From Campylobacteraceae bacterium (GTDB lineage Bacteria > Campylobacterota > Campylobacteria > Campylobacterales > Campylobacteraceae): a stretch of DNA of 64,000 nucleotides. A program made the translations under genes and the position numbers. Position 1 is the stretch's first letter, and every line of letters starts with the position of its first letter. Positions 1 through 64,000 of the stretch are shown piece by piece. The stretch is from NCBI GenBank assembly GCA_031284315.1, contig JAITAB010000026.1, forward strand, positions 1 through 64,000, in the 5' to 3' direction. Under the pieces are notes generated by a model that saw only the letters and a program-made list of their open reading frames with translations, had not been told where the DNA came from and did no database searches.

Positions 1-651
1 GCTTATGAAGACGGCGATTTTGCAAAAGCCGTGAAGCTTTACAATAAAGAGTGCGGCGGCGGAAATTCAAAAGCATGTTTTTATCTTGGCACGATGTATG
101 ATTTTGGAGACGACATAGAGCAAAATTATGCGGAGGCGGCAAAACTATATAAAAAAGCATGCGATAAAGATTACGCGGACGCATGCTACAATCTTGCCAT
201 ACTGTATGAAGACGGAAACGGCGTGAAGCAAGATTATGCGCAGGCAGTGAAACTTTATACAAAATTATGCAATAAAGATTACGTGGACGCATGCTACAAC
301 CTTGCCTTACTTTATGAAGACGGCAAAGGCGTGAAGCAAGATTATGCGCAGGCTGTGAAACTTTATACAAAAATCTGCGAACAGGACGATGTGGACGCAT
401 GCTACAACCTTGCCTTGCTTTATGAAGACGGCAAAGGCGCGAAGCAAGATTACGCACAGGCGGCAAAGTTGTATCAAAACGGCTGCAACAATAATGACGC
501 TCTTTCATGCAATAATTTGGCTTTATTGTACGAAACAGGCAAAGGCGTACAGAAAAATCAAAAAACGGCTTTGCAGCTTTACAAAAAAGCATGCGATTTG
601 GAAGAAGAACTCGGCTGCAAAAACTACAATTCACTTAAATCGCCGCTATAA
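1..651 (+). CDS. Sel1-repeat (cysteine-rich) protein, 5' truncated by window edge
   Basis: The open frame is already running at base 1 (reads AYEDGDFAKAVKLY), so the GTG at 31 used by the ORF track is internal. Five to six roughly 36-residue Sel1-like repeats are visible, each with the pattern DACYNLALLYEDGKGVKQDY followed by AxAxKLY and a Cys. Paired cysteines in each repeat are typical of the Helicobacter cysteine-rich (Hcp) branch of Sel1 proteins, which are usually exported and disulfide-bonded. The C-terminus ends in KKACD..LGCKNYNSLKS, like its paralogues at 13.3, 20.2 and 21.1 kb. The signal peptide would lie upstream of the window. Molecular function unknown; a protein-binding scaffold is the family expectation. 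Confidence 0.85.
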   Translation, partial: AYEDGDFAKAVKLYNKECGGGNSKACFYLGTMYDFGDDIEQNYAEAAKLYKKACDKDYADACYNLAILYEDGNGVKQDYAQAVKLYTKLCNKDYVDACYNLALLYEDGKGVKQDYAQAVKLYTKICEQDDVDACYNLALLYEDGKGAKQDYAQAAKLYQNGCNNNDALSCNNLALLYETGKGVQKNQKTALQLYKKACDLEEELGCKNYNSLKSPL

Positions 652-653
652 TA

Positions 654-693
654 AATAAAGGCATTTTCGCAATACGCGCAAGATGCCTTTATT
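654..693 (+). terminator. Hairpin terminator after the Sel1 gene
   Basis: An 11-bp perfect inverted repeat (AATAAAGGCAT / ATGCCTTTATT) with an 18-nt loop starts just after the stop codon. The downstream side is only modestly T-rich, so termination may be weak or bidirectional. Confidence 0.55.
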
Positions 694-813
694 GTCTCCT
701 CAACTTTAAGCCTTATGAGAAAAAAAGTAACCATATCTGCAAATATAATACCGCAGCTTTTTCTAATGGTTTGGAGCGTTAAATTAGCGGTTTTTTATAA
801 CGCGCCGCATAAG

Positions 814-855
814 AAGTTTAAGTGGTTTTTGTTTGGTAGCTGGGGGGAGACTTGA
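814..855. repeat. Left attachment site (attL-like copy of tRNA 3' end)
   Basis: A 42-bp copy of 6103-6144 with one mismatch (G825 versus A6114). It holds the last 22 bases of the tRNA sequence, but the rest of the tRNA does not follow (after ACTTGA it reads TTGAATAT), so it is a duplicated end and not a gene. Confidence 0.88.
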
Positions 856-942
856 TTGAATATCCTTGCTTGCTAAGTAAGAAAAAGCCCTTAAACACGG
901 TGTTTGTTAGGCGCTTTAAGGTTTGAGAAAATGGGTAAAAGG

Positions 943-958
943 TAACCTATGAGTAACC
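943..958. repeat. Candidate integrase arm-type site, left end
   Basis: TAACCTATGAGTAACC recurs in the same orientation with one mismatch at 5987-6002, just outside the integrase start at the other end of the element. Paired short repeats near both ends of an element fit Int/Xis arm sites. Binding is inferred. Confidence 0.45.
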
Positions 959-1083
959 TTACCTTGAAAATCGTATCTTAAAGCTATGTTTTTAGAGTGG
1001 GTTTTTCTGAATAGCGCGCGTTAATTTTAACGGGTGGTTTTATCAGTAAGCGCATTCTAACATATTTTTTTAAAAGGATTTGT

Positions 1084-1284
1084 ATGGAAAAGGTGGCTAT
1101 CCCTGACGAGGTTAGAATGGAGATTGTCAAAGAGTTTCAAATCTGCCAAGCTATTTTAAATTTAAAAATGGAGTTGGCAGACGCTGAGGGCGGAGGATTA
1201 GATGTAGTTTCTGAATTGCTATCGGATAAAATAGACTATGTTTATCGTTTGCTGTTTAAAGGTGAGTTGCCTAAAACGGCTTAA
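1084..1284 (+). CDS. Small hypothetical protein of the integrative element
   Basis: A 66-residue acidic protein with no family I recognise. An AAGGA Shine-Dalgarno sequence lies 6 bases before the ATG and a strong terminator follows directly, so it is probably a real monocistronic gene. Predicted mostly helical, with no membrane segment or cysteine-rich motif. It is the first gene inside the left end of the island and is transcribed opposite to the integrase module. A role in element maintenance is possible but not shown. Confidence 0.6.
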   Translation: MEKVAIPDEVRMEIVKEFQICQAILNLKMELADAEGGGLDVVSELLSDKIDYVYRLLFKGELPKTA

Positions 1285-1291
1285 ACCTGCG

Positions 1292-1321
1292 GGGTATCAT
1301 TTTTATGATACCCTTTTTTTT
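1292..1321 (+). terminator. Rho-independent terminator
   Basis: Perfect 9-bp stem GGGTATCAT / ATGATACCC with a 4-nt loop, followed by eight T residues. Placed 7 bases after the stop of the 66-residue ORF. Confidence 0.92.
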
Positions 1322-1461
1322 AGTTTGTAAAAACTCCACTTAACTTTTTTTTAAGGCAAAATGGCTTGTAGATTAACTTAGTATCTGCAAATTTTTCATA
1401 CTCTAAAAACATCTCCTCAATTTTGGATACATCTTTTTTTACTCAATCCGTTTTAAGCGTG

Positions 1462-1480
1462 TGTACGCTATGATGTACGC
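1462..1480 (+). promoter_or_regulatory. Probable autoregulatory operator of the toxin-antitoxin genes
   Basis: TGTACGC occurs twice, 12 bp apart, flanking TATGAT, which can serve as a -10 box, about 25 bp before the antitoxin start. YefM-type antitoxins are known to bind TGTAC-containing operators over their own promoter. The match is suggestive only. Confidence 0.5.
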
Positions 1481-1502
1481 AAATTTTAAAGAGGTATGAA
1501 AC

Positions 1503-1745
1503 ATGGTAAGCGTAAATATTACAAATTTCAGAAAATCTATTTTTAGCATACTTGAACAGACTATCAAACATAATGAACATGTAAGCGTTAATACCAAAGC
1601 GGGCAATGCCGTTATTATGAGCGAGGACGATTACAACGGGTTAATGGAGACTTTGCATTTGTCGTCTATGATAAAAGAAACGATTACAGAAGGGCTAAAA
1701 ACTCCATTATCCGAATGCGTATCAGAGGATAAGGTTATTTGGTGA
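1503..1745 (+). CDS. yefM: Antitoxin, YefM/Phd family
   Basis: An 80-residue protein with the YefM/Phd layout: an N-terminal DNA-binding part (VSVNITNFRKSIF), the conserved AVIMSEDDYNGLMETL stretch, and an acidic, flexible C-terminal tail that would wrap the toxin. A GAGG ribosome-binding site lies 9 bases upstream. It overlaps the toxin gene by 4 bases (GTGA), which points to translational coupling. The protein should neutralise the downstream ribonuclease and repress the operon. In an integrative element such a pair favours retention of the element. Confidence 0.9.
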   Translation: MVSVNITNFRKSIFSILEQTIKHNEHVSVNTKAGNAVIMSEDDYNGLMETLHLSSMIKETITEGLKTPLSECVSEDKVIW

Positions 1746-2002
1746 AAATAGTTTACACAAAAAGAGCTTTAAAGGATATTCCAAAATTAAAATCGGCGGG
1801 ACTTGACAATAAAGCAAAAACTCTCATAGAGCTAATAAAGCAAAATCCTTTTAAAACTCCTCCGCGCTTTGAAAAACTGCAAGGGGATTTAAGCGGAGCT
1901 TACTCACGCAGGATAAACATACAACACAGACTTATCTATGAAGTGATAGAAACCGAACACACAATAAAAATAATCAGTCTATGGACACATTATGAGGGAT
2001 AG
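1742..2002 (+). CDS. yoeB: YoeB/Txe-type mRNA interferase toxin
   Basis: An 86-residue RelE-superfamily toxin. The signature GAYSRRINIQHRLIYEV and the C-terminal SLWTHYE match the Txe/YoeB branch, whose members cut mRNA at the ribosome; Arg and His residues of RRIN and QHR and the terminal H-Y are candidate catalytic residues. The ORF track starts at TTG 1739, but GTG 1742, overlapping the antitoxin stop as GTGA, is the better start. The ORF is full length with no visible damage. Confidence 0.9.
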   Translation: MKIVYTKRALKDIPKLKSAGLDNKAKTLIELIKQNPFKTPPRFEKLQGDLSGAYSRRINIQHRLIYEVIETEHTIKIISLWTHYEG

Positions 2003-2334
2003 AGGTTAAAATCGCTTAGCGTTTGATTTAGAGGGCAAAGATGACGATTTTAAATCCTATCGTGAGTAAAAAGAGAAAATCCATTGAAACCGTTATTAAA
2101 TAAGTTGCATAATAGCGCGAGGCTATGGGGTAAAATGAAATTTAACGCGCGGGGATAATACTTGTTACATAACTGCATACTGTTTTTAGAAGCTTAGTTT
2201 ATTCTTAAATCATTATGTAGAGAGAGAGGGTTATTTTGTAAGTGAACACACGCACGCGTGTTAAGATAAATAGAGACTGCAAACGAGGGATAGTTAATTT
2301 TTAAGGATTAATTAAGTGCCGTAATGCTAAAATA
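2003..2334. other. 332-bp stretch without a gene (possible replication-origin region)
   Basis: No credible ORF. It holds GC-rich patches in AT-rich DNA, an imperfect palindrome around ACACACGCACGCGTGTT (about 2244-2260), and AT-rich inverted TTAAT motifs near 2290-2315, next to the Rep-like gene. That is a plausible place for an element origin, but no defined iterons are visible. Confidence 0.3.
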
Positions 2335-3085
2335 TCAATTAGTAATTAAGTCTATTATGTGCTTAAACTCTAAAAGAGGCAATGAGAGAAGCTCGGGGTT
2401 AGCCGTAGGTATGGTTATCGTAGCTTCTATCCTCCATAAAGGGTATGATAAGCGGTTCTTTGATTGTTTATTGTAGATAGTTACCTTATCAAGCGTGGGA
2501 TAGCCCGTTTGGTTTATGTAGTAAGTATCTGTGTCCTTGTATCTTGTTAAACCTTCAAGGTTTGGTTCTGATGAGGTATCAAAACAGATGTCAAGGCTTG
2601 TAATGGGTAAGAATGAGGTTACTTTTCTTATCAAGTCAAGGTTCGGTTCTTTGTCAGGCTGAGATATGCCAAAGATTACAAGCATAGCGTTACGGTATTT
2701 TGGCGGGTTAGAGTAATTGTAGAAATAAATGTTTTCATTCTCTAATCTGTAAACGCTCGTAAGTTCTTTTTTGGTTAGTCTCTTAGTAAGCTTATTACAA
2801 AGAGAATGTTCTTTGGTAAGTTTAATCCACTCCCCTAATGATTTAACCTTACTCTGCTTGTATTGCTTGCTGTATTCAAACCTCATCGTATCAATGGATA
2901 GTTTTATTTGTTGTTCGAGATTAAAGCGTTCGAGGTCGTCTGCTATGGCTAAGTTTGTCTTGCTGAACGGTCTTGCATTAGGCGCGCGCGAGGGAATGCT
3001 TCATAGCCCATACACGCTCAAAGCCCTTGCTATCGTGGCTATTGCCGATTTGAGCCTTTTGAGTGATGAACTTACTTGACTGCAA
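2335..3085 (-). pseudogene. Rep-like replication initiator, frameshifted
   Basis: The track shows only a 183-residue ORF starting at 2886. Reading upstream on the minus strand, the same frame stays open to a stop at 3001-3003 without any start codon, and includes NARPFSKTNLAIADD..IDTMRFEYSK. Just beyond, another frame carries SSKFITQKAQIGNSHDSKGF..MKHSLARA, opening at a TTG at 3085. The two frames meet at a GCGCGCGC run (about 2981-2990), so a one- or two-base slip has split a gene of about 250 residues. The core (SLDICFDTSSEP, VTIYNKQSKNRL, PLWRIEATI) resembles phage/plasmid replication initiation factors. The Rep call is moderate; the frameshift reading is firmer. Confidence 0.6.
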
Positions 3086-3277
3086 AAAGCTTTAAATAAC
3101 AAGGGGTATTTTTTTAAGGTAAAAGTATTAACTTTTAAGTATTGTTTAAGCATAGAACAACCTGCTTTTATGATTTTATGATATGGTTTTTCGCTTGTCC
3201 AAAGAAAATTTTAAGCTTAGTAATACTTATTTGATTTTTTATGTTATTTATGGTAAAATTCATTCTTCATCTCCATA

Positions 3278-3300
3278 AGAGAGGCAACTAATGCCTCTCT
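3278..3300 (+). terminator. Hairpin between Rep-like gene and the regulatory ORFs
   Basis: 8-bp perfect stem AGAGAGGC / GCCTCTCT with a 7-nt loop, followed on the plus strand by ATTTTAATTT. It lies just past the stop of the minus-strand operon at 3319, so it may end that operon even though the minus-strand side lacks a T-tract. Confidence 0.5.
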
Positions 3301-3318
3301 ATTTTAATTTAATACTTT

Positions 3319-3600
3319 TTACGGTATCATAATATGAGTGTTTTTATCACTCTCATCACGGGATACAGAGCAACCACCCCAATAACCGCTCCGTATCCCG
3401 TTTAGATACCTCTTAGCTTTATTGTAGTCAATAATCCTCCACCATTTAAAGGTATGGGTTTCATTCCATTCACCCTTACAAATGCCCTCGCGCTTTAATT
3501 CATTAAAGTACGCATTAGCATTTGAGATATTAAACTGCGCGGCAGTAACCTGTCCGCGTTCGCTCATTGCCATAAGTAGGGTTTGTTTATGATTACTCAT
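3319..3600 (-). CDS. Small hypothetical, possibly winged-helix DNA-binding protein
   Basis: A 93-residue protein. The first half (QTLLMAMSERGQVTAAQFNISNANAYFNELKREGI) reads like a helix-turn-helix of the kind used to test for a change in repeat number or cell state, followed by a Trp-rich segment (TFKWWRI, SGYWGG). No named family recognised. It overlaps the preceding ORF by 8 bases and is the last gene of a minus-strand operon behind the AlpA-like gene, so a role in element gene control is likely. Confidence 0.6.
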   Translation of the reverse strand: MSNHKQTLLMAMSERGQVTAAQFNISNANAYFNELKREGICKGEWNETHTFKWWRIIDYNKAKRYLNGIRSGYWGGCSVSRDESDKNTHIMIP

Positions 3601-3877
3601 AAGTTCCTCCTCTTAAAAGTTTGATAACCGATTTTGCTTTGGCTTCATCGTTAATCGCCCAAACGGGGATAGCTTTGCCATTAGCAATGGTAATCGTTAG
3701 AGATACAATCCCGAGCCGTTGTAATGTCTGAAAATCATCAGTTAGATGAGGTTCATCATACAAGCCATCTAAGGTATCGTATGGAATGGGTTTACCGCTT
3801 AAAACGATGTGATGAAGAGCGTCTAAGACTTTCTCTCCTCTGTAATCCTTTGGAGTTTTAACCATTGGACACCTCAC
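3593..3877 (-). CDS. Small hypothetical protein of the element regulatory operon
   Basis: A 94-residue protein resembling a winged-helix fold (FQTLQRLGIVSLTITIANGKAIPVWAI reads as recognition helix plus wing). Two starts are possible: GTG at 3877, overlapping the AlpA stop as GTGA, or ATG at 3865, which has GAGG about 7 bases upstream. The coupling makes both plausible. Function unrecognised; the position between the AlpA-like gene and another small DNA-binding-like ORF suggests regulation of excision or replication. Confidence 0.6.
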   Translation of the reverse strand: MRCPMVKTPKDYRGEKVLDALHHIVLSGKPIPYDTLDGLYDEPHLTDDFQTLQRLGIVSLTITIANGKAIPVWAINDEAKAKSVIKLLRGGTYE

Positions 3878-4065
3878 GCTGTTTTTTGTGAACGGCTATC
3901 AAGCCATTCATCTAAATCTTTAAGTCTGTAAAAGACTTTACTATTTCTCTCGCTAAGTTTAATAAACTTAGCGCCTAAGCCCGCTCTTTTTAAGCGGTAC
4001 AGTGTGGAAACTGACAAGCCGAGATATTCTGCGGTGTCTTTTAGCGTTAAAATGTTTTTTTCCAT
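3874..4065 (-). CDS. AlpA/excisionase-family helix-turn-helix protein
   Basis: A 63-residue protein with the MerR-like fold of AlpA and phage excisionases: LTLKDTAEYLGLSVSTLYRL is the helix-turn-helix, followed by a wing and the VFYRLKDLDEWL closing helix typical of the family. Such proteins bind near att sites to direct excision or switch on integrase expression. First gene of a three-gene minus-strand operon; about 185 bp of AT-rich DNA upstream, up to 4250, would hold its promoter. Confidence 0.85.
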   Translation of the reverse strand: MEKNILTLKDTAEYLGLSVSTLYRLKRAGLGAKFIKLSERNSKVFYRLKDLDEWLDSRSQKTA

Positions 4066-4250
4066 TTTAAACCTTTGTGTAAATTTTAAACATTTGAATG
4101 TTTATTAATTGAAATTATGGCAAATAGTGGCAGAAATGATAACCTTAAAATCTTAGGGTATCATAGCCCGCTAAAAATGGGCGTTCTCTCTAATATGTAG
4201 TGATTTTTAAAAAAAATATGTGATTGTTGGCAAGAAAAAACAGAAAAATA

Positions 4251-4880
4251 TTATTTTTTTGATAATACCCATTGTATGAGAAGTTCATTCATTTCACGCG
4301 CTTTTTCTAATGCTCGCTTAGAAGGCGCTCTGGGTTTGGCAAAACTACCTCTGTAGAGGTTGGATGTCTGTTTGTAAAGTTCAAACAGTTCAAGAGCTTT
4401 GACTTTTGGAATGATATTAAACCTTGTAATATGGTCTAAATACTTTGCAAAAATATGCTCTGGGGATAATGGCAAGTGTGGCAAGGGAATTCGCTGTTTG
4501 GTTTTTTGACTGATTTTTTTTGCCTCTCTGATAAGCTGTTTTTGTTTGGCCGCAAGGTTTTTAGTTTCAGTAGTATTTAGCGCGGCTAAAAGATTATTAT
4601 CATTGGCAACCAAATCGGAATAAAGTTCCGTAAAACATACATAATAAAGATACTTTTTTTCAACTGCGGAATATTGAGAATAATCGTTTAGTTCTTTTAA
4701 TATTTCCAAATCTTCATTATCAATCATTCTGGTAATAATTTCGTTAATCCGCTTTATCGGTTCGGAAAGATATTTTTTAACTTTTTCATCATCAAAGCTT
4801 GGTATCTGCGCCGATAAGCTATTGTGTATGTTCTCGGTTGCTTTTTTAATCTCATCATCTTTATTTATTTTCATTTCCAT
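4251..4880 (-). CDS. Hypothetical protein co-transcribed with integrase
   Basis: A 209-residue, Lys/Glu-rich, largely helical cytoplasmic protein with no family I recognise and no membrane segment. It overlaps the integrase stop by 10 bases, so the two are translationally coupled. Ends with a basic helical region (PSKRALEKAREMNELLIQWVLSKK). Because it always travels with the integrase here, an accessory role in recombination or element maintenance is a reasonable guess, no more. Confidence 0.6.
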   Translation of the reverse strand: MEMKINKDDEIKKATENIHNSLSAQIPSFDDEKVKKYLSEPIKRINEIITRMIDNEDLEILKELNDYSQYSAVEKKYLYYVCFTELYSDLVANDNNLLAALNTTETKNLAAKQKQLIREAKKISQKTKQRIPLPHLPLSPEHIFAKYLDHITRFNIIPKVKALELFELYKQTSNLYRGSFAKPRAPSKRALEKAREMNELLIQWVLSKK

Positions 4881-5968
4881 AGCCCCCTTACCGCTTCTAA
4901 TCCATTATCGGGCGATAGTTTTGCATATCTCAAAGTGTCTTTAATATCTTTGTGGTCTAAGAGTTTCATAATCGTGAATATCGGCACTCCGTTAATCGCC
5001 AAAAGACTTGCGAATGTATGCCTTAGGGTATGGATAACCACTCTGTTTTTAGCGTCTTTTGTATTAAGTCCTTGATTAAATAGGCTGTTTAGTATCGGTT
5101 GGAGCTGTTTTTGAATGGTTTTAGGCGAGGTAGTAATAACTTTATCGTTTGGAGTTTGGAGTTCAGAATACCGCGCTTTGAGTAATGGCAAAAGGCTATC
5201 GGAGATAAAGCCTGCGTATGTGTTATTTGTTTTATGGTTTTTAAGCTGAATAGCGCGGGTGATGAGGTTAATATCTTTTTTGGTTATGCTTGCTATCGTT
5301 TCTAATCTCCCCCCCGTGTTTAAAGATAACTCCACGAATAATAAAAGCATAGGTTTGTCTTTGATAGTTTCTTTGAGTTGGACGGCCTCCCCATGCGCTA
5401 AATATCTAACACGCTCATTATCAATCTTTGGCTTATCTATTTTTTTACACGGGTTTTGCCCTTTAAAAAACTCTCTATCAATTGCAAAATTAAAAATGGT
5501 ATTTATTCTTTGTAAGTAGGTCGTAACGGTTTTGGGCGATTTGCTGTCGTTGGTGAGTTTGTTTTTGAATTTATTCACGGTATCAATGGTTATCTCATCT
5601 AAACGGCTGTTACCAAAAATATCTTTTATCGCTTCGTATGCGAGGGTTACCTTTTTGGAGTTGGTTTTACTCTGAACATACTTATCTATCATATCGCTAA
5701 ACAGTACGCCTGATTTATTTTTGTATTTAACTATCGGTGCGTCCTCGCCAAATCTTGCTTTATTGATGATGTCGTTTCTTTGTTGCGCGCAAAAGGGTTC
5801 ATTGACGCCCGCGCTCTCTTTACCGATAAATAGTTTGTGAGTTTTACCTTGTAACTTGTATGTGATAAAGTAGGATTTATCTTTTTTTGGTTTGCCGTCT
5901 GCTATGATATTGTAATAAACGCCTATGAATTTTTTGCTTTTTATGAGTTTTGTCCCTTTGGTTTCCAT
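4871..5968 (-). CDS. int: Tyrosine-type site-specific integrase
   Basis: A 365-residue phage-type integrase. The N-terminus has the arm-binding/DUF4102-like look (KFIGVYYNIIADGKPKKDKSY), the middle a core-binding SAM-like domain (about residues 90-180), and the C-terminus the catalytic domain. Visible catalytic residues: Arg in NTGGRLETI, the HTLRH box, His in LLDHKDI, and the nucleophile Tyr in TLRYAKLS. The gene starts about 150 bp from the intact tRNA end and should recombine the 42-bp att sequence. No truncation seen, so the element may still be mobile if the other parts are functional. Confidence 0.95.
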   Translation of the reverse strand: METKGTKLIKSKKFIGVYYNIIADGKPKKDKSYFITYKLQGKTHKLFIGKESAGVNEPFCAQQRNDIINKARFGEDAPIVKYKNKSGVLFSDMIDKYVQSKTNSKKVTLAYEAIKDIFGNSRLDEITIDTVNKFKNKLTNDSKSPKTVTTYLQRINTIFNFAIDREFFKGQNPCKKIDKPKIDNERVRYLAHGEAVQLKETIKDKPMLLLFVELSLNTGGRLETIASITKKDINLITRAIQLKNHKTNNTYAGFISDSLLPLLKARYSELQTPNDKVITTSPKTIQKQLQPILNSLFNQGLNTKDAKNRVVIHTLRHTFASLLAINGVPIFTIMKLLDHKDIKDTLRYAKLSPDNGLEAVRGLWK

Positions 5969-5986
5969 TTTTATCCCCTTTGAGAG

Positions 5987-6002
5987 TAACCTATTAGTAA
6001 CC
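5987..6002. repeat. Candidate integrase arm-type site, right end
   Basis: TAACCTATTAGTAACC, one mismatch from the copy at 943-958 and in the same orientation, located just upstream of the integrase start codon. It could also serve in integrase autoregulation. Confidence 0.45.
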
Positions 6003-6102
6003 GTATTTTATCAAAGATAACCTTAATTGACAAGATATGATTTTTATGCTATCATTACGAAATACGATTTCAAGAGGCTTTTAGAAGTTTTTGAAGTCGT
6101 TT

Positions 6103-6144
6103 AAGTTTAAGTGATTTTTGTTTGGTAGCTGGGGGGAGACTTGA
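6103..6144. repeat. Right attachment site (attR) overlapping the tRNA 3' end
   Basis: Second copy of the 42-bp repeat. The overlap with the tRNA (6123-6144) covers the acceptor stem 3' strand and part of the T arm, so integration keeps the tRNA whole on this side. Confidence 0.88.
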
Positions 6145-6199
6145 ACTCCCGACCTCCGGCTTATGAGACCAGCGCTCTAACCAGCTGAGCTACCCAGCC
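6123..6199 (-). tRNA. tRNA-Met (anticodon CAT)
   Basis: Reading the minus strand gives a 77-nt cloverleaf with encoded CCA: acceptor GGCTGGG pairing with CCCAGCT (a G-U at the first pair), D arm GCTC..GAGC, anticodon loop CTCATAA giving CAT, and T loop GTTCAAG. The GG start argues for elongator Met or possibly the lysidine-modified Ile2 tRNA rather than initiator; sequence alone does not fully separate these two. The gene is the insertion target of the adjacent integrative element. A TATAAT-like box lies just upstream on the minus strand (about 6211-6218). Confidence 0.93.
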
Positions 6200-6316
6200 A
6201 TAAAAAAGGGAGTAATTATATAGCGTAGTTACTTATAAATGCCTTTGAAATTTACAACTTCTTTTAAAGAGCGGTTCATGCGCGCTTTATCGGATTTTTC
6301 GCTCTTTAAATTTAAG

Positions 6317-8329
6317 CTATTTAAAAATTTTATCCAACGCCTTGTTTATCTTGTCGCTGTTTTTGTCAAGATATCTGTTTATCTCTTTTGCCGCTTTATC
6401 CTGCAAATATTTAGAACTGTCAACAGAAACCTTCGGCTTATCGGTCGTGCCTGTGATTTTGCCGTTGATATCAGTTTTTTCTATCTGTATTTTAAGCGGT
6501 ATATCCAAAACCGTGTCCGTTATTTTGCCCTCAGGAACATTCAAAGATACCTTTTTGCTTTTCGCATCAAATAAAAACTTTATCTTTCCATTGTCTATAT
6601 TTCCGTCAAGCAAAATATTTTCATACGCCTCTTTGCTCATGTCAAAATTTAAAAATGTTTTTACCAAGTCCCCAAGCTGTGTTTGAGTAATATGCCCGCT
6701 CGGACTTTCCGCCTTGAAATTGCCTTTGCTTGTATTGACATTATAATCGGCGTCAAGTTTTATTTTAGCGTCAAAAATCTGAGGATAACTCAACATTTTT
6801 AACAGCTCAAGCGTTGACAAATTTGCGCCGTTTATTTTAGCTGTGTTATTTACAAAGTCAAAGTTGATATTTCCGCCCGCGACATTACTCTTACCGCTTA
6901 CCTTAAGCATTTTATCCTTATAGTCCGCTTCACCTTCTACTGCGATGGAACCTTTCATTTTTTGTCCCGTTATACCGTCAAATTTGGAGAGGTCTTTTAT
7001 ATCTGCGGCATATATTGATTTGAGTTCCGTTTTCGCCGTATCAAAAACGCCGTCAAATTTTTCAAGATTGAGTAAGGTTGATAAAAATTTCATATCAAAT
7101 TTAATATTGTTTTTATTCATGACGATATTTGTTTTCGCGCTAAAATCAGTCTTTGGCAGCGTTATATTAAACTCTTTTTTCATGACGGCGGCATTCACAA
7201 GACCGTTCGTCAAATCTGCGTCAATAGCGCCGACTTGATTTGCCAAAGAGCTAAATTGCGCTTTTAGATTTAGATTTGCATTTGCATAAGACGGCATAAC
7301 AAGCGTATTTAAAATTTCCGATATTTTTGCATTTGCCAAACTCGCGTCCAATTTATCATCATCAAGTTTTGCCGCAAGTTTTCCGCCCGCGAAATTGTCG
7401 CTATTTATATTTGCCGCTATCTTGCCGTTGGCATATTTTACATTGCCATGCAGCGATACCGCTCCTTGAAGCGCCATGCCGGCAAGAGTTTCCAACTGTT
7501 TTAGGTTTGGAATGTCAAGCTTATATGCGCTTGAAATATTAAATGTATTAATATTGACTTTCAAGTCCGAAGCCTTTAAATTCGCCAAAGATGAAGCAAG
7601 TTCCACAACGCCGACCAAATCCTGACTATTTGAGAGTTTCAAATCAGCGGACATTTTATATGAAATATCGTCTTTTAGCGTCAGATTAAACTCTTTTTTC
7701 AGCGTATTTTTATATACTGCCCCATTATCTACATGTAAAAGCGCGTCTCCATCGAGCTCGTTTTTTTCGTTAGGATTGATATGTATTTTAGCCGAAAATA
7801 AACCGTCAGCGTATATCGGCTGCCCCAAAATAGCCAAAACTTTCGCCAATTTTAATTTGTTTGCGTCGATATTTATTGTTGCGGGCTTAAAATCTTTCAA
7901 AACGGCGTCAAAATTCAAAGCCGCGCCGAAAATATCGCCTGTGCCGTTGATATTTATATCTTTCAGACCGCCTGCCGCATTTCCGTTTAACGCCAAAGGT
8001 TCATTTATTTTGATACCGCCCATTTCGGGCAATTTATCGGCATTTACCGAGTAATTTATATCAAACGACTGTTTAAAAAGATTTATTCCGCCTGATGCTT
8101 TGGCTTTAACGCTCTCCAAAACAACCGCTTCCACATCAATGGAGCTAAATCTCAAATAAAACTTCTCAAGCCTTATATCTATGCCGCTCGCTTCTTTTGC
8201 CTTCTCCTCAATGATGGGTTTTAAAATGCCGTTTCCGAACTCCGTGAAAAGCAAAACATATACCAGCGCTACTATAAGCACAACCAAAATCAAAACGCCC
8301 AAAAGAAAAATTTTGATGAACTTTTTCAT
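6317..8329 (-). CDS. AsmA-like inner-membrane-anchored envelope protein
   Basis: A 670-residue protein with one N-terminal membrane helix (about residues 5-29, FLLGVLILVVLIVALVYVLL), followed by a long, repetitive region rich in short beta strands and Asn/Lys/Leu (many DxNxNTF- and GxINxD-type segments), ending in a Lys-rich tail. This layout fits the AsmA/TamB/YhdP superfamily, whose members bridge the periplasm and help move lipids or outer-membrane components. No close subfamily can be assigned by eye. It stands alone between the tRNA and the divergently transcribed groES operon, with no obvious partner. Confidence 0.65.
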   Translation of the reverse strand: MKKFIKIFLLGVLILVVLIVALVYVLLFTEFGNGILKPIIEEKAKEASGIDIRLEKFYLRFSSIDVEAVVLESVKAKASGGINLFKQSFDINYSVNADKLPEMGGIKINEPLALNGNAAGGLKDININGTGDIFGAALNFDAVLKDFKPATINIDANKLKLAKVLAILGQPIYADGLFSAKIHINPNEKNELDGDALLHVDNGAVYKNTLKKEFNLTLKDDISYKMSADLKLSNSQDLVGVVELASSLANLKASDLKVNINTFNISSAYKLDIPNLKQLETLAGMALQGAVSLHGNVKYANGKIAANINSDNFAGGKLAAKLDDDKLDASLANAKISEILNTLVMPSYANANLNLKAQFSSLANQVGAIDADLTNGLVNAAVMKKEFNITLPKTDFSAKTNIVMNKNNIKFDMKFLSTLLNLEKFDGVFDTAKTELKSIYAADIKDLSKFDGITGQKMKGSIAVEGEADYKDKMLKVSGKSNVAGGNINFDFVNNTAKINGANLSTLELLKMLSYPQIFDAKIKLDADYNVNTSKGNFKAESPSGHITQTQLGDLVKTFLNFDMSKEAYENILLDGNIDNGKIKFLFDAKSKKVSLNVPEGKITDTVLDIPLKIQIEKTDINGKITGTTDKPKVSVDSSKYLQDKAAKEINRYLDKNSDKINKALDKIFK

Positions 8330-8409
8330 GTTACACCCTGCCTTTTATTTTTTATTAGAATACTTTAGTCAAATCAACTCAAGTATTGTGATTTTACTTG
8401 TGTTAGGTA

Positions 8410-8438
8410 TTGACATTTTAGACCAAATATTGTAAAAT
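8410..8438 (+). promoter_or_regulatory. Promoter of groES-groEL
   Basis: Consensus -35 TTGACA (8410-8415) and -10 TAAAAT (8433-8438, with upstream TG) separated by 17 bp. The expected start point, about 8445, falls inside the CIRCE-like repeat that follows. Confidence 0.85.
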
Positions 8439-8443
8439 TCCGT

Positions 8444-8466
8444 CACTCATTTAAGTTGAGTGCTAA
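8444..8466 (+). promoter_or_regulatory. CIRCE-like operator (HrcA site), left arm degenerate
   Basis: CACTC, nine bases, GAGTGCTAA. The right arm is the exact CIRCE half; the left arm keeps only its five inner bases instead of TTAGCACTC. The 9-bp spacing is exactly that of HrcA operators, and the site overlaps the expected transcription start, as a repressor site should. Confidence 0.75.
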
Positions 8467-8493
8467 AAAATCAATATTTGGAGGACGAATAGC

Positions 8494-8763
8494 ATGAAGT
8501 TTCAACCGCTGGGTCAACGAATTTTAGTTGAAAGAGTTGAAGAACAGACAACTACTGCGTCAGGCATTATTATACCTGATAATGCAAAAGAAAAACCTTT
8601 GCACGGAAAAGTGCAGGCTGTAAGCGAAGAGGTGAAAGAGAAGAAATTGGTCAGTGCGGGCGATACTGTCGTATTTGCCAAGTATTCAGGCTCGGAAATC
8701 ACGCTTGATAAAAAAACATATTTAGTCATGAACATTGAAGATGTTCTTGGAATTTTAAAATAA
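8494..8763 (+). CDS. groES: Co-chaperonin GroES
   Basis: An 89-residue protein starting [16 protein letters not shown], with the mobile loop region ([17 protein letters not shown]) and the closing [13 protein letters not shown]. Forms the heptameric lid of the GroEL folding chamber in the cytoplasm. GGAGGA lies upstream of the ATG. groEL follows after 9 bases, so the two are one operon under the promoter and CIRCE-like operator upstream. Confidence 0.98.
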
Positions 8764-10413
<1,650 letters not shown>

Positions 10414-10432
10414 TTTCGTTCATTTTTGCAAT

Positions 10433-10457
10433 CCTGCCTTTTGGGCGGGTTTGTTTT
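10433..10457 (+). terminator. Terminator after groEL
   Basis: Short stem CCTGCC / GGGCGG (one G-U pair) followed by TTTGTTTT, 20 bases after the groEL stop. A second perfect 11-bp hairpin (GCAGGCTTTCA / TGAAAGCCTGC, 10458-10481) follows at once and may act as a backup. Confidence 0.75.
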
Positions 10458-10481
10458 GCAGGCTTTCATGTGAAAGCCTGC
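10458..10481. terminator. Second hairpin downstream of groEL
   Basis: 11-bp perfect inverted repeat with a 2-nt centre, followed by ATTTTCTGC and, further on, TTTTTT. Likely backup terminator or transcript 3' stabiliser. Confidence 0.5.
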
Positions 10482-10823
10482 ATTTTCTGCATGTTTTTTA
10501 AAATCACAGTTTTTTATATTTGTTAGATTTTGCATAAAAGGTTTTGCAATCTTTTATCGCTTTCGTTTGCAAAAGCGCATGCAAGTTTTTTATTTTTAAA
10601 TATTTTAAAAGCCAAAAGCGTTTTTTATTCCCAAATTTTGACCGTTTTACTATAAAATTTTTATAATATTTACCTTAAAATTATAAAAACTGTTTTGCTA
10701 CAAAATTACTCGCTTGCAAAATAGTAATGTTACTAAAAGTTACATATATCTTTCAAATTTCTTTTTGCCATATACTTCACGCCTATAATAAAAAAGCAGT
10801 GAAATAATTCATAAGGAGAAAAT
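10482..10823. promoter_or_regulatory. acs upstream region with a -10 box
   Basis: 342 bp of very AT-rich DNA with no gene. A consensus TATAAT at 10784-10789 sits 34 bp before the acs start; no convincing -35 is visible, which is usual for sigma-70 promoters in this phylum. AAGGAG precedes the start codon. Confidence 0.5.
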
Positions 10824-12770
10824 ATGGCGCAAATTTATGAACCAAACCGCGCTTTCAGTAAAGAGGCGCGCATTAAAAACATGTGCGAATATAAAGAGTT
10901 GTGTTTGCAGGCAGAGGAGGATTATGAAGGTTACTGGACAAAATTGGCGAATGAAAAGATAGAGTGGTTTGAGCCGTTTCATACCGTACTTGACGAGAGT
11001 AATGCGCCGTTTTACAAGTGGTTTACGGGCGGAAAATTGAATGTAACACACCAGTGTTTAAGACGCCATCTTGATGTCAGGAAAAATAAAGCCGCGATTA
11101 TATGGGAGAGCGAATTTGGCGAAAAGCGCATCATTACATATTTGCAGCTCTTTTATCGTGTGAACCGCATGGCAAATTTGCTAAAAAATGGATTTGATAT
11201 CAAAAAAGGCGACAGGGTTATTTTATACATGCCGATGATTCCCGAAGCCGTATTTGCCATGCTTGCATGCGCAAAAATCGGCGCTGTCCATTCGGTAGTA
11301 TTTGGCGGATTTTCGGCTGAAGCTTTAAGGGACAGGATAGAAGACGCACAGGCAAAACTCGTTATAACGGCTGACGGCGCATTTAGACGAGGAAAACCTT
11401 ACATGTTAAAGCCTGTCGTTGATGAAGCGCTCGGCGGCGGGTGCGAATGCTGCAAAAAAGTCTTGATGGTGGAAAGAAATAAGGAGAGCGTCAATTATGT
11501 AAGAGGCAGGGATTATATATATAATGAACTTGTCATGCAAGAGTCTCAATACTGCGACCCCGAATACATGGAGAGCGAAGATCCGCTGTTTTTGCTTTAC
11601 ACATCGGGAAGTACGGGCAAGCCGAAGGGCGTTCAGCATTCAAGCGCGGGGTATATTCTCTGGGCGCAATACACGATGGAGCATGTATTTGACGTGAAAG
11701 AGAACGATACCTTTTGGTGTACCGCCGATATAGGCTGGATAACGGGGCATACATATATCGTTTACGGACCGCTTGCCATGGGCGCAACCACTTTTATATA
11801 CGAAGGCGCTCCGACATATCCCGATGCGGGGCGTTTTTGGAAAAATATAGAAGAACATAGAATAAATCAATTTTACACATCTCCCACCGCCGTAAGAATG
11901 CTCCATAAAGAGGGGGCAAATGAGCCTTCAAAATATGACCTTGGCAGTTTAAGGGTTTTGGGTACTGTCGGCGAACCGATAGACCCTGACGCTTGGGCGT
12001 GGCTTAGAGAGACTATAGGAGGAGGCAGATGTTCCATCGTAGATACTTGGTGGCAGACGGAAACGGGCGGACACATGATAACGCCGCTTCCGGGAGCCAC
12101 TCCGCAAAAGCCAGGATTTGCAAGCTTTCCGCTTCCGGGGATTTGTGCCGAAATTGTGGATAGCGAGGGCAATTTAACGCCGCGCGGCGAAAAAGGATTG
12201 CTCTGCATAACAAAACCATGGCCTTCCATGATAAGAACCATTTGGGGTGATTCTGAGCGTTTTGTGAAGTCGTATTTTAGCGATGTCAAAAAAAACGGCA
12301 AAAGCGTCTATTTCTCGGGGGATAGCGCGATAGTGGACGAAGACGGATATATTATGATAATAGGGCGCATGGACGATGTTATAAACGTATCGGGTCATAG
12401 ACTCGGAACCGCCGAAATAGAGGCTGTTTTGACGCACCATGAAAATGTCGCCGAAGCCGCGGTGGTAGGCAAGCCAAATCCCATAAAGGGCGAGGGAATA
12501 TTTGCGTATATCGTCCTGAAAGACACGAGCGGCATAGGCGAAGAGATAGAGATGATAAAGGAGTTAAACGCACTGATCATTAAACAGATAGGCGCTATCG
12601 CAAGACTTGACGAGATCAGGTTTGTGCCCGGTCTCCCCAAAACCAGAAGCGGCAAAGTGGTAAGGCGGATTTTGCGCTCCATCGCCAAAAATGAAGAGAT
12701 AAATCAAGATATCTCAACGCTTGAAAACCCTGCGATAGTGGAACAAATACGCATGCTTGAGGCAGGCTGA
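10824..12770 (+). CDS. acs: Acetyl-CoA synthetase (AMP-forming)
   Basis: 648 residues, the usual Acs length. Adenylate-forming motifs are all present: [15 protein letters not shown] (P-loop), [16 protein letters not shown] (acetate pocket and Trp), [31 protein letters not shown], and the C-terminal [11 protein letters not shown] with the catalytic, acetylation-prone Lys. It converts acetate, ATP and CoA to acetyl-CoA and AMP, letting the cell assimilate acetate. Single-gene unit; a perfect hairpin (12834-12858) follows. Confidence 0.98.
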
Positions 12771-12833
12771 GTTTTTCTGACATTGCAGAACGACAAGTTT
12801 TTGTAGAAAACGCATATCATGAAATTGGGGTCT

Positions 12834-12858
12834 CCAAAAGCGGCTTGTCCGCTTTTGG
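12834..12858. terminator. Hairpin downstream of acs
   Basis: 10-bp perfect stem CCAAAAGCGG / CCGCTTTTGG with a 5-nt loop, 64 bases after the acs stop. No T-tract follows, so intrinsic termination is uncertain. Confidence 0.45.
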
Positions 12859-13263
12859 GGCAAGAAGGCAAGAATAGATAATTAAAAATATTCTCTCCGT
12901 CATTTCGGCAAAGCGAAGCAATCCATGTTTTACAAAGCAAAAAAATTATTATGAAATACATGGAACAATCTTTTTTATCCGTATGTTTTATTATTTTTCT
13001 GGATTGTTTCGCCGTTGCGCTCTTTGCAATGACAGAATTATTGTCTTTAATTTATATTAATTTCCGCCTGCATAGAAATGACGGAAAGCGCGCATGATTT
13101 TGTCTGTCGTTAAAAGTGGGAATGACAAAAATATACTCTCTGTCATTATGAGAAGCAAGCGGTTTTGCGGCGATTATGGTAGTGTTTGGGCGATGTTTTC
13201 TTCCATCATTCCCGCGCGCTCGGGAATCCAAAACAAAAAATTGCAAAAATATTTTATCCGTCC
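12859..13263. repeat. Intergenic region built of degenerate palindromic repeats
   Basis: No gene. The stretch holds worn copies of two repeat families seen again near 20.9-22 kb: a GTCATTxCGGCAAAGCGAAGCAATCCA-like unit (12898-12924, and an inverted copy about 12998-13032) and a CATTCCCGCGCGCTCGGGAATCCA palindrome (13206-13230), which resembles the dRS3-type ATTCCC-N-GGGAAT repeats known from other bacteria. Confidence 0.55.
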
Positions 13264-13292
13264 TTGATTTTGGCTTTGGAATTGATTAAAAT
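13264..13292 (+). promoter_or_regulatory. Promoter shared by the Sel1-repeat paralogues (copy 1)
   Basis: -35 TTGATT and -10 TAAAAT at 17-bp spacing. The same sequence context recurs before the Sel1 genes at 20232 and 21137, so conservation of this upstream block supports it as the true promoter. Confidence 0.75.
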
Positions 13293-13327
13293 ACATGTTT
13301 GACATAAAAAATTTTAAGGAAATATAA

Positions 13328-14287
13328 ATGAAAATGGTTTTGAAGCTATTAGCCGCAGCGGTATTGTTTGGCAATTTGGCTTTTGCCGACGATTTTGACG
13401 AAGCTTATAAAGCTTACGAAAAAGGCGATTATGAAAAAGCGGCAAAACTTTATAAAAGAGCCTGCGATAAAGGAAGCGCCGCAGACTGCCATAAACTCGG
13501 ACGCATGTATCTTGACGGTAAAGGCGTTGAGATTGACGATATCAAAGCTATGGAACTTTTCAAAAATGGCTGCGATAAAGGATATGCCGACAGCTGCACC
13601 AATGCAGGATATATGCATAGCAGCGGCAGAGGCGTAAAACAGGACTTTTCCAAAGCCGTCAAATTTTATGAGAAGGGCTGTGATAAAGGAAGCGTTATAG
13701 GCTGCAGCAATTTAGGAAACACATATAAAAACGGCAAAAGCGTTAAGCAAGACTATTCAAAAGCTGCTGAGTTTTTCAAAAAAGCCTGCGATGGAGGAAA
13801 TATTGAAAGCTGCCATGAACTCGGATATATGTATTTTTTCGGCAATGGAGTAGAGCAAGATGATATCAAGGCTTTCAAATTGTTCGAAAAAGCCTGTGAC
13901 AGTGGAAATGCCGGCGGTTGCCATAGTCTCGCGCACATGTATTATAGTGGTAAAGGCGTAGAGAACGATGATATTAAAGCTTTCGAGCTATTGGAAAAAG
14001 CCTGCGATGGAGGAGTTTCTAATAGCTGCGTTTTTTTGGGAACTGAGTACAAGAAGAGTCCGTGGAATTTTGGCTTGGAGAAAAATGAAACCAAATCCGC
14101 TGAACTTTTCAAAAAAGCCTGCGATAATCAAAACGCTGAGGGCTGCCTTCGCTTGGGCTATATATATGAAAATGAGAAAAATAAAGGCAAAGCTATGGAA
14201 TACTACAAAAAAGCGTGCGATTTGGAAGGGGATCTGGCTATTAAGCAAGTAGCGTGCGGCTATTATGAGGATAAACTCAAAAAATAG
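13328..14287 (+). CDS. Exported cysteine-rich Sel1-repeat protein
   Basis: 319 residues. The first 20 residues (VLKLLAAAVLFGNLAFA) form a signal peptide with an AxA-type cleavage site, so the protein is exported. About eight Sel1-like repeats follow, each with CDKG, a paired Cys in xxC, and a GxMYxxGKGV turn; the cysteine pairs match the Hcp-type subfamily where each repeat is clamped by a disulfide. Known members include secreted proteins of Helicobacter; ligands are mostly unknown. Largest of the intact paralogues in this window. The final repeats are less regular than the others. Confidence 0.9.
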   Translation: MKMVLKLLAAAVLFGNLAFADDFDEAYKAYEKGDYEKAAKLYKRACDKGSAADCHKLGRMYLDGKGVEIDDIKAMELFKNGCDKGYADSCTNAGYMHSSGRGVKQDFSKAVKFYEKGCDKGSVIGCSNLGNTYKNGKSVKQDYSKAAEFFKKACDGGNIESCHELGYMYFFGNGVEQDDIKAFKLFEKACDSGNAGGCHSLAHMYYSGKGVENDDIKAFELLEKACDGGVSNSCVFLGTEYKKSPWNFGLEKNETKSAELFKKACDNQNAEGCLRLGYIYENEKNKGKAMEYYKKACDLEGDLAIKQVACGYYEDKLKK

Positions 14288-14358
14288 AGAAATTTTCCAT
14301 ATATCTGATTTTGGCATCGGAGAATTTATATCAAACAAAAATATTTAAAGGAGGCTTC

Positions 14359-14475
14359 ATGAAAGCGGTTAAAAATGATGTAGAAAAGATATTTGAGCGC
14401 GTCCGTTTTGATTTTGACGAAGAGTCGGGACAAAAATCATCAAAAAACATCAAACAAAAAACATATCAACAGTAG
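14359..14475 (+). CDS. Short ORF cut off by the distal end of CRISPR array 1
   Basis: Not in the ORF track. An unusually strong AAAGGAGG ribosome site sits 4 bases before an ATG that opens MKAVKNDVEKIFERVRFDFDE; the frame ends at a TAG inside the degenerate terminal repeat after 38 codons. The last codons are low-complexity (KSSKNIKQKTYQQ). This looks like the 5' end of a longer gene whose remainder was replaced when the array or a rearrangement landed here. Product unknown. Confidence 0.45.
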   Translation: MKAVKNDVEKIFERVRFDFDEESGQKSSKNIKQKTYQQ

Positions 14476-15336
14476 AAATTAATTTGAGAGTCTAGACTGA
14501 GAGTACTACGGCAGGTTTGACGGCATCTACAACAGTAGAAATTAATTTGAGAGTCTAGACATGCCGCGCGAGAGCGTATCGGCTGAAATCTACAAAAGTA
14601 GAAATTAATTTGAGAGTCTAGACCTCGCGTTAGGCGGGCTATGAGTTACGAATATCTACAAAAGTAGAAATTAATTTGAGAGTCTAGACTGCTATCCTTT
14701 AATAATTTTATGGTCATCATCTACAAAAGTAGAAATTAATTTGAGAGTCTAGACACTGTTTTAGTCCCGTCCGATATTTTCTATCTACAAAAGTAGAAAT
14801 TAATTTGAGAGTCTAGACGCCAAACCGCAAACACAAACAGAAGCGAATCTACAAAAGTAGAAATTAATTTGAGAGTCTAGACATCATATCCTTCTTCGGT
14901 AGTTCTTAAATCTACAAAAGTAGAAATTAATTTGAGAGTCTAGACACATATTTTTCATCTCGTCTTTGATTAATTATCTACAAAAGTAGAAATTAATTTG
15001 AGAGTCTAGACCGCACTAATTGAGAGTTATGTCAGGCGCATCTACAAAAGTAGAAATTAATTTGAGAGTCTAGACGAACTTGAAGAGAAAGACTTTAAAG
15101 AGTATCTACAAAAGTAGAAATTAATTTGAGAGTCTAGACCCTGGAAAGTGCTCTGCAAATTTCCAGTATCTACAAAAGTAGAAATTAATTTGAGAGTCTA
15201 GACCCTGTCTTACCATAAACTCTTGAATAGAGTATCTACAAAAGTAGAAATTAATTTGAGAGTCTAGACTTCCATAGCGGCCCGCGTGGCGTGATTAGAA
15301 ATCTACAAAAGTAGAAATTAATTTGAGAGTCTAGAC
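14462..15336 (-). CRISPR. Type V-A CRISPR array 1 (14 repeats, 13 spacers)
   Basis: 36-bp repeats, transcribed on the minus strand from a leader at its right end. The crRNA-type core AATTTCTACTTTTGTAGAT ends each repeat, as Cas12a requires. Spacers are 27-31 bp. The leftmost repeat (14462-14497) is degenerate in its last five bases and the next one has a TGTT loop, marking the old, leader-distal end. All repeats nearer the leader are identical. It lies 14 kb from cas12a but has the same repeat and leader as array 2, so the same Cas proteins should serve it. Confidence 0.98.
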
Positions 15337-15520
15337 TTTACACATAAAAATATAGCACAAAAGAGGCGATATTTCAATGTATTTTTCACTTTTTTTTGAA
15401 AACATATTTATCCCCCGTCATAAATAATGCATTTGACATTGATATGTTAAAGAACCGATGGCGTCATCATATAATACGATTCGTTAAAACAAACATAAAA
15501 AAATTAAGACTCGCCTTTGC
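15337..15520 (-). promoter_or_regulatory. Leader of CRISPR array 1
   Basis: 184 bp that match, in inverted orientation and with only about ten differences, the leader of array 2 (35174-35356). Homology stops at GCAAAGG on both sides. The near identity shows the two arrays derive from one another by duplication or rearrangement. A 61-residue ORF in the track here is not a gene. Confidence 0.9.
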
Positions 15521-15633
15521 GGTTCATATCAAATCCTATTGCCAAAGTTTAAAACTGCCACAGGCTTTGCATTTAACATAAAAAACGCGCAAATTTTTGC
15601 TGAATATATATCGGATTTAACATATCGCCGGAC

Positions 15634-15666
15634 TGCGAGTATTTACTCAAGTCCCGCATACTCGCA
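15634..15666 (+). terminator. Hairpin between array 1 leader and nifK
   Basis: 9-bp stem TGCGAGTAT / ATACTCGCA followed by GCATTTTT on the plus strand. No plus-strand gene reads into it, so it may be one of a paired set insulating nif from the array. Confidence 0.5.
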
Positions 15667-15683
15667 GCATTTTTAGATTATGG

Positions 15684-15713
15684 AATATCGGACAATTTTC
15701 GTTGTCCGATATT
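15684..15713 (-). terminator. Terminator of the nif operon
   Basis: 12-bp perfect inverted repeat AATATCGGACAA / TTGTCCGATATT with a 6-nt loop, starting 3 bases after the nifK stop on the minus strand. T-tract is short. Confidence 0.7.
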
Positions 15714-15716
15714 TTG

Positions 15717-17264
15717 CTACCTCACGCAGTCAAAGAAATAGTCTGTTTTGCCTGTATCTTTTGTCTGTTCGTCCAGATTGTCCAGCACGGCGTTTGTTAT
15801 CCATGTGAGAAGATTTAACGCGCCCTCGTACCCGCTGATGGAATATCTATGCAGATGGTGGCGGTCAAATATGGGAAATCCTATGCGGATTAGCGGCGTT
15901 TTTGTGTCTCTGTAAAGCTCTTTGCCGTAAACATTGCCTATCATAAAATCAACAGGTTCTGTGAATAAAAGGCTTCTTAAATGCCATAAATCCTTGCCAG
16001 ACCAGATATGAATCTCCTCTTTATGAGGACTTTTTTCAATAATAGCTTTCATGTCCTTTTCCAAATTTTTTCGCGGCGAGTTATGGCATAAAATATGCGT
16101 AGGAATAGCTCCCATTTCTATCAAAAACGACACAAGTCCCAGCAGAAAATCAGGATCGCCCCAAATGGCAAACTTCTTGCCGTGCATGTAAGGATAACTG
16201 TCCTGCATAGCGTCCACAAGCCGACCTCTTTGCAGCGCAAGCTCTTTTGGCACGCTTTTGCCTGTGAGTTCGGAGAGTTTCATCACAAAGTTATCGGTCC
16301 CGCCGAGTCCTATGGGATTTAGCGCGATATACTCCTGCGCCCAGTCATTTTTTACGGTTTTGCCGGTAGAGACGGTAGAGTATTTTTGCAGAGAAATCGT
16401 AGCTTTCGCTCTGTGCGCCGTTTTGGCAATGGCGATAGGCGTGCCGCCCGCGTAGAGTTTGTATTCGCCCGCAGGCGTATCCCACTGCTCTTTATGGTCG
16501 CCTATCATGTAGATTTTATCGCTGAATAAAGACGCTATTTTTTTTATCTCTCTCAAACTTCCAAGATATGTTTCAAATCCTGGAATGATATTGATGCGCT
16601 CTTCGTCTCTCTCTTCCCTGCTCTCAAGAGGATTTAACTCCTGCAAAATAGCGTTCATCATATTGTCATAACCCGTTATGTGGCTGCCTTGAAAAGATGG
16701 CGTATGCGCCGCAGGTATGAGCGTATCGTCAAGTTTGCCCTCTGCCTCTTTTTTAGCGCCTATTATGAAAGCGTTAAGGTCGTCTCCTATGACTTCCGCC
16801 ATATATGTAGTAGAGACCGCTATCATATCGGGTTTATACAAAGCTCTACAATTTAAAAGCCCCTCTTTCATATTTGCAAGTCCGCCGAAAACCGCCGCGC
16901 TTTCACTCATACTGTCGCTGACGCATGGAGTAGGCTCTTTGAAATGCCTCGTAAAATAACTCCTGAAATACGCCACGCAGCCATAACTTCCATGTACATA
17001 AGGCATTGTATTTTCAAAACCCAAAGCCGCCATGACGGCTCCTAACGGCTGGCATGCCTTAGCGGGATTTATCGTAATATGTTCGCGGGCAAAGTTTTTC
17101 TCTCTATACTCCCATGTTTTCGTCCACTCCGCAATATCCGCCGTTTTTTCGGGATTTACGGCCAACGCCGAACTCTCAAACTCTTTCTTTCTTTTCAAAA
17201 CCTCTTGATATTCAGGCTTTAAAAACAGCTTTTGTCCGTCCACTATTTGATTTATATCTTGCAT
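15717..17264 (-). CDS. nifK: Nitrogenase MoFe protein beta chain NifK, P-cluster ligand missing
   Basis: 515 residues, normal length and uninterrupted. Strongly Nif[56 protein letters not shown]. NifK carries three of the six cysteines that bind the 8Fe-7S P-cluster. Beta-Cys70 (CQPLG) and beta-Cys95 (GCVAYF) are here, but the third, normally in [12 protein letters not shown], reads [12 protein letters not shown] (codon TAT), so a ligand is lost. The Gln normally before GCVAYF is also Tyr. With these changes the protein should not support normal electron transfer. Last gene of the nif operon, immediately after nifD. Confidence 0.93.
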
Positions 17265-18724
17265 TTACGCCTCCTCCTCTTTTTTCTCCTGGAGCTTTTG
17301 TATGCACCCAAACAGGCGAATTTAACGCCATATCCCGCGCAAAAACCGCAAAAGCGTCATATCCATGATAATGTCCGCTGTAATCCCAAGAATGCATCTG
17401 TCTGAAAGGCAGTCCCATCTTTTGAAACACATATTTCTCTTTTACGCCGCTTGCCACAAGGTCGGGTTTTAACTGTTTCACAAACTGTTCCAGCTCGTAT
17501 TCGTTTGTATCGTCATATATCAGCGTAGCGCCTGCCAATTCGTCTTTTGTTCTTTTATAATCGTCCCCATGTCCGAACTCGTATCCCGTGCCTATTACCC
17601 GCATGCCCAAATCCTCATAAGCGCCTATAACATGGCGCGGACGAAGCCCGCCGACATAAAGCATGACTTTTTTGCCTTCAAGGCGCGGGCGGTATTTGGC
17701 TATAACTTCATCTGTCATTTTTGTATATTTTGCTATGACTTCTTCCGCTTTTTTCTGTATGGTTTCATCAAATTGGGCGGCAATTTTTCTAAGACTTTCG
17801 GTAGTTTTTGACGGTCCGAAAAAGTTATACTCTATACATGGAATGCCAAACTCCTGTTCCAAATGCCTCACGATATAATTCATGCCTCTATAGTAGTGCA
17901 AAAGATTGAGTTTGGCTTTGGGGGTCATATAGCAAGCTCTTTGTATGTCGCGTCTCCGCTCCACTGGGCTATTACTCTTAAGCCTATCTCTTCAAGCAAA
18001 ATCCTTGAACTCCATGCGTCTCCGCCTATATTGTAATCGCCGATGATTACCACATCGTAAGGCGTGCTCTCAAAATCTTTTCTGTAAGATGTGTCGCTTA
18101 ACACCTCGTCTCTTAACATATCGTTTGCGATGTGATGTCCCAAACTTTGCGAAACTCCTCTGAAACCCTCGCATGAGACCGCAACAACGGGCTTGCCGCT
18201 CTCTTTTTTGTAGGCTCTGGCGACTGCTTGGATATCGTCTCCGATAAGTCCGACGGGACACTCGCTTTGAACGGTTATGCCGTTATTTAACGGAAAAAGC
18301 GAATCCAGCTCGGCAAGCGCGGCTTTTAACTTTTTATCTCCGCCGAAAACTATATCTTTTTCATTATAATCGGTCGTAAAATTCATCGTAACAAAAGTAT
18401 CCACGCCCGTTACTCCGACATAGTAATTTCTCCTACCCGCACGGCTATACTGCCCGCAGCCGATAGGTCCGTGAGATATATGTATCATATCTTTCACGGG
18501 TCCCCAAACAACGCCTTTGCTTCCAGCGTATGCACAGCCCTTTGACTCATAACGCCCGGAACCGTCTGCTTGTTGCTTTTTATTGAGTCGCATGCGCCTT
18601 TCACGCCTTCGGGCAAATCAACGCCGAGATGTTTTGCCCTATCTTTCCCGGCTTTTTCGGGATATGCTTTGAGCGCCTCTTCTATGGCGGCTCGCTGCAA
18701 ATTTTCCAGTATTTCCGTCGTCAT
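17265..18724 (-). pseudogene. nifD: Nitrogenase MoFe protein alpha chain NifD, frameshifted
   Basis: Three overlapping ORFs in different frames together make one NifD. Frame 1 (from 18724) runs to VPGVMSQR; the required [15 protein letters not shown] continues in frame 2, the break being at a GGG run near 18538-18540. Frame 2 ends at [15 protein letters not shown] continues in frame 3, the break near 17925-17940. A third slip near the C-terminus (about 17285-17295) explains why the last ORF overruns into nifK; the restored frame stops at 17265, just before the nifK ATG. P-cluster cysteines Cys62, Cys88 and Cys154 are kept, but the FeMo-cofactor ligand Cys275 (normally HCYR) reads HYYR. AAGGA ribosome site before the ATG. 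Confidence 0.92.
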
Positions 18725-18766
18725 TGTAAATCCTTAATTTTTAATTAAACTCATGCAACTTTAACT

Positions 18767-19108
18767 CTACAGATTCATGTCGTCAAGTTTTTTGCAAATT
18801 TCCGCCGTCTTTCCGCCGTCAACCGCTTTGCTTATTTCGCTGATTTGGTACTTGTTGGTATAAAAAACCATTTTATACTCGCCTCTGATTTCTGATTTTT
18901 TATAATAATCAACAAAAGCGGTGAACAAAAATGTGCCTTTCTCAACGCTGATAGTTTCAAGCTGTTTGCCCTCTCTTGTTTCGCTTGTAAGCTCCACCGT
19001 GCTGTAAGACGAAAGGTCGCCCGCTCCCGAGATGACCTTTTCTATAACTTTGTTAAACTCTATTTTGTTTCCTTTGCTTGCAGGAAAGTAATAACCGCAA
19101 ATAAACAT
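18767..19108 (-). CDS. Hypothetical protein between nifH and nifD
   Basis: 113 residues, intact, with an AAGGAG ribosome site. Sequence (FICGYYFPASKGNKIEFNKVIEK, EGKQLETISVEKGTFLF, TNKYQISEISKAVDGGK) matches no family I can name. It is not a NifI/PII-like protein: the PII T-loop and nucleotide motifs are missing. Its place inside the nif operon suggests an accessory role in nitrogenase synthesis, regulation or protection. Unlike its neighbours it shows no damage, although a small gene offers less target. Confidence 0.7.
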   Translation of the reverse strand: MFICGYYFPASKGNKIEFNKVIEKVISGAGDLSSYSTVELTSETREGKQLETISVEKGTFLFTAFVDYYKKSEIRGEYKMVFYTNKYQISEISKAVDGGKTAEICKKLDDMNL

Positions 19109-19128
19109 TTGTATCTCCTTATATTTAT

Positions 19129-20116
<988 letters not shown>

Positions 20117-20167
20117 TTAAAAACAACCCAAAATATGCGAAAAATTGCAAAAATATTTTATCTGCCC

Positions 20168-20196
20168 TTGATTTTCGCTTTTGAATTTATTAAAAT
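20168..20196 (+). promoter_or_regulatory. Promoter shared by Sel1-repeat paralogues (copy 2)
   Basis: -35 TTGATT and -10 TAAAAT, 17-bp spacing, within an upstream block nearly identical to that before the 13328 gene (including GCAAAAATATTTTATC further upstream). Confidence 0.75.
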
Positions 20197-20231
20197 AATA
20201 TCCTGAATAAAAAATATCCAAAGGAAGCAAA

Positions 20232-20759
20232 ATGAAAACGGTTTTGAAATTGTTAATGGCTATGGCGTTATTTGGCAGTTTGGCTTTGGCTGATGATATT
20301 GAAGCTGAAAAAGACAAAATAATGCGCAGTTTGCAGGCTTTTAATTATTTTATTGAAGCCGATAAAGCTTACAAAAAAGGCAATTATCAAGAAGCAGTAA
20401 AACTCTTTAAAAAATCCTGCGATGGAGGAGTTGCTTGGGGCTGCGCAGGTTTGGGATACATGTATGAATATGGTCAAGGTGTTAAGCAGGATTATTTCAA
20501 GTCCGTTGAATTTTATAAAAAAGGTTGTGATGATGAAAAGGTCGGTGGCTGCACAGGTTTGGGATACATGTATTATGAAGGTAAAGGTGTTAAGCAAGAC
20601 TATTTCAAAGCGGTGGAACTCTATAAAAAAGGCTGCAATGGAGGAAATGCTCTTGGCTGCGGTTTTTTGGGATACATGTATGAATATGGTCAAGGCGTAA
20701 AAAAAGAGACAAATAAAGCTCTTGAATACTACGGTAAAGCGTGCGATATGAAATTGTAA
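20232..20759 (+). CDS. Exported Sel1-repeat protein, C-terminus shortened by a stop codon
   Basis: 175 residues with a signal peptide (LKLLMAMALFGSLALA), then an acidic spacer and four Sel1 repeats with paired cysteines (GCAGLGYMYEYGQGVKQDY type). The frame ends MKL-TAA, but the same frame continues QGCENYARLKK-TAA to 20795, exactly the ending of the paralogue at 21137 (FGCENYARLKK). So a recent nonsense change removed the last 12 residues, including one cysteine. The rest looks functional. AAGGAAG ribosome site before the ATG. Confidence 0.88.
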   Translation: MKTVLKLLMAMALFGSLALADDIEAEKDKIMRSLQAFNYFIEADKAYKKGNYQEAVKLFKKSCDGGVAWGCAGLGYMYEYGQGVKQDYFKSVEFYKKGCDDEKVGGCTGLGYMYYEGKGVKQDYFKAVELYKKGCNGGNALGCGFLGYMYEYGQGVKKETNKALEYYGKACDMKL

Positions 20760-20891
20760 CAAGGGTGCGAAAATTACGCAAGATTGAAAAAATAACAATA
20801 CCATAAAAGCAATTGTTGTTATTTCGTCATCTAAAATCCTGCATATATTCAATAAAATCCCTCTCAATTTAAAAATAATTGCTGTTATTTC

Positions 20892-20953
20892 GTCATTCCC
20901 GCGCGAGTGATAGCCTTTCATGGAAAGCTCATCACGAGGCAGGCGGGAATCCA
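20892..20953. repeat. Palindromic intergenic repeat, copy A
   Basis: 62-bp unit beginning GTCATTCCCGCGCGAG and ending GGCGGGAATCCA, with an inner imperfect hairpin (AGCCTTTCAT / GAAAGCT). The outer ends are complementary (ATTCCCGC / GCGGGAAT). Nearly identical to copies B and C. Confidence 0.85.
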
Positions 20954-21083
20954 AACCTTTGTCATTGCGGACAAAACAACCTGCTTTCCGTCATTGCGAG
21001 CCGAAGAATGCGGCATGGCAATCCAGAAAAATAAAAAAAAATCAAGAAATAATGCAAAAAATCGCGAGAGATTTTACCTGCGC

Positions 21084-21112
21084 TTGATTTTGATTTTAAA
21101 ATTGATTAAAAT
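21084..21112 (+). promoter_or_regulatory. Promoter shared by Sel1-repeat paralogues (copy 3)
   Basis: -35 TTGATT and -10 TAAAAT with 17-bp spacing, as at 13264 and 20168. Confidence 0.75.
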
Positions 21113-21136
21113 AAAAAAAATATCTAAGGAAGCAAA

Positions 21137-21541
21137 ATGAAAACAGTTTTGAAGTGGTTAATCGGCGCGGTACTGTTTGGCAATTTGGCTTTGGCTGGTG
21201 ATTTTGACGAAGCCGAAAAAAAATACGGAAAAGGCGATTATGAAAAAGCGGCAAAACTTTTTAAACAATCCTGCGATGCAGGCGTTGCTGAGAGCTGCTA
21301 TAATTTGGGATACATGTATAATAACGGCGAAGGCGTAAAGTATGACCATTTTAAAGCGGTGGAATTATATAAAAAAGGCTGCGATGGAGGAAGCGCTCTG
21401 GGCTGCATCAGTTTGGGAGTTTCTTATGAATTCGGCGAAGGCGCAAGAGAAGATATAGATAAAGCTCTTGAATATTACGGCAAAGCATGTAATATGAAGT
21501 CGCTGTTCGGCTGCGAAAATTACGCAAGATTGAAAAAATAA
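21137..21541 (+). CDS. Short exported Sel1-repeat protein
   Basis: 134 residues: signal peptide (VLKWLIGAVLFGNLALA), an EKKYGKGDYEKAAKLF opening repeat and three Sel1 repeats with paired cysteines, ending FGCENYARLKK. It is the smallest intact member of the family here and is very similar to the start and end of the 20232 gene, so the two look like a recent tandem duplication with loss of internal repeats. Followed by a good terminator. Function unknown; exported scaffold or periplasmic protein expected. Confidence 0.88.
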   Translation: MKTVLKWLIGAVLFGNLALAGDFDEAEKKYGKGDYEKAAKLFKQSCDAGVAESCYNLGYMYNNGEGVKYDHFKAVELYKKGCDGGSALGCISLGVSYEFGEGAREDIDKALEYYGKACNMKSLFGCENYARLKK

Positions 21542-21573
21542 CAATACCATAAAAGCAATTGTTGTTATTTTTT
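21537..21573 (+). terminator. Terminator after the 21137 Sel1 gene
   Basis: AATAACAA / TTGTTATT stem overlapping the stop codon, followed by TTTTTTC. The same hairpin with a shorter T-tract follows the paralogue at about 20790-20822. Confidence 0.7.
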
Positions 21574-21574
21574 C

Positions 21575-21636
21575 GTCATTCCCGCGCGAGTGATAGCCTT
21601 TCATAGAAAGCTCATCACGAGGCAGGCGGGAATCCA
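21575..21636. repeat. Palindromic intergenic repeat, copy B
   Basis: 62-bp unit, one base different from copy A. Directly abuts the terminator of the Sel1 gene. Confidence 0.85.
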
Positions 21637-21759
21637 AATAATGGACTCCCGTTTTCACGGGAGTGACGGAATGGTTTGTCGTTGCAAGTAAAACGGCAAA
21701 CAATTTATGCTTTTGTCATTCTCGCAATCGAGTGACAAATAAAGCGTTGCGCCCACTCT

Positions 21760-21821
21760 GTCATTCCCGCGCGAGTGATAGCCTTTCATAGAAAGCTCAT
21801 CACGAGGCAGGCTGGAATCCA
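21760..21821. repeat. Palindromic intergenic repeat, copy C
   Basis: 62-bp unit like copies A and B, with GGCTGGAATCCA at the end. Between B and C lies a different short palindrome (CTCCCGTTTTCACGGGAG, about 21648-21665), and a further ATTCCCGCCTGCGCGGGAAT palindrome occurs at about 21962-21981. Confidence 0.85.
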
Positions 21822-22311
21822 ATTCAAGCACAAATTATCAACTTTAAATTTAACCGTTTGTTTTGTTCAATTGCTTTGTTGGATGTTTTATAATGATTCG
21901 CGTATCTCCGTGCTGTTTTCAACGGCTCGCAATAATAAAAGGCGTGTCGTTAAAAGTTTGGATTCCCGCCTGCGCGGGAATTACAGAGGACAGACACGGA
22001 TAAAACTCATAGAGAGAAGCAGGAAAAAAACCACGCGAATGCAAGCTCCCATGAGAAGCGAAGTTTTAAGACCATTGCTTCCAAAAAGTATTAAAATGTC
22101 AAACAACTTATATTTTTTAAATAGATTTATTGTTTTTGATTTTTCTGGATTGTCGTGCCTTGCATGCGTTTTTTTCAGTATTTGATTACCTTGCGGTGCT
22201 TGGCGCGGATAAAATAAAACCTTGACAAACTTTGCCGGCTATTGCCTTGTCAAATTCTTCACTTTAATTACATTTTTTTAAATGCTATTCTTTAATACTT
22301 TATAACTTTCG
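21822..22311. other. Intergenic stretch without a recognisable gene
   Basis: 490 bp holding palindromic repeat pieces and no ORF with a credible start. The 136-residue ORF in the track (21775-22185) runs through the repeat unit and has no family resemblance. Confidence 0.5.
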
Positions 22312-22562
22312 CACCTTTTTTGCAATTTCATACTGCATGTTTTGTTAAAGTATTCAAGAGCTTTGCCTGTGTCCTGCCTTATGTCTCTTCGCCGTTACCA
22401 TACATGACGCCCAGAGATTGTAGCAACCAAAAGCTTCTCCCCATTCGCAGGCTTTTTCATAATTGCTGTTCGCATACGCCTTTTTGGCTTCGCCAATATC
22501 GTCGCAAAATCCAGATTGTCAAATAACGCCATAGCCGTTAGCCGCCTCAAAACCGTTTTCAT
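22312..22562 (-). pseudogene. Decayed Sel1-repeat gene
   Basis: On the minus strand, MKTVLRRLTAMALFDNLDFA matches the signal peptide of the Sel1 paralogues. After a frame change the match continues (DIGEAKKAYANSNYEKACEWGEAFGCYN), then after another (LGVMYGNGEE), then TGKALEYFNKTCSMKLQKRCE. So it is a relic with at least two frameshifts, an internal deletion of repeats and a stop. It points the opposite way to the intact copies. Confidence 0.8.
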
Positions 22563-22929
22563 CGCAATTTCCTTAAAAAAATTTCTTAAAACTAAAATCA
22601 AGAATAAATTGAAAATATTTTTATAAATTTCTTTTGTATTTTGTAATTTTTGCAGCAGTTACATGGAATTTAAGGAAAATGTATCGGCATGAACGATAGA
22701 TTTTTACAAATGCATGCAGTAAATAAATGGAGTTTTAAAGAGCGGTTTAAAAAGATAAAAAGCCGCTTATTGCCGCGTGCATAAAAAATTGCTTGTCAAA
22801 TTTTCAAATCTCAAAAATTGAAGCGGGGACGCTTTTTAAATCGCCCCCATGTTATCTTTTGCGGCTGCCAAAAATGACTTTTATTTTACCGTTTGCCGCT
22901 TTTAATTGCAAATTTAACTTAAAAAAATA
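22563..22929. other. Intergenic stretch between Sel1 relic and gltD
   Basis: 367 bp, mostly AT-rich. A 31-codon ORF (22691-22786, MNDRFLQMHAVNKW) is present without a convincing ribosome site or homology. Nothing else supported. Confidence 0.4.
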
Positions 22930-24309
22930 TTATAAAGACAAATCTTTCAATATCTGAGCCGCAGCCATTTTGCCGTCAGCCGCAGCCATTACGACCAAAG
23001 CCGCGCCTCTCATACAGTCGCCGCCCGCATAAACTCCTGCTTTGCTTGTGCGGTAAAAATTATCTACCACAATCGCGCCTCGGCTGTTTATATCTATGCC
23101 GTTTTCAGCTAAAAATGTCGGGATATTGGGCGTAAATCCAAGCGCAAAAATCACTACATCGGCGTCTATTTTAAAATCGCTTCCTTTAACTATCTCCACG
23201 CTTTGACGCGCACCCTTATCGCTCGTTATAGTTTTTTGCATGTTAAGCCCGATAACGCTTCCTTCACTGTTTATGATAACATCGCGCGGAGCCGCATTGT
23301 AAAGGAAATTCACGCCCTCGTCAAGCGCGTTTTTAAACTCTTTTTTGGAGCCGGGCATGCTGAATTTATCGCGGCGGTAAAGACATGTAACGCTTTTGGC
23401 GTTTTCTCTAACGGACGAACGCAGGCAATCCATAGCCGTATCGCCGCCGCCGACAACGACAACATTTTTATTGGCTACATTTATATCTTTGTCAAGCTTT
23501 TCTTTAAATTGCTTTTTTTGGATATTGCGCAGAAAATCCACCGCCATAATCGTACCGTTTGCGGTTTCATTGCTGATATTGGCGCGGTTAGGAAGTTCTG
23601 CGCCAAGCCCTAAAAATACGGCGTTATGAGAATTTACAAGCTCTGAGAAAGCCACATCTTTGCCAACTTCGGTATTGGTTTTTAACTCCAAGCCTGCTTC
23701 CACAAGCCAGTTTACTCTTCGCGCAATGACCTCTTTTTCTATCTTAAAGCCCGGTATGCCGTAAGTCAAAAGCCCGCCCGCGCGGTTTTGCCTTTCATAC
23801 ATGACGACTTTAACGCCGGCTCTTAAAAGATATGTCGCGGCAGATATGGAAGCTGGACCTGAACCTACGATAGCAACAGATTTGTCTATCTTTTTTGCTG
23901 AAAAAAGCGGTTTAAGTCCATTTCTAAAGCCGTTTTCGCTTACCGCCGCTTCAATCGCGCCTATCGTAATGGATCCATATCCGTCATTTAAAGAGCAGTC
24001 GCCTTCGCAAAGCTTGTCCTGTGGACATACGCGCCCCGTGATTTCAGGGAAAGGGTTGCTTTCATTGGAGATTTGAAACGCTGTGCGCATATCCGCTCTT
24101 GCGCCTACGGCTTTTAACCAAAAAGGGATAAAATTGTGCAAAGGGCATTTATTGTGGCAAAAAGGGTCGCCGCACTGTATGCATCGGCTTGCCTGCTCTT
24201 TTATATCGTCTTTTGACAACAGTTCGTAAATTTCCCTAAAATCTTTTGTTCTCTCCGTTACGGAGCGTTTTTTAATTTCGGCTCTTTCAATAGTTAAAAA
24301 ATCTTGCAT
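22930..24309 (-). CDS. gltD: Glutamate synthase small (beta) subunit
   Basis: 459 residues, usual length. N-terminal 4Fe-4S cysteines (RCIQCGDPFCHNKCPLHNFI and GRVCPQDKLCEGDCS), an FAD site (VAIVGSGPASISAATYLLRAG), an NADPH site (NVVVVGGGDTAMDCLRS), and the C-terminal VYAGGDCMRGAALVVMAAADG. It passes electrons from NADPH through FAD and Fe-S clusters to GltB, which makes two glutamates from glutamine and 2-oxoglutarate. It sits 1 base after gltB, so they form one operon. Works with glnA (56.2 kb) in ammonium assimilation. Confidence 0.97.
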   Translation of the reverse strand: MQDFLTIERAEIKKRSVTERTKDFREIYELLSKDDIKEQASRCIQCGDPFCHNKCPLHNFIPFWLKAVGARADMRTAFQISNESNPFPEITGRVCPQDKLCEGDCSLNDGYGSITIGAIEAAVSENGFRNGLKPLFSAKKIDKSVAIVGSGPASISAATYLLRAGVKVVMYERQNRAGGLLTYGIPGFKIEKEVIARRVNWLVEAGLELKTNTEVGKDVAFSELVNSHNAVFLGLGAELPNRANISNETANGTIMAVDFLRNIQKKQFKEKLDKDINVANKNVVVVGGGDTAMDCLRSSVRENAKSVTCLYRRDKFSMPGSKKEFKNALDEGVNFLYNAAPRDVIINSEGSVIGLNMQKTITSDKGARQSVEIVKGSDFKIDADVVIFALGFTPNIPTFLAENGIDINSRGAIVVDNFYRTSKAGVYAGGDCMRGAALVVMAAADGKMAAAQILKDLSL

Positions 24310-24310
24310 C

Positions 24311-27300
24311 TTAATTTCCTTCTTGCGGATTTAAAGGCAGTCTCGTCATATCTTTTGGATATACCATCCAAAAATCTCTTATAGAGTGTCTGAAACTGTT
24401 CATAATGAGTTTTGCCTTGGCGCTTTGCGTTTCGTTAATATGAGCGCGCAAAAGCCTTTTTAGTATGTGTCTTGCTTCGTCCATTTCGTCCGTGTCTATA
24501 CGCGCGGCTTTCACAAGTTCTTGATTTAATTTGTCTATAAAATCATGGTCTTTATCGTAAATAAACGCCACGCCGCCTGTCATACCTGCGCCGAAATTCA
24601 TGCCCGTTTTGCCGAGTATCAGCACTTCGCCGCCTGTCATGTATTCGCATGCGTGGTCTCCTGTGCCTTCTACTATCGCGATTGCGCCGGAGTTTCTAAC
24701 GCAAAATCTCTCGCCGACATTACCCGCGACAAAGAGTTTGCCGCCTGTCGCGCCGTAAAGACATGTATTGCCCGCACATGAAAAATACTCGCCTTGAACT
24801 TTCGGCGCGATGACTATTTTGCCGCCGTTCATTCCTTTGCCGACATAGTCATTTGCCACTCCATGCAGATTAATCGTAACGCCCTTAATCAAAAACGCGC
24901 CCAGCGACTGCCCGGCGATACCGTCAAGATTGTAAACGATGCTGTTTTCGCTCAAGCCATCGTTGCCGTAAAATTTCGCGATTTCGCCGCTTGTTTTCGC
25001 GCCGAAACTTCGGTTGGTATTGGCTATCGTTTTATTGATGACGATATATTCGTTTTTATTTTCTATGACTTTATATGCTTCTTTGAGTATTTCGCTCTCA
25101 TATTCATTTTTGTCGTACGGAGGATTTGAGGGTTTTTGACATGTATTGACGCCTTGAATATTTGTCAAAATGGAGCTAAAATCAAATTTTTTCGCAAATT
25201 CATCATCTTTTACGCTTAGAAAATAGCTGCGCCCGATAATATCCTGCAGCGACGCATAACCCAAAGAGGCAAGTATCTCTCTGACATCTTCGGCTAAAAG
25301 CGTGAAATAGTTTACTATTTTCTCAACCGTGCCGTTAAAGTTTTGCCTGCATTCGTCATTTTGAGTTGCAACGCCGACAGAACAGCGGTTCAAATGGCAC
25401 ACACGCAGCATTTTGCAGCCCAAAATCGTAAGCATGAGCGTACCGAACGCATAACTTTCGGCTCCCAAAAGAGCGGCTTTGATAATATCAAGACCGATTT
25501 TCAGACCGCCGTCTGTCTGCAAATGTACAAATTCTCTTAAATTGTTATATTTTAAAGCGTTGTGGGCTTCGCTAAGACCTATTTCCCATGGGTCGCCCGC
25601 AAATTTTATAGATGTCAGCGGAGCCGCGCCCGTACCGCCGTCATTGCCGGAAATGATGATTTTATCCGCATAAGCTTTTGCCACGCCTGCGGCTATCGTG
25701 CCAACGCCTGCGGTAGAAACGAGTTTGACGGTGATAATAGCTTCCGGATTTACTTGTTTTAAGTCAAAAATAAGCTGCGCCAAATCCTCAATAGAGTAAA
25801 TGTCATGATGAGGCGGCGGCGATATAAGCGTAACGCCGGGGATTGTATAGCGAAGGCTTGCGATGAGCGGCGTTACCTTGTGTCCGGGGAGCTGTCCGCC
25901 CTCTCCGGGTTTCGCGCCCTGCGCGACTTTTATCTGTATCTCTTTCGCGCTTCTTAGATATTCGGGCGTAACGCCGAATCTGCCTGAGGCTATCTGTTTG
26001 ATTTTGGAATTTTTAATGCTTTTAAGTCTTTCGGGAGCTTCGCCGCCTTCGCCTGAGTTTGACATACCGCCAAGTTTATACATAGCCAATGCGATAGCCT
26101 CATGCGCTTCTGGCGAAATAGAGCCAAGACTCATAGCCGCGCCGTTAAACCGCTTGAATATTTCAGACGCGGGCTCAACTTTATCTATATCTATGGGTTT
26201 TCTATCTGAAGTTATATGAAAAAAGTCGCGTATCATTTTCAGATTTCTTGAAACGATGAGGCTTTTCAAACTCTCATAGTCTGATTTCAAGCCGCTTTGC
26301 GCCGTTTTATGAATTGCATGTATGACGCTTGGTCCGTAGTCGTGATATTCGCCGCCGTCTATGTATTTGTAAAATCCGCCGATTTCCAAAGGAAACATTT
26401 TCACGCGCGTGTCAAGCTCGTAAGTTTTTGCGTGATTTTGCTCTATGCGTTTTTCAATATCGTCATAATCAAGTCCCGCCAAAAGGCTTGTAGCGTTTCT
26501 AAAACAGTCGTTTATCACCCTTGAAGATAGACCGATAACATCAAAAAGCCCTGAATTTTTATATGAAGCTATCGTTGAAATGCCCATTTTAGAGATGATT
26601 TTCAGCAATCCTTGCCCAAGCGCGTGATTGATATTTTTCAGCGCCTCTTTCGTGTCGTAACTGTCCATGTTTCTTGATTTTGCCATATCCAAAGCAGTCG
26701 CATATAGCAGATACGGGTACACGGCGCTCGCGCCAAATGCTATCAAAACAGCCGCCGAGTGCGAATCAAACGCTTCGCCCGTTATCGCTACGATAGAAGC
26801 CTTGTGTCTTACGCCGCTGTCCGAAAGAGCGTTGTTCACGCGCCCTACGACCATAGCCATGGGGATACATTTGTGCGTTTTGTCAAGCCCTCTGTCGTCC
26901 AAAAACACCATATGCACATTTTCGTTTCTGACAGCTTCCACGATGTCGTAAACCAAATCCTCCAAAGAGCCTTGCAGATTTTCCTCAAAAAGCGTTGAAA
27001 ATGTGCGGCATTTGTACTCTTTCTTATATAGCGGCTGATTCGGGTCGCCGAAACTTTTCAAAACCTCCATGCGCTCTTGCATAAGTATGGGAGAAATTGA
27101 TTTGATGCGGAAAGCATGAAGAGGCGTTTCGTCCAAAATATTATGAACCTGCCCGAAATCCGTATTTAAACTCATGACAACCATTTCTCTTATCGGGTCA
27201 ATCGGCGGATTTGTAACCTGCGCGAATTTTTGCTTGAAAAAGTCCGTGAAAAAACGCTGTTTTTGGCTGAATGCGGCAAGCGGCGTATCATCTCCCATAG

Positions 27301-28735
27301 AGCCTGTGGCTTCCTTGCCCAATTTCATCATTGGCTCTACTATCATCTCTCTTATCTCTTGCGTGATATTGTTGTAGCGTTGAAGATATTCTAAATTGTT
27401 AAACTGATAATCTTTCGTATCGGCAAACAAAATATCCACATACTCCTGCAAATAGAACATGTTTTTATTGAGCCATTCGGCATATGGGTGGGAGTTTTTC
27501 AGATAGTCGTTTATCTCGGGATTTTTCATGACTTTGCCGAATTTCAAATCCACGCCGAGCATTTCGCCGCTTTGCAGGCGTCCGCGTTCAAGGATATTTT
27601 CTTCGTCTATTTTAAGCACGCCGTATTCGCTTGCTATCAAAATCCTGTTATCTTTTGTGATGATATATTTCGCTGGGCGCAAGCCGTTTCTATCCAAAAT
27701 ACAGGCTATATATCTGCCGTCTGTTAAAGAGATAGCCGCAGGTCCGTCCCAAGGCTCAAAACTATTGCTTGAATATTCATAAAACGACCTCAATTTTGCG
27801 TCTATATGAGGCGAATTTTGCCAAGGAGCGGGTATCAAAACGCGTGCGGCTTTAAAAAAGTCATAACCGTTCGCGAGCAAAAATTCAAACATATTGTCCA
27901 AACTTGCGCTGTCGCTGACATCGTCAGCCGTAATCGGAAGCAAGGTTCGCATCTCTTTATCCGAATAAATGGAGCTTTTTAAAAATTCGCTTTTTGTTTT
28001 TAAATTGAAACGATTTGCTACGATAGAGTTTATTTCGCCGTTATGCGCAAGCGTACGAAACGGCTGCGCCAATTTCCAGCGCGGAAGCGTATTTGTAGAA
28101 AATCGTTGATGAAACAGCGCGAAAACCGCCTTAAAACTGCCGCTTTGCAAATCCTTATAAAACTCCCGCAAATAGGTCGGCATGACAAGACCTTTGTACG
28201 AGATGACTCTGTTTGAAAATGAGGGGATATAAAATTCATCGTCATCTTTAAGGGCGTTTTCAATATTGCGCCTTGTCAGATACAGAAGCGCTTCAAAGCG
28301 TTTCGTGGCAATCAGCGAATTTGGTATAACAAAAACCTGCGTAATTTTCGGAAGCGTTTTAAGCGCCAGCTCTCCCAAAGCGTTTATATCTACGGGTACA
28401 TCGCGGTACAATAGAACTTTCAAATCGTTATTTTGACAAATCTCCTCAAATACGCTCTTTTGCTCCTCTTTTGTGAAAAAAACCTGAGCTACCGCAAACT
28501 GTTTAGGCAGATCCACGCCGAGTTTTGCCGCCTCTTTTTTCATAAATTCCACAGGCAGGGAGAAAAGCAGTCCGCTTCCGTCTCCGCTTTTGCCGTCTGC
28601 GGCGATAGCGCCTCTATGCACCATTCGCTCCAAAGCAAAAATAGCGTCTTTAACAATGTCATGAGAGGCTATATTGTTAGTATTTGCAAGCAGTCCGAAA
28701 CCGCAGCTGTCTTTGTAACTTTTGTATAGTTCCAT
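24311..28735 (-). CDS. gltB: Glutamate synthase large (alpha) subunit
   Basis: About 1,474 residues, normal for GltB. Domains in order: N-terminal glutamine amidotransferase with catalytic Cys in SCGFGLL (near residue 11, exposed after processing), central domain, FMN/2-oxoglutarate synthase domain (SGEGGEAPERLKS, PGEGGQLPGHKV, GNDGGTGAAPLTS), the 3Fe-4S cysteines (CKMLRVCHLNRCSVG), and the C-terminal beta-helix GXGXG domain (GVANDYVGKGMNGGKI). ATG at 28735 is preferred over the TTG at 28738 used by the track; AAGG lies upstream. First gene of the gltBD operon. Confidence 0.97.
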   Translation of the reverse strand: MELYKSYKDSCGFGLLANTNNIASHDIVKDAIFALERMVHRGAIAADGKSGDGSGLLFSLPVEFMKKEAAKLGVDLPKQFAVAQVFFTKEEQKSVFEEICQNNDLKVLLYRDVPVDINALGELALKTLPKITQVFVIPNSLIATKRFEALLYLTRRNIENALKDDDEFYIPSFSNRVISYKGLVMPTYLREFYKDLQSGSFKAVFALFHQRFSTNTLPRWKLAQPFRTLAHNGEINSIVANRFNLKTKSEFLKSSIYSDKEMRTLLPITADDVSDSASLDNMFEFLLANGYDFFKAARVLIPAPWQNSPHIDAKLRSFYEYSSNSFEPWDGPAAISLTDGRYIACILDRNGLRPAKYIITKDNRILIASEYGVLKIDEENILERGRLQSGEMLGVDLKFGKVMKNPEINDYLKNSHPYAEWLNKNMFYLQEYVDILFADTKDYQFNNLEYLQRYNNITQEIREMIVEPMMKLGKEATGSMGDDTPLAAFSQKQRFFTDFFKQKFAQVTNPPIDPIREMVVMSLNTDFGQVHNILDETPLHAFRIKSISPILMQERMEVLKSFGDPNQPLYKKEYKCRTFSTLFEENLQGSLEDLVYDIVEAVRNENVHMVFLDDRGLDKTHKCIPMAMVVGRVNNALSDSGVRHKASIVAITGEAFDSHSAAVLIAFGASAVYPYLLYATALDMAKSRNMDSYDTKEALKNINHALGQGLLKIISKMGISTIASYKNSGLFDVIGLSSRVINDCFRNATSLLAGLDYDDIEKRIEQNHAKTYELDTRVKMFPLEIGGFYKYIDGGEYHDYGPSVIHAIHKTAQSGLKSDYESLKSLIVSRNLKMIRDFFHITSDRKPIDIDKVEPASEIFKRFNGAAMSLGSISPEAHEAIALAMYKLGGMSNSGEGGEAPERLKSIKNSKIKQIASGRFGVTPEYLRSAKEIQIKVAQGAKPGEGGQLPGHKVTPLIASLRYTIPGVTLISPPPHHDIYSIEDLAQLIFDLKQVNPEAIITVKLVSTAGVGTIAAGVAKAYADKIIISGNDGGTGAAPLTSIKFAGDPWEIGLSEAHNALKYNNLREFVHLQTDGGLKIGLDIIKAALLGAESYAFGTLMLTILGCKMLRVCHLNRCSVGVATQNDECRQNFNGTVEKIVNYFTLLAEDVREILASLGYASLQDIIGRSYFLSVKDDEFAKKFDFSSILTNIQGVNTCQKPSNPPYDKNEYESEILKEAYKVIENKNEYIVINKTIANTNRSFGAKTSGEIAKFYGNDGLSENSIVYNLDGIAGQSLGAFLIKGVTINLHGVANDYVGKGMNGGKIVIAPKVQGEYFSCAGNTCLYGATGGKLFVAGNVGERFCVRNSGAIAIVEGTGDHACEYMTGGEVLILGKTGMNFGAGMTGGVAFIYDKDHDFIDKLNQELVKAARIDTDEMDEARHILKRLLRAHINETQSAKAKLIMNSFRHSIRDFWMVYPKDMTRLPLNPQEGN

Positions 28736-28738
28736 CAA

Positions 28739-29063
28739 ATACCTTTACATGTAAACATTTCGGTCAAAAAAAGTGTAAGAATATAGCAAAAAAAAGCTTT
28801 AATATCAATTACTTGGTTTTTTATGAGGTTTTATAGATTTTACATATCAAAAGTAAAATTAAAATTCAATAAAATATTTGGATAAAAACAGAGTGCGAGA
28901 TAAACTACATGTCAAACATGATAGATTTTTAAGTATATTATACAAAAAGCTACACTAATTATTTTTGACTGCCAAAAAACTTCAAAGTAAAAATACAAGC
29001 GTTAAAATACTCAAGATACTGGAAAAATATATCTGAAATTATTTTTTTTTAATGGTAACTGAC
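28739..29063. other. AT-rich spacer between gltB and the Cas12a regulatory region
   Basis: 325 bp with no ORF of note. It separates the divergently transcribed gltBD and cas operons and should hold the gltB promoter (AT-rich, TATACAAA-like boxes). No further repeat hairpins of the CRISPR type are visible in it. Confidence 0.5.
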
Positions 29064-29069
29064 TATAAT
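29064..29069 (+). promoter_or_regulatory. -10 box of the solitary repeat RNA
   Basis: Consensus TATAAT placed so that transcription would begin at about 29076-29078, a few bases before the repeat core. A T-rich stretch (29042-29050) sits at the -35 position, typical for promoters of this phylum. Confidence 0.65.
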
Positions 29070-29075
29070 GACACC

Positions 29076-29178
29076 TTGTTAATTTCTACTTCAGTAGATC
29101 GTGTGTTATATGATTAAAATATCAACTAAATGCAAATTTAATGTAGCTTTAAATATATTTGAGCTACAATTTTGTTTT
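29076..29178 (+). ncRNA. Solitary crRNA-like RNA upstream of cas12a (creR-like)
   Basis: A single Cas12a repeat core (AATTTCTACTTCAGTAGAT, 29081-29099) stands alone, 200 bp before cas12a. The stem TCTAC/GTAGA is perfect and the loop is TTCA, while bases 5' of the core differ from the array repeats, so it is not an array remnant. It has its own -10 box and a terminator, defining an RNA of about 100 nt. The guide segment starts CGTGTGTTA; the same nine bases follow a TTTA PAM at 29188-29200 in the cas12a promoter, after which pairing breaks. A PAM with a short seed would allow binding without cleavage, hence repression. Such autorepressing RNAs are known for some CRISPR effectors; the role here is inference. 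Confidence 0.75.
29143..29178 (+). terminator. Terminator of the solitary repeat RNA
   Basis: GTAGCT (29143-29148) pairs with AGCTAC (29162-29167), with extra A-T pairing possible inside the loop, followed by AATTTTGTTTT. It lies upstream of the cas12a promoter, so it separates the small RNA from the mRNA. Confidence 0.7.
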
Positions 29179-29187
29179 GAAGCATAT

Positions 29188-29216
29188 TTTACGTGTGTTA
29201 ATGATAATTATATAAT
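29188..29216 (+). promoter_or_regulatory. cas12a promoter overlapping a PAM and 9-nt seed target
   Basis: -35-like TTTACG (29188-29193) and consensus -10 TATAAT (29211-29216) with 17-bp spacing. TTTA of the -35 is at the same time a Cas12a PAM, and CGTGTGTTA (29192-29200) equals the guide start of the solitary repeat RNA. A second TATAAT at 29264-29269 could give a shorter transcript that escapes this site. Confidence 0.7.
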
Positions 29217-29310
29217 AAAAAAGTAGCTAAAAAAATATCATATTGCGAACACAAAAGGTACTTTATAATATTTTTGAGTTTAAAATTAAAATTGTATGGT
29301 AGGAGTCAAA

Positions 29311-32300
29311 ATGTATAATGCAAATTTTAAGGATTTTACTAATGTGTATCAAATCTCAAAAACATTGAAATTTGAGTTAATACCACAAACTACTAAAGAT
29401 GGAATTTTGGTAAAGGCTGATCAAAATTTTATTGCGGATATAATCGCAAAAGACAGAAAAATAAAAGAAGCTTATATCGCACTAAAACCAATTATGGATA
29501 AAATTCACGAAAATGTAATCAATGAGAGCCTCAATTCCGATGATGCTAAAAAAATTAACTTTTTGCCTTATTTTGAAAAATATAAAAACAAAGAAAAATT
29601 TACAGCCGAAGAAAAAAGTTTACGAAAATCCATTGGGGAAACATTCTTTAACGGTGTAAATAAAATCAAAGAAAAAGCAAGCGTTGATGGCAAAAATCAA
29701 CCAATATTTAAAAATAATGGCGTAAAATGTTTAAAAGATTTGAGAATACTTAGATATATAGAGAGAAATATAGACGAATTTGCTTGCGAAGAAGTATCTA
29801 AAATTCAAATTGAAGAATATTTAGAAACTTTTAAAAATTTTTTCACATATTTTTCAGGCTACAATCAAAATAGGGAAAATTATTATGCTACAGATAAAAA
29901 ACAATCAACCGCAATCGCGACAAGAATAGTCCATGATAATTTACCAAAGTTTTGTGATAATTGTTTACAATTTGAGTTTGGAAAAATTTCTAAAAAGAAA
30001 TCTAATAAAAAAAATGCAGACAACGACACAGAAATAAAATCCAGAAAAAATGAATACCTGAATGTGTATCAATTTCTAAAAGCAACCAACATAGATACAA
30101 AAGTAAAAGACGCACAAACCAATTTGAGAGAGTCTGAGCCTGTAGATGAAAAAATGTTTAAAATTGATATATTTTCTCATTGCTTGTCGCAAAAAGGCAT
30201 TGAAGAATATAATAGAAAAATTGGAGATTATAATTTTTTAATAAATCTTTATAATCAGTCAAAAAATAATGAAAAAAATTTTAAAAAATTGGAACCATTT
30301 AAAACTCTCAATAAGCAAATTGGCTGCGGAAAAAAGAAAATGCCTTTTTTGGCATTAAAATATGATACACGAAAAGATCAAGAGAATGCATTGCAAGGTT
30401 ATGAAAACAAAAATGATACGATATTTAACCTTCAAGAATTACTATCCAAAATAGATAGCGCATGCAAAATGTTTTTCAAGAAAAAACCAAATGAATCTGA
30501 TATACGCAGTGTTCCTGCTTTTAACGAATGGATAAAAAGTTGCCAAAATTGGAATGGTATTTATTGGTCAAAAAGCGCTGTTAATATTATTTCAAATAAA
30601 TACCTATCAAATTGGCATGAAATAGAAGAATTTATACAAGTCAATTTGCAAGACAAAAATAAAAAAAAGTATTATAAAGCTGTGGCAACTTATGACAAAA
30701 AGAGGGAAGAGCAATTAAAACTAAATGATGCTGTCGAATTGTCGGGGCTATTTGAACTTCTTGATAATAATACACAAACTGATTGGAGCAAGGCATTTTT
30801 TAAGGAATCTATTTTAGAGGATGAGAGTTTTAAAAAAATAATTAATGAAAATATTTCTCCAAGTAGAAATATTATTAATTTGATATGTGCTGACATAGAC
30901 AAGAATATACAAAATACTTTTAGCTTGTCTCATGAAATATTGAATATTGTGGACTATAAAGACGAAAACAATAAGACAAAAATAAAAAATTGGTTAGATG
31001 GTATCGTTGAAGTTATTAAAATATTGAAAAATTTTTCTGTTAAAGCAGATAAAATAAAAGGTGGACCTATTAATCCTGAGCTATCTAATGCTCTTTATAT
31101 ACTATTGTATTCTGATGATATTTTATGGTTTAAATGGTACGATATTATCAGAAATTATCTGACTAAAAAGCCTCAAGATGACGCCAAAAAAAACAAACTC
31201 AAACTCAATTTTGATTGCAGTGTTTTGCTTGGCGGTTTCAGTGATGGTCAAGAGAAAAATAAACGTGCCATTATTTTGAAAAATGAGAGTAAATATTACT
31301 TGGGGATACTTATAAAAACCTCTCTTTTTGATACAGAAAAAAAAGACAATCTTATGTATAAAACATCTGACAGCAGTGTCGAACGTCTCATACTGAAAAA
31401 TTTAGCATTTAAAACTCTTGCAGGTAAGGGATTTGTGAGCAAATATAAAGAAAAGTATAGCGATATTGGAAAACGCAACCCTCAAGAAGCAATCGAAAAA
31501 TTACAGATATTTATCAAAGAAAATTATGAAAAAAAATATCCATTACTAAAAAATATTACCAATAAAAAGTATATAAATAAGAAATTATTTGATGAAGAAG
31601 TAACAAAAATATTGGCGGATTGTTATGATTGCAGTTTTATACCTATAAATTGGAACGAAGTTTTAAAGGCTATTTCAACAAAATATAAGAACAAATTCAA
31701 TGAATTATATTTGTTTGAGATTTATAGTAAGGATTTTTCTGAAAAAAGTGCTGGCAAAAAAAATCTGCAAACGCTTTATTGGGAACATATTTTCCAAGAA
31801 GACAGTACAATGCAATTATGTGGTGGTGGTGAAATATTTTATAGAGAGCGAGCTATAGAAGAGAATGAAATAATAATTCATGAGAAAGATAAACCAATAC
31901 ATAGAAGGAGTGATGATAGGACTGTAAGTGTTTTTGATTATGATATTATTAAGGATAGAAGATTTACAGAAGACAAATATTTTTTTCATATTCCTATAAA
32001 AATAAATTATACAAAATCAGTAAATAATGATATAAATAATGATATAAATAATGCATTTGTTTTGTCTGATGATATTCAATTTTTTGGTATTGATAGAGGC
32101 GAAAATCATCTAATTTATTACTCATTAATTTCTAAAGATGGAGCAATAAAAGAACAGGATAGTTTAAATATCATCAATGGAAAAGACTACTATAATGCAA
32201 TTTATGAAAAATCAAAAAAGCGGCAGGATAGTAGAAAGAATTGGCATGAAATAGGCAACATTCGCAACCTAAAAGATGGATATATTTCCGTCGTGCTTTA

Positions 32301-33366
32301 TGAAATTATTAAAAAAATTATTGATCTGAAAAATTTCAAACCAACTTTTATTGTTTTGGAAGATCTAAATACCGGTTTTAAGCGCAAACGCCAAAAAGTT
32401 GAAAAGCAAGTTTATCAAAAATTTGAATTAGCTTTGGCAAAGAAGCTTAATTATTTAGTGTACAAAGACATTTCTAATGGAGATATTGGATCAGTGTATA
32501 ATGCTCTGCAATTGACACCACCTGTAACGAATTATCAAGACATTGAAAATAAAAAACAAGTCGGCATTATACTATATACTCGTGCCAATTATACTTCTGT
32601 AACCGACCCGATAACGGGATGGCGAAAAACAATCTATCTGAAAACTGGTAGCGAAGAATATATTAAAAAGCAAATTATGGGGGTTTTTTCTGATATTGGT
32701 ATAGACGAATATGGCGACTACTTTTTTGAATATGTTGATCAAGCGAACAAAATATGGCGATTATGGTCAAGCAAAAATGGGAAATCTTTGGAACGCTATA
32801 AATATAAAAAAGGTAATGATAAAAAAGAAGGTACGGTTGAATTTTATAACATAAAAGATGATTATTTAGATATATTATTTAGAATTTTCAACAAAAAAGA
32901 ATCCTTACTGCAGCAATTAAAAAATGGCGTTATGTTGTCAAAAATTCCCAACCATAATTATACAGCATGGGAATCGCTTCGTTTTGCAATCGACCTTATT
33001 CAACAAATAAGAAATTCGGGTGATATAAATAAAAAACAACCTGTTAATTTTTTACATTCTCCAATAAGAAATAATAAAGGAGAACATTTTGATTCGCGTC
33101 TTTATCAATATCAAGAAAATGCTAAATTTCCCAAAGATGGAGATGCAAATGGCGCTTATAATATTGCCCGCAAAGGTATAATTATGTATGAACATATCAA
33201 GATGTGGAGTAAAAAAAATAATGAGGGCGAAAAGATTGATTTGAATTTATTTGTTTCAGATGAAGAATGGGATCTTTGGCTCAATGATAATAAATCATGG
33301 TTGGATAAATTAGCTTCTTTTGCTTTCAAAAATCAAAAAGAAAATCAAACCGATATGCAAAAATGA
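29311..33366 (+). CDS. cas12a: CRISPR effector nuclease Cas12a (Cpf1)
   Basis: 1,351 residues from ATG 29311, which has AGGAG 5 bases upstream; the track start at 29296 would place that ribosome site inside the gene. Starts MYNANFKDFTNVYQISKTLKFELIP, typical Cas12a. RuvC residues are present: Asp928 (GIDRGENHL), Glu1017 (VLEDLNTGFK), Asp1278 (GDANGAYNIA). Nuc-lobe Arg1234 (QQIRNSG) is present, as is the bridge helix (KNWHEIGNIRNLKDGYIS). The crRNA-processing WED region is kept (LYWEHIF, GEIFYRERAI, DRRFTEDKYFFH). It should process its own crRNAs and cut DNA next to T-rich PAMs. Slightly longer than Francisella Cas12a. Overlaps cas4 by 4 bases. Confidence 0.98.
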   Translation: MYNANFKDFTNVYQISKTLKFELIPQTTKDGILVKADQNFIADIIAKDRKIKEAYIALKPIMDKIHENVINESLNSDDAKKINFLPYFEKYKNKEKFTAEEKSLRKSIGETFFNGVNKIKEKASVDGKNQPIFKNNGVKCLKDLRILRYIERNIDEFACEEVSKIQIEEYLETFKNFFTYFSGYNQNRENYYATDKKQSTAIATRIVHDNLPKFCDNCLQFEFGKISKKKSNKKNADNDTEIKSRKNEYLNVYQFLKATNIDTKVKDAQTNLRESEPVDEKMFKIDIFSHCLSQKGIEEYNRKIGDYNFLINLYNQSKNNEKNFKKLEPFKTLNKQIGCGKKKMPFLALKYDTRKDQENALQGYENKNDTIFNLQELLSKIDSACKMFFKKKPNESDIRSVPAFNEWIKSCQNWNGIYWSKSAVNIISNKYLSNWHEIEEFIQVNLQDKNKKKYYKAVATYDKKREEQLKLNDAVELSGLFELLDNNTQTDWSKAFFKESILEDESFKKIINENISPSRNIINLICADIDKNIQNTFSLSHEILNIVDYKDENNKTKIKNWLDGIVEVIKILKNFSVKADKIKGGPINPELSNALYILLYSDDILWFKWYDIIRNYLTKKPQDDAKKNKLKLNFDCSVLLGGFSDGQEKNKRAIILKNESKYYLGILIKTSLFDTEKKDNLMYKTSDSSVERLILKNLAFKTLAGKGFVSKYKEKYSDIGKRNPQEAIEKLQIFIKENYEKKYPLLKNITNKKYINKKLFDEEVTKILADCYDCSFIPINWNEVLKAISTKYKNKFNELYLFEIYSKDFSEKSAGKKNLQTLYWEHIFQEDSTMQLCGGGEIFYRERAIEENEIIIHEKDKPIHRRSDDRTVSVFDYDIIKDRRFTEDKYFFHIPIKINYTKSVNNDINNDINNAFVLSDDIQFFGIDRGENHLIYYSLISKDGAIKEQDSLNIINGKDYYNAIYEKSKKRQDSRKNWHEIGNIRNLKDGYISVVLYEIIKKIIDLKNFKPTFIVLEDLNTGFKRKRQKVEKQVYQKFELALAKKLNYLVYKDISNGDIGSVYNALQLTPPVTNYQDIENKKQVGIILYTRANYTSVTDPITGWRKTIYLKTGSEEYIKKQIMGVFSDIGIDEYGDYFFEYVDQANKIWRLWSSKNGKSLERYKYKKGNDKKEGTVEFYNIKDDYLDILFRIFNKKESLLQQLKNGVMLSKIPNHNYTAWESLRFAIDLIQQIRNSGDINKKQPVNFLHSPIRNNKGEHFDSRLYQYQENAKFPKDGDANGAYNIARKGIIMYEHIKMWSKKNNEGEKIDLNLFVSDEEWDLWLNDNKSWLDKLASFAFKNQKENQTDMQK

Positions 33367-33932
33367 TGCACAACTACATCGCCATATCAACTTTAAATGA
33401 TTTTATATTTTGTCCGTATTCTATTTATTTGCATAATGTTTACATGGGCGGCGATGAGGAGTTGGTGCATGCTGTTCCGCAAACGCGCGGTAAAGTCGCA
33501 CATGGGACGATTGACAATAAAAATTACAGCAGTAGAAAAGATGAGATAACGGGTTTGCCTGTTTATTGCGGCGAGCTTGGTATTGTCGGAAATATAGATA
33601 TTTACAAAACCAAAGAAAAATTACTTATAGAGCGAAAATATCAAATCAATGAAATTTATCAGGGTCAGATTTATCAGCTTTGGGCGGAATATTTTTGCAT
33701 GATTGAGATGGGATATGATGTCAAAAATCTGGCTTTTTACGCAATATCTACCAATAAAACTTTTCCCGCAGCCGTTCCAAATGAGGAAAATAAAAAAGAA
33801 TTGCAGGATTTTATTTTGAAATTTAAGCAGTTTGACCCAGAACAATCTATCTCAATCAATACAAACAAATGCACGCATTGCATATATTGCGCATTGTGCG
33901 ATAAAGTGGATATTGAAAATGTTTACGCATAA
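33363..33932 (+). CDS. cas4: Cas4 exonuclease of the adaptation module
   Basis: 189 residues. Cas4 features: one Cys near the N-terminus (FIFCPYSIYLHNVY) and three near the C-terminus (CTHCIYCALC) that bind a 4Fe-4S cluster, a RecB-like nuclease core with GNIDIYKTKEKLLIERKYQ (Asp, Glu-x-Lys) and QIYQLWAEYFCM. Cas4 trims prespacers and helps choose those with a correct PAM, which keeps new spacers targetable by Cas12a. Start overlaps the cas12a stop (ATGA), so the genes are coupled. Normal length for type V Cas4. Confidence 0.95.
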   Translation: MMHNYIAISTLNDFIFCPYSIYLHNVYMGGDEELVHAVPQTRGKVAHGTIDNKNYSSRKDEITGLPVYCGELGIVGNIDIYKTKEKLLIERKYQINEIYQGQIYQLWAEYFCMIEMGYDVKNLAFYAISTNKTFPAAVPNEENKKELQDFILKFKQFDPEQSISINTNKCTHCIYCALCDKVDIENVYA

Positions 33933-34890
33933 AGATATAGAGTACCGCTCTATTTTTGTCATAAATTGCATTAAGGATAGATCGTTGCGTGTCGCGAACG
34001 GAGAGTTGCTGCTTGAGAATATTGAAGAGAAAAAGACGCTTACAAAGCTGCCGTTTCAGAAAATATTGGCGCTGTTTGTCATAGGACATGCGAGTATTAC
34101 GACTCCATTAATTGACAAATGCACCAGATACGGGATATCGCTTGTCGTGATGAAGCAAAACCTAAGACCTGTTTTCTTCTTTTCCATCACAGCCGAAGCC
34201 AATTTTTTACTTCGCAAAAAGCAGTATGAGTATGATAAGGAAAATTTGCAAATTCCAAAAATATTGGTAACAAACAAGATAAAAAATCAGTTGAGTTTAT
34301 TGAGAAAAACCCGCCTGAAAACGGACAATATACAAAAAGCAAAAGAGCAGTGCGCAGCCATTTTATCTCTAATCCCGAATGCTTCAAATTATGATGTCGT
34401 TATGGGGCTTGAGGGCAAGGCGGCAACGATTTTTTTCTCTGTTTATTTTGAACCGTTTGCTTGGAAAAACCGCTCTCCCAGAACAAAGATAGACCCGATA
34501 AATGCGACTCTTGATATTGGCTATACTATATTGTTCAATTATATTGAGGTATTTGTCCGACTGTTTGGATTTGACCCATATAAAGGCGTTTATCATCAGC
34601 TCTGGTTTAAGCGTAAGTCGCTGGTTTGTGATTTGGTGGAGCCTTTTCGCTGCATAATAGACAAGCAGGTCAGAAAAGCTTTTGGCGTTCAACAGTGCAA
34701 AGCGGAGGATTTCAACTTTATCAAAAATGAGTATATTTTAAAACGCGAAAAAAACAGCGACTATACTAAAATGTTTTATGATGTATTGATAGAACAAAAA
34801 GCGGCAATTTTTAATTATATGCGTCAATTTTATCGTTGTTTTATGCAGCAAAACTATGTGTCGGAATACCCTCAATTTTTAATGGAGTAA
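33919..34890 (+). CDS. cas1: Cas1 spacer integrase
   Basis: 323 residues from ATG 33919, overlapping cas4 by 14 bases; the track start at 33832 would give a 100-base overlap and no Cas1-like residues. Metal-binding residues appear in the usual order: Glu165 (GLEGKAATIFF), His226 (GVYHQLWF) and Asp238 (CDLVEPFR). N-terminal beta domain (KLPFQKILALFVIGHASIT, LIDKCTRYGISLVVM) is typical. With Cas2 it inserts new spacers at the leader-repeat junction. Two arrays share the same leader, so this one Cas1 could feed both. Confidence 0.95.
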   Translation: MFTHKDIEYRSIFVINCIKDRSLRVANGELLLENIEEKKTLTKLPFQKILALFVIGHASITTPLIDKCTRYGISLVVMKQNLRPVFFFSITAEANFLLRKKQYEYDKENLQIPKILVTNKIKNQLSLLRKTRLKTDNIQKAKEQCAAILSLIPNASNYDVVMGLEGKAATIFFSVYFEPFAWKNRSPRTKIDPINATLDIGYTILFNYIEVFVRLFGFDPYKGVYHQLWFKRKSLVCDLVEPFRCIIDKQVRKAFGVQQCKAEDFNFIKNEYILKREKNSDYTKMFYDVLIEQKAAIFNYMRQFYRCFMQQNYVSEYPQFLME

Positions 34891-34895
34891 ATTAT

Positions 34896-35171
34896 ATGCT
34901 TGTTGTGAGTTACGATATATCAAACGATAAATTAAGAAGTAGATTTTCAAAAACGCTTGAAAGATACGGCGGCATTAGACTGCAATACTCTGTTTTTGAA
35001 GTTAATAACTCGAAAAGAGTCATGGATACTTTAAAAATAAAAATAGAAAATATATTTGCCAAACAATTTGGCGGAGAAGACAGTATTTTTATATTTGAAA
35101 CGGATGAAAAGAAGGCGGTTAAATATGGAAATGCAATTCATAGAGATCAAGAACTGCTGTTTTTCACATAA
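34896..35171 (+). CDS. cas2: Cas2
   Basis: 91 residues from ATG 34896 with GGAG upstream; the track start at 34836 lies inside cas1. Begins MLVVSYDISNDKLRSRFSKTLERYG, the classic Cas2 strand and first Asp, followed by RLQYSVFEV. It is the structural centre of the Cas1-Cas2 integration complex. Last gene of cas12a-cas4-cas1-cas2; the leader of array 2 begins 3 bases after its stop. Confidence 0.95.
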   Translation: MLVVSYDISNDKLRSRFSKTLERYGGIRLQYSVFEVNNSKRVMDTLKIKIENIFAKQFGGEDSIFIFETDEKKAVKYGNAIHRDQELLFFT

Positions 35172-35173
35172 TA

Positions 35174-35356
35174 GCAAAGGTGAGTCTTAATTTTTTTATG
35201 GTTGTTTTAACGAATCGTATTATATGATGACGCCATCGGTTCTTTAACATATCAATGTCAAATGCATTATTTATGACGGGGGATAAATATGTTTTCAAGA
35301 AAAATGAAAAACATATTGAAATATCGCCTCTTTTGTGCTATATTTTCATGTGTAGA
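35174..35356 (+). promoter_or_regulatory. Leader of CRISPR array 2
   Basis: 183 bp directly after cas2 and before the first repeat. Matches the inverted leader of array 1 at about 95 percent by eye. It should contain the array promoter and the Cas1-Cas2 docking signal; TGCTATATTTTCATGTGTAGA borders the first repeat. Confidence 0.9.
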
Positions 35357-36431
35357 GTCTAGACTCTCAAATTAATTTCTACTTTTATAGATACGCGGAC
35401 ACGCCCACATCGCTTTATGAAAGGTCTAGACTCTCAAATTAATTTCTACTTTTATAGATATGCGTTTTTCATACTCTGCAATTATTTCTTGTCTAGACTC
35501 TCAAATTAATTTCTACTTTTATAGATTGTCAATATACCGCCCGCCTGTTAATTTGTCTAGACTCTCAAATTAATTTCTACTTTTATAGATAATTATCGCA
35601 GATTGTCATTGTCGCGGGTCTAGACTCTCAAATTAATTTCTACTTTTATAGATGCGCCGCAACTACAGCCAGCCATGGTTTACTGTGTCTAGACTCTCAA
35701 ATTAATTTCTACTTTTATAGATATATATTCATTCCAGACGGGCTTATTTGGTCTAGACTCTCAAATTAATTTCTACTTTTATAGATACGGGCGGTTTGGG
35801 GCTTCATGACGGAGGTCTAGACTCTCAAATTAATTTCTACTTTTATAGATGAAAGAGCCTCTTTGATAAGCTCCTGTGTGGTCTAGACTCTCAAATTAAT
35901 TTCTACTTTTGTAGATATAATGTAAGAGCAATCTATTTTATTAATAGTCTAGACTCTCAAATTAATTTCTACTTTTGTAGATAAGCGCTTAAAGCAAAAC
36001 TTGGCAAAATATGTCTAGACTCTCAAATTAATTTCTACTTTTGTAGATAACAGCGCACAAGATTTAGCCACAACAGTCTAGACTCTCAAATTAATTTCTA
36101 CTTTTGTAGATATTTTCTCGCTTATGTCAGATTTAGTTTGTCTAGACTCTCAAATTAATTTCTACTTTTGTAGATATTATCTCATCTACTTTGGCATTTA
36201 TCTCGTCTAGACTCTCAAATTAATTTCTACTTTTGTAGATAGCCTGACGGGTGATTGAGTTTTTACTCAGTCTAGACTCTCAAATTAATTTCTACTTTTG
36301 TAGATAATGAGTTCCCTATTGATAGAGTAGAGTCTAGACTCTCAAATTAATTTCTACTTTTGTAGATTAACAAGTTTGCCCTTCATAATGTCCCAGTATA
36401 GACTCATGAAATAATTTCTATTTTTCACATA
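35357..36431 (+). CRISPR. Type V-A CRISPR array 2 (16 intact repeats, one degenerate, 16 spacers)
   Basis: 36-bp repeats on the plus strand, spacers 26-33 bp. Repeats 1-8 (35357-35850) end CTTTTATAGAT; repeats 9-16 end CTTTTGTAGAT as in array 1. The last unit (36396-36431) is clearly degenerate and marks the old end. No spacer is shared with array 1 by eye. Repeat homogeneity and the fully furnished cas operon next to it suggest active spacer uptake in the recent past. Confidence 0.98.
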
Positions 36432-36681
36432 TATTTAACAATTTATAAAAAATATTTCTATTAAATCTAAACTATTTTAAAAATTTTATTGTTTAGCTTC
36501 AGGGCGGGTTGGCGGCAAAGAAAGTATATTGTTTTTTGGTGTTTATGAAAAGTTAATTACAATATATTTTTGTTTGCTATATATTAATATGCTTACTACT
36601 TAAAAAGCATTTAATACTTTAATAACATTTCTCTCAAAAATAAAAGCCAAAATTTGGCGGTAAAAACAATCTTAATTCTGT
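36432..36681. other. AT-rich spacer after array 2
   Basis: 250 bp with no gene or repeat recognised. It separates the array from the convergent dnaJ gene. Confidence 0.4.
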
Positions 36682-37800
36682 CTAATTAAGCCAGCTTTTT
36701 ATTTTATCAAACACGCTCTCGTCATGCGCTGAACTTTCTATGCCAAAAGAATCTTGAAGTTTTTTGAGCATATTTTTTTGTTCATCGTTCAATGTTTTGG
36801 GGTATTTAATGGAAATTTGCACTACAAAATTTCCAATTTGTTTAGTGTGCAAATCCTTCACGCCTTCGTTTTTAAACACAAACTGCTGTTTGTCATGCGC
36901 GCCCATCGGGAGTTTTAACTCTTTTTTGCCTCTTATGGTTGGGATAGTGACAGTTTCGCCTAAAATTGCCTGCGTGAAAAATACGGGAACTTCTATGTAG
37001 ATATTCTGCCTGTCGCGCACAAACCGTTCATCGTTTTTCACATTGATAAATATATACAAATCGCCCCTGCTGCCATCTTGCATGACATTGCCCTTTTTGG
37101 CGATTCTGATGCGGTTATCGTTGTCAATACCCTCAGGAATATCCACAGCAACACTCTCTTTTATCTCTTCCCAGCCTTTGCCGCCGCATGTTTTGCATGG
37201 GTTTTTTATGATTTGCCCGCTGCCGCGGCATTTCGGACAGGCTTGTGAAAATGTCATAAAGCCTTGACGATAAAATACCTGCCCTTTGCCGCCGCATTTG
37301 GGGCATTCGGTTTTGACTTTGTCTTCGCTTCCGCTTCCACCGCATGTTTTGCATGGCAATTTGTAAGAGAAATTTACTTCTTTTTTGCAGCCGAAAACCG
37401 CTTCGTTAAATTCTAAAGTTATTTCGCTTTCCAAATCTGACGGATATTTTTCATTGCTTTTTCGTCTTTTACCGCTGCCAAAACCAAATCCGCTGCCAAA
37501 AACAGACTCAAATATAGATCCCAAATCCCCCATAATATCTTCGTAATTTTGTTCGGAAAAATGGCTAAATCCTTGCCTGTCAAGTCCTGTTTTACCGTAT
37601 CTGTCATAAATTTCGCGTTTATTTGCATCGCTTAAAACCTGATAAGCTTCATTTATCTGTTTAAATTTTTCCTCAGCTTCTTTGTCTCCTTGATTGCGGT
37701 CCGGGTGGTACTTGAGAGCCAATTTGCGGTAAGCTTTTTTTATTTCGTCTGTCCCCGCGTTTTTTGTAATTTCTAAAATTTCGTAATACTCAAAATCCAA
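36682..37800 (-). CDS. dnaJ: Chaperone DnaJ (Hsp40)
   Basis: About 372 residues from TTG 37800, which has AGGA 6 bases upstream and gives [14 protein letters not shown], the normal DnaJ start; the track start at 37836 adds an unlikely extension. J domain with HPDR (LKYHPDRNQ), a short G/F region (GFGFGSG), four CxxCxGxG zinc motifs ([32 protein letters not shown]) and a C-terminal peptide-binding domain. It delivers clients to DnaK. Its place upstream of and divergent from racR matches C. jejuni. Confidence 0.97.
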
Positions 37801-37836
37801 TAAAAATCCTTTCATGAAAAACCGTAATTCTATCAA

Positions 37837-38216
37837 AAATAAGTTTAATAGTTAGTAAGAGGCGGGATATTTTAAATAATGAACGCGATAAATATCGAAA
37901 TAAAAATAGAGTTTTACAGTTGCAAGTTAAGAAGAAAAGCGCTTTTGAAATGTGTGTTCCCATGAAAACGCCGCTAAAAAGCAAAGTATAAAAGTTATAA
38001 AAATAGATAATTTTTATAAAAATTCAATTTTTATCTATTTCATACTTAATATATTGGCATTTTTTCACAGATTAAGGTAATTTTATATGTATAAAGTTTA
38101 TAATACGCTAAATGTATATTTATGGTGGAAGTGTTGAAAAAAATAAGGAATAGTGAAAAAAATGGCAAATCAGCAATAAAAAATAAATTGCTGTTAGAGT
38201 TTTGTCATAGAAAAGT
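37837..38216. other. Divergent promoter region dnaJ-racR
   Basis: About 380 bp of AT-rich DNA with no ORF of interest. It should hold both promoters; only the racR -10 is clear. Confidence 0.4.
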
Positions 38217-38225
38217 TGCTATAAT
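38217..38225 (+). promoter_or_regulatory. Extended -10 promoter of racR
   Basis: TGCTATAAT matches the extended -10 consensus TGnTATAAT, about 58 bp upstream of the racR ATG. No clear -35. Confidence 0.6.
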
Positions 38226-38282
38226 TATAACTTGTAAAGGTTCTGCCTTTTAATTTATAAAATCTCATTGAAGGAGTGCATT

Positions 38283-38960
38283 ATGATTAATGTTTTGATG
38301 ATTGAAGATGATATAGAATTCGCTCAGATATTAAGCGAATATTTGGCACGCTATAATATTAAGATCACCAATTACGAAGATCCGTATCTTGGATTAAGCG
38401 CGGGAGTAAAAAATTACGATTTGCTAATTTTGGACTTGACGCTTCCTGGAATTGACGGACTTGACGTATGTCGTGAAGTTGCGACAAAGTACAATATCCC
38501 CATCATTGTTTCGTCTGCAAGAGGCGATTTGTCCGATAAGATTATAGGACTTCAAATAGGCGCTGACGACTATTTGGCCAAGCCGTACAATCCACAGGAA
38601 ATGTATGCGAGAATCGTTAGTCTTATCAGAAGATACAAAAAAGTTGCCGCGCAGGTTGAAGAGGCTTCGCATGAGGATTCAAGATTTAGAGTAGATGAAA
38701 AAAGACATCAGATTTTTCTTGAAGACAAACCGCTTACGCTTACGCCTGCGGAGTATGAAATACTTGCATGTTTGATTCAACAGCACAGTTTTTCGCTTTC
38801 TCGCGAGCAATTGGTTTACAACTGCAGATCTATAAAAGATAAAGGCGGCAAAAGTCTTGATGTTATTATAGGAAGAATTAGAGCGAAAATAGGCGACAGT
38901 TCAAAACATCCGAAATATATCTATTCCGTAAGAGGCATAGGCTATAAATTAGTAGGATAA
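38283..38960 (+). CDS. racR: OmpR-family response regulator RacR
   Basis: 225 residues from ATG 38283 with GAAGGAG upstream (the track start at TTG 38268 is less likely). Receiver domain MINVLMIEDDIEF with phospho-acceptor Asp in LLILDLTLPG and Lys in YLAKPYNP; C-terminal winged helix (LTLTPAEYEILACL, RIRAKIGD, IYSVRGIGYKL). Sequence and the order dnaJ-racR-racS-recR match RacR of Campylobacter and ArsR-like regulators of Helicobacter, which control growth under temperature or acid stress and respiration. Its kinase partner is truncated here, and a terminator now follows the gene. Confidence 0.92.
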   Translation: MINVLMIEDDIEFAQILSEYLARYNIKITNYEDPYLGLSAGVKNYDLLILDLTLPGIDGLDVCREVATKYNIPIIVSSARGDLSDKIIGLQIGADDYLAKPYNPQEMYARIVSLIRRYKKVAAQVEEASHEDSRFRVDEKRHQIFLEDKPLTLTPAEYEILACLIQQHSFSLSREQLVYNCRSIKDKGGKSLDVIIGRIRAKIGDSSKHPKYIYSVRGIGYKLVG

Positions 38961-38969
38961 ACTGTTTTT

Positions 38970-39010
38970 AGGCGGATGGCAAATTTGCGTTTGCCTTTCG
39001 CCTCTTTTTT
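38970..39010 (+). terminator. Terminator between racR and the racS remnant
   Basis: AGGCG..GGCAAA pairs with TTTGCC..CGCCT in a two-part stem, followed by CTTTTTT. A strong intrinsic terminator between regulator and kinase would cut kinase expression. Confidence 0.85.
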
Positions 39011-39089
39011 AATTTTACGACTGCAGTGATAAACAATATGTATATAAAGCAAAATTGTTAGCCGCTATAAAAACTTAAAGGGCAAACTT

Positions 39090-39764
39090 TTGGAAAAGCT
39101 TGACAAACCTCTCAAAATTATCGCCGATACGACTGCCTTTCGCACTCTTTTTACGCGCGCTATCATGCATGAGTTAAAAACTCCGATAGGAAAAGGGCGC
39201 ATTATAGTCGAAATGATAGAAGAGGGCGTAAATAAAGAGCGGCTTATTAATGTTTTCCGCCGACTTGACGATATTGTTAATGAATTTGCCAAAATAGAGC
39301 GTCTTGCGGCAAAAAACTACGAAATGAATATAAAAAAATGCTCCATTAAAGAAATTTTAGCCGCTTCGTTTGATATTTTGATGATAAATCCTGACCGTTT
39401 AAAAGAAAAAATAAGCGTAAAACTTCCGAGTAAAAATGTGTATATTAATGCCGATATGGATTTCATGCCGCTTGCTTTTAAAAATCTCATTGACAATGCT
39501 ATAAAATACGGCAGTGAAGGGCAGGTTGCCATTACTTTGGAGCGCGGCATACTATCTTTTTGCAACAAAGGCGAAGTCTTAGATAAGTTGTTTGCCAAAA
39601 GCAGAGAGCCGTTTATCCATTCTGATAAAAAAGATAAAACAGTCGGCGGCATGGGGCTTGGGCTGTATATAGTGGAAAATATTCTCAGGCTTCATAAGTT
39701 GAAATTGGATTATGAATACAAAGAGGGCTTCCACTGCTTTTTTATCAATCTTACCGCGTCTTAA
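39090..39764 (+). pseudogene. racS: RacS-like histidine kinase lacking sensor and membrane part
   Basis: Only the kinase half remains: a HisKA helix with the phospho-acceptor His (IMHELKTPIGKGR), and an ATPase domain with the N box (FKNLIDNAIKYG) and G box (GGMGLGLYIVEN), ending normally. A full RacS has about 400 residues with two membrane helices and a periplasmic sensor; here 224 residues are open from a TTG, and the frame upstream is closed by a stop at 39045-39047 after a remnant of the linker helix. It could make a soluble, signal-blind kinase or nothing at all. The position between racR and recR fixes its identity. Confidence 0.75.
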
Positions 39765-39789
39765 AATAAATTAGGTTAAACTTCACTCC

Positions 39790-40350
39790 ATGAAACTTCA
39801 AAAATTTAACCGCTTGGTAGAAGCGCTTACGGCGCTGCCTTCTGTGGGCAAAAAATCAGCTCTGCGCTTTGCTTATCATTTGACTCTTGTGGATACATTC
39901 GGCGCCATGAGGCTTGCTCATGCGATTGAGGACGCAGCGCAAAATATCAGGCGATGCAAAAAATGCGGCGGAGTAAGCGAACATGAGATTTGCGAAATCT
40001 GTATAGATGAAATGCGCAGTAATGGGCAGCTTTGTGTGGTAGAAAGCGCGAAAGATATATTTACGCTTGAAGAACATGGGCTGTTTTCGGGGCGTTATTT
40101 TGTTTTTGATGATTTGGAAAAGATAGAAAAACTAAAAGAGATAATCCAAGAAGTCGGGATAAAAGAGGCGATATTTGCCTTTACGCCCTCTTTGGCAAGC
40201 GATGCGATGATACTGTTTATAGAAGACAGGCTGAAAGATTTGGATTTGAATTTTACGAAAATTGCGCAGGGAGTTCCTACGGGCGTACAGCTTGAAAATG
40301 TGGATATGCTTTCACTCTCAAAAGCCTTGAAAGACAGAACGAAAATATAA
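39790..40350 (+). CDS. recR: Recombination protein RecR
   Basis: 186 residues, normal length. Helix-hairpin-helix start (LVEALTALPSVGKKSALRFAYHL), a C4 zinc finger (CKKCGG..CEICID), and a Toprim domain (QLCVVESAKDIFTLEEHG, VPTGVQLENVD). Works in RecF(OR)-type loading of RecA at gaps during DNA repair. Follows the racS remnant by 25 bases and is likely cotranscribed with it or read from a promoter inside it. Same neighbour as in Campylobacter. Confidence 0.97.
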   Translation: MKLQKFNRLVEALTALPSVGKKSALRFAYHLTLVDTFGAMRLAHAIEDAAQNIRRCKKCGGVSEHEICEICIDEMRSNGQLCVVESAKDIFTLEEHGLFSGRYFVFDDLEKIEKLKEIIQEVGIKEAIFAFTPSLASDAMILFIEDRLKDLDLNFTKIAQGVPTGVQLENVDMLSLSKALKDRTKI

Positions 40351-41180
40351 AATGTTTTTTATCAAAAAATGTTTGATATTGTTGGTATTGAAAATCTGCA
40401 GCTTTAAAATGCTGCGTCCTATAAGGCATATTGCATTTTACAATGAATTTACGCATGCAACAGTTAGCCATAAAGCCATGCTTATTGTAAAGGAAAATTC
40501 CAAAAAACATAACGAACTCTATAGAAAAAATAGCAGTTTTACCTCATGAAAAGCAACTCCATGTTGTTTTATGATTTTTATGAATACGACCATGTGTATG
40601 GAGCGGGCGAATATGAAATAACTGAATTTCTCTCTTGAGGATTTTATTTTAAAATTTACTAAAAGTGAAATACTTACTGAAACTACAGTCACTTGAATTT
40701 GCTTGTAAACATGGGTGTATAGACGAAAAACGAGCAGATATTGCCAAATTTTCAAAAGAGCCGCTTGAATATAAAGATGAAATTACTAAAGCTCCATGCA
40801 TGCCTCCAGCGCTGGATATTTTGTTGAAAATTTGCCGAAGCGGATATATGCGAATAATCGGCAAAGCGTAACGGATTGTTCTTTAAATTTGTCAATAACC
40901 TGTATTAAAAGAACAGCGCGCCGAATGATTTTTTGTTTTTTGACGGATACCTGCGCAATGACATGGGCGGCGATATAAGATTTGACTTGCAAAAAAATAT
41001 TATATTTTCATGCGCAACGGCAAAGAGCACGAGTATGATTTTCAAAAATTGAACAGTATAATTGTCTCTTGTCTATTCGTGAAAATGAGAGCGATAAAAG
41101 CGAAATAACTAATTTTATTCTGTCACGGGATAATATGAGCTTGATGGTGTATTTTAGTTGGTATAATCTCTACAAAAGAG
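40351..41180. other. 830-bp region with decayed coding remnants
   Basis: No intact gene. Pieces in changing plus-strand frames look coding: MKSNSMLFYDFYEYDHVYGAGEYEITEFLS (from 40547), LQSLEFACKHGCIDEKRAD..SKEPLEYKDEI (about 40677-40790), NDFLFFDGYLRNDMGGDIRFDLQKN (about 40925-41000) and MRNGKEHEYDFQKLNSIIV (about 41010-41065). They read like one gene broken by several frameshifts. Product not recognised. Confidence 0.45.
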
Positions 41181-41969
41181 TTATATATTAAGCAGACTTT
41201 TTCGCATTATTTGGGCGATTTTTGTTTCATCGTAGGCGTTGTCAAAAAATATATTAAAAGCAAAAACCGCTTGATACAAAAGCATATCAAGACCGTCTTT
41301 GCATTTCAATCCAAATTCATCGCACAGTTTTAAAAACGGCGTTTTTTTATTGTAAACCGCGTCAAATCCAAACCGCGCGTTTTTGAGCGTTTGATTTAGT
41401 ATTTTTTCAGGCGCGGGCAAAGCATTGTCTTTCAGTCCTGCTGATGTCGTATTGATAACAATATCGTATTTTTCGGGCGCGAAATATTCCCAAGAGAAGC
41501 TTTTAAAGCCTTTTTGTTTAAAAAATTCCAATCTCTCGGCGCTTCTATTAAGGATAGCAGGCTCAATACCATTTTGCCGCAAAATAAACGCGATTGCCTT
41601 TGCCGCGCCGCCAGCTCCCAATATAAGGGCGTTTTCTATTTTGCCAAACTCTTTTATCGCTTCAAAAAAACCCGCCGCATCCGTATTGAAGCCGATAAGT
41701 TTATCGTTTTTTTTGACTATCGTATTTACGGCTTCTATATTTTTTGCTATCCCTAAAATTTCATCGCATGCGCTAAATGCGCTCTCTTTGTGCGGGACGG
41801 TTACATTTGCGCCTTCAAATTTTAAAAGAGTTTCTCTTAATTTGCCGCTATCTTCAAGCAATATTTTTGTGTAATTTGCATTTATGCCAAAAGCCTTATA
41901 CGCGGCGTTATGCATGAGAGGAGAGACGGAATGTTCTATCGGATTTCCAATGACGCAAAAAATTTTCAT
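41181..41969 (-). CDS. aroE: Shikimate dehydrogenase
   Basis: 262 residues. Substrate site VIGNPIEHSVSPLMHNAAY at the start, catalytic Lys/Asp in NVTVPHKESA and GFNTDAAGF, and the NADP-binding ALILGAGGAAKAIAFIL. Reduces 3-dehydroshikimate to shikimate in aromatic amino-acid synthesis. Last gene of the long minus-strand run gatC-pilT-cvpA-fur-lysS-glyA-SPOR-aroE; the final five keep the order seen in Campylobacter. Confidence 0.97.
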   Translation of the reverse strand: MKIFCVIGNPIEHSVSPLMHNAAYKAFGINANYTKILLEDSGKLRETLLKFEGANVTVPHKESAFSACDEILGIAKNIEAVNTIVKKNDKLIGFNTDAAGFFEAIKEFGKIENALILGAGGAAKAIAFILRQNGIEPAILNRSAERLEFFKQKGFKSFSWEYFAPEKYDIVINTTSAGLKDNALPAPEKILNQTLKNARFGFDAVYNKKTPFLKLCDEFGLKCKDGLDMLLYQAVFAFNIFFDNAYDETKIAQIMRKSLLNI

Positions 41970-42003
41970 ATTTTAAACGGGTCGGAAAAACCGACCCATG
42001 TTG

Positions 42004-42684
42004 TTATTTGACTTGATAAAGAAATGCGTCTTTGCTGATGTCGCTTTTGACATTAACGAGCGCGTTTCTTGCTTCTTTATCCGAACTGTACGGACCTATG
42101 AGAGTTTTTGTAACCTGCTTTGAATTGACGGTTGTTTTATGCAGCCGATACGAATATCCTTTTTTTGAAACGCCATCCAAAAAGCTTTTCGCAGGCGCGT
42201 TCGCGGCGGAGCTTACTTGTATATACCAGCCTTTGGGCGTTGCGGCTTGATTTGAAGAGGTTTCGGTCTTAATCGGCGGCTGCGGCGTTTTGACATTCTC
42301 CTCCGTTTTAACAGGCGGCTGCGGCGCAATCGTAGGTTCTTCAATCTGCGTTTCATTTTGCGCTTCTGTTATAAGCGGCGATATTTGTGTTATTTCGGCG
42401 GCTTGAGACGATATATTTTCTTCAATATTTTCAATTATGGAGTCATTTTCTTCCGTAATCGGCGTAATTGTTTGGATATTTGTACTCTCTTCAAGCATGG
42501 ATTGCGTTAAAGTATTTTGCGGCTGTTCATCGCTTTTGTTGATAAACCTCATTATCATCAGCACCACAATAAACAACAATATTAAAAGCACGACAATAAC
42601 GAGCAGTCTTTTTATCTTGACTGTGGCGCTGTTCTTGGAATTCATCTGCTCTAATAAAATATCGCTCAATTCATGTTCTTCCAT
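42004..42684 (-). CDS. SPOR-domain membrane protein
   Basis: 226 residues: short cytoplasmic N-terminus, one membrane helix (LLVIVVLLILLFIVVLMIM, about residues 28-46), a Pro/Glu/Thr-rich periplasmic linker (TIAPQPPVKTEENVKTPQPP), and a C-terminal SPOR domain (GWYIQVSSAA, YSYRLHKT, KTLIGPYSSDKEA). SPOR domains bind peptidoglycan strands without stem peptides, mainly at the division septum, so a cell-division or wall-remodelling role is expected. Sits between glyA and aroE as in Campylobacter. Confidence 0.9.
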   Translation of the reverse strand: MEEHELSDILLEQMNSKNSATVKIKRLLVIVVLLILLFIVVLMIMRFINKSDEQPQNTLTQSMLEESTNIQTITPITEENDSIIENIEENISSQAAEITQISPLITEAQNETQIEEPTIAPQPPVKTEENVKTPQPPIKTETSSNQAATPKGWYIQVSSAANAPAKSFLDGVSKKGYSYRLHKTTVNSKQVTKTLIGPYSSDKEARNALVNVKSDISKDAFLYQVK

Positions 42685-42693
42685 TTTCTATCC

Positions 42694-43941
42694 TTAATAT
42701 GTAGGTCTATCGTAAATGATAAATTTGGACGAGAGTTCTCTCACCTCTTTTCTGACTTTTTGCTGAACGGATATGTCGTTTATGTTTTCCAATACTTCGG
42801 CTATTTTTTCGGCGATAAAAGTGAACTCTTTATCTTTCATGCCGCGCGAAGTAAGAGCGGCGGAGCCTATTCTGACGCCCGAAGTTACAAAAGGACTTCT
42901 TGTCTCTCCCGGGACTGTATTTTTATTGACTGTGATACCGGCGTTTTCAAGCGCATGGTCGGCGTCTTTGCCGCTGAATTCTCTGTTTAAAAAGCTAAGC
43001 AGTATCAAGTGGTTGTCCGTTCCTCCGCTTACGATGTCAAATCCTTTTTCGGATAAAACATCTGCAAGAATTTTGGCGTTTGTTTTGACTTGCTTTGCAT
43101 AAATTTTCCATTCCGATTTTAAATTCTCGCCAAATCCTACGGCTTTAGCGGCTATGACATGCTCCAAGGGACCGCCTTGAATGCCCGGAAATATAGCGGA
43201 ATTTATCTTTTTTGACAACTCTTCGTCATTTGTCATAATGATGCCGCCTCTTGGACCTCTTAGCGTTTTATGCGTTGTTGTTGTAACTACATGAGCGTGC
43301 GGGAACGGGTCTTGATGTTCACCTGCCGCGACAAGTCCTGCTATGTGCGCTATATCGGCAAATAGATACGCCCCGACTTCATCCGCTATGCTTCTGAAAG
43401 CTTTAAAATCAATCTCTCTTGGATATGCGGACGCGCCGCACACTATCACTTGCGGGCGGACTATTTTTGCTATCTCTCTTACTTTATCGTAATTTATTCT
43501 GCCGTTTAACTCTACGCCGTACGAAAAGCTATGATAATTTTTGCCCGAACTGCTTACTTTTGCGCCATGCGTCAAATGTCCTCCATGGCTTAAATCCATT
43601 CCCAAAATCTTATCATAAGGTTTCAAAAGAGCTTGATATACGGCTTGATTTGCCTGCGAACCGGAGTTTGGCTGTACATTTACATATTGGCAGTTAAAAA
43701 GCTTTTTGGCTCTTTCTATCGCTATCTCTTCTATTTTATCTACTATTTCGCAGCCGCCGTAATATCTTTTTGAAGGGTATCCTTCGGCATATTTATTTGT
43801 CAAAATGCTTCCCATAGCCTCTATAACGGCATTTGAGGCGAAATTTTCACTTGCTATCATTTCAAGATTATAACTTTGTCGTTCCAATTCCTGCTCAAAA
43901 AGCGCGTAAATTTCAGGGTCATTTTTAGCTAAAAAACTCAT
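42694..43941 (-). CDS. glyA: Serine hydroxymethyltransferase
   Basis: 415 residues, normal length. Motifs: [35 protein letters not shown], the PLP lysine in [14 protein letters not shown], and [13 protein letters not shown]. Interconverts serine and glycine and supplies one-carbon units to tetrahydrofolate. Overlaps the lysS stop by 4 bases, which suggests translational coupling. Confidence 0.98.
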
Positions 43942-45458
43942 TCATTGTCTCCTTCGTTTTGTTTATCATTTGATTTTATCTGTTTCATCGCAGGGAACAG
44001 TATAACATCTCTGACTGAGATTTGATTTGTCAAAAGCATGACAAGCCTGTCTATACCAAGCCCTTCTCCTGCCGTCGGCGCAAAACCGTATCCCAAAGCC
44101 TTGATATAATCCTCGTCCATCTCATGCGCTTCATCGTCTCCCGCCGCTTTTGCTTCAAGCTGCGCCGCAAAACGCGCATACTGGTCTAAGGGGTCGTTTA
44201 ATTCGTTAAAACCGTTTGCGAGTTCGTTGCCTGCAATAAATAACTCAAATCTTTCGGCTATATTTTTATCTTCGTCGCTTCTTCTGGAAAGCGGGCTGAT
44301 TTCTATGGGATAATCAACCACAAAAGTCGGATTTATCAGCTTCTCTTCTATATAATTATCAAACAATTCAGCTTTAAGCTGTCCTAAATTGAGGTTTGGT
44401 TTGACATCAAAACCGTCTTTTTTAAGCTTGTTTTCAATGGCTTTTTTATCATTTAAAATAGAAGCGTCAATGTTTCCGATGTTGATTAGCGCGTCTTTGA
44501 ATGAAATCTTTTGAAACGGTTTTGAAAAATCTATGATTTTATCGCCGTAAGGCAAAATTTCAGGTAAATTAAGCGTTTGGAGCAGTACATACAGCAGTTT
44601 TTCCGTCAAATCCATCAAATCTTTATAGTTATGATGCGCCCAATAAAATTCTATGCTTGTAAATTCGGGATTGTGCGTAGCGTCCAATCCTTCGTTTCTA
44701 AAATTTCTATTTATTTCAAAAACAGCGTCAAATCCGCCGACAACAAGTCTTTTCAGATATAGTTCGGGAGCAATTCTAAGGTATCTTTCAACGCCCAAAG
44801 CATTGTGAAAAGTAACAAACGGCTTTGCGTTTGCGCCTCCGGGTATCGGATGCATCATAGGAGTTTCAACTTCCAAAAAGCCATGCTCTTCGAAAAATCT
44901 TCTGATTACGCTTATAATTTTACTTCTGGTTTTAAAAGTCTGTTTGACTTCCGGATTCATGATAATATCAAGATACCGCTGGCGGTATCTAAGCTCTTTA
45001 TCCTGAAGCCCGTGAAACTTTTCGGGAAGAGGCGTTATGGATTTTGCCGCTATTTCAAGGGTGATTACATGCAAGGAAAGTTCTCCCGTTTTGGTTATAA
45101 ACGGATAACCGCTCACTTGCACTATATCGCCCACATCAAGCAGTTTTTTGATATGGCTAAACCACTCTTCGCCAAGAGCTTCCTTATTGAAATATATCTG
45201 CAAATCGCCGTCTTCATCTTCTATTTTGGCAAAGACCGCTTTTCCCATCCATCGCAAAAATTTCACTCTGCCGATAAGCGTCAATATGATTTTATCGTCT
45301 TTTTTCTCTTCCAAATCGTTTATGTAAGCAAATCTTTTTTTAAATTCGCTTGTATTTATGTCTCTTGTTGTGCCGTGTCTGTACGGATTTTTACCGATGG
45401 CTTTAAGGGCTTCGGCTTTTTCAAGTCTTTGTATTTCAAGCTGGTTTGTAAAAAACAA
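43938..45458 (-). CDS. lysS: Lysyl-tRNA synthetase (class II)
   Basis: 506 residues. OB-fold anticodon domain ([21 protein letters not shown]), then class II motifs: motif 1 ([21 protein letters not shown]), motif 2 ([24 protein letters not shown]) and motif 3 ([15 protein letters not shown]). Charges tRNA-Lys. Lies 10 bases after fur and overlaps glyA, as in the related Campylobacter operon. Confidence 0.98.
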
Positions 45459-45468
45459 TTTTTTCCTT

Positions 45469-45927
45469 TTAATTTTTTTGGCAATTGTTGCAAATACCGT
45501 AAAGCTGCATGAGGTGTCCTGTAAGTTTAAAATTGTTGTTTTTGGCGATTTTTTCCTGCAGTTTTTCTATGGATTTATCTTCAAATTCCACAATTGTTCC
45601 ACAGTTTTTGCAAATTATGTGGTCATGGTGCGGTTTGTTGCCAAGCTCAAATTTTTTACCTTGACTGCCAAAAGAGAGCGAAGTAGCGATATCGGACTCT
45701 TCCAGCACATTCAGCGTTCTGTAAACTGTCGCTATGCCTACATTCAATTCGGGATATTTTTCTTTGATGATAAGGTACAAAGCATCGGGCGTAAAGTGTC
45801 CGTTGTTAGAGTAAAGCGTTTTTAAAATCACTTCTCTTTGCGTGGTAAACTTTAATCCATTTCTTTTTAAAATATCCTTAAAGCTCGCAAGCAACGCGTC
45901 ATACTCAATATTTTCGAGTTTTTTCAT
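45469..45927 (-). CDS. fur: Ferric uptake regulator Fur
   Basis: 152 residues. Winged-helix N-terminal domain ([46 protein letters not shown]), then the dimerisation domain with metal ligands [11 protein letters not shown] and a second CxxC near the end (ICNNCQ). Represses iron-uptake genes when bound to ferrous iron. Order fur-lysS-glyA is typical for Campylobacter. Placement in a housekeeping operon means fur level is not only self-controlled. Confidence 0.97.
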
Positions 45928-45938
45928 GTTGTCTCCTT

Positions 45939-46547
45939 TTACTCAATTGGAGTTAATGATATATTAATATCATCGCTCGTGATTTCACTTATATTGTCAA
46001 GCATAAACTCTATATTTTCTTCAGCATCTTCCGTTATATCGGTCATATTCCCGTGTATGGTTTTTAACTCCATGTCTAATATTTTACTGCCCATGAAGAG
46101 AAATTTTTCATACAAAAAGCTATTTTCCAGTGCATTGTCAAGTTTAACTCTTGCAAATTCTATATTTGAAAGCGCAAATATAATAACCGAAAATATCAGG
46201 AACATTTTCAAACAGCAAAACACAAATCCCAAAAATCTGTTAATGCCAGCCATTATGCCCAAATTGAAAAGTTTTGAAATTATCAATCCTGCCATGAAAC
46301 AAAAAAACCAGACAAAAAGTAGCGTAATGACAAAACCGACAAGCTGAGCCGCAGCTTCGTTGTGCATGGTATATATATTTTCATTAATAATTTTTCCGAC
46401 ATTGTTCGCAAAGCGGGCGGCGAGAAAAATACCGCCTGCCAGCCCCAGCAGATTGAACAGCTCTTTTATAAAGCCGTTTATAGCGCCTCTAATGCCGATA
46501 AGAGCGATAATTATGATAGTTAATATATCAAACCACGAAAAATCCAT
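45939..46547 (-). CDS. cvpA: CvpA-family membrane protein
   Basis: 202 residues with four predicted membrane helices in the first 125 residues ([72 protein letters not shown]), and an acidic cytoplasmic tail. The [15 protein letters not shown] motif is typical for CvpA, named for colicin V production and linked to envelope stress and purine-supply contexts. Role here undetermined. Eleven bases before fur. Confidence 0.88.
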
Positions 46548-46550
46548 ATT

Positions 46551-47627
46551 TTATCCCCCGATAGTTATAAGGTTGCTAAGTTCCTGCGGCTGCGTGGAGT
46601 GCCGCAAAGCGTTTTCTTTCGTGATAAGATTGGTTTTTATGGCGTCTGTCATGGATTGCGTTTGGGTTATCATGCCCGACTGAGCCTTGTTGAGCTGCAT
46701 CTGTGAATATATTTGATGCACTTTGTCTTCTCTGATGAGGTTGGCGATAGCTGGATTGGAGATTAAAATCTCAAATATGGCAATTCGTCCGCCTCCTATT
46801 TTTGGCAGCAGCGCTTGAGAGATAACAGCCGTAAGCGAAACGGAGAGCATATTTCTTATCTGAACCTGTTCGTTCCCTTCAAAGCTGTCTATAATACGGT
46901 TAATGGTTTGAACGGCTGAAGTAGTGTGCAGCGTTGCAAAAACCAAGTGCCCCGTTTCTGCCGCAGTAACAGCTGTAGCCATTGTCTCTCTGTCTCTCAT
47001 CTCGCCCACAAGTATGATGTCAGGATCCTCGCGCAATGCGTATTTAAGAGCGGTAGAAAAACCTTTTGTATCTTCGCCTACATTTCTCATGGAAAAGAGC
47101 GATTTTTTATTCTCATGGATAAACTCTATCGGGTCCTCAATCGTGATAACATGTTTATGATCTGTATTGTTTATTTCATTCAACATTGCCGCAAGCGTGG
47201 TTGATTTGCCGCTTCCTGTCGGTCCTGTTACAAGTATCAAGCCTTTCTCTCTTTTTGTGATTGCTTTAAAGATAGCGGGCGATTTCAGTTCGTTCAATGT
47301 TGGAATAACAACGGGGATAGTACGAAAAGCCGCCGCCAAATCGCCGTTCATTGTGTAATAGTAATTGACCCTGAATCGTCCTGCTTCGGGCAGATGTATG
47401 GAAAAGTCAAGCTCTTTATTTTCTTCAAGATTTTTTTTCTGCTTGTCGGTGATGAGAGTGTAGCACATCTCCTTTATTGTTGCGCCGTCAAGTTTGGGCA
47501 TATTTACAGCCGTCAGTTTTCCGTCTATCCTTATCTGCGGTTCGCTTCTGCTGACAAGATGCAAATCAGAAGCCTTATAGGCTACGACATTTTTCAGTAA
47601 AGCTCTAATATTCGGAATCTCTGCCAT
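46551..47627 (-). CDS. pilT: PilT-type retraction ATPase
   Basis: 358 residues. N-terminal PAS-like domain (LLKNVVAYKASDLHLVSRSEPQIRI), Walker A GPTGSGKSTTLAAML, Asp box HVITIEDPIEF, Walker B ILVGEMRDRET and His box TGHLVFATLHTTSA. This is the PilT/PilU branch that powers retraction of type IV pili and related filaments. No pilin or pilus assembly genes lie in the window, so the machine must be elsewhere or the ATPase serves another T4P-like system. Cotranscribed with gatC. Confidence 0.92.
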   Translation of the reverse strand: MAEIPNIRALLKNVVAYKASDLHLVSRSEPQIRIDGKLTAVNMPKLDGATIKEMCYTLITDKQKKNLEENKELDFSIHLPEAGRFRVNYYYTMNGDLAAAFRTIPVVIPTLNELKSPAIFKAITKREKGLILVTGPTGSGKSTTLAAMLNEINNTDHKHVITIEDPIEFIHENKKSLFSMRNVGEDTKGFSTALKYALREDPDIILVGEMRDRETMATAVTAAETGHLVFATLHTTSAVQTINRIIDSFEGNEQVQIRNMLSVSLTAVISQALLPKIGGGRIAIFEILISNPAIANLIREDKVHQIYSQMQLNKAQSGMITQTQSMTDAIKTNLITKENALRHSTQPQELSNLITIGG

Positions 47628-47638
47628 GTGAACCTCTT

Positions 47639-47929
47639 TTATTCTATAATTTTAGGAACTATAAAAAAGCCGTTTTGGGCTTTTGGAGCATATTTAATAA
47701 CAGTTTGAATAATTCTCTCATCATTTTTGGGTATATCTTCGCGAAAAGGCGTCCCGCCCTCAACAGTTGTAAATGTCGCTTCATAAGCGCCCAAATCCAG
47801 CTCATTCAGGTTTTCTACGAAATTTACAATCTCACTAAGCTGATTTATAATGTCTTCTCTTTTGCCGCCTTCTATTTTCAAAGACGAGAGAGTTTCCAAT
47901 TTTGAGAGCAATTTGCCGTCGATATTCAT
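47639..47929 (-). CDS. gatC: Glutamyl/aspartyl-tRNA amidotransferase subunit C
   Basis: 96 residues from ATG 47929 (AAAGG upstream; the track start is two codons earlier at a TTG). Short helical protein with LSSLKI, IVNFVENLNELDLGAYEATF and FREDIPK, and a C-terminal PKAQNGFFIVPKII that matches GatC. It holds GatA and GatB together in the enzyme that converts Glu-tRNA-Gln to Gln-tRNA-Gln. gatA and gatB are not in the window. Confidence 0.93.
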   Translation of the reverse strand: MNIDGKLLSKLETLSSLKIEGGKREDIINQLSEIVNFVENLNELDLGAYEATFTTVEGGTPFREDIPKNDERIIQTVIKYAPKAQNGFFIVPKIIE

Positions 47930-48042
47930 AAACAACCTTTATTTGTACTTGAAAAATTATAAGTTAAAGGCATTGTACCAAAATGAGTTTTCAATCGCGC
48001 TGAAATTGTGATTATTTAGATTTTATTTTTACTATGGTACTA

Positions 48043-48048
48043 TATAAT
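48043..48048 (+). promoter_or_regulatory. -10 box upstream of the YfgM-like gene
   Basis: TATAAT 30 bases before the TTG start, within the 149-bp divergent region shared with gatC. No -35 is clear. Confidence 0.45.
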
Positions 48049-48078
48049 TTTTAATTTTAGAAATACAAAGGAAACAAC

Positions 48079-48645
48079 TTGGCTTTAAAGGAAAATTTAG
48101 AAGCTCTGAAAAGTGAGCTTAGTACGCAAGAAGAGCTGTTAAAAAACATCATTCAAGGCGAGCGTTTTTTTAAAAGGCATAAACGCTCAATAGTCGCCAT
48201 AATTGTTGTTGCCGTTATTTTGTTGATTGGCTACAGCATAAACGGCGCATTGAAAGAGAGTAATCTCAAAGCTTCCAATGAAGCTTATAAAACGCTGCTC
48301 GTATTTCCTACAAACGAACAGGCTTTGAATACGCTGAAAAATAAAAACAAGCCGCTATATAGAGCGTTTGTTTTTCAAGAAGCTGCAAAAAACGGCGATA
48401 ATGCAGCCTTGCAAACGCTTATAGATGAAGACAAATCCGATGTTATCGGACAGCTTGCCTCTTATGTGTTAGGTCAAAACAGCGAAGTTATGAGCGATTT
48501 CGCAGCTTTGCAAAGCGGTTATGAGCTTTTGAAAACGGGAAAAACAGAGGAAGCAAACTTGCAGTTTATCTCTATAACGAGCGGTTCGCTTTCCGAATTG
48601 GCAAAAGGTTTGGAGCATTATCAACCAAATAAGCAGGAAAAATAA
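48079..48645 (+). CDS. Membrane-anchored TPR-like protein (YfgM-like)
   Basis: 188 residues from TTG with AAGGA upstream. A short cytoplasmic coiled coil (LEALKSELSTQEELLKNII), one membrane helix (SIVAIIVVAVILLIGYSI, about residues 38-55) and a helical periplasmic part with TPR-like repeats (ASNEAYKTLLVFPTNEQALNTLKN). The layout and its place before a beta-propeller lipoprotein recall E. coli yfgM-bamB, where YfgM works with periplasmic chaperones. The stop overlaps the next start by 1 base (TAATG). Assignment is by architecture and context. Confidence 0.65.
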   Translation: MALKENLEALKSELSTQEELLKNIIQGERFFKRHKRSIVAIIVVAVILLIGYSINGALKESNLKASNEAYKTLLVFPTNEQALNTLKNKNKPLYRAFVFQEAAKNGDNAALQTLIDEDKSDVIGQLASYVLGQNSEVMSDFAALQSGYELLKTGKTEEANLQFISITSGSLSELAKGLEHYQPNKQEK

Positions 48646-49652
48646 TGTTAAAAACGATAATTTCAATATCCATGTTGGTTTTGATGCTGTTTTTTAGCGG
48701 CTGCGGCACAAAAAGGCAGTATTTTAAAGCTGATAGTATTGACGGCATCGTCAAATCAAGCGGTTCGCTCTCATCAAACCTGAAAGAAGTTACGAAAAAC
48801 GGAGCTTCTTTAAAGGACGGCAAAATCATTACCATGAAGGGCGAAGAAAATAGCGTGCAGATTGAAAATGGATATAGCTTTTTGGGCGAATTTGACAATA
48901 AATTTATTTCCGTTTCGCCGCTTGGAGAGATACATGTGAAAAATGGTAACAATTCACTGCTTTACGCTTTAAATCTCAACACTATGATAGCTTCTGCCTC
49001 CATGGACGGCGATACGCTTGCCTCAGTCGCTTCTGACAATACGCTTTATCTTGCCGATATAAATACCGCAACCGTGTTTTTCCAAAAAAAAATGGATACT
49101 GTGGCGGCTGTTGATTCAAGGATAGCGGCGCCGTATTTTTTGGGGAGTTTGGTGATATTTCCAACGCTTGACGGCAAACTCATCATAGTAGACAAAGAGA
49201 GCCAAACGGTTGTAAACAGCGTTGTCGTAAGCGGCGAGCGCGAATTTAACAATATCATATTTTTAGATGTGTCTGGGGATAGAATGTTTGCCGCTACTAC
49301 CAAAAGAATTATCGCCATAAATTCGGACGGCAGTATAAGCTACATGGACAAAGATATAAAAGACGCGGTAGTGGCGGATGAGCGGGTATTTGTATTTACC
49401 AAAGACGGCAAAATATTTTTGTACGATTTGGAGTTGAAAGTTTTAGGCGAAAAAAAGTTTCCTTTTGCGATTTTTGCGGGAGTTTCAGCAAATAAAAAAC
49501 TCTATATTCTGGAAAAAATGGGATATCTTATCAAAAGTGATTTTCAGCTGAAAGAGTTTGAAATTTTTGAATTTCCGTCGAAAATAGACGATTTTTTGTT
49601 TATCACAAAAGATAAAATCTTTTACAAAGACAGCTTTTACGCGTTAGAGTAA
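48645..49652 (+). CDS. BamB-like beta-propeller lipoprotein
   Basis: 335 residues. Signal peptide II with lipobox FFSGCG (Cys about residue 20) shows a lipid-anchored protein. The mature part has repeated short beta-blade units (LLYALNLNTMIASASMDGDTLASVASDNTLYLADINT, GKIFLYDLELKVLGEKKF), as in eight-bladed BamB, part of the outer-membrane protein assembly machine. Blades are poorly conserved, so BamB is likely but not certain. Directly coupled to the YfgM-like gene. Confidence 0.7.
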   Translation: MLKTIISISMLVLMLFFSGCGTKRQYFKADSIDGIVKSSGSLSSNLKEVTKNGASLKDGKIITMKGEENSVQIENGYSFLGEFDNKFISVSPLGEIHVKNGNNSLLYALNLNTMIASASMDGDTLASVASDNTLYLADINTATVFFQKKMDTVAAVDSRIAAPYFLGSLVIFPTLDGKLIIVDKESQTVVNSVVVSGEREFNNIIFLDVSGDRMFAATTKRIIAINSDGSISYMDKDIKDAVVADERVFVFTKDGKIFLYDLELKVLGEKKFPFAIFAGVSANKKLYILEKMGYLIKSDFQLKEFEIFEFPSKIDDFLFITKDKIFYKDSFYALE

Positions 49653-49656
49653 GACC

Positions 49657-50271
49657 TTGATACTTTGCGATATTGGAAATACAAACGCCCATCTGTTCAT
49701 GAATGGGCGTTTGTATGTAAAGAGCATACGGGAATTTTTGAGTTTGACATTTAACGAGAAGGTTTATTATATTTGCGTTAATGATGACTTGAAACCTTTT
49801 TTGCATGCGGATAAAAACTTTTTTGATTTGGAGCCGCATATAGAGTTTGATACGAAATATGCCTGTATGGGCATAGACAGGATTTGCGCATGCAAGGCTG
49901 TGCATGAGGGCGTAGTTGTGGACGCAGGAAGCGCGGTTACTGTGGATATTATGAAAAACGGCGTACATGACGGCGGATATATTTTGCCCGGATTTGCCGC
50001 TTACAGCGCCGCTTACATGTCTGTTTCGTCCCGCTTAAAGCTTGATATTAATAGAAGCGTAAGACTTGATACAATGCCGAAAAATACACAAGATGCGATA
50101 AGCTACGGCGTGATAAAATCCATAAAGCTTATCATAAAAAACAGCGCCAAAAATAGGAAAATCTATTTTTGCGGCGGAGACGGCGGATATTTGTGCGGTT
50201 TTTTCAAAAATGCCGTGTATGATGAGATGTTGATTTTCAGGGTTCTTGAAAAAACATTTTTAAGTTTATAA
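49657..50271 (+). CDS. coaX: Type III pantothenate kinase
   Basis: 204 residues from TTG. ASKHA-fold motifs: DIGNTNAHLFMNGRL (phosphate 1), MGIDRICACKAV, VVVDAGSAVTVDIM (phosphate 2) and the GGYILPGFAAY stretch. Catalyses ATP-dependent phosphorylation of pantothenate, first step of coenzyme A synthesis; type III enzymes use monovalent cations and resist feedback by CoA. Somewhat shorter than most CoaX, as in other Campylobacterota. Four bases after the lipoprotein gene. Confidence 0.92.
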   Translation: MILCDIGNTNAHLFMNGRLYVKSIREFLSLTFNEKVYYICVNDDLKPFLHADKNFFDLEPHIEFDTKYACMGIDRICACKAVHEGVVVDAGSAVTVDIMKNGVHDGGYILPGFAAYSAAYMSVSSRLKLDINRSVRLDTMPKNTQDAISYGVIKSIKLIIKNSAKNRKIYFCGGDGGYLCGFFKNAVYDEMLIFRVLEKTFLSL

Positions 50272-50281
50272 AGGAGAAAAT

Positions 50282-50893
50282 ATGCTGACAATAGCGCTTC
50301 CTAAGGGAAGAATAGCGGAAGATACGCTGAAAATATTTGAAAAGACTTTTAAAAAACCATTCATTTTTGATGATAGAAAGCTTATCTTACATGAGGGAAA
50401 TTTTAAATTTCTACTTGTCAGAAGTCAAGATGTTCCCGCGTATGTTTTGCATCAGGCGGCAGATATGGGCGTGGCAGGATTGGATGTGCTGGAAGAGCAG
50501 GAGGCAAATTTAACAAGACTGCTTGATTTGGGAGTCGGCAAATGCAAAATTTGCATAGGCGTACCCAAAAACAGAAAGCTTGATTTTTCACTGCCCGAAA
50601 TCAAAATAGCGACAAAGATGGAAAATATAACAAGAAATTATTTTTCCTCCAAAGCCATATCGGTAAATATCATAAAGCTTTACGGCTCTATAGAATTAGC
50701 GCCGCTTGTAGGCTTGGCAGATGCTATTGTGGATTTGGTTGAGACGGGAAGCACTATGGAGCAAAACGGGCTTGAAATAGCCGAAGTTATCTCTCGCTCG
50801 TCAGCGCATTTGGTTTGCAATAAAAACAGTTTTATATCAAAAAAAGAGGAGATACTCGCACTTTATACGAGTATCAAAGAGGCTATTTGTTAG
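50282..50893 (+). CDS. hisG: ATP phosphoribosyltransferase, short form
   Basis: 203 residues, the short HisG form without the C-terminal regulatory domain. Motifs: LTIALPKGRIAEDTL, RSQDVPAYVLHQAADMGVAGLDVL, and the PRPP site DLVETGSTMEQNGL. First step of histidine synthesis. Short forms need HisZ as a regulatory partner; hisZ is not in the window. Ends convergent with the CheY-like gene, overlapping by 4 bases. Confidence 0.96.
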   Translation: MLTIALPKGRIAEDTLKIFEKTFKKPFIFDDRKLILHEGNFKFLLVRSQDVPAYVLHQAADMGVAGLDVLEEQEANLTRLLDLGVGKCKICIGVPKNRKLDFSLPEIKIATKMENITRNYFSSKAISVNIIKLYGSIELAPLVGLADAIVDLVETGSTMEQNGLEIAEVISRSSAHLVCNKNSFISKKEEILALYTSIKEAIC

Positions 50894-51267
50894 TCAAGCA
50901 GCTGCGCTATTTTTAAAATCTTTTCAGAAAGCTCAGGCTCTCTTAACGGCTTTACCAGAAAATCATGAGCGCCGTTTTCAAGCGCTTCGTATTTTTTGGT
51001 TTCATCTGTTGTAAGGACTATTATAGGCATATTTTTCAATCCTTGCGAACGGATATTTGCCAAAAATTCTATACCATCCATCACAGGCATTTTAATATCT
51101 AAAAGAACTACATCAACATCTTGTTCCCGTTTTAAGATATTTAGCGCTTCAAGACCGTTCGATGCTTCTATGACGCTTGATATATTAGGATTTTTTTTCA
51201 ACATAGCCCTTACTAACTTTAAGTTGATAAAGTCATCATCTACAGACAACACTTTAAGTTTTTTCAT
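50890..51267 (-). CDS. CheY-like single-domain response regulator
   Basis: 125 residues, receiver domain only: acidic pair in LSVDDDFINLKLV, phospho-acceptor Asp in VVLLDIKMPVMDG, Thr in IIVLTTDET and Lys in FLVKPLRE. It lies 9 bases after the large hybrid kinase and is cotranscribed, so it probably takes phosphate from that kinase. With no output domain it must act by protein contact. Confidence 0.93.
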   Translation of the reverse strand: MKKLKVLSVDDDFINLKLVRAMLKKNPNISSVIEASNGLEALNILKREQDVDVVLLDIKMPVMDGIEFLANIRSQGLKNMPIIVLTTDETKKYEALENGAHDFLVKPLREPELSEKILKIAQLLD

Positions 51268-51276
51268 TCATTTTTC

Positions 51277-54200
51277 CTATAAATACTTGGCTATCAATGA
51301 TTTTAGCGACTGTTTACTGATGATATTCTTTTTAACTTCATCAAATTTCGCCGCTTCCGCCTCAGAACATGTGTCAATATCATAAAAGAGTATAGTTGCC
51401 GTACGAGCGCTATTATGTCTTTTTTCAGCTTCTTTTATGAGGTTTAAAATCGCGTCCAAAGCCCCTTCTCCAAGCTCTTTGTCAAGAATAGCTATTTTTA
51501 TGCGCGTATGTTCAAGCGCTTTTTTAAGCTCTGCAACATCGTTTACGGATAGAATGGAATTTCCAAATTGTTCCAATACGTCTGCAAATATACTCGTTTC
51601 AAGCGCTGTCTTTTTATATACCAAAACATCTTTTGCTTCGCTGGTTATTATATGCGGTTGAACCGCGCTTTGCGGCGGAGGCGGCGTTTCAACGGCAGAC
51701 GGCGCAGGAGTTGAAGCCGCAGGTGTTGGCGCGCTTGGCGCACTGTTTGCCATGATTGATTCAAATTTTTGATTTATAGCCTGTTCAACTTTTGGGTCAG
51801 GGATAATTTTATCAGGGATAAACATATTCAAAACCCTTAAAATAGCATCTTTTTTAATTGGTTTTGTTACATATTCGTCCAATCCTTCGCCCATAAAACG
51901 CTCTCTGTCGCCTTTAAGCGCGTTTGCCGTAACGGCGACTATCGGAGTATGTTTTTTGCCTGTTGCCTGCTCGTATTTAATGATTTGATGAGTTGCCTCA
52001 ACGCCGTCCATAACGGGCATAGCAATATCCATAAATACCATATCAAACTGTTCTTCCTTGTTTTTTTCAACAGCCAAAAGTCCGTTTTGAACTATCGTTA
52101 TCGTAAGTCCGATATCTTGCAAAGCTCTTTTAATGAGTTTTTGATTTATCTCATTATCTTCAGCTACAAGGATTTTCGCATCAAACATTGTTCCGGGTCC
52201 TTTTATCGCCGCGCTTTGTACAGGCGGAGGCGGCGGAGGCGGCGTTGGAATAGAAAAAGGCTGTACCGGCGGCGGTGTCGGCGCCGCAGAAGGAATTTCC
52301 GTCGCCGCAGGCGGAACTTCATGAGAGAAATCAATATTTATTTTCGGCGTCTCTTCCACTCTTTCAAATACAGGCTGTTTGACGGCAGCCGTCTGCGTAT
52401 CATCTTTCAAATCAAATTTAATATCCAATTTCGGCTCCTCGTTAATTGTTGGCTCTATATCAGGCTCTTTTGGTCTTGCAATATCATTTATCACATTTAC
52501 AACAGGTTCTTTTATGTCTATTTTTACTTCAATCGGTTCTTCAACCAGCGTTACGCGCGGCTCATAAGGCGGCGCCGTGAACGATGGCGCAGGCTGCTCA
52601 ATAGGCGGAACGGTAAAGGACGGCTCCGCAGGCTGTTCATGTGGCGGTACCGTAAAAATCGGCGTAATGCTTGGCTGCACAGGTTCTGTATGTAATACAG
52701 GCTCTACATACGGCGCAGGTTGTATTATCGGCTGTGGCTGAACAACTTTCGGAGCCGCTTCTTTCGGTAGTTTGCTTATTTTCTGGTCTAATACCTTAAC
52801 AAGTTTTGTAATATTTACAGGTTCAAAAATAGAGGATATAAAATCGGTATTAAACTCTTCAAAGCGTCTCTGCTGAGACGGCTTTATGATTACTATAATA
52901 GGAAGTTGTATTTTTTTATACTGTTTAATATCCTCTTCGCCGACATTTTCCAAATCCAAAAATATTGAGTTGATAGAGGAGTTGTAAACAAGTTTTTTGA
53001 GTTCGTCAAATGATGAGTATTGTATAATCTGCGAACCGAAATACTCCAGATACGACTTTGCAAACTTCTCGTAAAATTTGACATTATTGGCTTTTGTAAG
53101 CATCGCAAATCTGTACTCGCTGTATCTGTGAAGCAAGGCAGGCTCATTTGAAGGAGTCTCTACAAGGTCTAACGCAAAGAAAAACTTGCTTCCTTTGCCT
53201 TCCGTGCTTTCAACTTGCAACTGTCCGCCCATCATATCAACAAATTTTGACGAAATCGTAAGTCCGAGACCTGTTCCGCCGTATTTTCTCGTGATAGTGG
53301 AGTCTGCCTGCGAAAATGCGTTAAATATGTCATGCAGTTTTGATTGAGGTATGCCTACGCCGTTATCTTCTACGCTGAATTGTATTCTGGTATTTCCCTG
53401 CACCATAGAATCAAATCTTACGATAGAGACAATGATAGAGCCGTTTTGAGGCGTAAATTTGACGGCGTTGCTCATGAGGTTTATCAAAACTTCCTTAATC
53501 TTTGTAATATCGCCCTTCAAATAGTTCGTGAGGCTTGGGTCTATATAAGCTGAAAGCTGTATATTTTTCTCAGCCGCTTTAGGCCCGTAAACTTCAACGG
53601 CATTTTCAAACTCCTGAATAGGCAGGAACGGAATTTCGTCAAGTTCTACTTTATTGCTTTCAATCTTTGAGAGGTCAAGAACATTATTGATAATCGTAAG
53701 AAGATTTTCTGAGCTTTTCTGTATAACTTCAACAAATTCAAGTTTTTCGCCGTCTAACCCGCTCTCTTTTAAAAGGTCGGTAAAACCGATAATACCGTTT
53801 AGCGGAGTTCTAATCTCATGCGACATGTTTGCCAAAAATATACTCTTTGCCGCGCTTGCTTCTTCGGCTTTTCTTTTCTCAAGCGCAATATTGATAAGAG
53901 CTTGGTCTATAATCTTGTAAGCTTTGCTTGTATCTTCTGCGGTATCCAAATCAAGCCTGTTCTGAGTTCCCGCCAAATCTTCAACTCTTGCGAACACATT
54001 TCCAAGTTCCAACATGTTTTGAAAGAATTTTCTTGCATATATAAAACCTGTCAATAGCAATAGCGATGATACAATCCAGATAGTCGCCGAAATAGAAAAT
54101 CTTGCAATAATTTCAAATCTATAGTTTTCTATCTCGTTATCAAGAGTGTTTTTAATCGTTCCCGCAGCCGTATTTATAATTTTTATTTTATCCGACATCA

Positions 54201-55014
54201 TTGTAAACCAAAGCGTTGGGTCAGTCATGAACGCGCCTGTGGTGGAAGCTTGCATGATGCCGCTTTGAGCCTCTTCTATATCCGCATATACTCGTTTTGC
54301 TTCATCGGAATTCAAGATTGCGTTCAAAGCTCCTTCTATGCCGCTTGTGTGCAAGCCCGTTGTCTGCAATGTGCTGGTTTGGCTTGAAATGCCAATCCAT
54401 GTATGCAGCGCATCTTCGGATATCGGCTCATAAGAAGAGAGTACGCCCGTTATAAAGCTCATCTCCTGTCCGTTATACTCTATATCATGATATGCCGAAA
54501 TCAAAGCGTTGCTAAGAGATGTTATCTGGCTGTTTGTAGTTGCTAAAAGAGCAGAACTTCGCATTTCGTCCAAAAGAAGCTGGTTTATCTGCGCGTAATA
54601 GTCAAAAAATATCTTTTCTGACGCAGTATCGAGACTGTCAATCTGCGTCCTTATTGAAGCAAGCTGGGCTAACTGTTCAGACGCTTTTTGTATTCTGGGA
54701 CTCTTTTCATGGGTGGTATAGAAAAGATTAAAACTTTTTAGCGCATTATCCGTTCCCGCTCTCAGTTGAGGAATAATATCTCTTGCAATAATACCCTTAC
54801 TGCTCAAATATGCGTTTGTTACGCTTCTTTCAGATGCAAGTTGTATAGCCAATCCATTGAGCATGTTGCTCTCTTCGTTCTTTTGTTTAAATTCAGTGAT
54901 ATTTTGATACGCAACAAACGAAGCATACAGATAATATGAAGAAACGATGAATAGAATGATTAGCGGAAACTGAGCTATCAGCCTTAGCATATTTTTCGTT
55001 TTGATATTAAACAT
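51277..55014 (-). CDS. Large hybrid sensor kinase (NIT-like sensor, HisKA, HATPase, receiver)
   Basis: 1,245 residues. N-terminal membrane helix, a periplasmic helical sensor of the NIT (nitrate/nitrite sensing) type ([26 protein letters not shown]), second membrane helix near residue 310, then HisKA with phospho-acceptor His399 ([15 protein letters not shown]) and HATPase ([23 protein letters not shown]). Next a degenerate receiver-like region, a long Pro-rich linker ([15 protein letters not shown] and similar), a full receiver ([26 protein letters not shown]) and another degenerate receiver-like C-terminus. Operon with a PAS protein upstream and a CheY-like protein downstream. The signal is inferred from the NIT-like domain only. 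Confidence 0.88.
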
Positions 55015-55031
55015 AGTGCCTAATCCTTAAA

Positions 55032-55934
55032 TTATAATTTTAATGCCGACTGTTTAAATTCAGAAGCAGTCTCTTCAAGTTCTCGCAATATTTCACGCTT
55101 ATCTGCGCTTGTATCGTTAGACAAGAGTTTTTGAAAGCTTTGAACTAACTCTTTTATTCTTAAATTGCTGCCTATTCCAATCAAATTTGCCAGCACGCTT
55201 TTTATCTTTGCCGTATCTTTATTCTCATAAAGCGCATGCAAAGATTTGATATTCTCTTCCAGATAAGAAGCATACTCTTTCATGTATTTGACGACATCCT
55301 CTTTGTCTATGCCTAAAATATCGGAGACCTCTTGAATATCTATCTTAACGATAATCGCTTCTCTTTTTTGCTCCGCGCCGTTTTGATTTGAATTTTCATC
55401 GGAGAAAATCTTTTTCTCGCCGTATTCGGCTCCGCCGCCGTTAAAATTTGTATGCGTATCCGCATCGTCCATGATAAATGTAACTTTTGCGTCTTCCGCG
55501 TTGTTTTCCGCGCTTCTGTTGAAATCAGCCTTCGGGCTTATCGGCTCTTCTTTGATTTTGAATATCGGCTGTTTGTTTTTAGCGGCGTCTTCGGTATTTG
55601 CAGTATCCAAGTAGCGTATATCGTTTAGAGATACAAGATAATATTTGTCATTTTTAGCATCAGAGAGAAATATCTCGGAGATAGAGATAGAAGCTCCTAT
55701 TTCGCCGCCGTTTCGCTGTTTTATGATGACATTTTTACTAGGAAGACTGCCGTTTAAAACATAATTGATCCATGAGAAATCGTCAAATTTATGCACATAT
55801 CCCTGTTTATTGACAAAAAGGTCTGCCACATCATTGTTGTATGCCATAAAAGCGCTCATATCCTCATATCCCAAAACAGAAAGAACATCCGCACTCACAC
55901 CTATAAATTTGGTGTCTTTATCATATAAAATCAA
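55032..55934 (-). CDS. PAS protein with a degenerate Hpt-like domain
   Basis: 300 residues from a TTG (AAGGA upstream). N-terminal PAS-like domain (KDTKFIGVSADVLSVLGYEDMSAFM, FDDFSWINYVLNG), an Asp/Asn-rich middle, and a C-terminal helical domain resembling Hpt (IDIQEVSDILGIDKEDVVKYMKEYASYLEENI). Where Hpt domains have HxLKG, this reads NLIGIGSNLRI, so the phosphorylatable His is Asn250. It may act as a docking or inhibitory partner of the hybrid kinase. First gene of a three-gene signalling operon. Confidence 0.65.
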   Translation of the reverse strand: MILYDKDTKFIGVSADVLSVLGYEDMSAFMAYNNDVADLFVNKQGYVHKFDDFSWINYVLNGSLPSKNVIIKQRNGGEIGASISISEIFLSDAKNDKYYLVSLNDIRYLDTANTEDAAKNKQPIFKIKEEPISPKADFNRSAENNAEDAKVTFIMDDADTHTNFNGGGAEYGEKKIFSDENSNQNGAEQKREAIIVKIDIQEVSDILGIDKEDVVKYMKEYASYLEENIKSLHALYENKDTAKIKSVLANLIGIGSNLRIKELVQSFQKLLSNDTSADKREILRELEETASEFKQSALKL

Positions 55935-56202
55935 AGTCCATTTCCTTCAAAAATATAATTTGTGTACATTCTATCTTATATTAGATTAAATAAATCTTGT
56001 GAAAAATGCGTTATATAAGCACATATAGCATTTTAAGGCATATATTTTAAATAACAAAATGTAATATTAACATATTTTAAGCTTTCATGTAAATAATTTC
56101 ATACGATTTTGCATGTTATGAAGTTATTTTAAAGCGCAAAAACTAAACGGTTTTTCCAAAAAATTTTATATTTTTCAGGAAAAAGGAGTGTCCGCCGTTA
56201 AT
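55935..56202. other. AT-rich spacer without a gene
   Basis: About 270 bp between the signalling operon start and the glnA terminator; should contain the operon promoter. Nothing else recognised. Confidence 0.4.
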
Positions 56203-56208
56203 TAAAAT

Positions 56209-56232
56209 CCCCGAAATTTTTATCTTTCGGGG
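56209..56232 (-). terminator. Terminator of glnA
   Basis: 8-bp perfect stem CCCCGAAA / TTTCGGGG, 8-nt loop, followed on the minus strand by ATTTTAATT. It begins 11 bases after the glnA stop. Confidence 0.85.
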
Positions 56233-56242
56233 AAGTAAAATA

Positions 56243-57670
56243 TCAGCAGGAGTATGTTGTTTTAAACTCAAAAGCGGTAGGACGCGCCTCGTAAGGCCAC
56301 ACCTGCGTAGAGAATTTATAGTGCTGATAAGTTTGTATAAAATCATCTGTCATTATCGATTTTAGATAGTTGTTATCGCGAATCAGCGCTTCAAGAGAGC
56401 CTCTTAAAGTATGCGGCATCTGCTCTATGCCCTTTTCGCGTATCTCATCAAGCGTGAGTTCAAATAAATCCTCGTCCATAGGACCTATGGGCTCTATTTT
56501 GTTTTTGATGCCGTCAAGTCCTGCTAAAAGCATAGCTGTAAACGCTAAATATGGGCATGAAGAAGAGTCTGGAAATCTCATTTCCGCGCGCACGGATTTT
56601 TCGCCCGAACCGTAAGGGATACGGCATGAAGCGGATCTGTTTTGTGATGAAAATGTCAATATTGACGGAGCCTCAAAGCCGGGAATCAATCTTTTATAGG
56701 AGTTTGTTGACGGGTTTGTAAAAGCCGCAACGCTTCTTGCATGCGCCAAAACGCCGCCGATATAATATCGCGCAAGATCACTCAAATTAGCGTATGAACC
56801 TTTGCTGTAAAAGAGATTTTTACCCTCTTTCCATATGGACTGATGCACATGCATGCCGCTGCCGTTATCGCCGTAGAGCGGTTTTGGCATGAAAGTTGCG
56901 GTTTTGCCGTTCAAGTGGGCTACCATTTTGACTACATATTTATATTTTTGGACATTATCTGCCGCTTCGACTAAATTGCCGAATCTTACGCCTATTTCGC
57001 CTTGAGCCTGCGCGACTTCATGGTGAAGAACGAAAGTTTCAATTCCGATTTGGTTTAATACCTGAACCATTTCAGCTCTCAAATCAACCATGGAATCTAT
57101 CGGCTGAACAGGAAAATAACCGCCTTTGGTACCGGGTCTGTGTCCCGTGTTGTAACCGTCTTTATAGTCTGCCGCGCTGTTCCATGTACCCTCTTCGGAA
57201 TCAACCTCATAATATCCGCAATTAATATCATCTCTTATTTTTACATTGTCAAATACGAAAAATTCATTTTCAGGTCCGAAATAAGCCTCATCGCCGATGC
57301 CTGATTTTTTAAGATATTCAAGCGCTTTTTTGGCGATGCTTCTTGGACACTTTTCGTATAAATCGCCTTTGTAAATGTCATATACATCGCAAAATACTAC
57401 GATTGTAGCGTCTGCTGTGAAAGGGTCTAAAAAAGCCGTAGGCACATCGGGAATTAGCAGCATGTCGGATTTATTGATAGGCTGCCATGCTTCTATGGAC
57501 GAACCGTCAAACGGAATGGATTTAATAGTATCCTCATTAACGGCTTCCATGCTGTAAGTTAAGTGATGCCAAGCTCCCTTTAAATCGGTAAATCTAAAAT
57601 CTACAAATTTAACCTCATTTTTTTTGCAAAATGCGAAAAACTCCTCCGCATTATTTACAAATTTGCCCAT
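56243..57670 (-). CDS. glnA: Glutamine synthetase, type I
   Basis: 475 residues. Motifs: [30 protein letters not shown], the metal site [53 protein letters not shown], and [10 protein letters not shown]. The tyrosine adenylylation loop of the enterobacterial type is not obvious at the C-terminus ([12 protein letters not shown]). Makes glutamine from glutamate and ammonium. Single gene with its own terminator; together with gltBD it forms the GS-GOGAT route. Confidence 0.97.
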
Positions 57671-57742
57671 AAAGACTCCTTAAAATTAAAATTTTTGCAG
57701 TTATTATACTTATTGTCAGCATAAACTCATATTACAAAATGG

Positions 57743-58522
57743 TTAAAATTTAACCAAGCTCCTATCCCTTTTTGAAAAAACCGCGCATTTATCGTATCCG
57801 AACTCTCTCGCTATTTTCTCCGCATCCGCGCTTTTATACGCTATGTGTTCTATCTCATGAGCGTCCGAGCCAAAAGTTATTGCGATGCCAAGTTCGCTCG
57901 CCGCTTCCAAAATAGCGCGTGAAGGATACTGTTCGTTTATCGGTTTTCTAAAGCCCGCCGTATTTATCTCTATCGTCATGTCGGCTTTTTTTATCGCCAC
58001 AAGCGCGTTTTTGGATAAAATTCTCATATCGGTTTTAGGCAGATATTTGAATATTTTAAGCAGGTCAATATGTCCGACAATATCAAAAAGTCCGCTTTTT
58101 GCCATTTTTTCTACCGCGTCAAAATAATCTTTCCATACCCTGTCCATGTCTTTATTTCCATAAGCGCCGATAAATTCGGGATTGTCAAATCCCCACTCGT
58201 CCAAAAAATGCACAGAACCTATAAAATAATCCACTTTTCGTTCCATGACACGCTCATCTACCAGCGAATTTAAAAAATCCACCTCATAACCGACAAATAT
58301 GTTTATATCGGATTGAAATTCGCTTTTTACCTCTTTTATCATATTTTCGTAAAGCGGCATTTGGGCAAAATCCATTCTGTACTCTTCGTCAAATTTCATC
58401 GGCGCATGGTCTGAAAAACCGAAATATTCCGTCCCCGCTTCAATTGCTTTTTGTATATACTCTTTCGGTGTTCCGCTGGCGTGTTTGCAAAGCGGAGTGT
58501 GGTTGTGCAAATCTACTCTCAT
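57743..58522 (-). CDS. hisK: PHP-family histidinol-phosphatase
   Basis: 259 residues. PHP metal-binding motifs: VDLHNHTPLCKHASG, GFSDHAPMKFDEEYRMD, IGSVHFLDEWGFD, DIVGHIDLLK and FGSDAHEIEH. These fit the HisK/HisJ-type histidinol-phosphatase of the PHP superfamily, which removes phosphate from L-histidinol phosphate. hisG at 50.3 kb supports a histidine pathway in the cell, but the two genes are not in one operon. A different PHP phosphoesterase role cannot be excluded. Confidence 0.85.
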   Translation of the reverse strand: MRVDLHNHTPLCKHASGTPKEYIQKAIEAGTEYFGFSDHAPMKFDEEYRMDFAQMPLYENMIKEVKSEFQSDINIFVGYEVDFLNSLVDERVMERKVDYFIGSVHFLDEWGFDNPEFIGAYGNKDMDRVWKDYFDAVEKMAKSGLFDIVGHIDLLKIFKYLPKTDMRILSKNALVAIKKADMTIEINTAGFRKPINEQYPSRAILEAASELGIAITFGSDAHEIEHIAYKSADAEKIAREFGYDKCAVFSKRDRSLVKF

Positions 58523-58618
58523 GAATACCTTTTTTAGTCCTGCATAAAAATATAAAGTTGAATTATATATATTTTTTTATATAATTTCGCATAATTTTTA
58601 AACTCAAAGGAATTTTTT

Positions 58619-59032
58619 ATGGAGAAGGAGTTTGATATTTTAAGTGCAAAGCTTAATATAATTAAGGGTTCAATGGTTGAAATCGAAAATTTTGCCCGCA
58701 AACAGTCCGAACTTTTTGCAGTTTTAAGCAGAAAATTTCCAAATATAGAGCAGTTTACCAATGCCCTTAAAGAAGCGCATGAATTGCAGGAACGCGCAAA
58801 ATATTTGGAAACGGAGACCAATATATGCGCTCGAAGCGCAGGCGTTTTGTCCGCAAAACTGAGCTCCGAAAAAAATATTCTTAAAGAGAAAGAAGAGGCT
58901 GTGCGGATACTTAAAGAGAAAGAGGAAATTATGCATATACTTGCCGAAACTTTAAGTAAAATAGAGAGTATGGACGAAACGGCGCTGAATGATCTAAAAA
59001 AACTCATAAGCAGTTCAAATAGTGAGAGTTGA
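58619..59032 (+). CDS. Coiled-coil hypothetical protein
   Basis: 137 residues, almost wholly heptad-like helix (LNIIKGSMVEIENFARKQSELFAVL, LKEKEEAVRILKEKEEIMHIL) with no cysteine motif or membrane segment. No family recognised. AAAGGA precedes the ATG by 9 bases. It overlaps the U32 gene by 11 bases, so it is translationally coupled to it; a scaffold or partner role is possible. Confidence 0.65.
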   Translation: MEKEFDILSAKLNIIKGSMVEIENFARKQSELFAVLSRKFPNIEQFTNALKEAHELQERAKYLETETNICARSAGVLSAKLSSEKNILKEKEEAVRILKEKEEIMHILAETLSKIESMDETALNDLKKLISSSNSES

Positions 59033-60278
59033 GCTTTTATCGCCCGCTGGAAATTTTGAAAAACTTAAAATCGCTCTTTCTTACGGCGCTGACGCCGTTT
59101 ACGGCGGTGTCAGCCACTTTTCGCTGCGCATTCGCTCAGGCAGGGAATTTTCATATGAGAGTTTCAGGGAAGCGATTGATTACACGCACTCTTTGGACAA
59201 AAAGATATATGTAACTATAAACGGATTTCCGTTCAATTCACAGTTAAAACTTTTGGAAAAACATATAGAAACTATAGCCGGCATGGAGCCTGACGCGTTT
59301 ATAGTCGCAGCTCCCGGAGTTATAAAACTTGCGCAAAAGATAGCTCCGCATGTACCGATACATCTCTCTACACAGGCGAATGTTTTAAATTATTTAGATG
59401 CGGAAATGTATTATGAAATGGGCGTGAAGCGCATAGTTGCGGCGCGTGAAGTGAGTTTGAGCGATTTGAAGGATTTTAAAAAAAGACTGCCGCAGCTTGA
59501 AATAGAAGTATTTGTACATGGCTCCATGTGTTTTGCATACAGCGGCAGATGCCTTATAAGCGCGGTGCAGAGCGGACGCGTGCCAAATCGCGGAAGCTGT
59601 GCGAACGATTGCAGATTTGCCTATACGCTTTACGCTAAAAATGAAGAGAGCGGGACGCTTTTTAAGATAGAACAGACATCAGAGGAGGGGACTTATATCT
59701 TTAACGCAAAGGATTTAAATCTCATGCCGCGCTTGAAAGAGATTTTAAACAGCGGCGTTATAGACGCGCTCAAAATAGAGGGCAGAACCAAAAGTCCCTA
59801 TTATGCGGCGGCTTCTACCAATGCTTACAGAAAAGCGGTTGACGGGTATTATGCGGGCGATTTTGATTTGTCTTTTTATCAAAAAGAGCTCGAAAGCATA
59901 AAAAACAGAGGTTTTAGCGAAGGGTATCTTATCCAAAGACCGCATGAGAGAAATAATACGCAAAATATAGACTCAACGCTTTTAGAAGGCACTCATCAAG
60001 TTTATGCGGAAGTCAATGAGAGCGGGACAAGTTTCAAGGCAAAAGACAGAGTTGACATCGGCGGTGTTTATGAGATTTTATCGCATGGAGAAATAAGCGC
60101 GTGCGATAACGCCGTAGGCAGGATTTGGCAGGAAGAGGGCGTTTGGAAAATAACGATACATGAGTTAAAAAGCGTCAGCGGCAAAGTTTACGAAGCGGTT
60201 CACAGCGGCAATACAAACGATATACTTTTGCCTGCCGCGCTGCCCGCGTTTACATTTTTCAGAAAAAAGATAGAATGA
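59022..60278 (+). CDS. Peptidase U32-family protein (TrhP/RlhA-like RNA hydroxylation)
   Basis: 418 residues from GTG. Opens VELLSPAGNFEKLKIALSYGADAVYGG and carries the U32 signature EVFVHGSMCFAYSGRC, with further Cys in GSCANDCRF that bind an Fe-S cluster. Despite the name, characterised members (TrhP, RlhA, UbiU/V) act in RNA or ubiquinone hydroxylation using prephenate-derived or other donors. Length and sequence fit the TrhP (YegQ)-type branch, but the exact substrate cannot be fixed from sequence alone. Confidence 0.88.
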   Translation: MRVELLSPAGNFEKLKIALSYGADAVYGGVSHFSLRIRSGREFSYESFREAIDYTHSLDKKIYVTINGFPFNSQLKLLEKHIETIAGMEPDAFIVAAPGVIKLAQKIAPHVPIHLSTQANVLNYLDAEMYYEMGVKRIVAAREVSLSDLKDFKKRLPQLEIEVFVHGSMCFAYSGRCLISAVQSGRVPNRGSCANDCRFAYTLYAKNEESGTLFKIEQTSEEGTYIFNAKDLNLMPRLKEILNSGVIDALKIEGRTKSPYYAAASTNAYRKAVDGYYAGDFDLSFYQKELESIKNRGFSEGYLIQRPHERNNTQNIDSTLLEGTHQVYAEVNESGTSFKAKDRVDIGGVYEILSHGEISACDNAVGRIWQEEGVWKITIHELKSVSGKVYEAVHSGNTNDILLPAALPAFTFFRKKIE

Positions 60279-60335
60279 TACTTTTGGCAGTTAATTTTGA
60301 TACAATACGGTTTTTAAACAACATGGAGCAAAAAA

Positions 60336-60839
60336 GTGAAATTCGTTTCTATTATTATAGGAAGTAAAAGCGATTACGACGCCATGAGCGAGTGCGCCAA
60401 AACGCTTGAAAAATTTAATGTCAAATATGAGCTTGTAGTCTCTTCCGCCCACAGAAGTGCGGAGCGGACAAAAACTTATGTGAAAAGCGCAGAGGCAAAA
60501 GGAGCTGCGGTTTTTATAGCGGCGGCTGGAATGGCTGCGCATCTTGCGGGCGCCGTGGCGGCTATCACAACATGTCCTGTTATAGGCGTTCCGATGGCAG
60601 GCTCGGCTGTAAACGGCATAGACGCGCTCTTTTCTACCGTCCAAATGCCATCAGGCATGCCCGTAGCGACAGTTGCAATAGGGAAAACGGGAGCCGTAAA
60701 CAGCGCCTATTTAGCCATGCAGATACTCTCTTTAAGCGATGAAGAACTTTTTGTAAAACTTCAAGAAGACAGAGTCAAAAAGGCAAAGCAGGTAGAGACG
60801 GACTCAAAAGAGATAGAAGTTTTGATAAGCAATACTTGA
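60336..60839 (+). CDS. purE: N5-carboxyaminoimidazole ribonucleotide mutase
   Basis: 167 residues from GTG. Class I PurE motifs: [32 protein letters not shown] and [27 protein letters not shown], plus [21 protein letters not shown]. Moves the carboxylate in purine synthesis (with PurK). Follows the U32 gene by 57 bases; no other purine gene is nearby. Confidence 0.97.
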
Positions 60840-60941
60840 CAGATTGTTTCGCGCATAAAAAGTGTTTTTGCGGGACTTTAAACAAAAAATCGTATAATGA
60901 CGCTTTATTTTTCATGAAAAACAGACAAAGAAAGAGGAACT

Positions 60942-61805
60942 ATGATGACATTCAGCGAAATACTGCTTGCCTTGCAGGATTTTTGGCAAAAACAAGGATG
61001 CAATATAATTCAGCCGTATGATATCCCCTCAGGCGCAGGTACTTTTCATAATGCTACATTTTTGCGCTCTTTGGGCAAAAAGCCATGGTCGGCCGCATAT
61101 GTTGCGCCAAGCCGAAGACCCACAGACGGCAGATACGGTGAAAATCCAAATCGTCTGGGCAGTTACTATCAATTTCAAGTGATTATAAAACCAAGTCCTG
61201 ATGGGATTCAAGCGTTATATCTCAAAAGTCTTGAATCTTTGGGGCTTGAGATAAAAAAACATGATATACGGTTTGTGGAAGATAATTGGGAATCCCCGAC
61301 TTTGGGCGCATGGGGACTTGGCTGGGAAGTTTGGCTTGACGGCATGGAAGTTACGCAGTTTACCTATTTTCAGCAAGTCGGCGGCATACCTTGCGATCCT
61401 GTTTCAGTGGAGATAACATACGGCGTTGAGAGGCTCGCGATGTATCTGCAAGAGGTTGATTCGGTGTTTGATATAGTATGGAATTCCAACGAATACGGCA
61501 CTACGACTTACCGCGACATACACCATGAGAGCGAGTATGAATTTAGCAAATACCATTTTGAAGTTGCGGATATACAGATGCTTTTTGCCCAGTTTGAAGC
61601 CGTGCAGCTTGAATGCAAACGCTGCCTTGACGCCAATCTTTCGCTTCCCGCTTATGATTATTGCCTGCTTGCGTCTCACATTTTCAATATTTTGGACGCG
61701 CGCAAAGCGATATCCGTAACAGAGAGGCAAAACTATATCCTGAAAATCCGCGAATTGACCAAAGGGTGCGCTTTAAAATATCAAGAGAGCATTAATGAAG
61801 ATTGA
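60942..61805 (+). CDS. glyQ: Glycyl-tRNA synthetase alpha subunit
   Basis: 287 residues, the alpha chain of the bacterial two-subunit enzyme. Motifs: [60 protein letters not shown] and [11 protein letters not shown]. The alpha chain carries the catalytic core; glyS (beta) is not next to it here, although in many genomes the two are adjacent. Overlaps the NIF3-like gene by 11 bases. Confidence 0.98.
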
Positions 61806-62517
61806 GAAAATCTATGAATTTTTAAACGCTCTAAGTCCTTTTGAACTCCAAGAGGAGTGGGATAACAGCGGGCTTGTCGCAGGATCCATGCAAAGTGAAG
61901 CAGAAAGCATCTGCGTTTGTTTAGATTTGAGTTTAAAGACAGTTTTGAAAGCCGATAAAAACACGCTTTTTATCACTCACCATCCGCTTGTTTTCAAATC
62001 GCTGAAAAAATTTGACTATTCAAGATATCCGAGTTCTATTTTAAAAGCCGCGATGGAGAAAGAGTGCGCAATTATCGCTATGCATACGAATATAGACAAA
62101 ACGCATCTAAACCGTTTTGCACTTGAAGAAATTCTTGGTTTTAAAACGCTGAAAAGCGAAGGATTTATAAGCTATTTTGAAACGGATAAAAGTTTTAATG
62201 AACTTGCCTTACATGTAAAAGAGAAGCTGAAAATTGCCGCGATAAAAGTCGTTCCGACAGATAAACGGATAAAAAAAGCCGCTTTTTGCGCGGGTTCGGG
62301 CGGAGATTTGCTCGGCGGCGTAGAAGCGGATTGTTTTATAAGCGGAGATTTCAAATATCATCATGCGATAGAGGCAAAAGAGAATAATATAGCTCTTATA
62401 GATGCAGGACATTTTGAGAGCGAACGCTATTTTCCGCACATGCTAAGCAAATATTTGAAAAATTTTCCATTAAAGGCTATAATAACAGATTGCAAAAATC
62501 CGTTTGAGTACAAATAA
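61795..62517 (+). CDS. NIF3-like dinuclear metal protein
   Basis: 240 residues. NIF3/YbgI motifs: [41 protein letters not shown] and [13 protein letters not shown], whose His, Asp and Glu residues bind two metal ions in a toroidal hexamer. Biological role is still open; GTP cyclohydrolase-like activity has been proposed for some relatives. Despite the name it is not a nitrogen-fixation gene. Coupled to glyQ upstream and followed by the zinc-ribbon gene. Confidence 0.93.
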
Positions 62518-62535
62518 TTTAAGGACAGCAAAAAT

Positions 62536-63249
62536 ATGAACAAATATCTAAATCAACTTGTGAAACTTTCTGAGATAAACAAAGAGATTGATGCTTTTGA
62601 ACCGAGAATTCAAAGGATAGAAAAGAGTATAAGCGTTGCTTTTGAAAAAGCCAAAAATGCCGTAGAAAGCGTTGAACTGATAGAAGCGGAGATAAAAGAA
62701 GCCAAACTGAAAAAGCTTAAAAACGAGAGTCTTTTGGCGGAATTGTCCGAAAAATTGAAAGTTATCGGTAAAAAAACCTCCGCGATTAAGAGCGAAAAAG
62801 AGGTTAAGGCTTTGCAGTTGGAAGAGGATATCGCAAAAGAACAGTGCGATTTTGCCAACGAAGAGATAGCAAGATTTGAAAAAATAGCAGAGTTAAAAGA
62901 GGACGAAAAAATAAAGGCAAAAGCGCTTTATGAAGAACTTCAAAAGGCTGCGGAAGAGGTCAGCCTCTCTATGGAAAAAGAGAAAGAAGCGATAAAAGAG
63001 GAGATGTCCTCGGCATACGCCAGAAAAGAAGAGCTTGTAGGCGCAATGAGCCAGAGAATTCTCTCTTTTTATGAAAAAATCCGAAAATGGGCGCATAACA
63101 GCGCGGTAGTTCCCGTCAAAAAACAGGCATGCTACGGCTGCTTTATGCGCATAAATGACAAAACAAACGCTTTGGTTATTCAAAGTGAAGATATTGTTAC
63201 ATGTCCTCATTGCGGACGAATTTTATATAAGGAAGCTGCGCAAAATTAA
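62536..63249 (+). CDS. Coiled-coil C4 zinc-ribbon protein
   Basis: 237 residues: a long antiparallel coiled coil (residues 1-180; KLVKLSEINKEIDAFEPRIQRIEKS, KSEKEVKALQLEEDIAKEQ) followed by a C4 zinc ribbon (CYGCFMRI..CPHCGRIL). This is the widespread DUF164/zinc-ribbon family often found beside NIF3 genes, as here. Probably an RNA- or nucleic-acid-binding adaptor; no firm function is known to me. The stop overlaps the next start by 1 base. Confidence 0.88.
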   Translation: MNKYLNQLVKLSEINKEIDAFEPRIQRIEKSISVAFEKAKNAVESVELIEAEIKEAKLKKLKNESLLAELSEKLKVIGKKTSAIKSEKEVKALQLEEDIAKEQCDFANEEIARFEKIAELKEDEKIKAKALYEELQKAAEEVSLSMEKEKEAIKEEMSSAYARKEELVGAMSQRILSFYEKIRKWAHNSAVVPVKKQACYGCFMRINDKTNALVIQSEDIVTCPHCGRILYKEAAQN

Positions 63250-64000
63250 TGAAGCTCTTTTTTATATACTTCTATTGCGCGGTACTTAGCTTGTTTTACA
63301 TTGCGGCTCTGCCTGCATCTTTTGTAATATGCTGTTTCAAAAAATACAGAAGAGCCGTGCCTTCGCGTTTTTTCCTTTACAAAAATATGCCTTTCTCCAA
63401 CAAAAAAGGTATATGGCTTCATGCATGCAGTTACGGCGAAGTTTCGTCATTAACGCCTTTGATACATGCGATTGGAAGCGATAATGTTAATATCAGCGTC
63501 ATTACAAAAACAGGCTTTGACAAGGCATGCCAAATATGCAAAAGCGAAAATGTGCGATTTTTGCCGTACGAAATATTTTTGCCATTTTGGATAAAAAAAC
63601 AGCGCGCCCTTGTAGTAACGGAAGCGGAATTGTGGCTCATGTTATTTTACATCGCGAAAAAAAGAGGCATAAAAACCATATTGATAAACGCCAGAATTTC
63701 CGACAATTCATATCATAAGTATAAAAAGTTCAAATGGTTTTATAAAATACTCTTTTCATTTGTGGACGAGGTGCATGCGCAAAGCGAAACGGACAAAAAA
63801 AGACTTGCCTTTCTTGGCGCGCAGCATATAAAAGTTTCGGGTAATATAAAAAGTTCGCTGCTGCCGAAAATTACAAAGCGGTATAAAATAAACAATATCT
63901 ATAAAAGGGTCATAACGCTTGCCAGTACGCATATAGGCGAAGAAGCGGCGCTTTTGGAACAGCTTTCGCTTGCGGATTTGTCAAATACGCTTATTATAGT
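63249..64000 (+). CDS. waaA: Kdo transferase WaaA/KdtA, 3' truncated by window edge
   Basis: Missing from the ORF track because it runs off the window. ATG at 63249 overlaps the preceding TAA. 250 codons are visible: N-terminal membrane anchor (FFIYFYCAVLSLFYIAALPASFVI), IWLHACSYGEVSSLTPLI with the catalytic Glu in the GE of SYGEV, ALVVTEAELWLMLF, and VSGNIKSSL. This is the enzyme that adds Kdo to lipid A during LPS synthesis at the inner membrane. Same cluster nif3-znr-waaA is found in relatives. Confidence 0.92.
   Translation, partial: MKLFFIYFYCAVLSLFYIAALPASFVICCFKKYRRAVPSRFFLYKNMPFSNKKGIWLHACSYGEVSSLTPLIHAIGSDNVNISVITKTGFDKACQICKSENVRFLPYEIFLPFWIKKQRALVVTEAELWLMLFYIAKKRGIKTILINARISDNSYHKYKKFKWFYKILFSFVDEVHAQSETDKKRLAFLGAQHIKVSGNIKSSLLPKITKRYKINNIYKRVITLASTHIGEEAALLEQLSLADLSNTLII

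Follow-up and report, generated by a model that had tools for sequence, protein, structure and literature searches.

The eight leader-proximal repeats of the CRISPR array beside the cas12a gene of a Campylobacteraceae bacterium (array 2; assembly GCA_031284315.1, contig JAITAB010000026.1) share a single base change that breaks the stem of the crRNA handle, and most of the spacers served by these repeats match the cell's own chromosome. With a probability of roughly 70%, this change, G(-6)->A, disables or badly weakens the crRNAs of repeats 1-8, its likely origin being an escape from autoimmunity at spacer 8 that was then copied forward. The block structure of the repeats, the self-matches and their PAMs, the Cas12a motifs and the predicted loss of the stem are observations, from which we infer that the crRNAs lost function and in which order events took place at spacer 8. 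Self-targeting, the main point of array 2, was overlooked in the earlier reading of this DNA (the first-pass annotation). Features are located in Table 1 by their position in the window, i.e. the whole stretch of 64,000 nt that was analyzed.

Table 1. Features of the type V-A locus and its arrays, in window coordinates; C numbers in the remarks denote contigs of the same genome.
Feature	Position	Strand	Remarks
Array 1	14467..15336	-	12 TTTT-loop repeats, 1 TGTT-loop repeat, degenerate terminal repeat; all 13 full-repeat handles intact
Solitary handle with pseudo-spacer, CGTGTGTTATATGATTAAAA	29079..29119 (handle 29079-29099)	+	CreR-like, 0.2 kb upstream of cas12a
TTTA PAM with 9-nt seed match to the pseudo-spacer, CGTGTGTTA	29188..29200 (seed 29192-29200)	+	cas12a upstream region
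cas12a	29296..33366	+	1356 aa, full length; RuvC D/E/D and Nuc R motifs present
cas4	33363..33932	+	PREFRAN type V
cas1	33832..34890	+	PREFRAN type V; ORF as listed, true start probably after cas4
cas2	34836..35171	+	ORF as listed
Array 2 leader	35172..35356	+	Between cas2 and repeat 1; near-identical to the leaders of arrays 1 and 3
Array 2	35357 to ~36431	+	Downstream of cas12a, cas4, cas1 and cas2; 16 full repeats and a degenerate terminal repeat
Array 2 repeats 1-8	35357..35850	+	All with G(-6)->A handle, ending in CTTTTATAGAT
Starts of repeats 1-8	35357, 35424, 35491, 35555, 35618, 35687, 35751, 35815	+	
Spacer 1	35393..35423	+	Perfect match C4:31243-31273, PAM TTTA, glutathionylspermidine-synthase-like gene
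Spacer 3	35527..35554	+	Perfect match C38:11832-11859, PAM TTTA, CusA/AcrB-type efflux gene
Spacer 4	35591..35617	+	Perfect match C4:6953-6979, flank TTTCAA (PAM displaced 2 nt), nuoN-type gene
Spacer 5	35654..35686	+	Match of nt 1-31 (of 33) to C60:16769-16801, flank TTTTCC; spans the start codon of a small membrane-protein ORF
Spacer 7	35787..35814	+	Perfect match C59:22790-22817, PAM TTTT, phenylacetate-CoA-ligase-type gene (paaK)
Spacer 8	35851..35880	+	Perfect match C63:322-351, PAM TTTA, ruvA; oldest mutant-handle spacer
Array 2 repeats 9-16	35881..36367	+	Intact handle, ending in CTTTTGTAGAT
Spacer 10	35983..36012	+	Intact handle; perfect match C12:11382-11411, ATP synthase b-type gene; flank AGAG, no PAM
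Degenerate terminal repeat	~36396..36431	+	Marks the leader-distal end of array 2

Repeats 1-8 of array 2 are one identical sequence, GTCTAGACTCTCAAATTAATTTCTACTTTTATAGAT, from which repeats 9-16 differ solely by G instead of A at a single position. A G-to-A change in the first eight repeats that is absent from the remaining eight had been described in the first-pass annotation, and comparison of the repeats bears it out. The A block is leader-proximal, since the terminal repeat lies at one end of the array and the leader and cas2 at the other; a perfect leader-side block of 8 among 16 repeats has a probability of 1/12870 under random placement. Outside array 2, the A variant is absent from the arrays of this genome, and neither 153 genomes of the family nor 397 genomes of the phylum have it in an array; single A-type 19-mers are present in 10 viral contigs, none of which contains an array. 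Two further matches to the repeat end, at 38828 and 63897, stand without repeat context and were dismissed as chance.

In handle numbering, the changed base G(-6) lies opposite C(-11) and forms the loop-closing pair. The stem damage claimed in the first-pass annotation was reproduced by folding: the pair becomes C-A, and the predicted energy rises from -4.8 kcal/mol with 5 pairs for the G handle to -0.8 kcal/mol with 4 pairs for the A handle, a cost of about 4 kcal/mol in this model, while every loop variant found here keeps 5 bp. The conserved UCUAC...GUAGA stem is absent in repeats 1-8; repeats 9-16 have it, and so does every full repeat in arrays 1 and 3. Natural Cas12a scaffolds vary in the loop only and have an invariant stem (PMC6362571), and helix-disrupting hairpin mutations abolish cleavage by FnCas12a (PMC8789034). 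AsCas12a cuts in vitro with large handle truncations at high RNA concentration (PMC8789034), so that the activity of A-handle crRNAs may be reduced rather than lost.

Block-wise repeat variation is not confined to array 2. The first-pass annotation had equated the repeats of array 1 with repeats 9-16 of array 2, which holds for the 12 leader-side repeats ending in CTTTTGTAGAT and fails for the 13th, which ends in CTGTTGTAGAT; the degenerate terminal repeat of array 1 has the same TGTT loop as this 13th repeat. In array 3, on contig C28, the loops read from the leader outward TGTT (seven repeats), TTTT (one), TTTC (four) and TTTT (two), and similar block-wise variants occur in genomes of the same genus. 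From old to new, the loop order of array 3 is TTTT, TTTC, TTTT, TGTT (L009 1629-2540, - strand), which requires either a back mutation or an exchange between arrays with near-identical leaders. In all these other blocks the differences are limited to the loop or to the repeat's 5' part, and a block that breaks the stem is found in array 2 alone. The blocks in arrays 1 and 3 and in the relatives support the view that new repeats are generally copied from the leader-proximal one in these arrays. Dating of the mutation by this copying, which had been proposed earlier, agrees with these blocks and can be sharpened: because repeat 9 still carries G, the change is placed in repeat 8, where it would have arisen no earlier than the integration of spacer 8 and ahead of that of spacer 7.

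Array 2 was searched against its own genome, and each match was checked base by base. An own-chromosome match was obtained for six of the eight spacers behind mutant handles (spacers 1, 3, 4, 5, 7 and 8); three of these are perfect and carry a TTTA PAM (1, 3 and 8), and a fourth perfect match has TTTT (7). The same search returned no self-match for spacers 2 and 6. Among the spacers of array 2 with intact handles, spacer 10 alone matches the genome. The earliest A handle is exactly that of the earliest PAM-bearing self-target, spacer 8. None of the protospacers is on a prophage or plasmid contig: each is located within or next to an ordinary chromosomal gene. Most can be recognized at the same place in genomes of the same genus; since these genes are present in the relatives, the targets are regarded as chromosomal and not phage-derived. 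A comparison of array 2 with phage records gave no convincing protospacers. Spacer 13, which has an intact handle, matches with 2 mismatches a DarB-like antirestriction/methyltransferase gene of a relative, G138 (contig C97, L082 ~5012), with a TTTT flank; this gene probably belongs to a mobile element, and such a match would be as expected of a working immune memory.

The other arrays and the relatives serve as controls. In searches of the own genome, none of the 13 spacers of array 1 and none of the 14 spacers behind intact handles in array 3 match. One further spacer of array 3 matches C2:30408-30435 in a LOG-family gene with 0 mismatches and a TTTG PAM, and it is preceded by GTCTAGAC alone, a repeat cut to its first 8 nt (L009 1794-1829, - strand); the last 28 nt, including the whole handle, are gone. 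This handle-less spacer is an independent second case of a self-spacer with a damaged handle, so that perfect TTTV self-targets number 1/1 behind the deleted handle. Across the three arrays, the 35 intact-handle spacers yield a single self-match (spacer 10), without a PAM. In five relatives of the same genus, 3 of 100 spacers self-match, all at poor sites (CTTA with a first-position mismatch; GCAA; TATT with two seed mismatches). Any self-match is therefore found for 6/8 A handles versus 1/35 own intact handles (Fisher p=3e-5) or 4/135 when the five relatives are added (p=5e-7), and a perfect self-match with a TTTV PAM for 3/8 versus 0/35 (p=0.0045) or 0/135 (p=1e-4); within array 2 alone the contrast between A and G handles gives p=0.02, and throughout these tests the A-handle spacers, being the newest and acquired in sequence, are not fully independent. 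In the set of 135, two relatives without a detected cas12a (G145 and G146) are weaker controls, and "intact" is approximate for the relatives, as a few of their 100 spacers follow repeats with stem changes of their own. G145 and G146 have Cas12a-type arrays of ~14 and ~11 units (L059 and L060). A different single stem break in relative G136 (L054 repeat 5) was considered as a second natural case and rejected, its spacer not being self-matching. The first-pass annotation had left two outcomes side by side, namely that the eight crRNAs are processed or bound less well, or that the cell tolerates the change; the choice is pushed toward the former because perfect TTTV self-targets occur only behind mutant or deleted handles.

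In the explanation proposed here, the break in the loop-closing pair would disable or badly weaken every crRNA made from repeats 1-8. Acquisition of spacer 8, with its perfect match to the cell's own ruvA and a TTTA PAM, would have posed a threat of autoimmunity, and the cell would have survived because the repeat serving this spacer mutated, the mutation being fixed as an escape. As the leader-proximal repeat is copied at each acquisition, the defective handle would then have been passed to all seven later units, and adaptation, continuing without selection against self DNA, would have let self-spacers accumulate. After a loss of interference, new spacers should come mainly from self DNA, given that the preference for plasmid DNA is lost in interference-deficient cells: without Cas9 cutting, plasmid-derived spacers drop from 68% to 4% (PMC6990116). 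Spacers 2 and 6, which have no self-match, and the stem break of G136, which has no self-spacer beside it, weigh against this explanation. We lean toward the view that one handle mutation made array 2 a heritable, non-cutting recorder whose later spacers sample mainly the own chromosome.

The cas genes bear on whether interference could have been lost by another route. Cas12a matches TIGR04330 over its full length with 514.5 bits against a cut-off of 300, and the type V Cas4, Cas1 and Cas2 models (TIGR04328, TIGR04329 and TIGR01573) are all matched above their cut-offs; by its genes and remaining repeats the system is type V-A, despite the stem loss in repeats 1-8. The catalytic motifs FGIDRGE, VLEDLN, QIRNS and DGDANGAY are intact, and a dead Cas12a is not supported. 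A Lys-to-Arg exchange at the RNase site is regarded as clade-typical, since it is shared with a relative of 65% identity. It was the one Cas12a relative obtained in a scan of genome contigs and comes from a bin labelled Planctomycetaceae, with no array in its 8.4 kb; identity to Cas12a proteins of the own genus is 33-34%. Together with the low GC content of cas12a (0.281 versus 0.387 for the window), these identities indicate that cas12a was probably exchanged horizontally, the leader and array type staying genus-like.

Handles also occur outside the arrays. The first nine nt of the pseudo-spacer upstream of cas12a match the cas12a upstream region at 9/9 positions in this genome, 9/9 in G143 and 8/9 in G141. 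The two relatives, both of the same genus (L071 and L070), have the same arrangement with different seeds, pseudo-spacer and target having changed together, despite a cas12a that is only 33-34% identical to the one studied here. CreR, a crRNA-like repressor of cas genes, has been described for types I and V-A (PMC12737573), and the likeness is that a lone handle precedes cas12a and that a PAM with a short seed match to its pseudo-spacer lies in the region upstream of the gene; the stem of this handle is intact, unlike that of repeats 1-8 of array 2. The fit to CreR suggests that this cell expresses its Cas12a and regulates it. Another is an exact 21-nt Cas12a handle, TTAATTTCTACTGTTGTAGAT, in a head-tail connector gene of a prophage, close to its start codon (C26:10752-10772; L010 1253-1273, - strand). 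It may be an RNA anti-CRISPR, a repeat mimic or a coding coincidence: known RNA anti-CRISPRs (Racr, PMC10651486) are solitary repeats in phage genomes expressed as non-coding RNA, whereas the copy on contig C26 sits inside coding sequence.

Four other explanations were weighed. Interference might have been lost cell-wide at a similar time, through a repressed or defective cas12a or a prophage anti-CRISPR, leaving the repeat change as a neutral passenger. We hold this to be unlikely. The self-spacers do occupy the newest part of the array that adjoins the cas genes, arrays 1 and 3 may be without recent acquisition, and contig C26 has a prophage-like region; however, cas12a is full length with its RuvC and Nuc motifs, and the solitary-repeat regulator upstream of it has been maintained with a matching target. 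A cell-wide loss also leaves unexplained why the boundary of the self-spacers coincides with that between A and G repeats, and why array 3 lacks a handle at precisely its one self-spacer.

That A handles still work well enough, with a neutral or mild change that does no more than date the acquisitions, appears improbable. Self-targeting would then be tolerated through repair or low expression; the CreR-like element may indeed hold Cas12a expression low, and AsCas12a cuts in vitro with truncated handles (PMC8789034). Against this stand the predicted loss of 4 kcal/mol in the stem and the distribution of perfect TTTV self-targets, at 0/135 intact handles versus 3/8 mutant ones. The genome being a draft of 69 contigs, the A block might derive from a co-occurring strain with a dead system, but leader, cas genes and old spacers form one continuous array region on a single 158-kb contig, the estimated contamination is 0.69% and the spacers match their own genome exactly, making a strain mixture very improbable. 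Least credible of all is the use of A-block crRNAs as gene regulators that bind chromosomal genes through weak handles without cutting: six different chromosomal sites are matched and Cas12a appears to act here as a repressor via the CreR-like RNA, yet the targets are unrelated and mostly within coding regions, and the damaged handles with full-length matches of the A block are the opposite of the good handle and short seed match of CreR-type regulation.

Should the escape at spacer 8 be correct, array 2 would be a natural loss-of-function test of one Cas12a handle base pair, from which the order of events in CRISPR autoimmunity could be read. The repeat itself would record the escape from self-targeting and hand it on to later spacers, the array growing while its new part is useless. 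This would provide a checkable reason for the invariance of repeat stems and a filter for live spacers in an array.

Among known systems, the locus resembles type V-A of Francisella (PREFRAN) in its gene order cas12a-cas4-cas1-cas2, the 36-nt repeat, the 19-nt handle and the T-rich PAM; the difference is that eight of its repeats break the stem that is invariant among surveyed natural scaffolds (PMC6362571). Xanthomonas albilineans likewise combines many self-spacers with an apparently complete CRISPR-Cas in one genome (PMC10810201). There, anti-CRISPR proteins provide the tolerance and crRNA processing is normal, whereas here PAM-bearing self-targets are found behind damaged handles only. That mutated repeats can adjoin self-targeting spacers is already known; Stern et al. 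(2010), cited in PMC6990116, list them among the reasons for harmless self-targeting. As those cases are represented in that citation, the likeness is that a defective neighboring repeat renders self-spacers harmless while target and spacer are intact. Compared with them, array 2 presents one base change in a Cas12a handle common to eight consecutive units, six of them with self-spacers, in a pattern consistent with inheritance by repeat duplication, and a second case is added by the deleted handle of array 3 in this genome. The novelty lies in the single-base handle change across eight units, in its start at the earliest self-spacer with a PAM, and in the finding of another such case in array 3.
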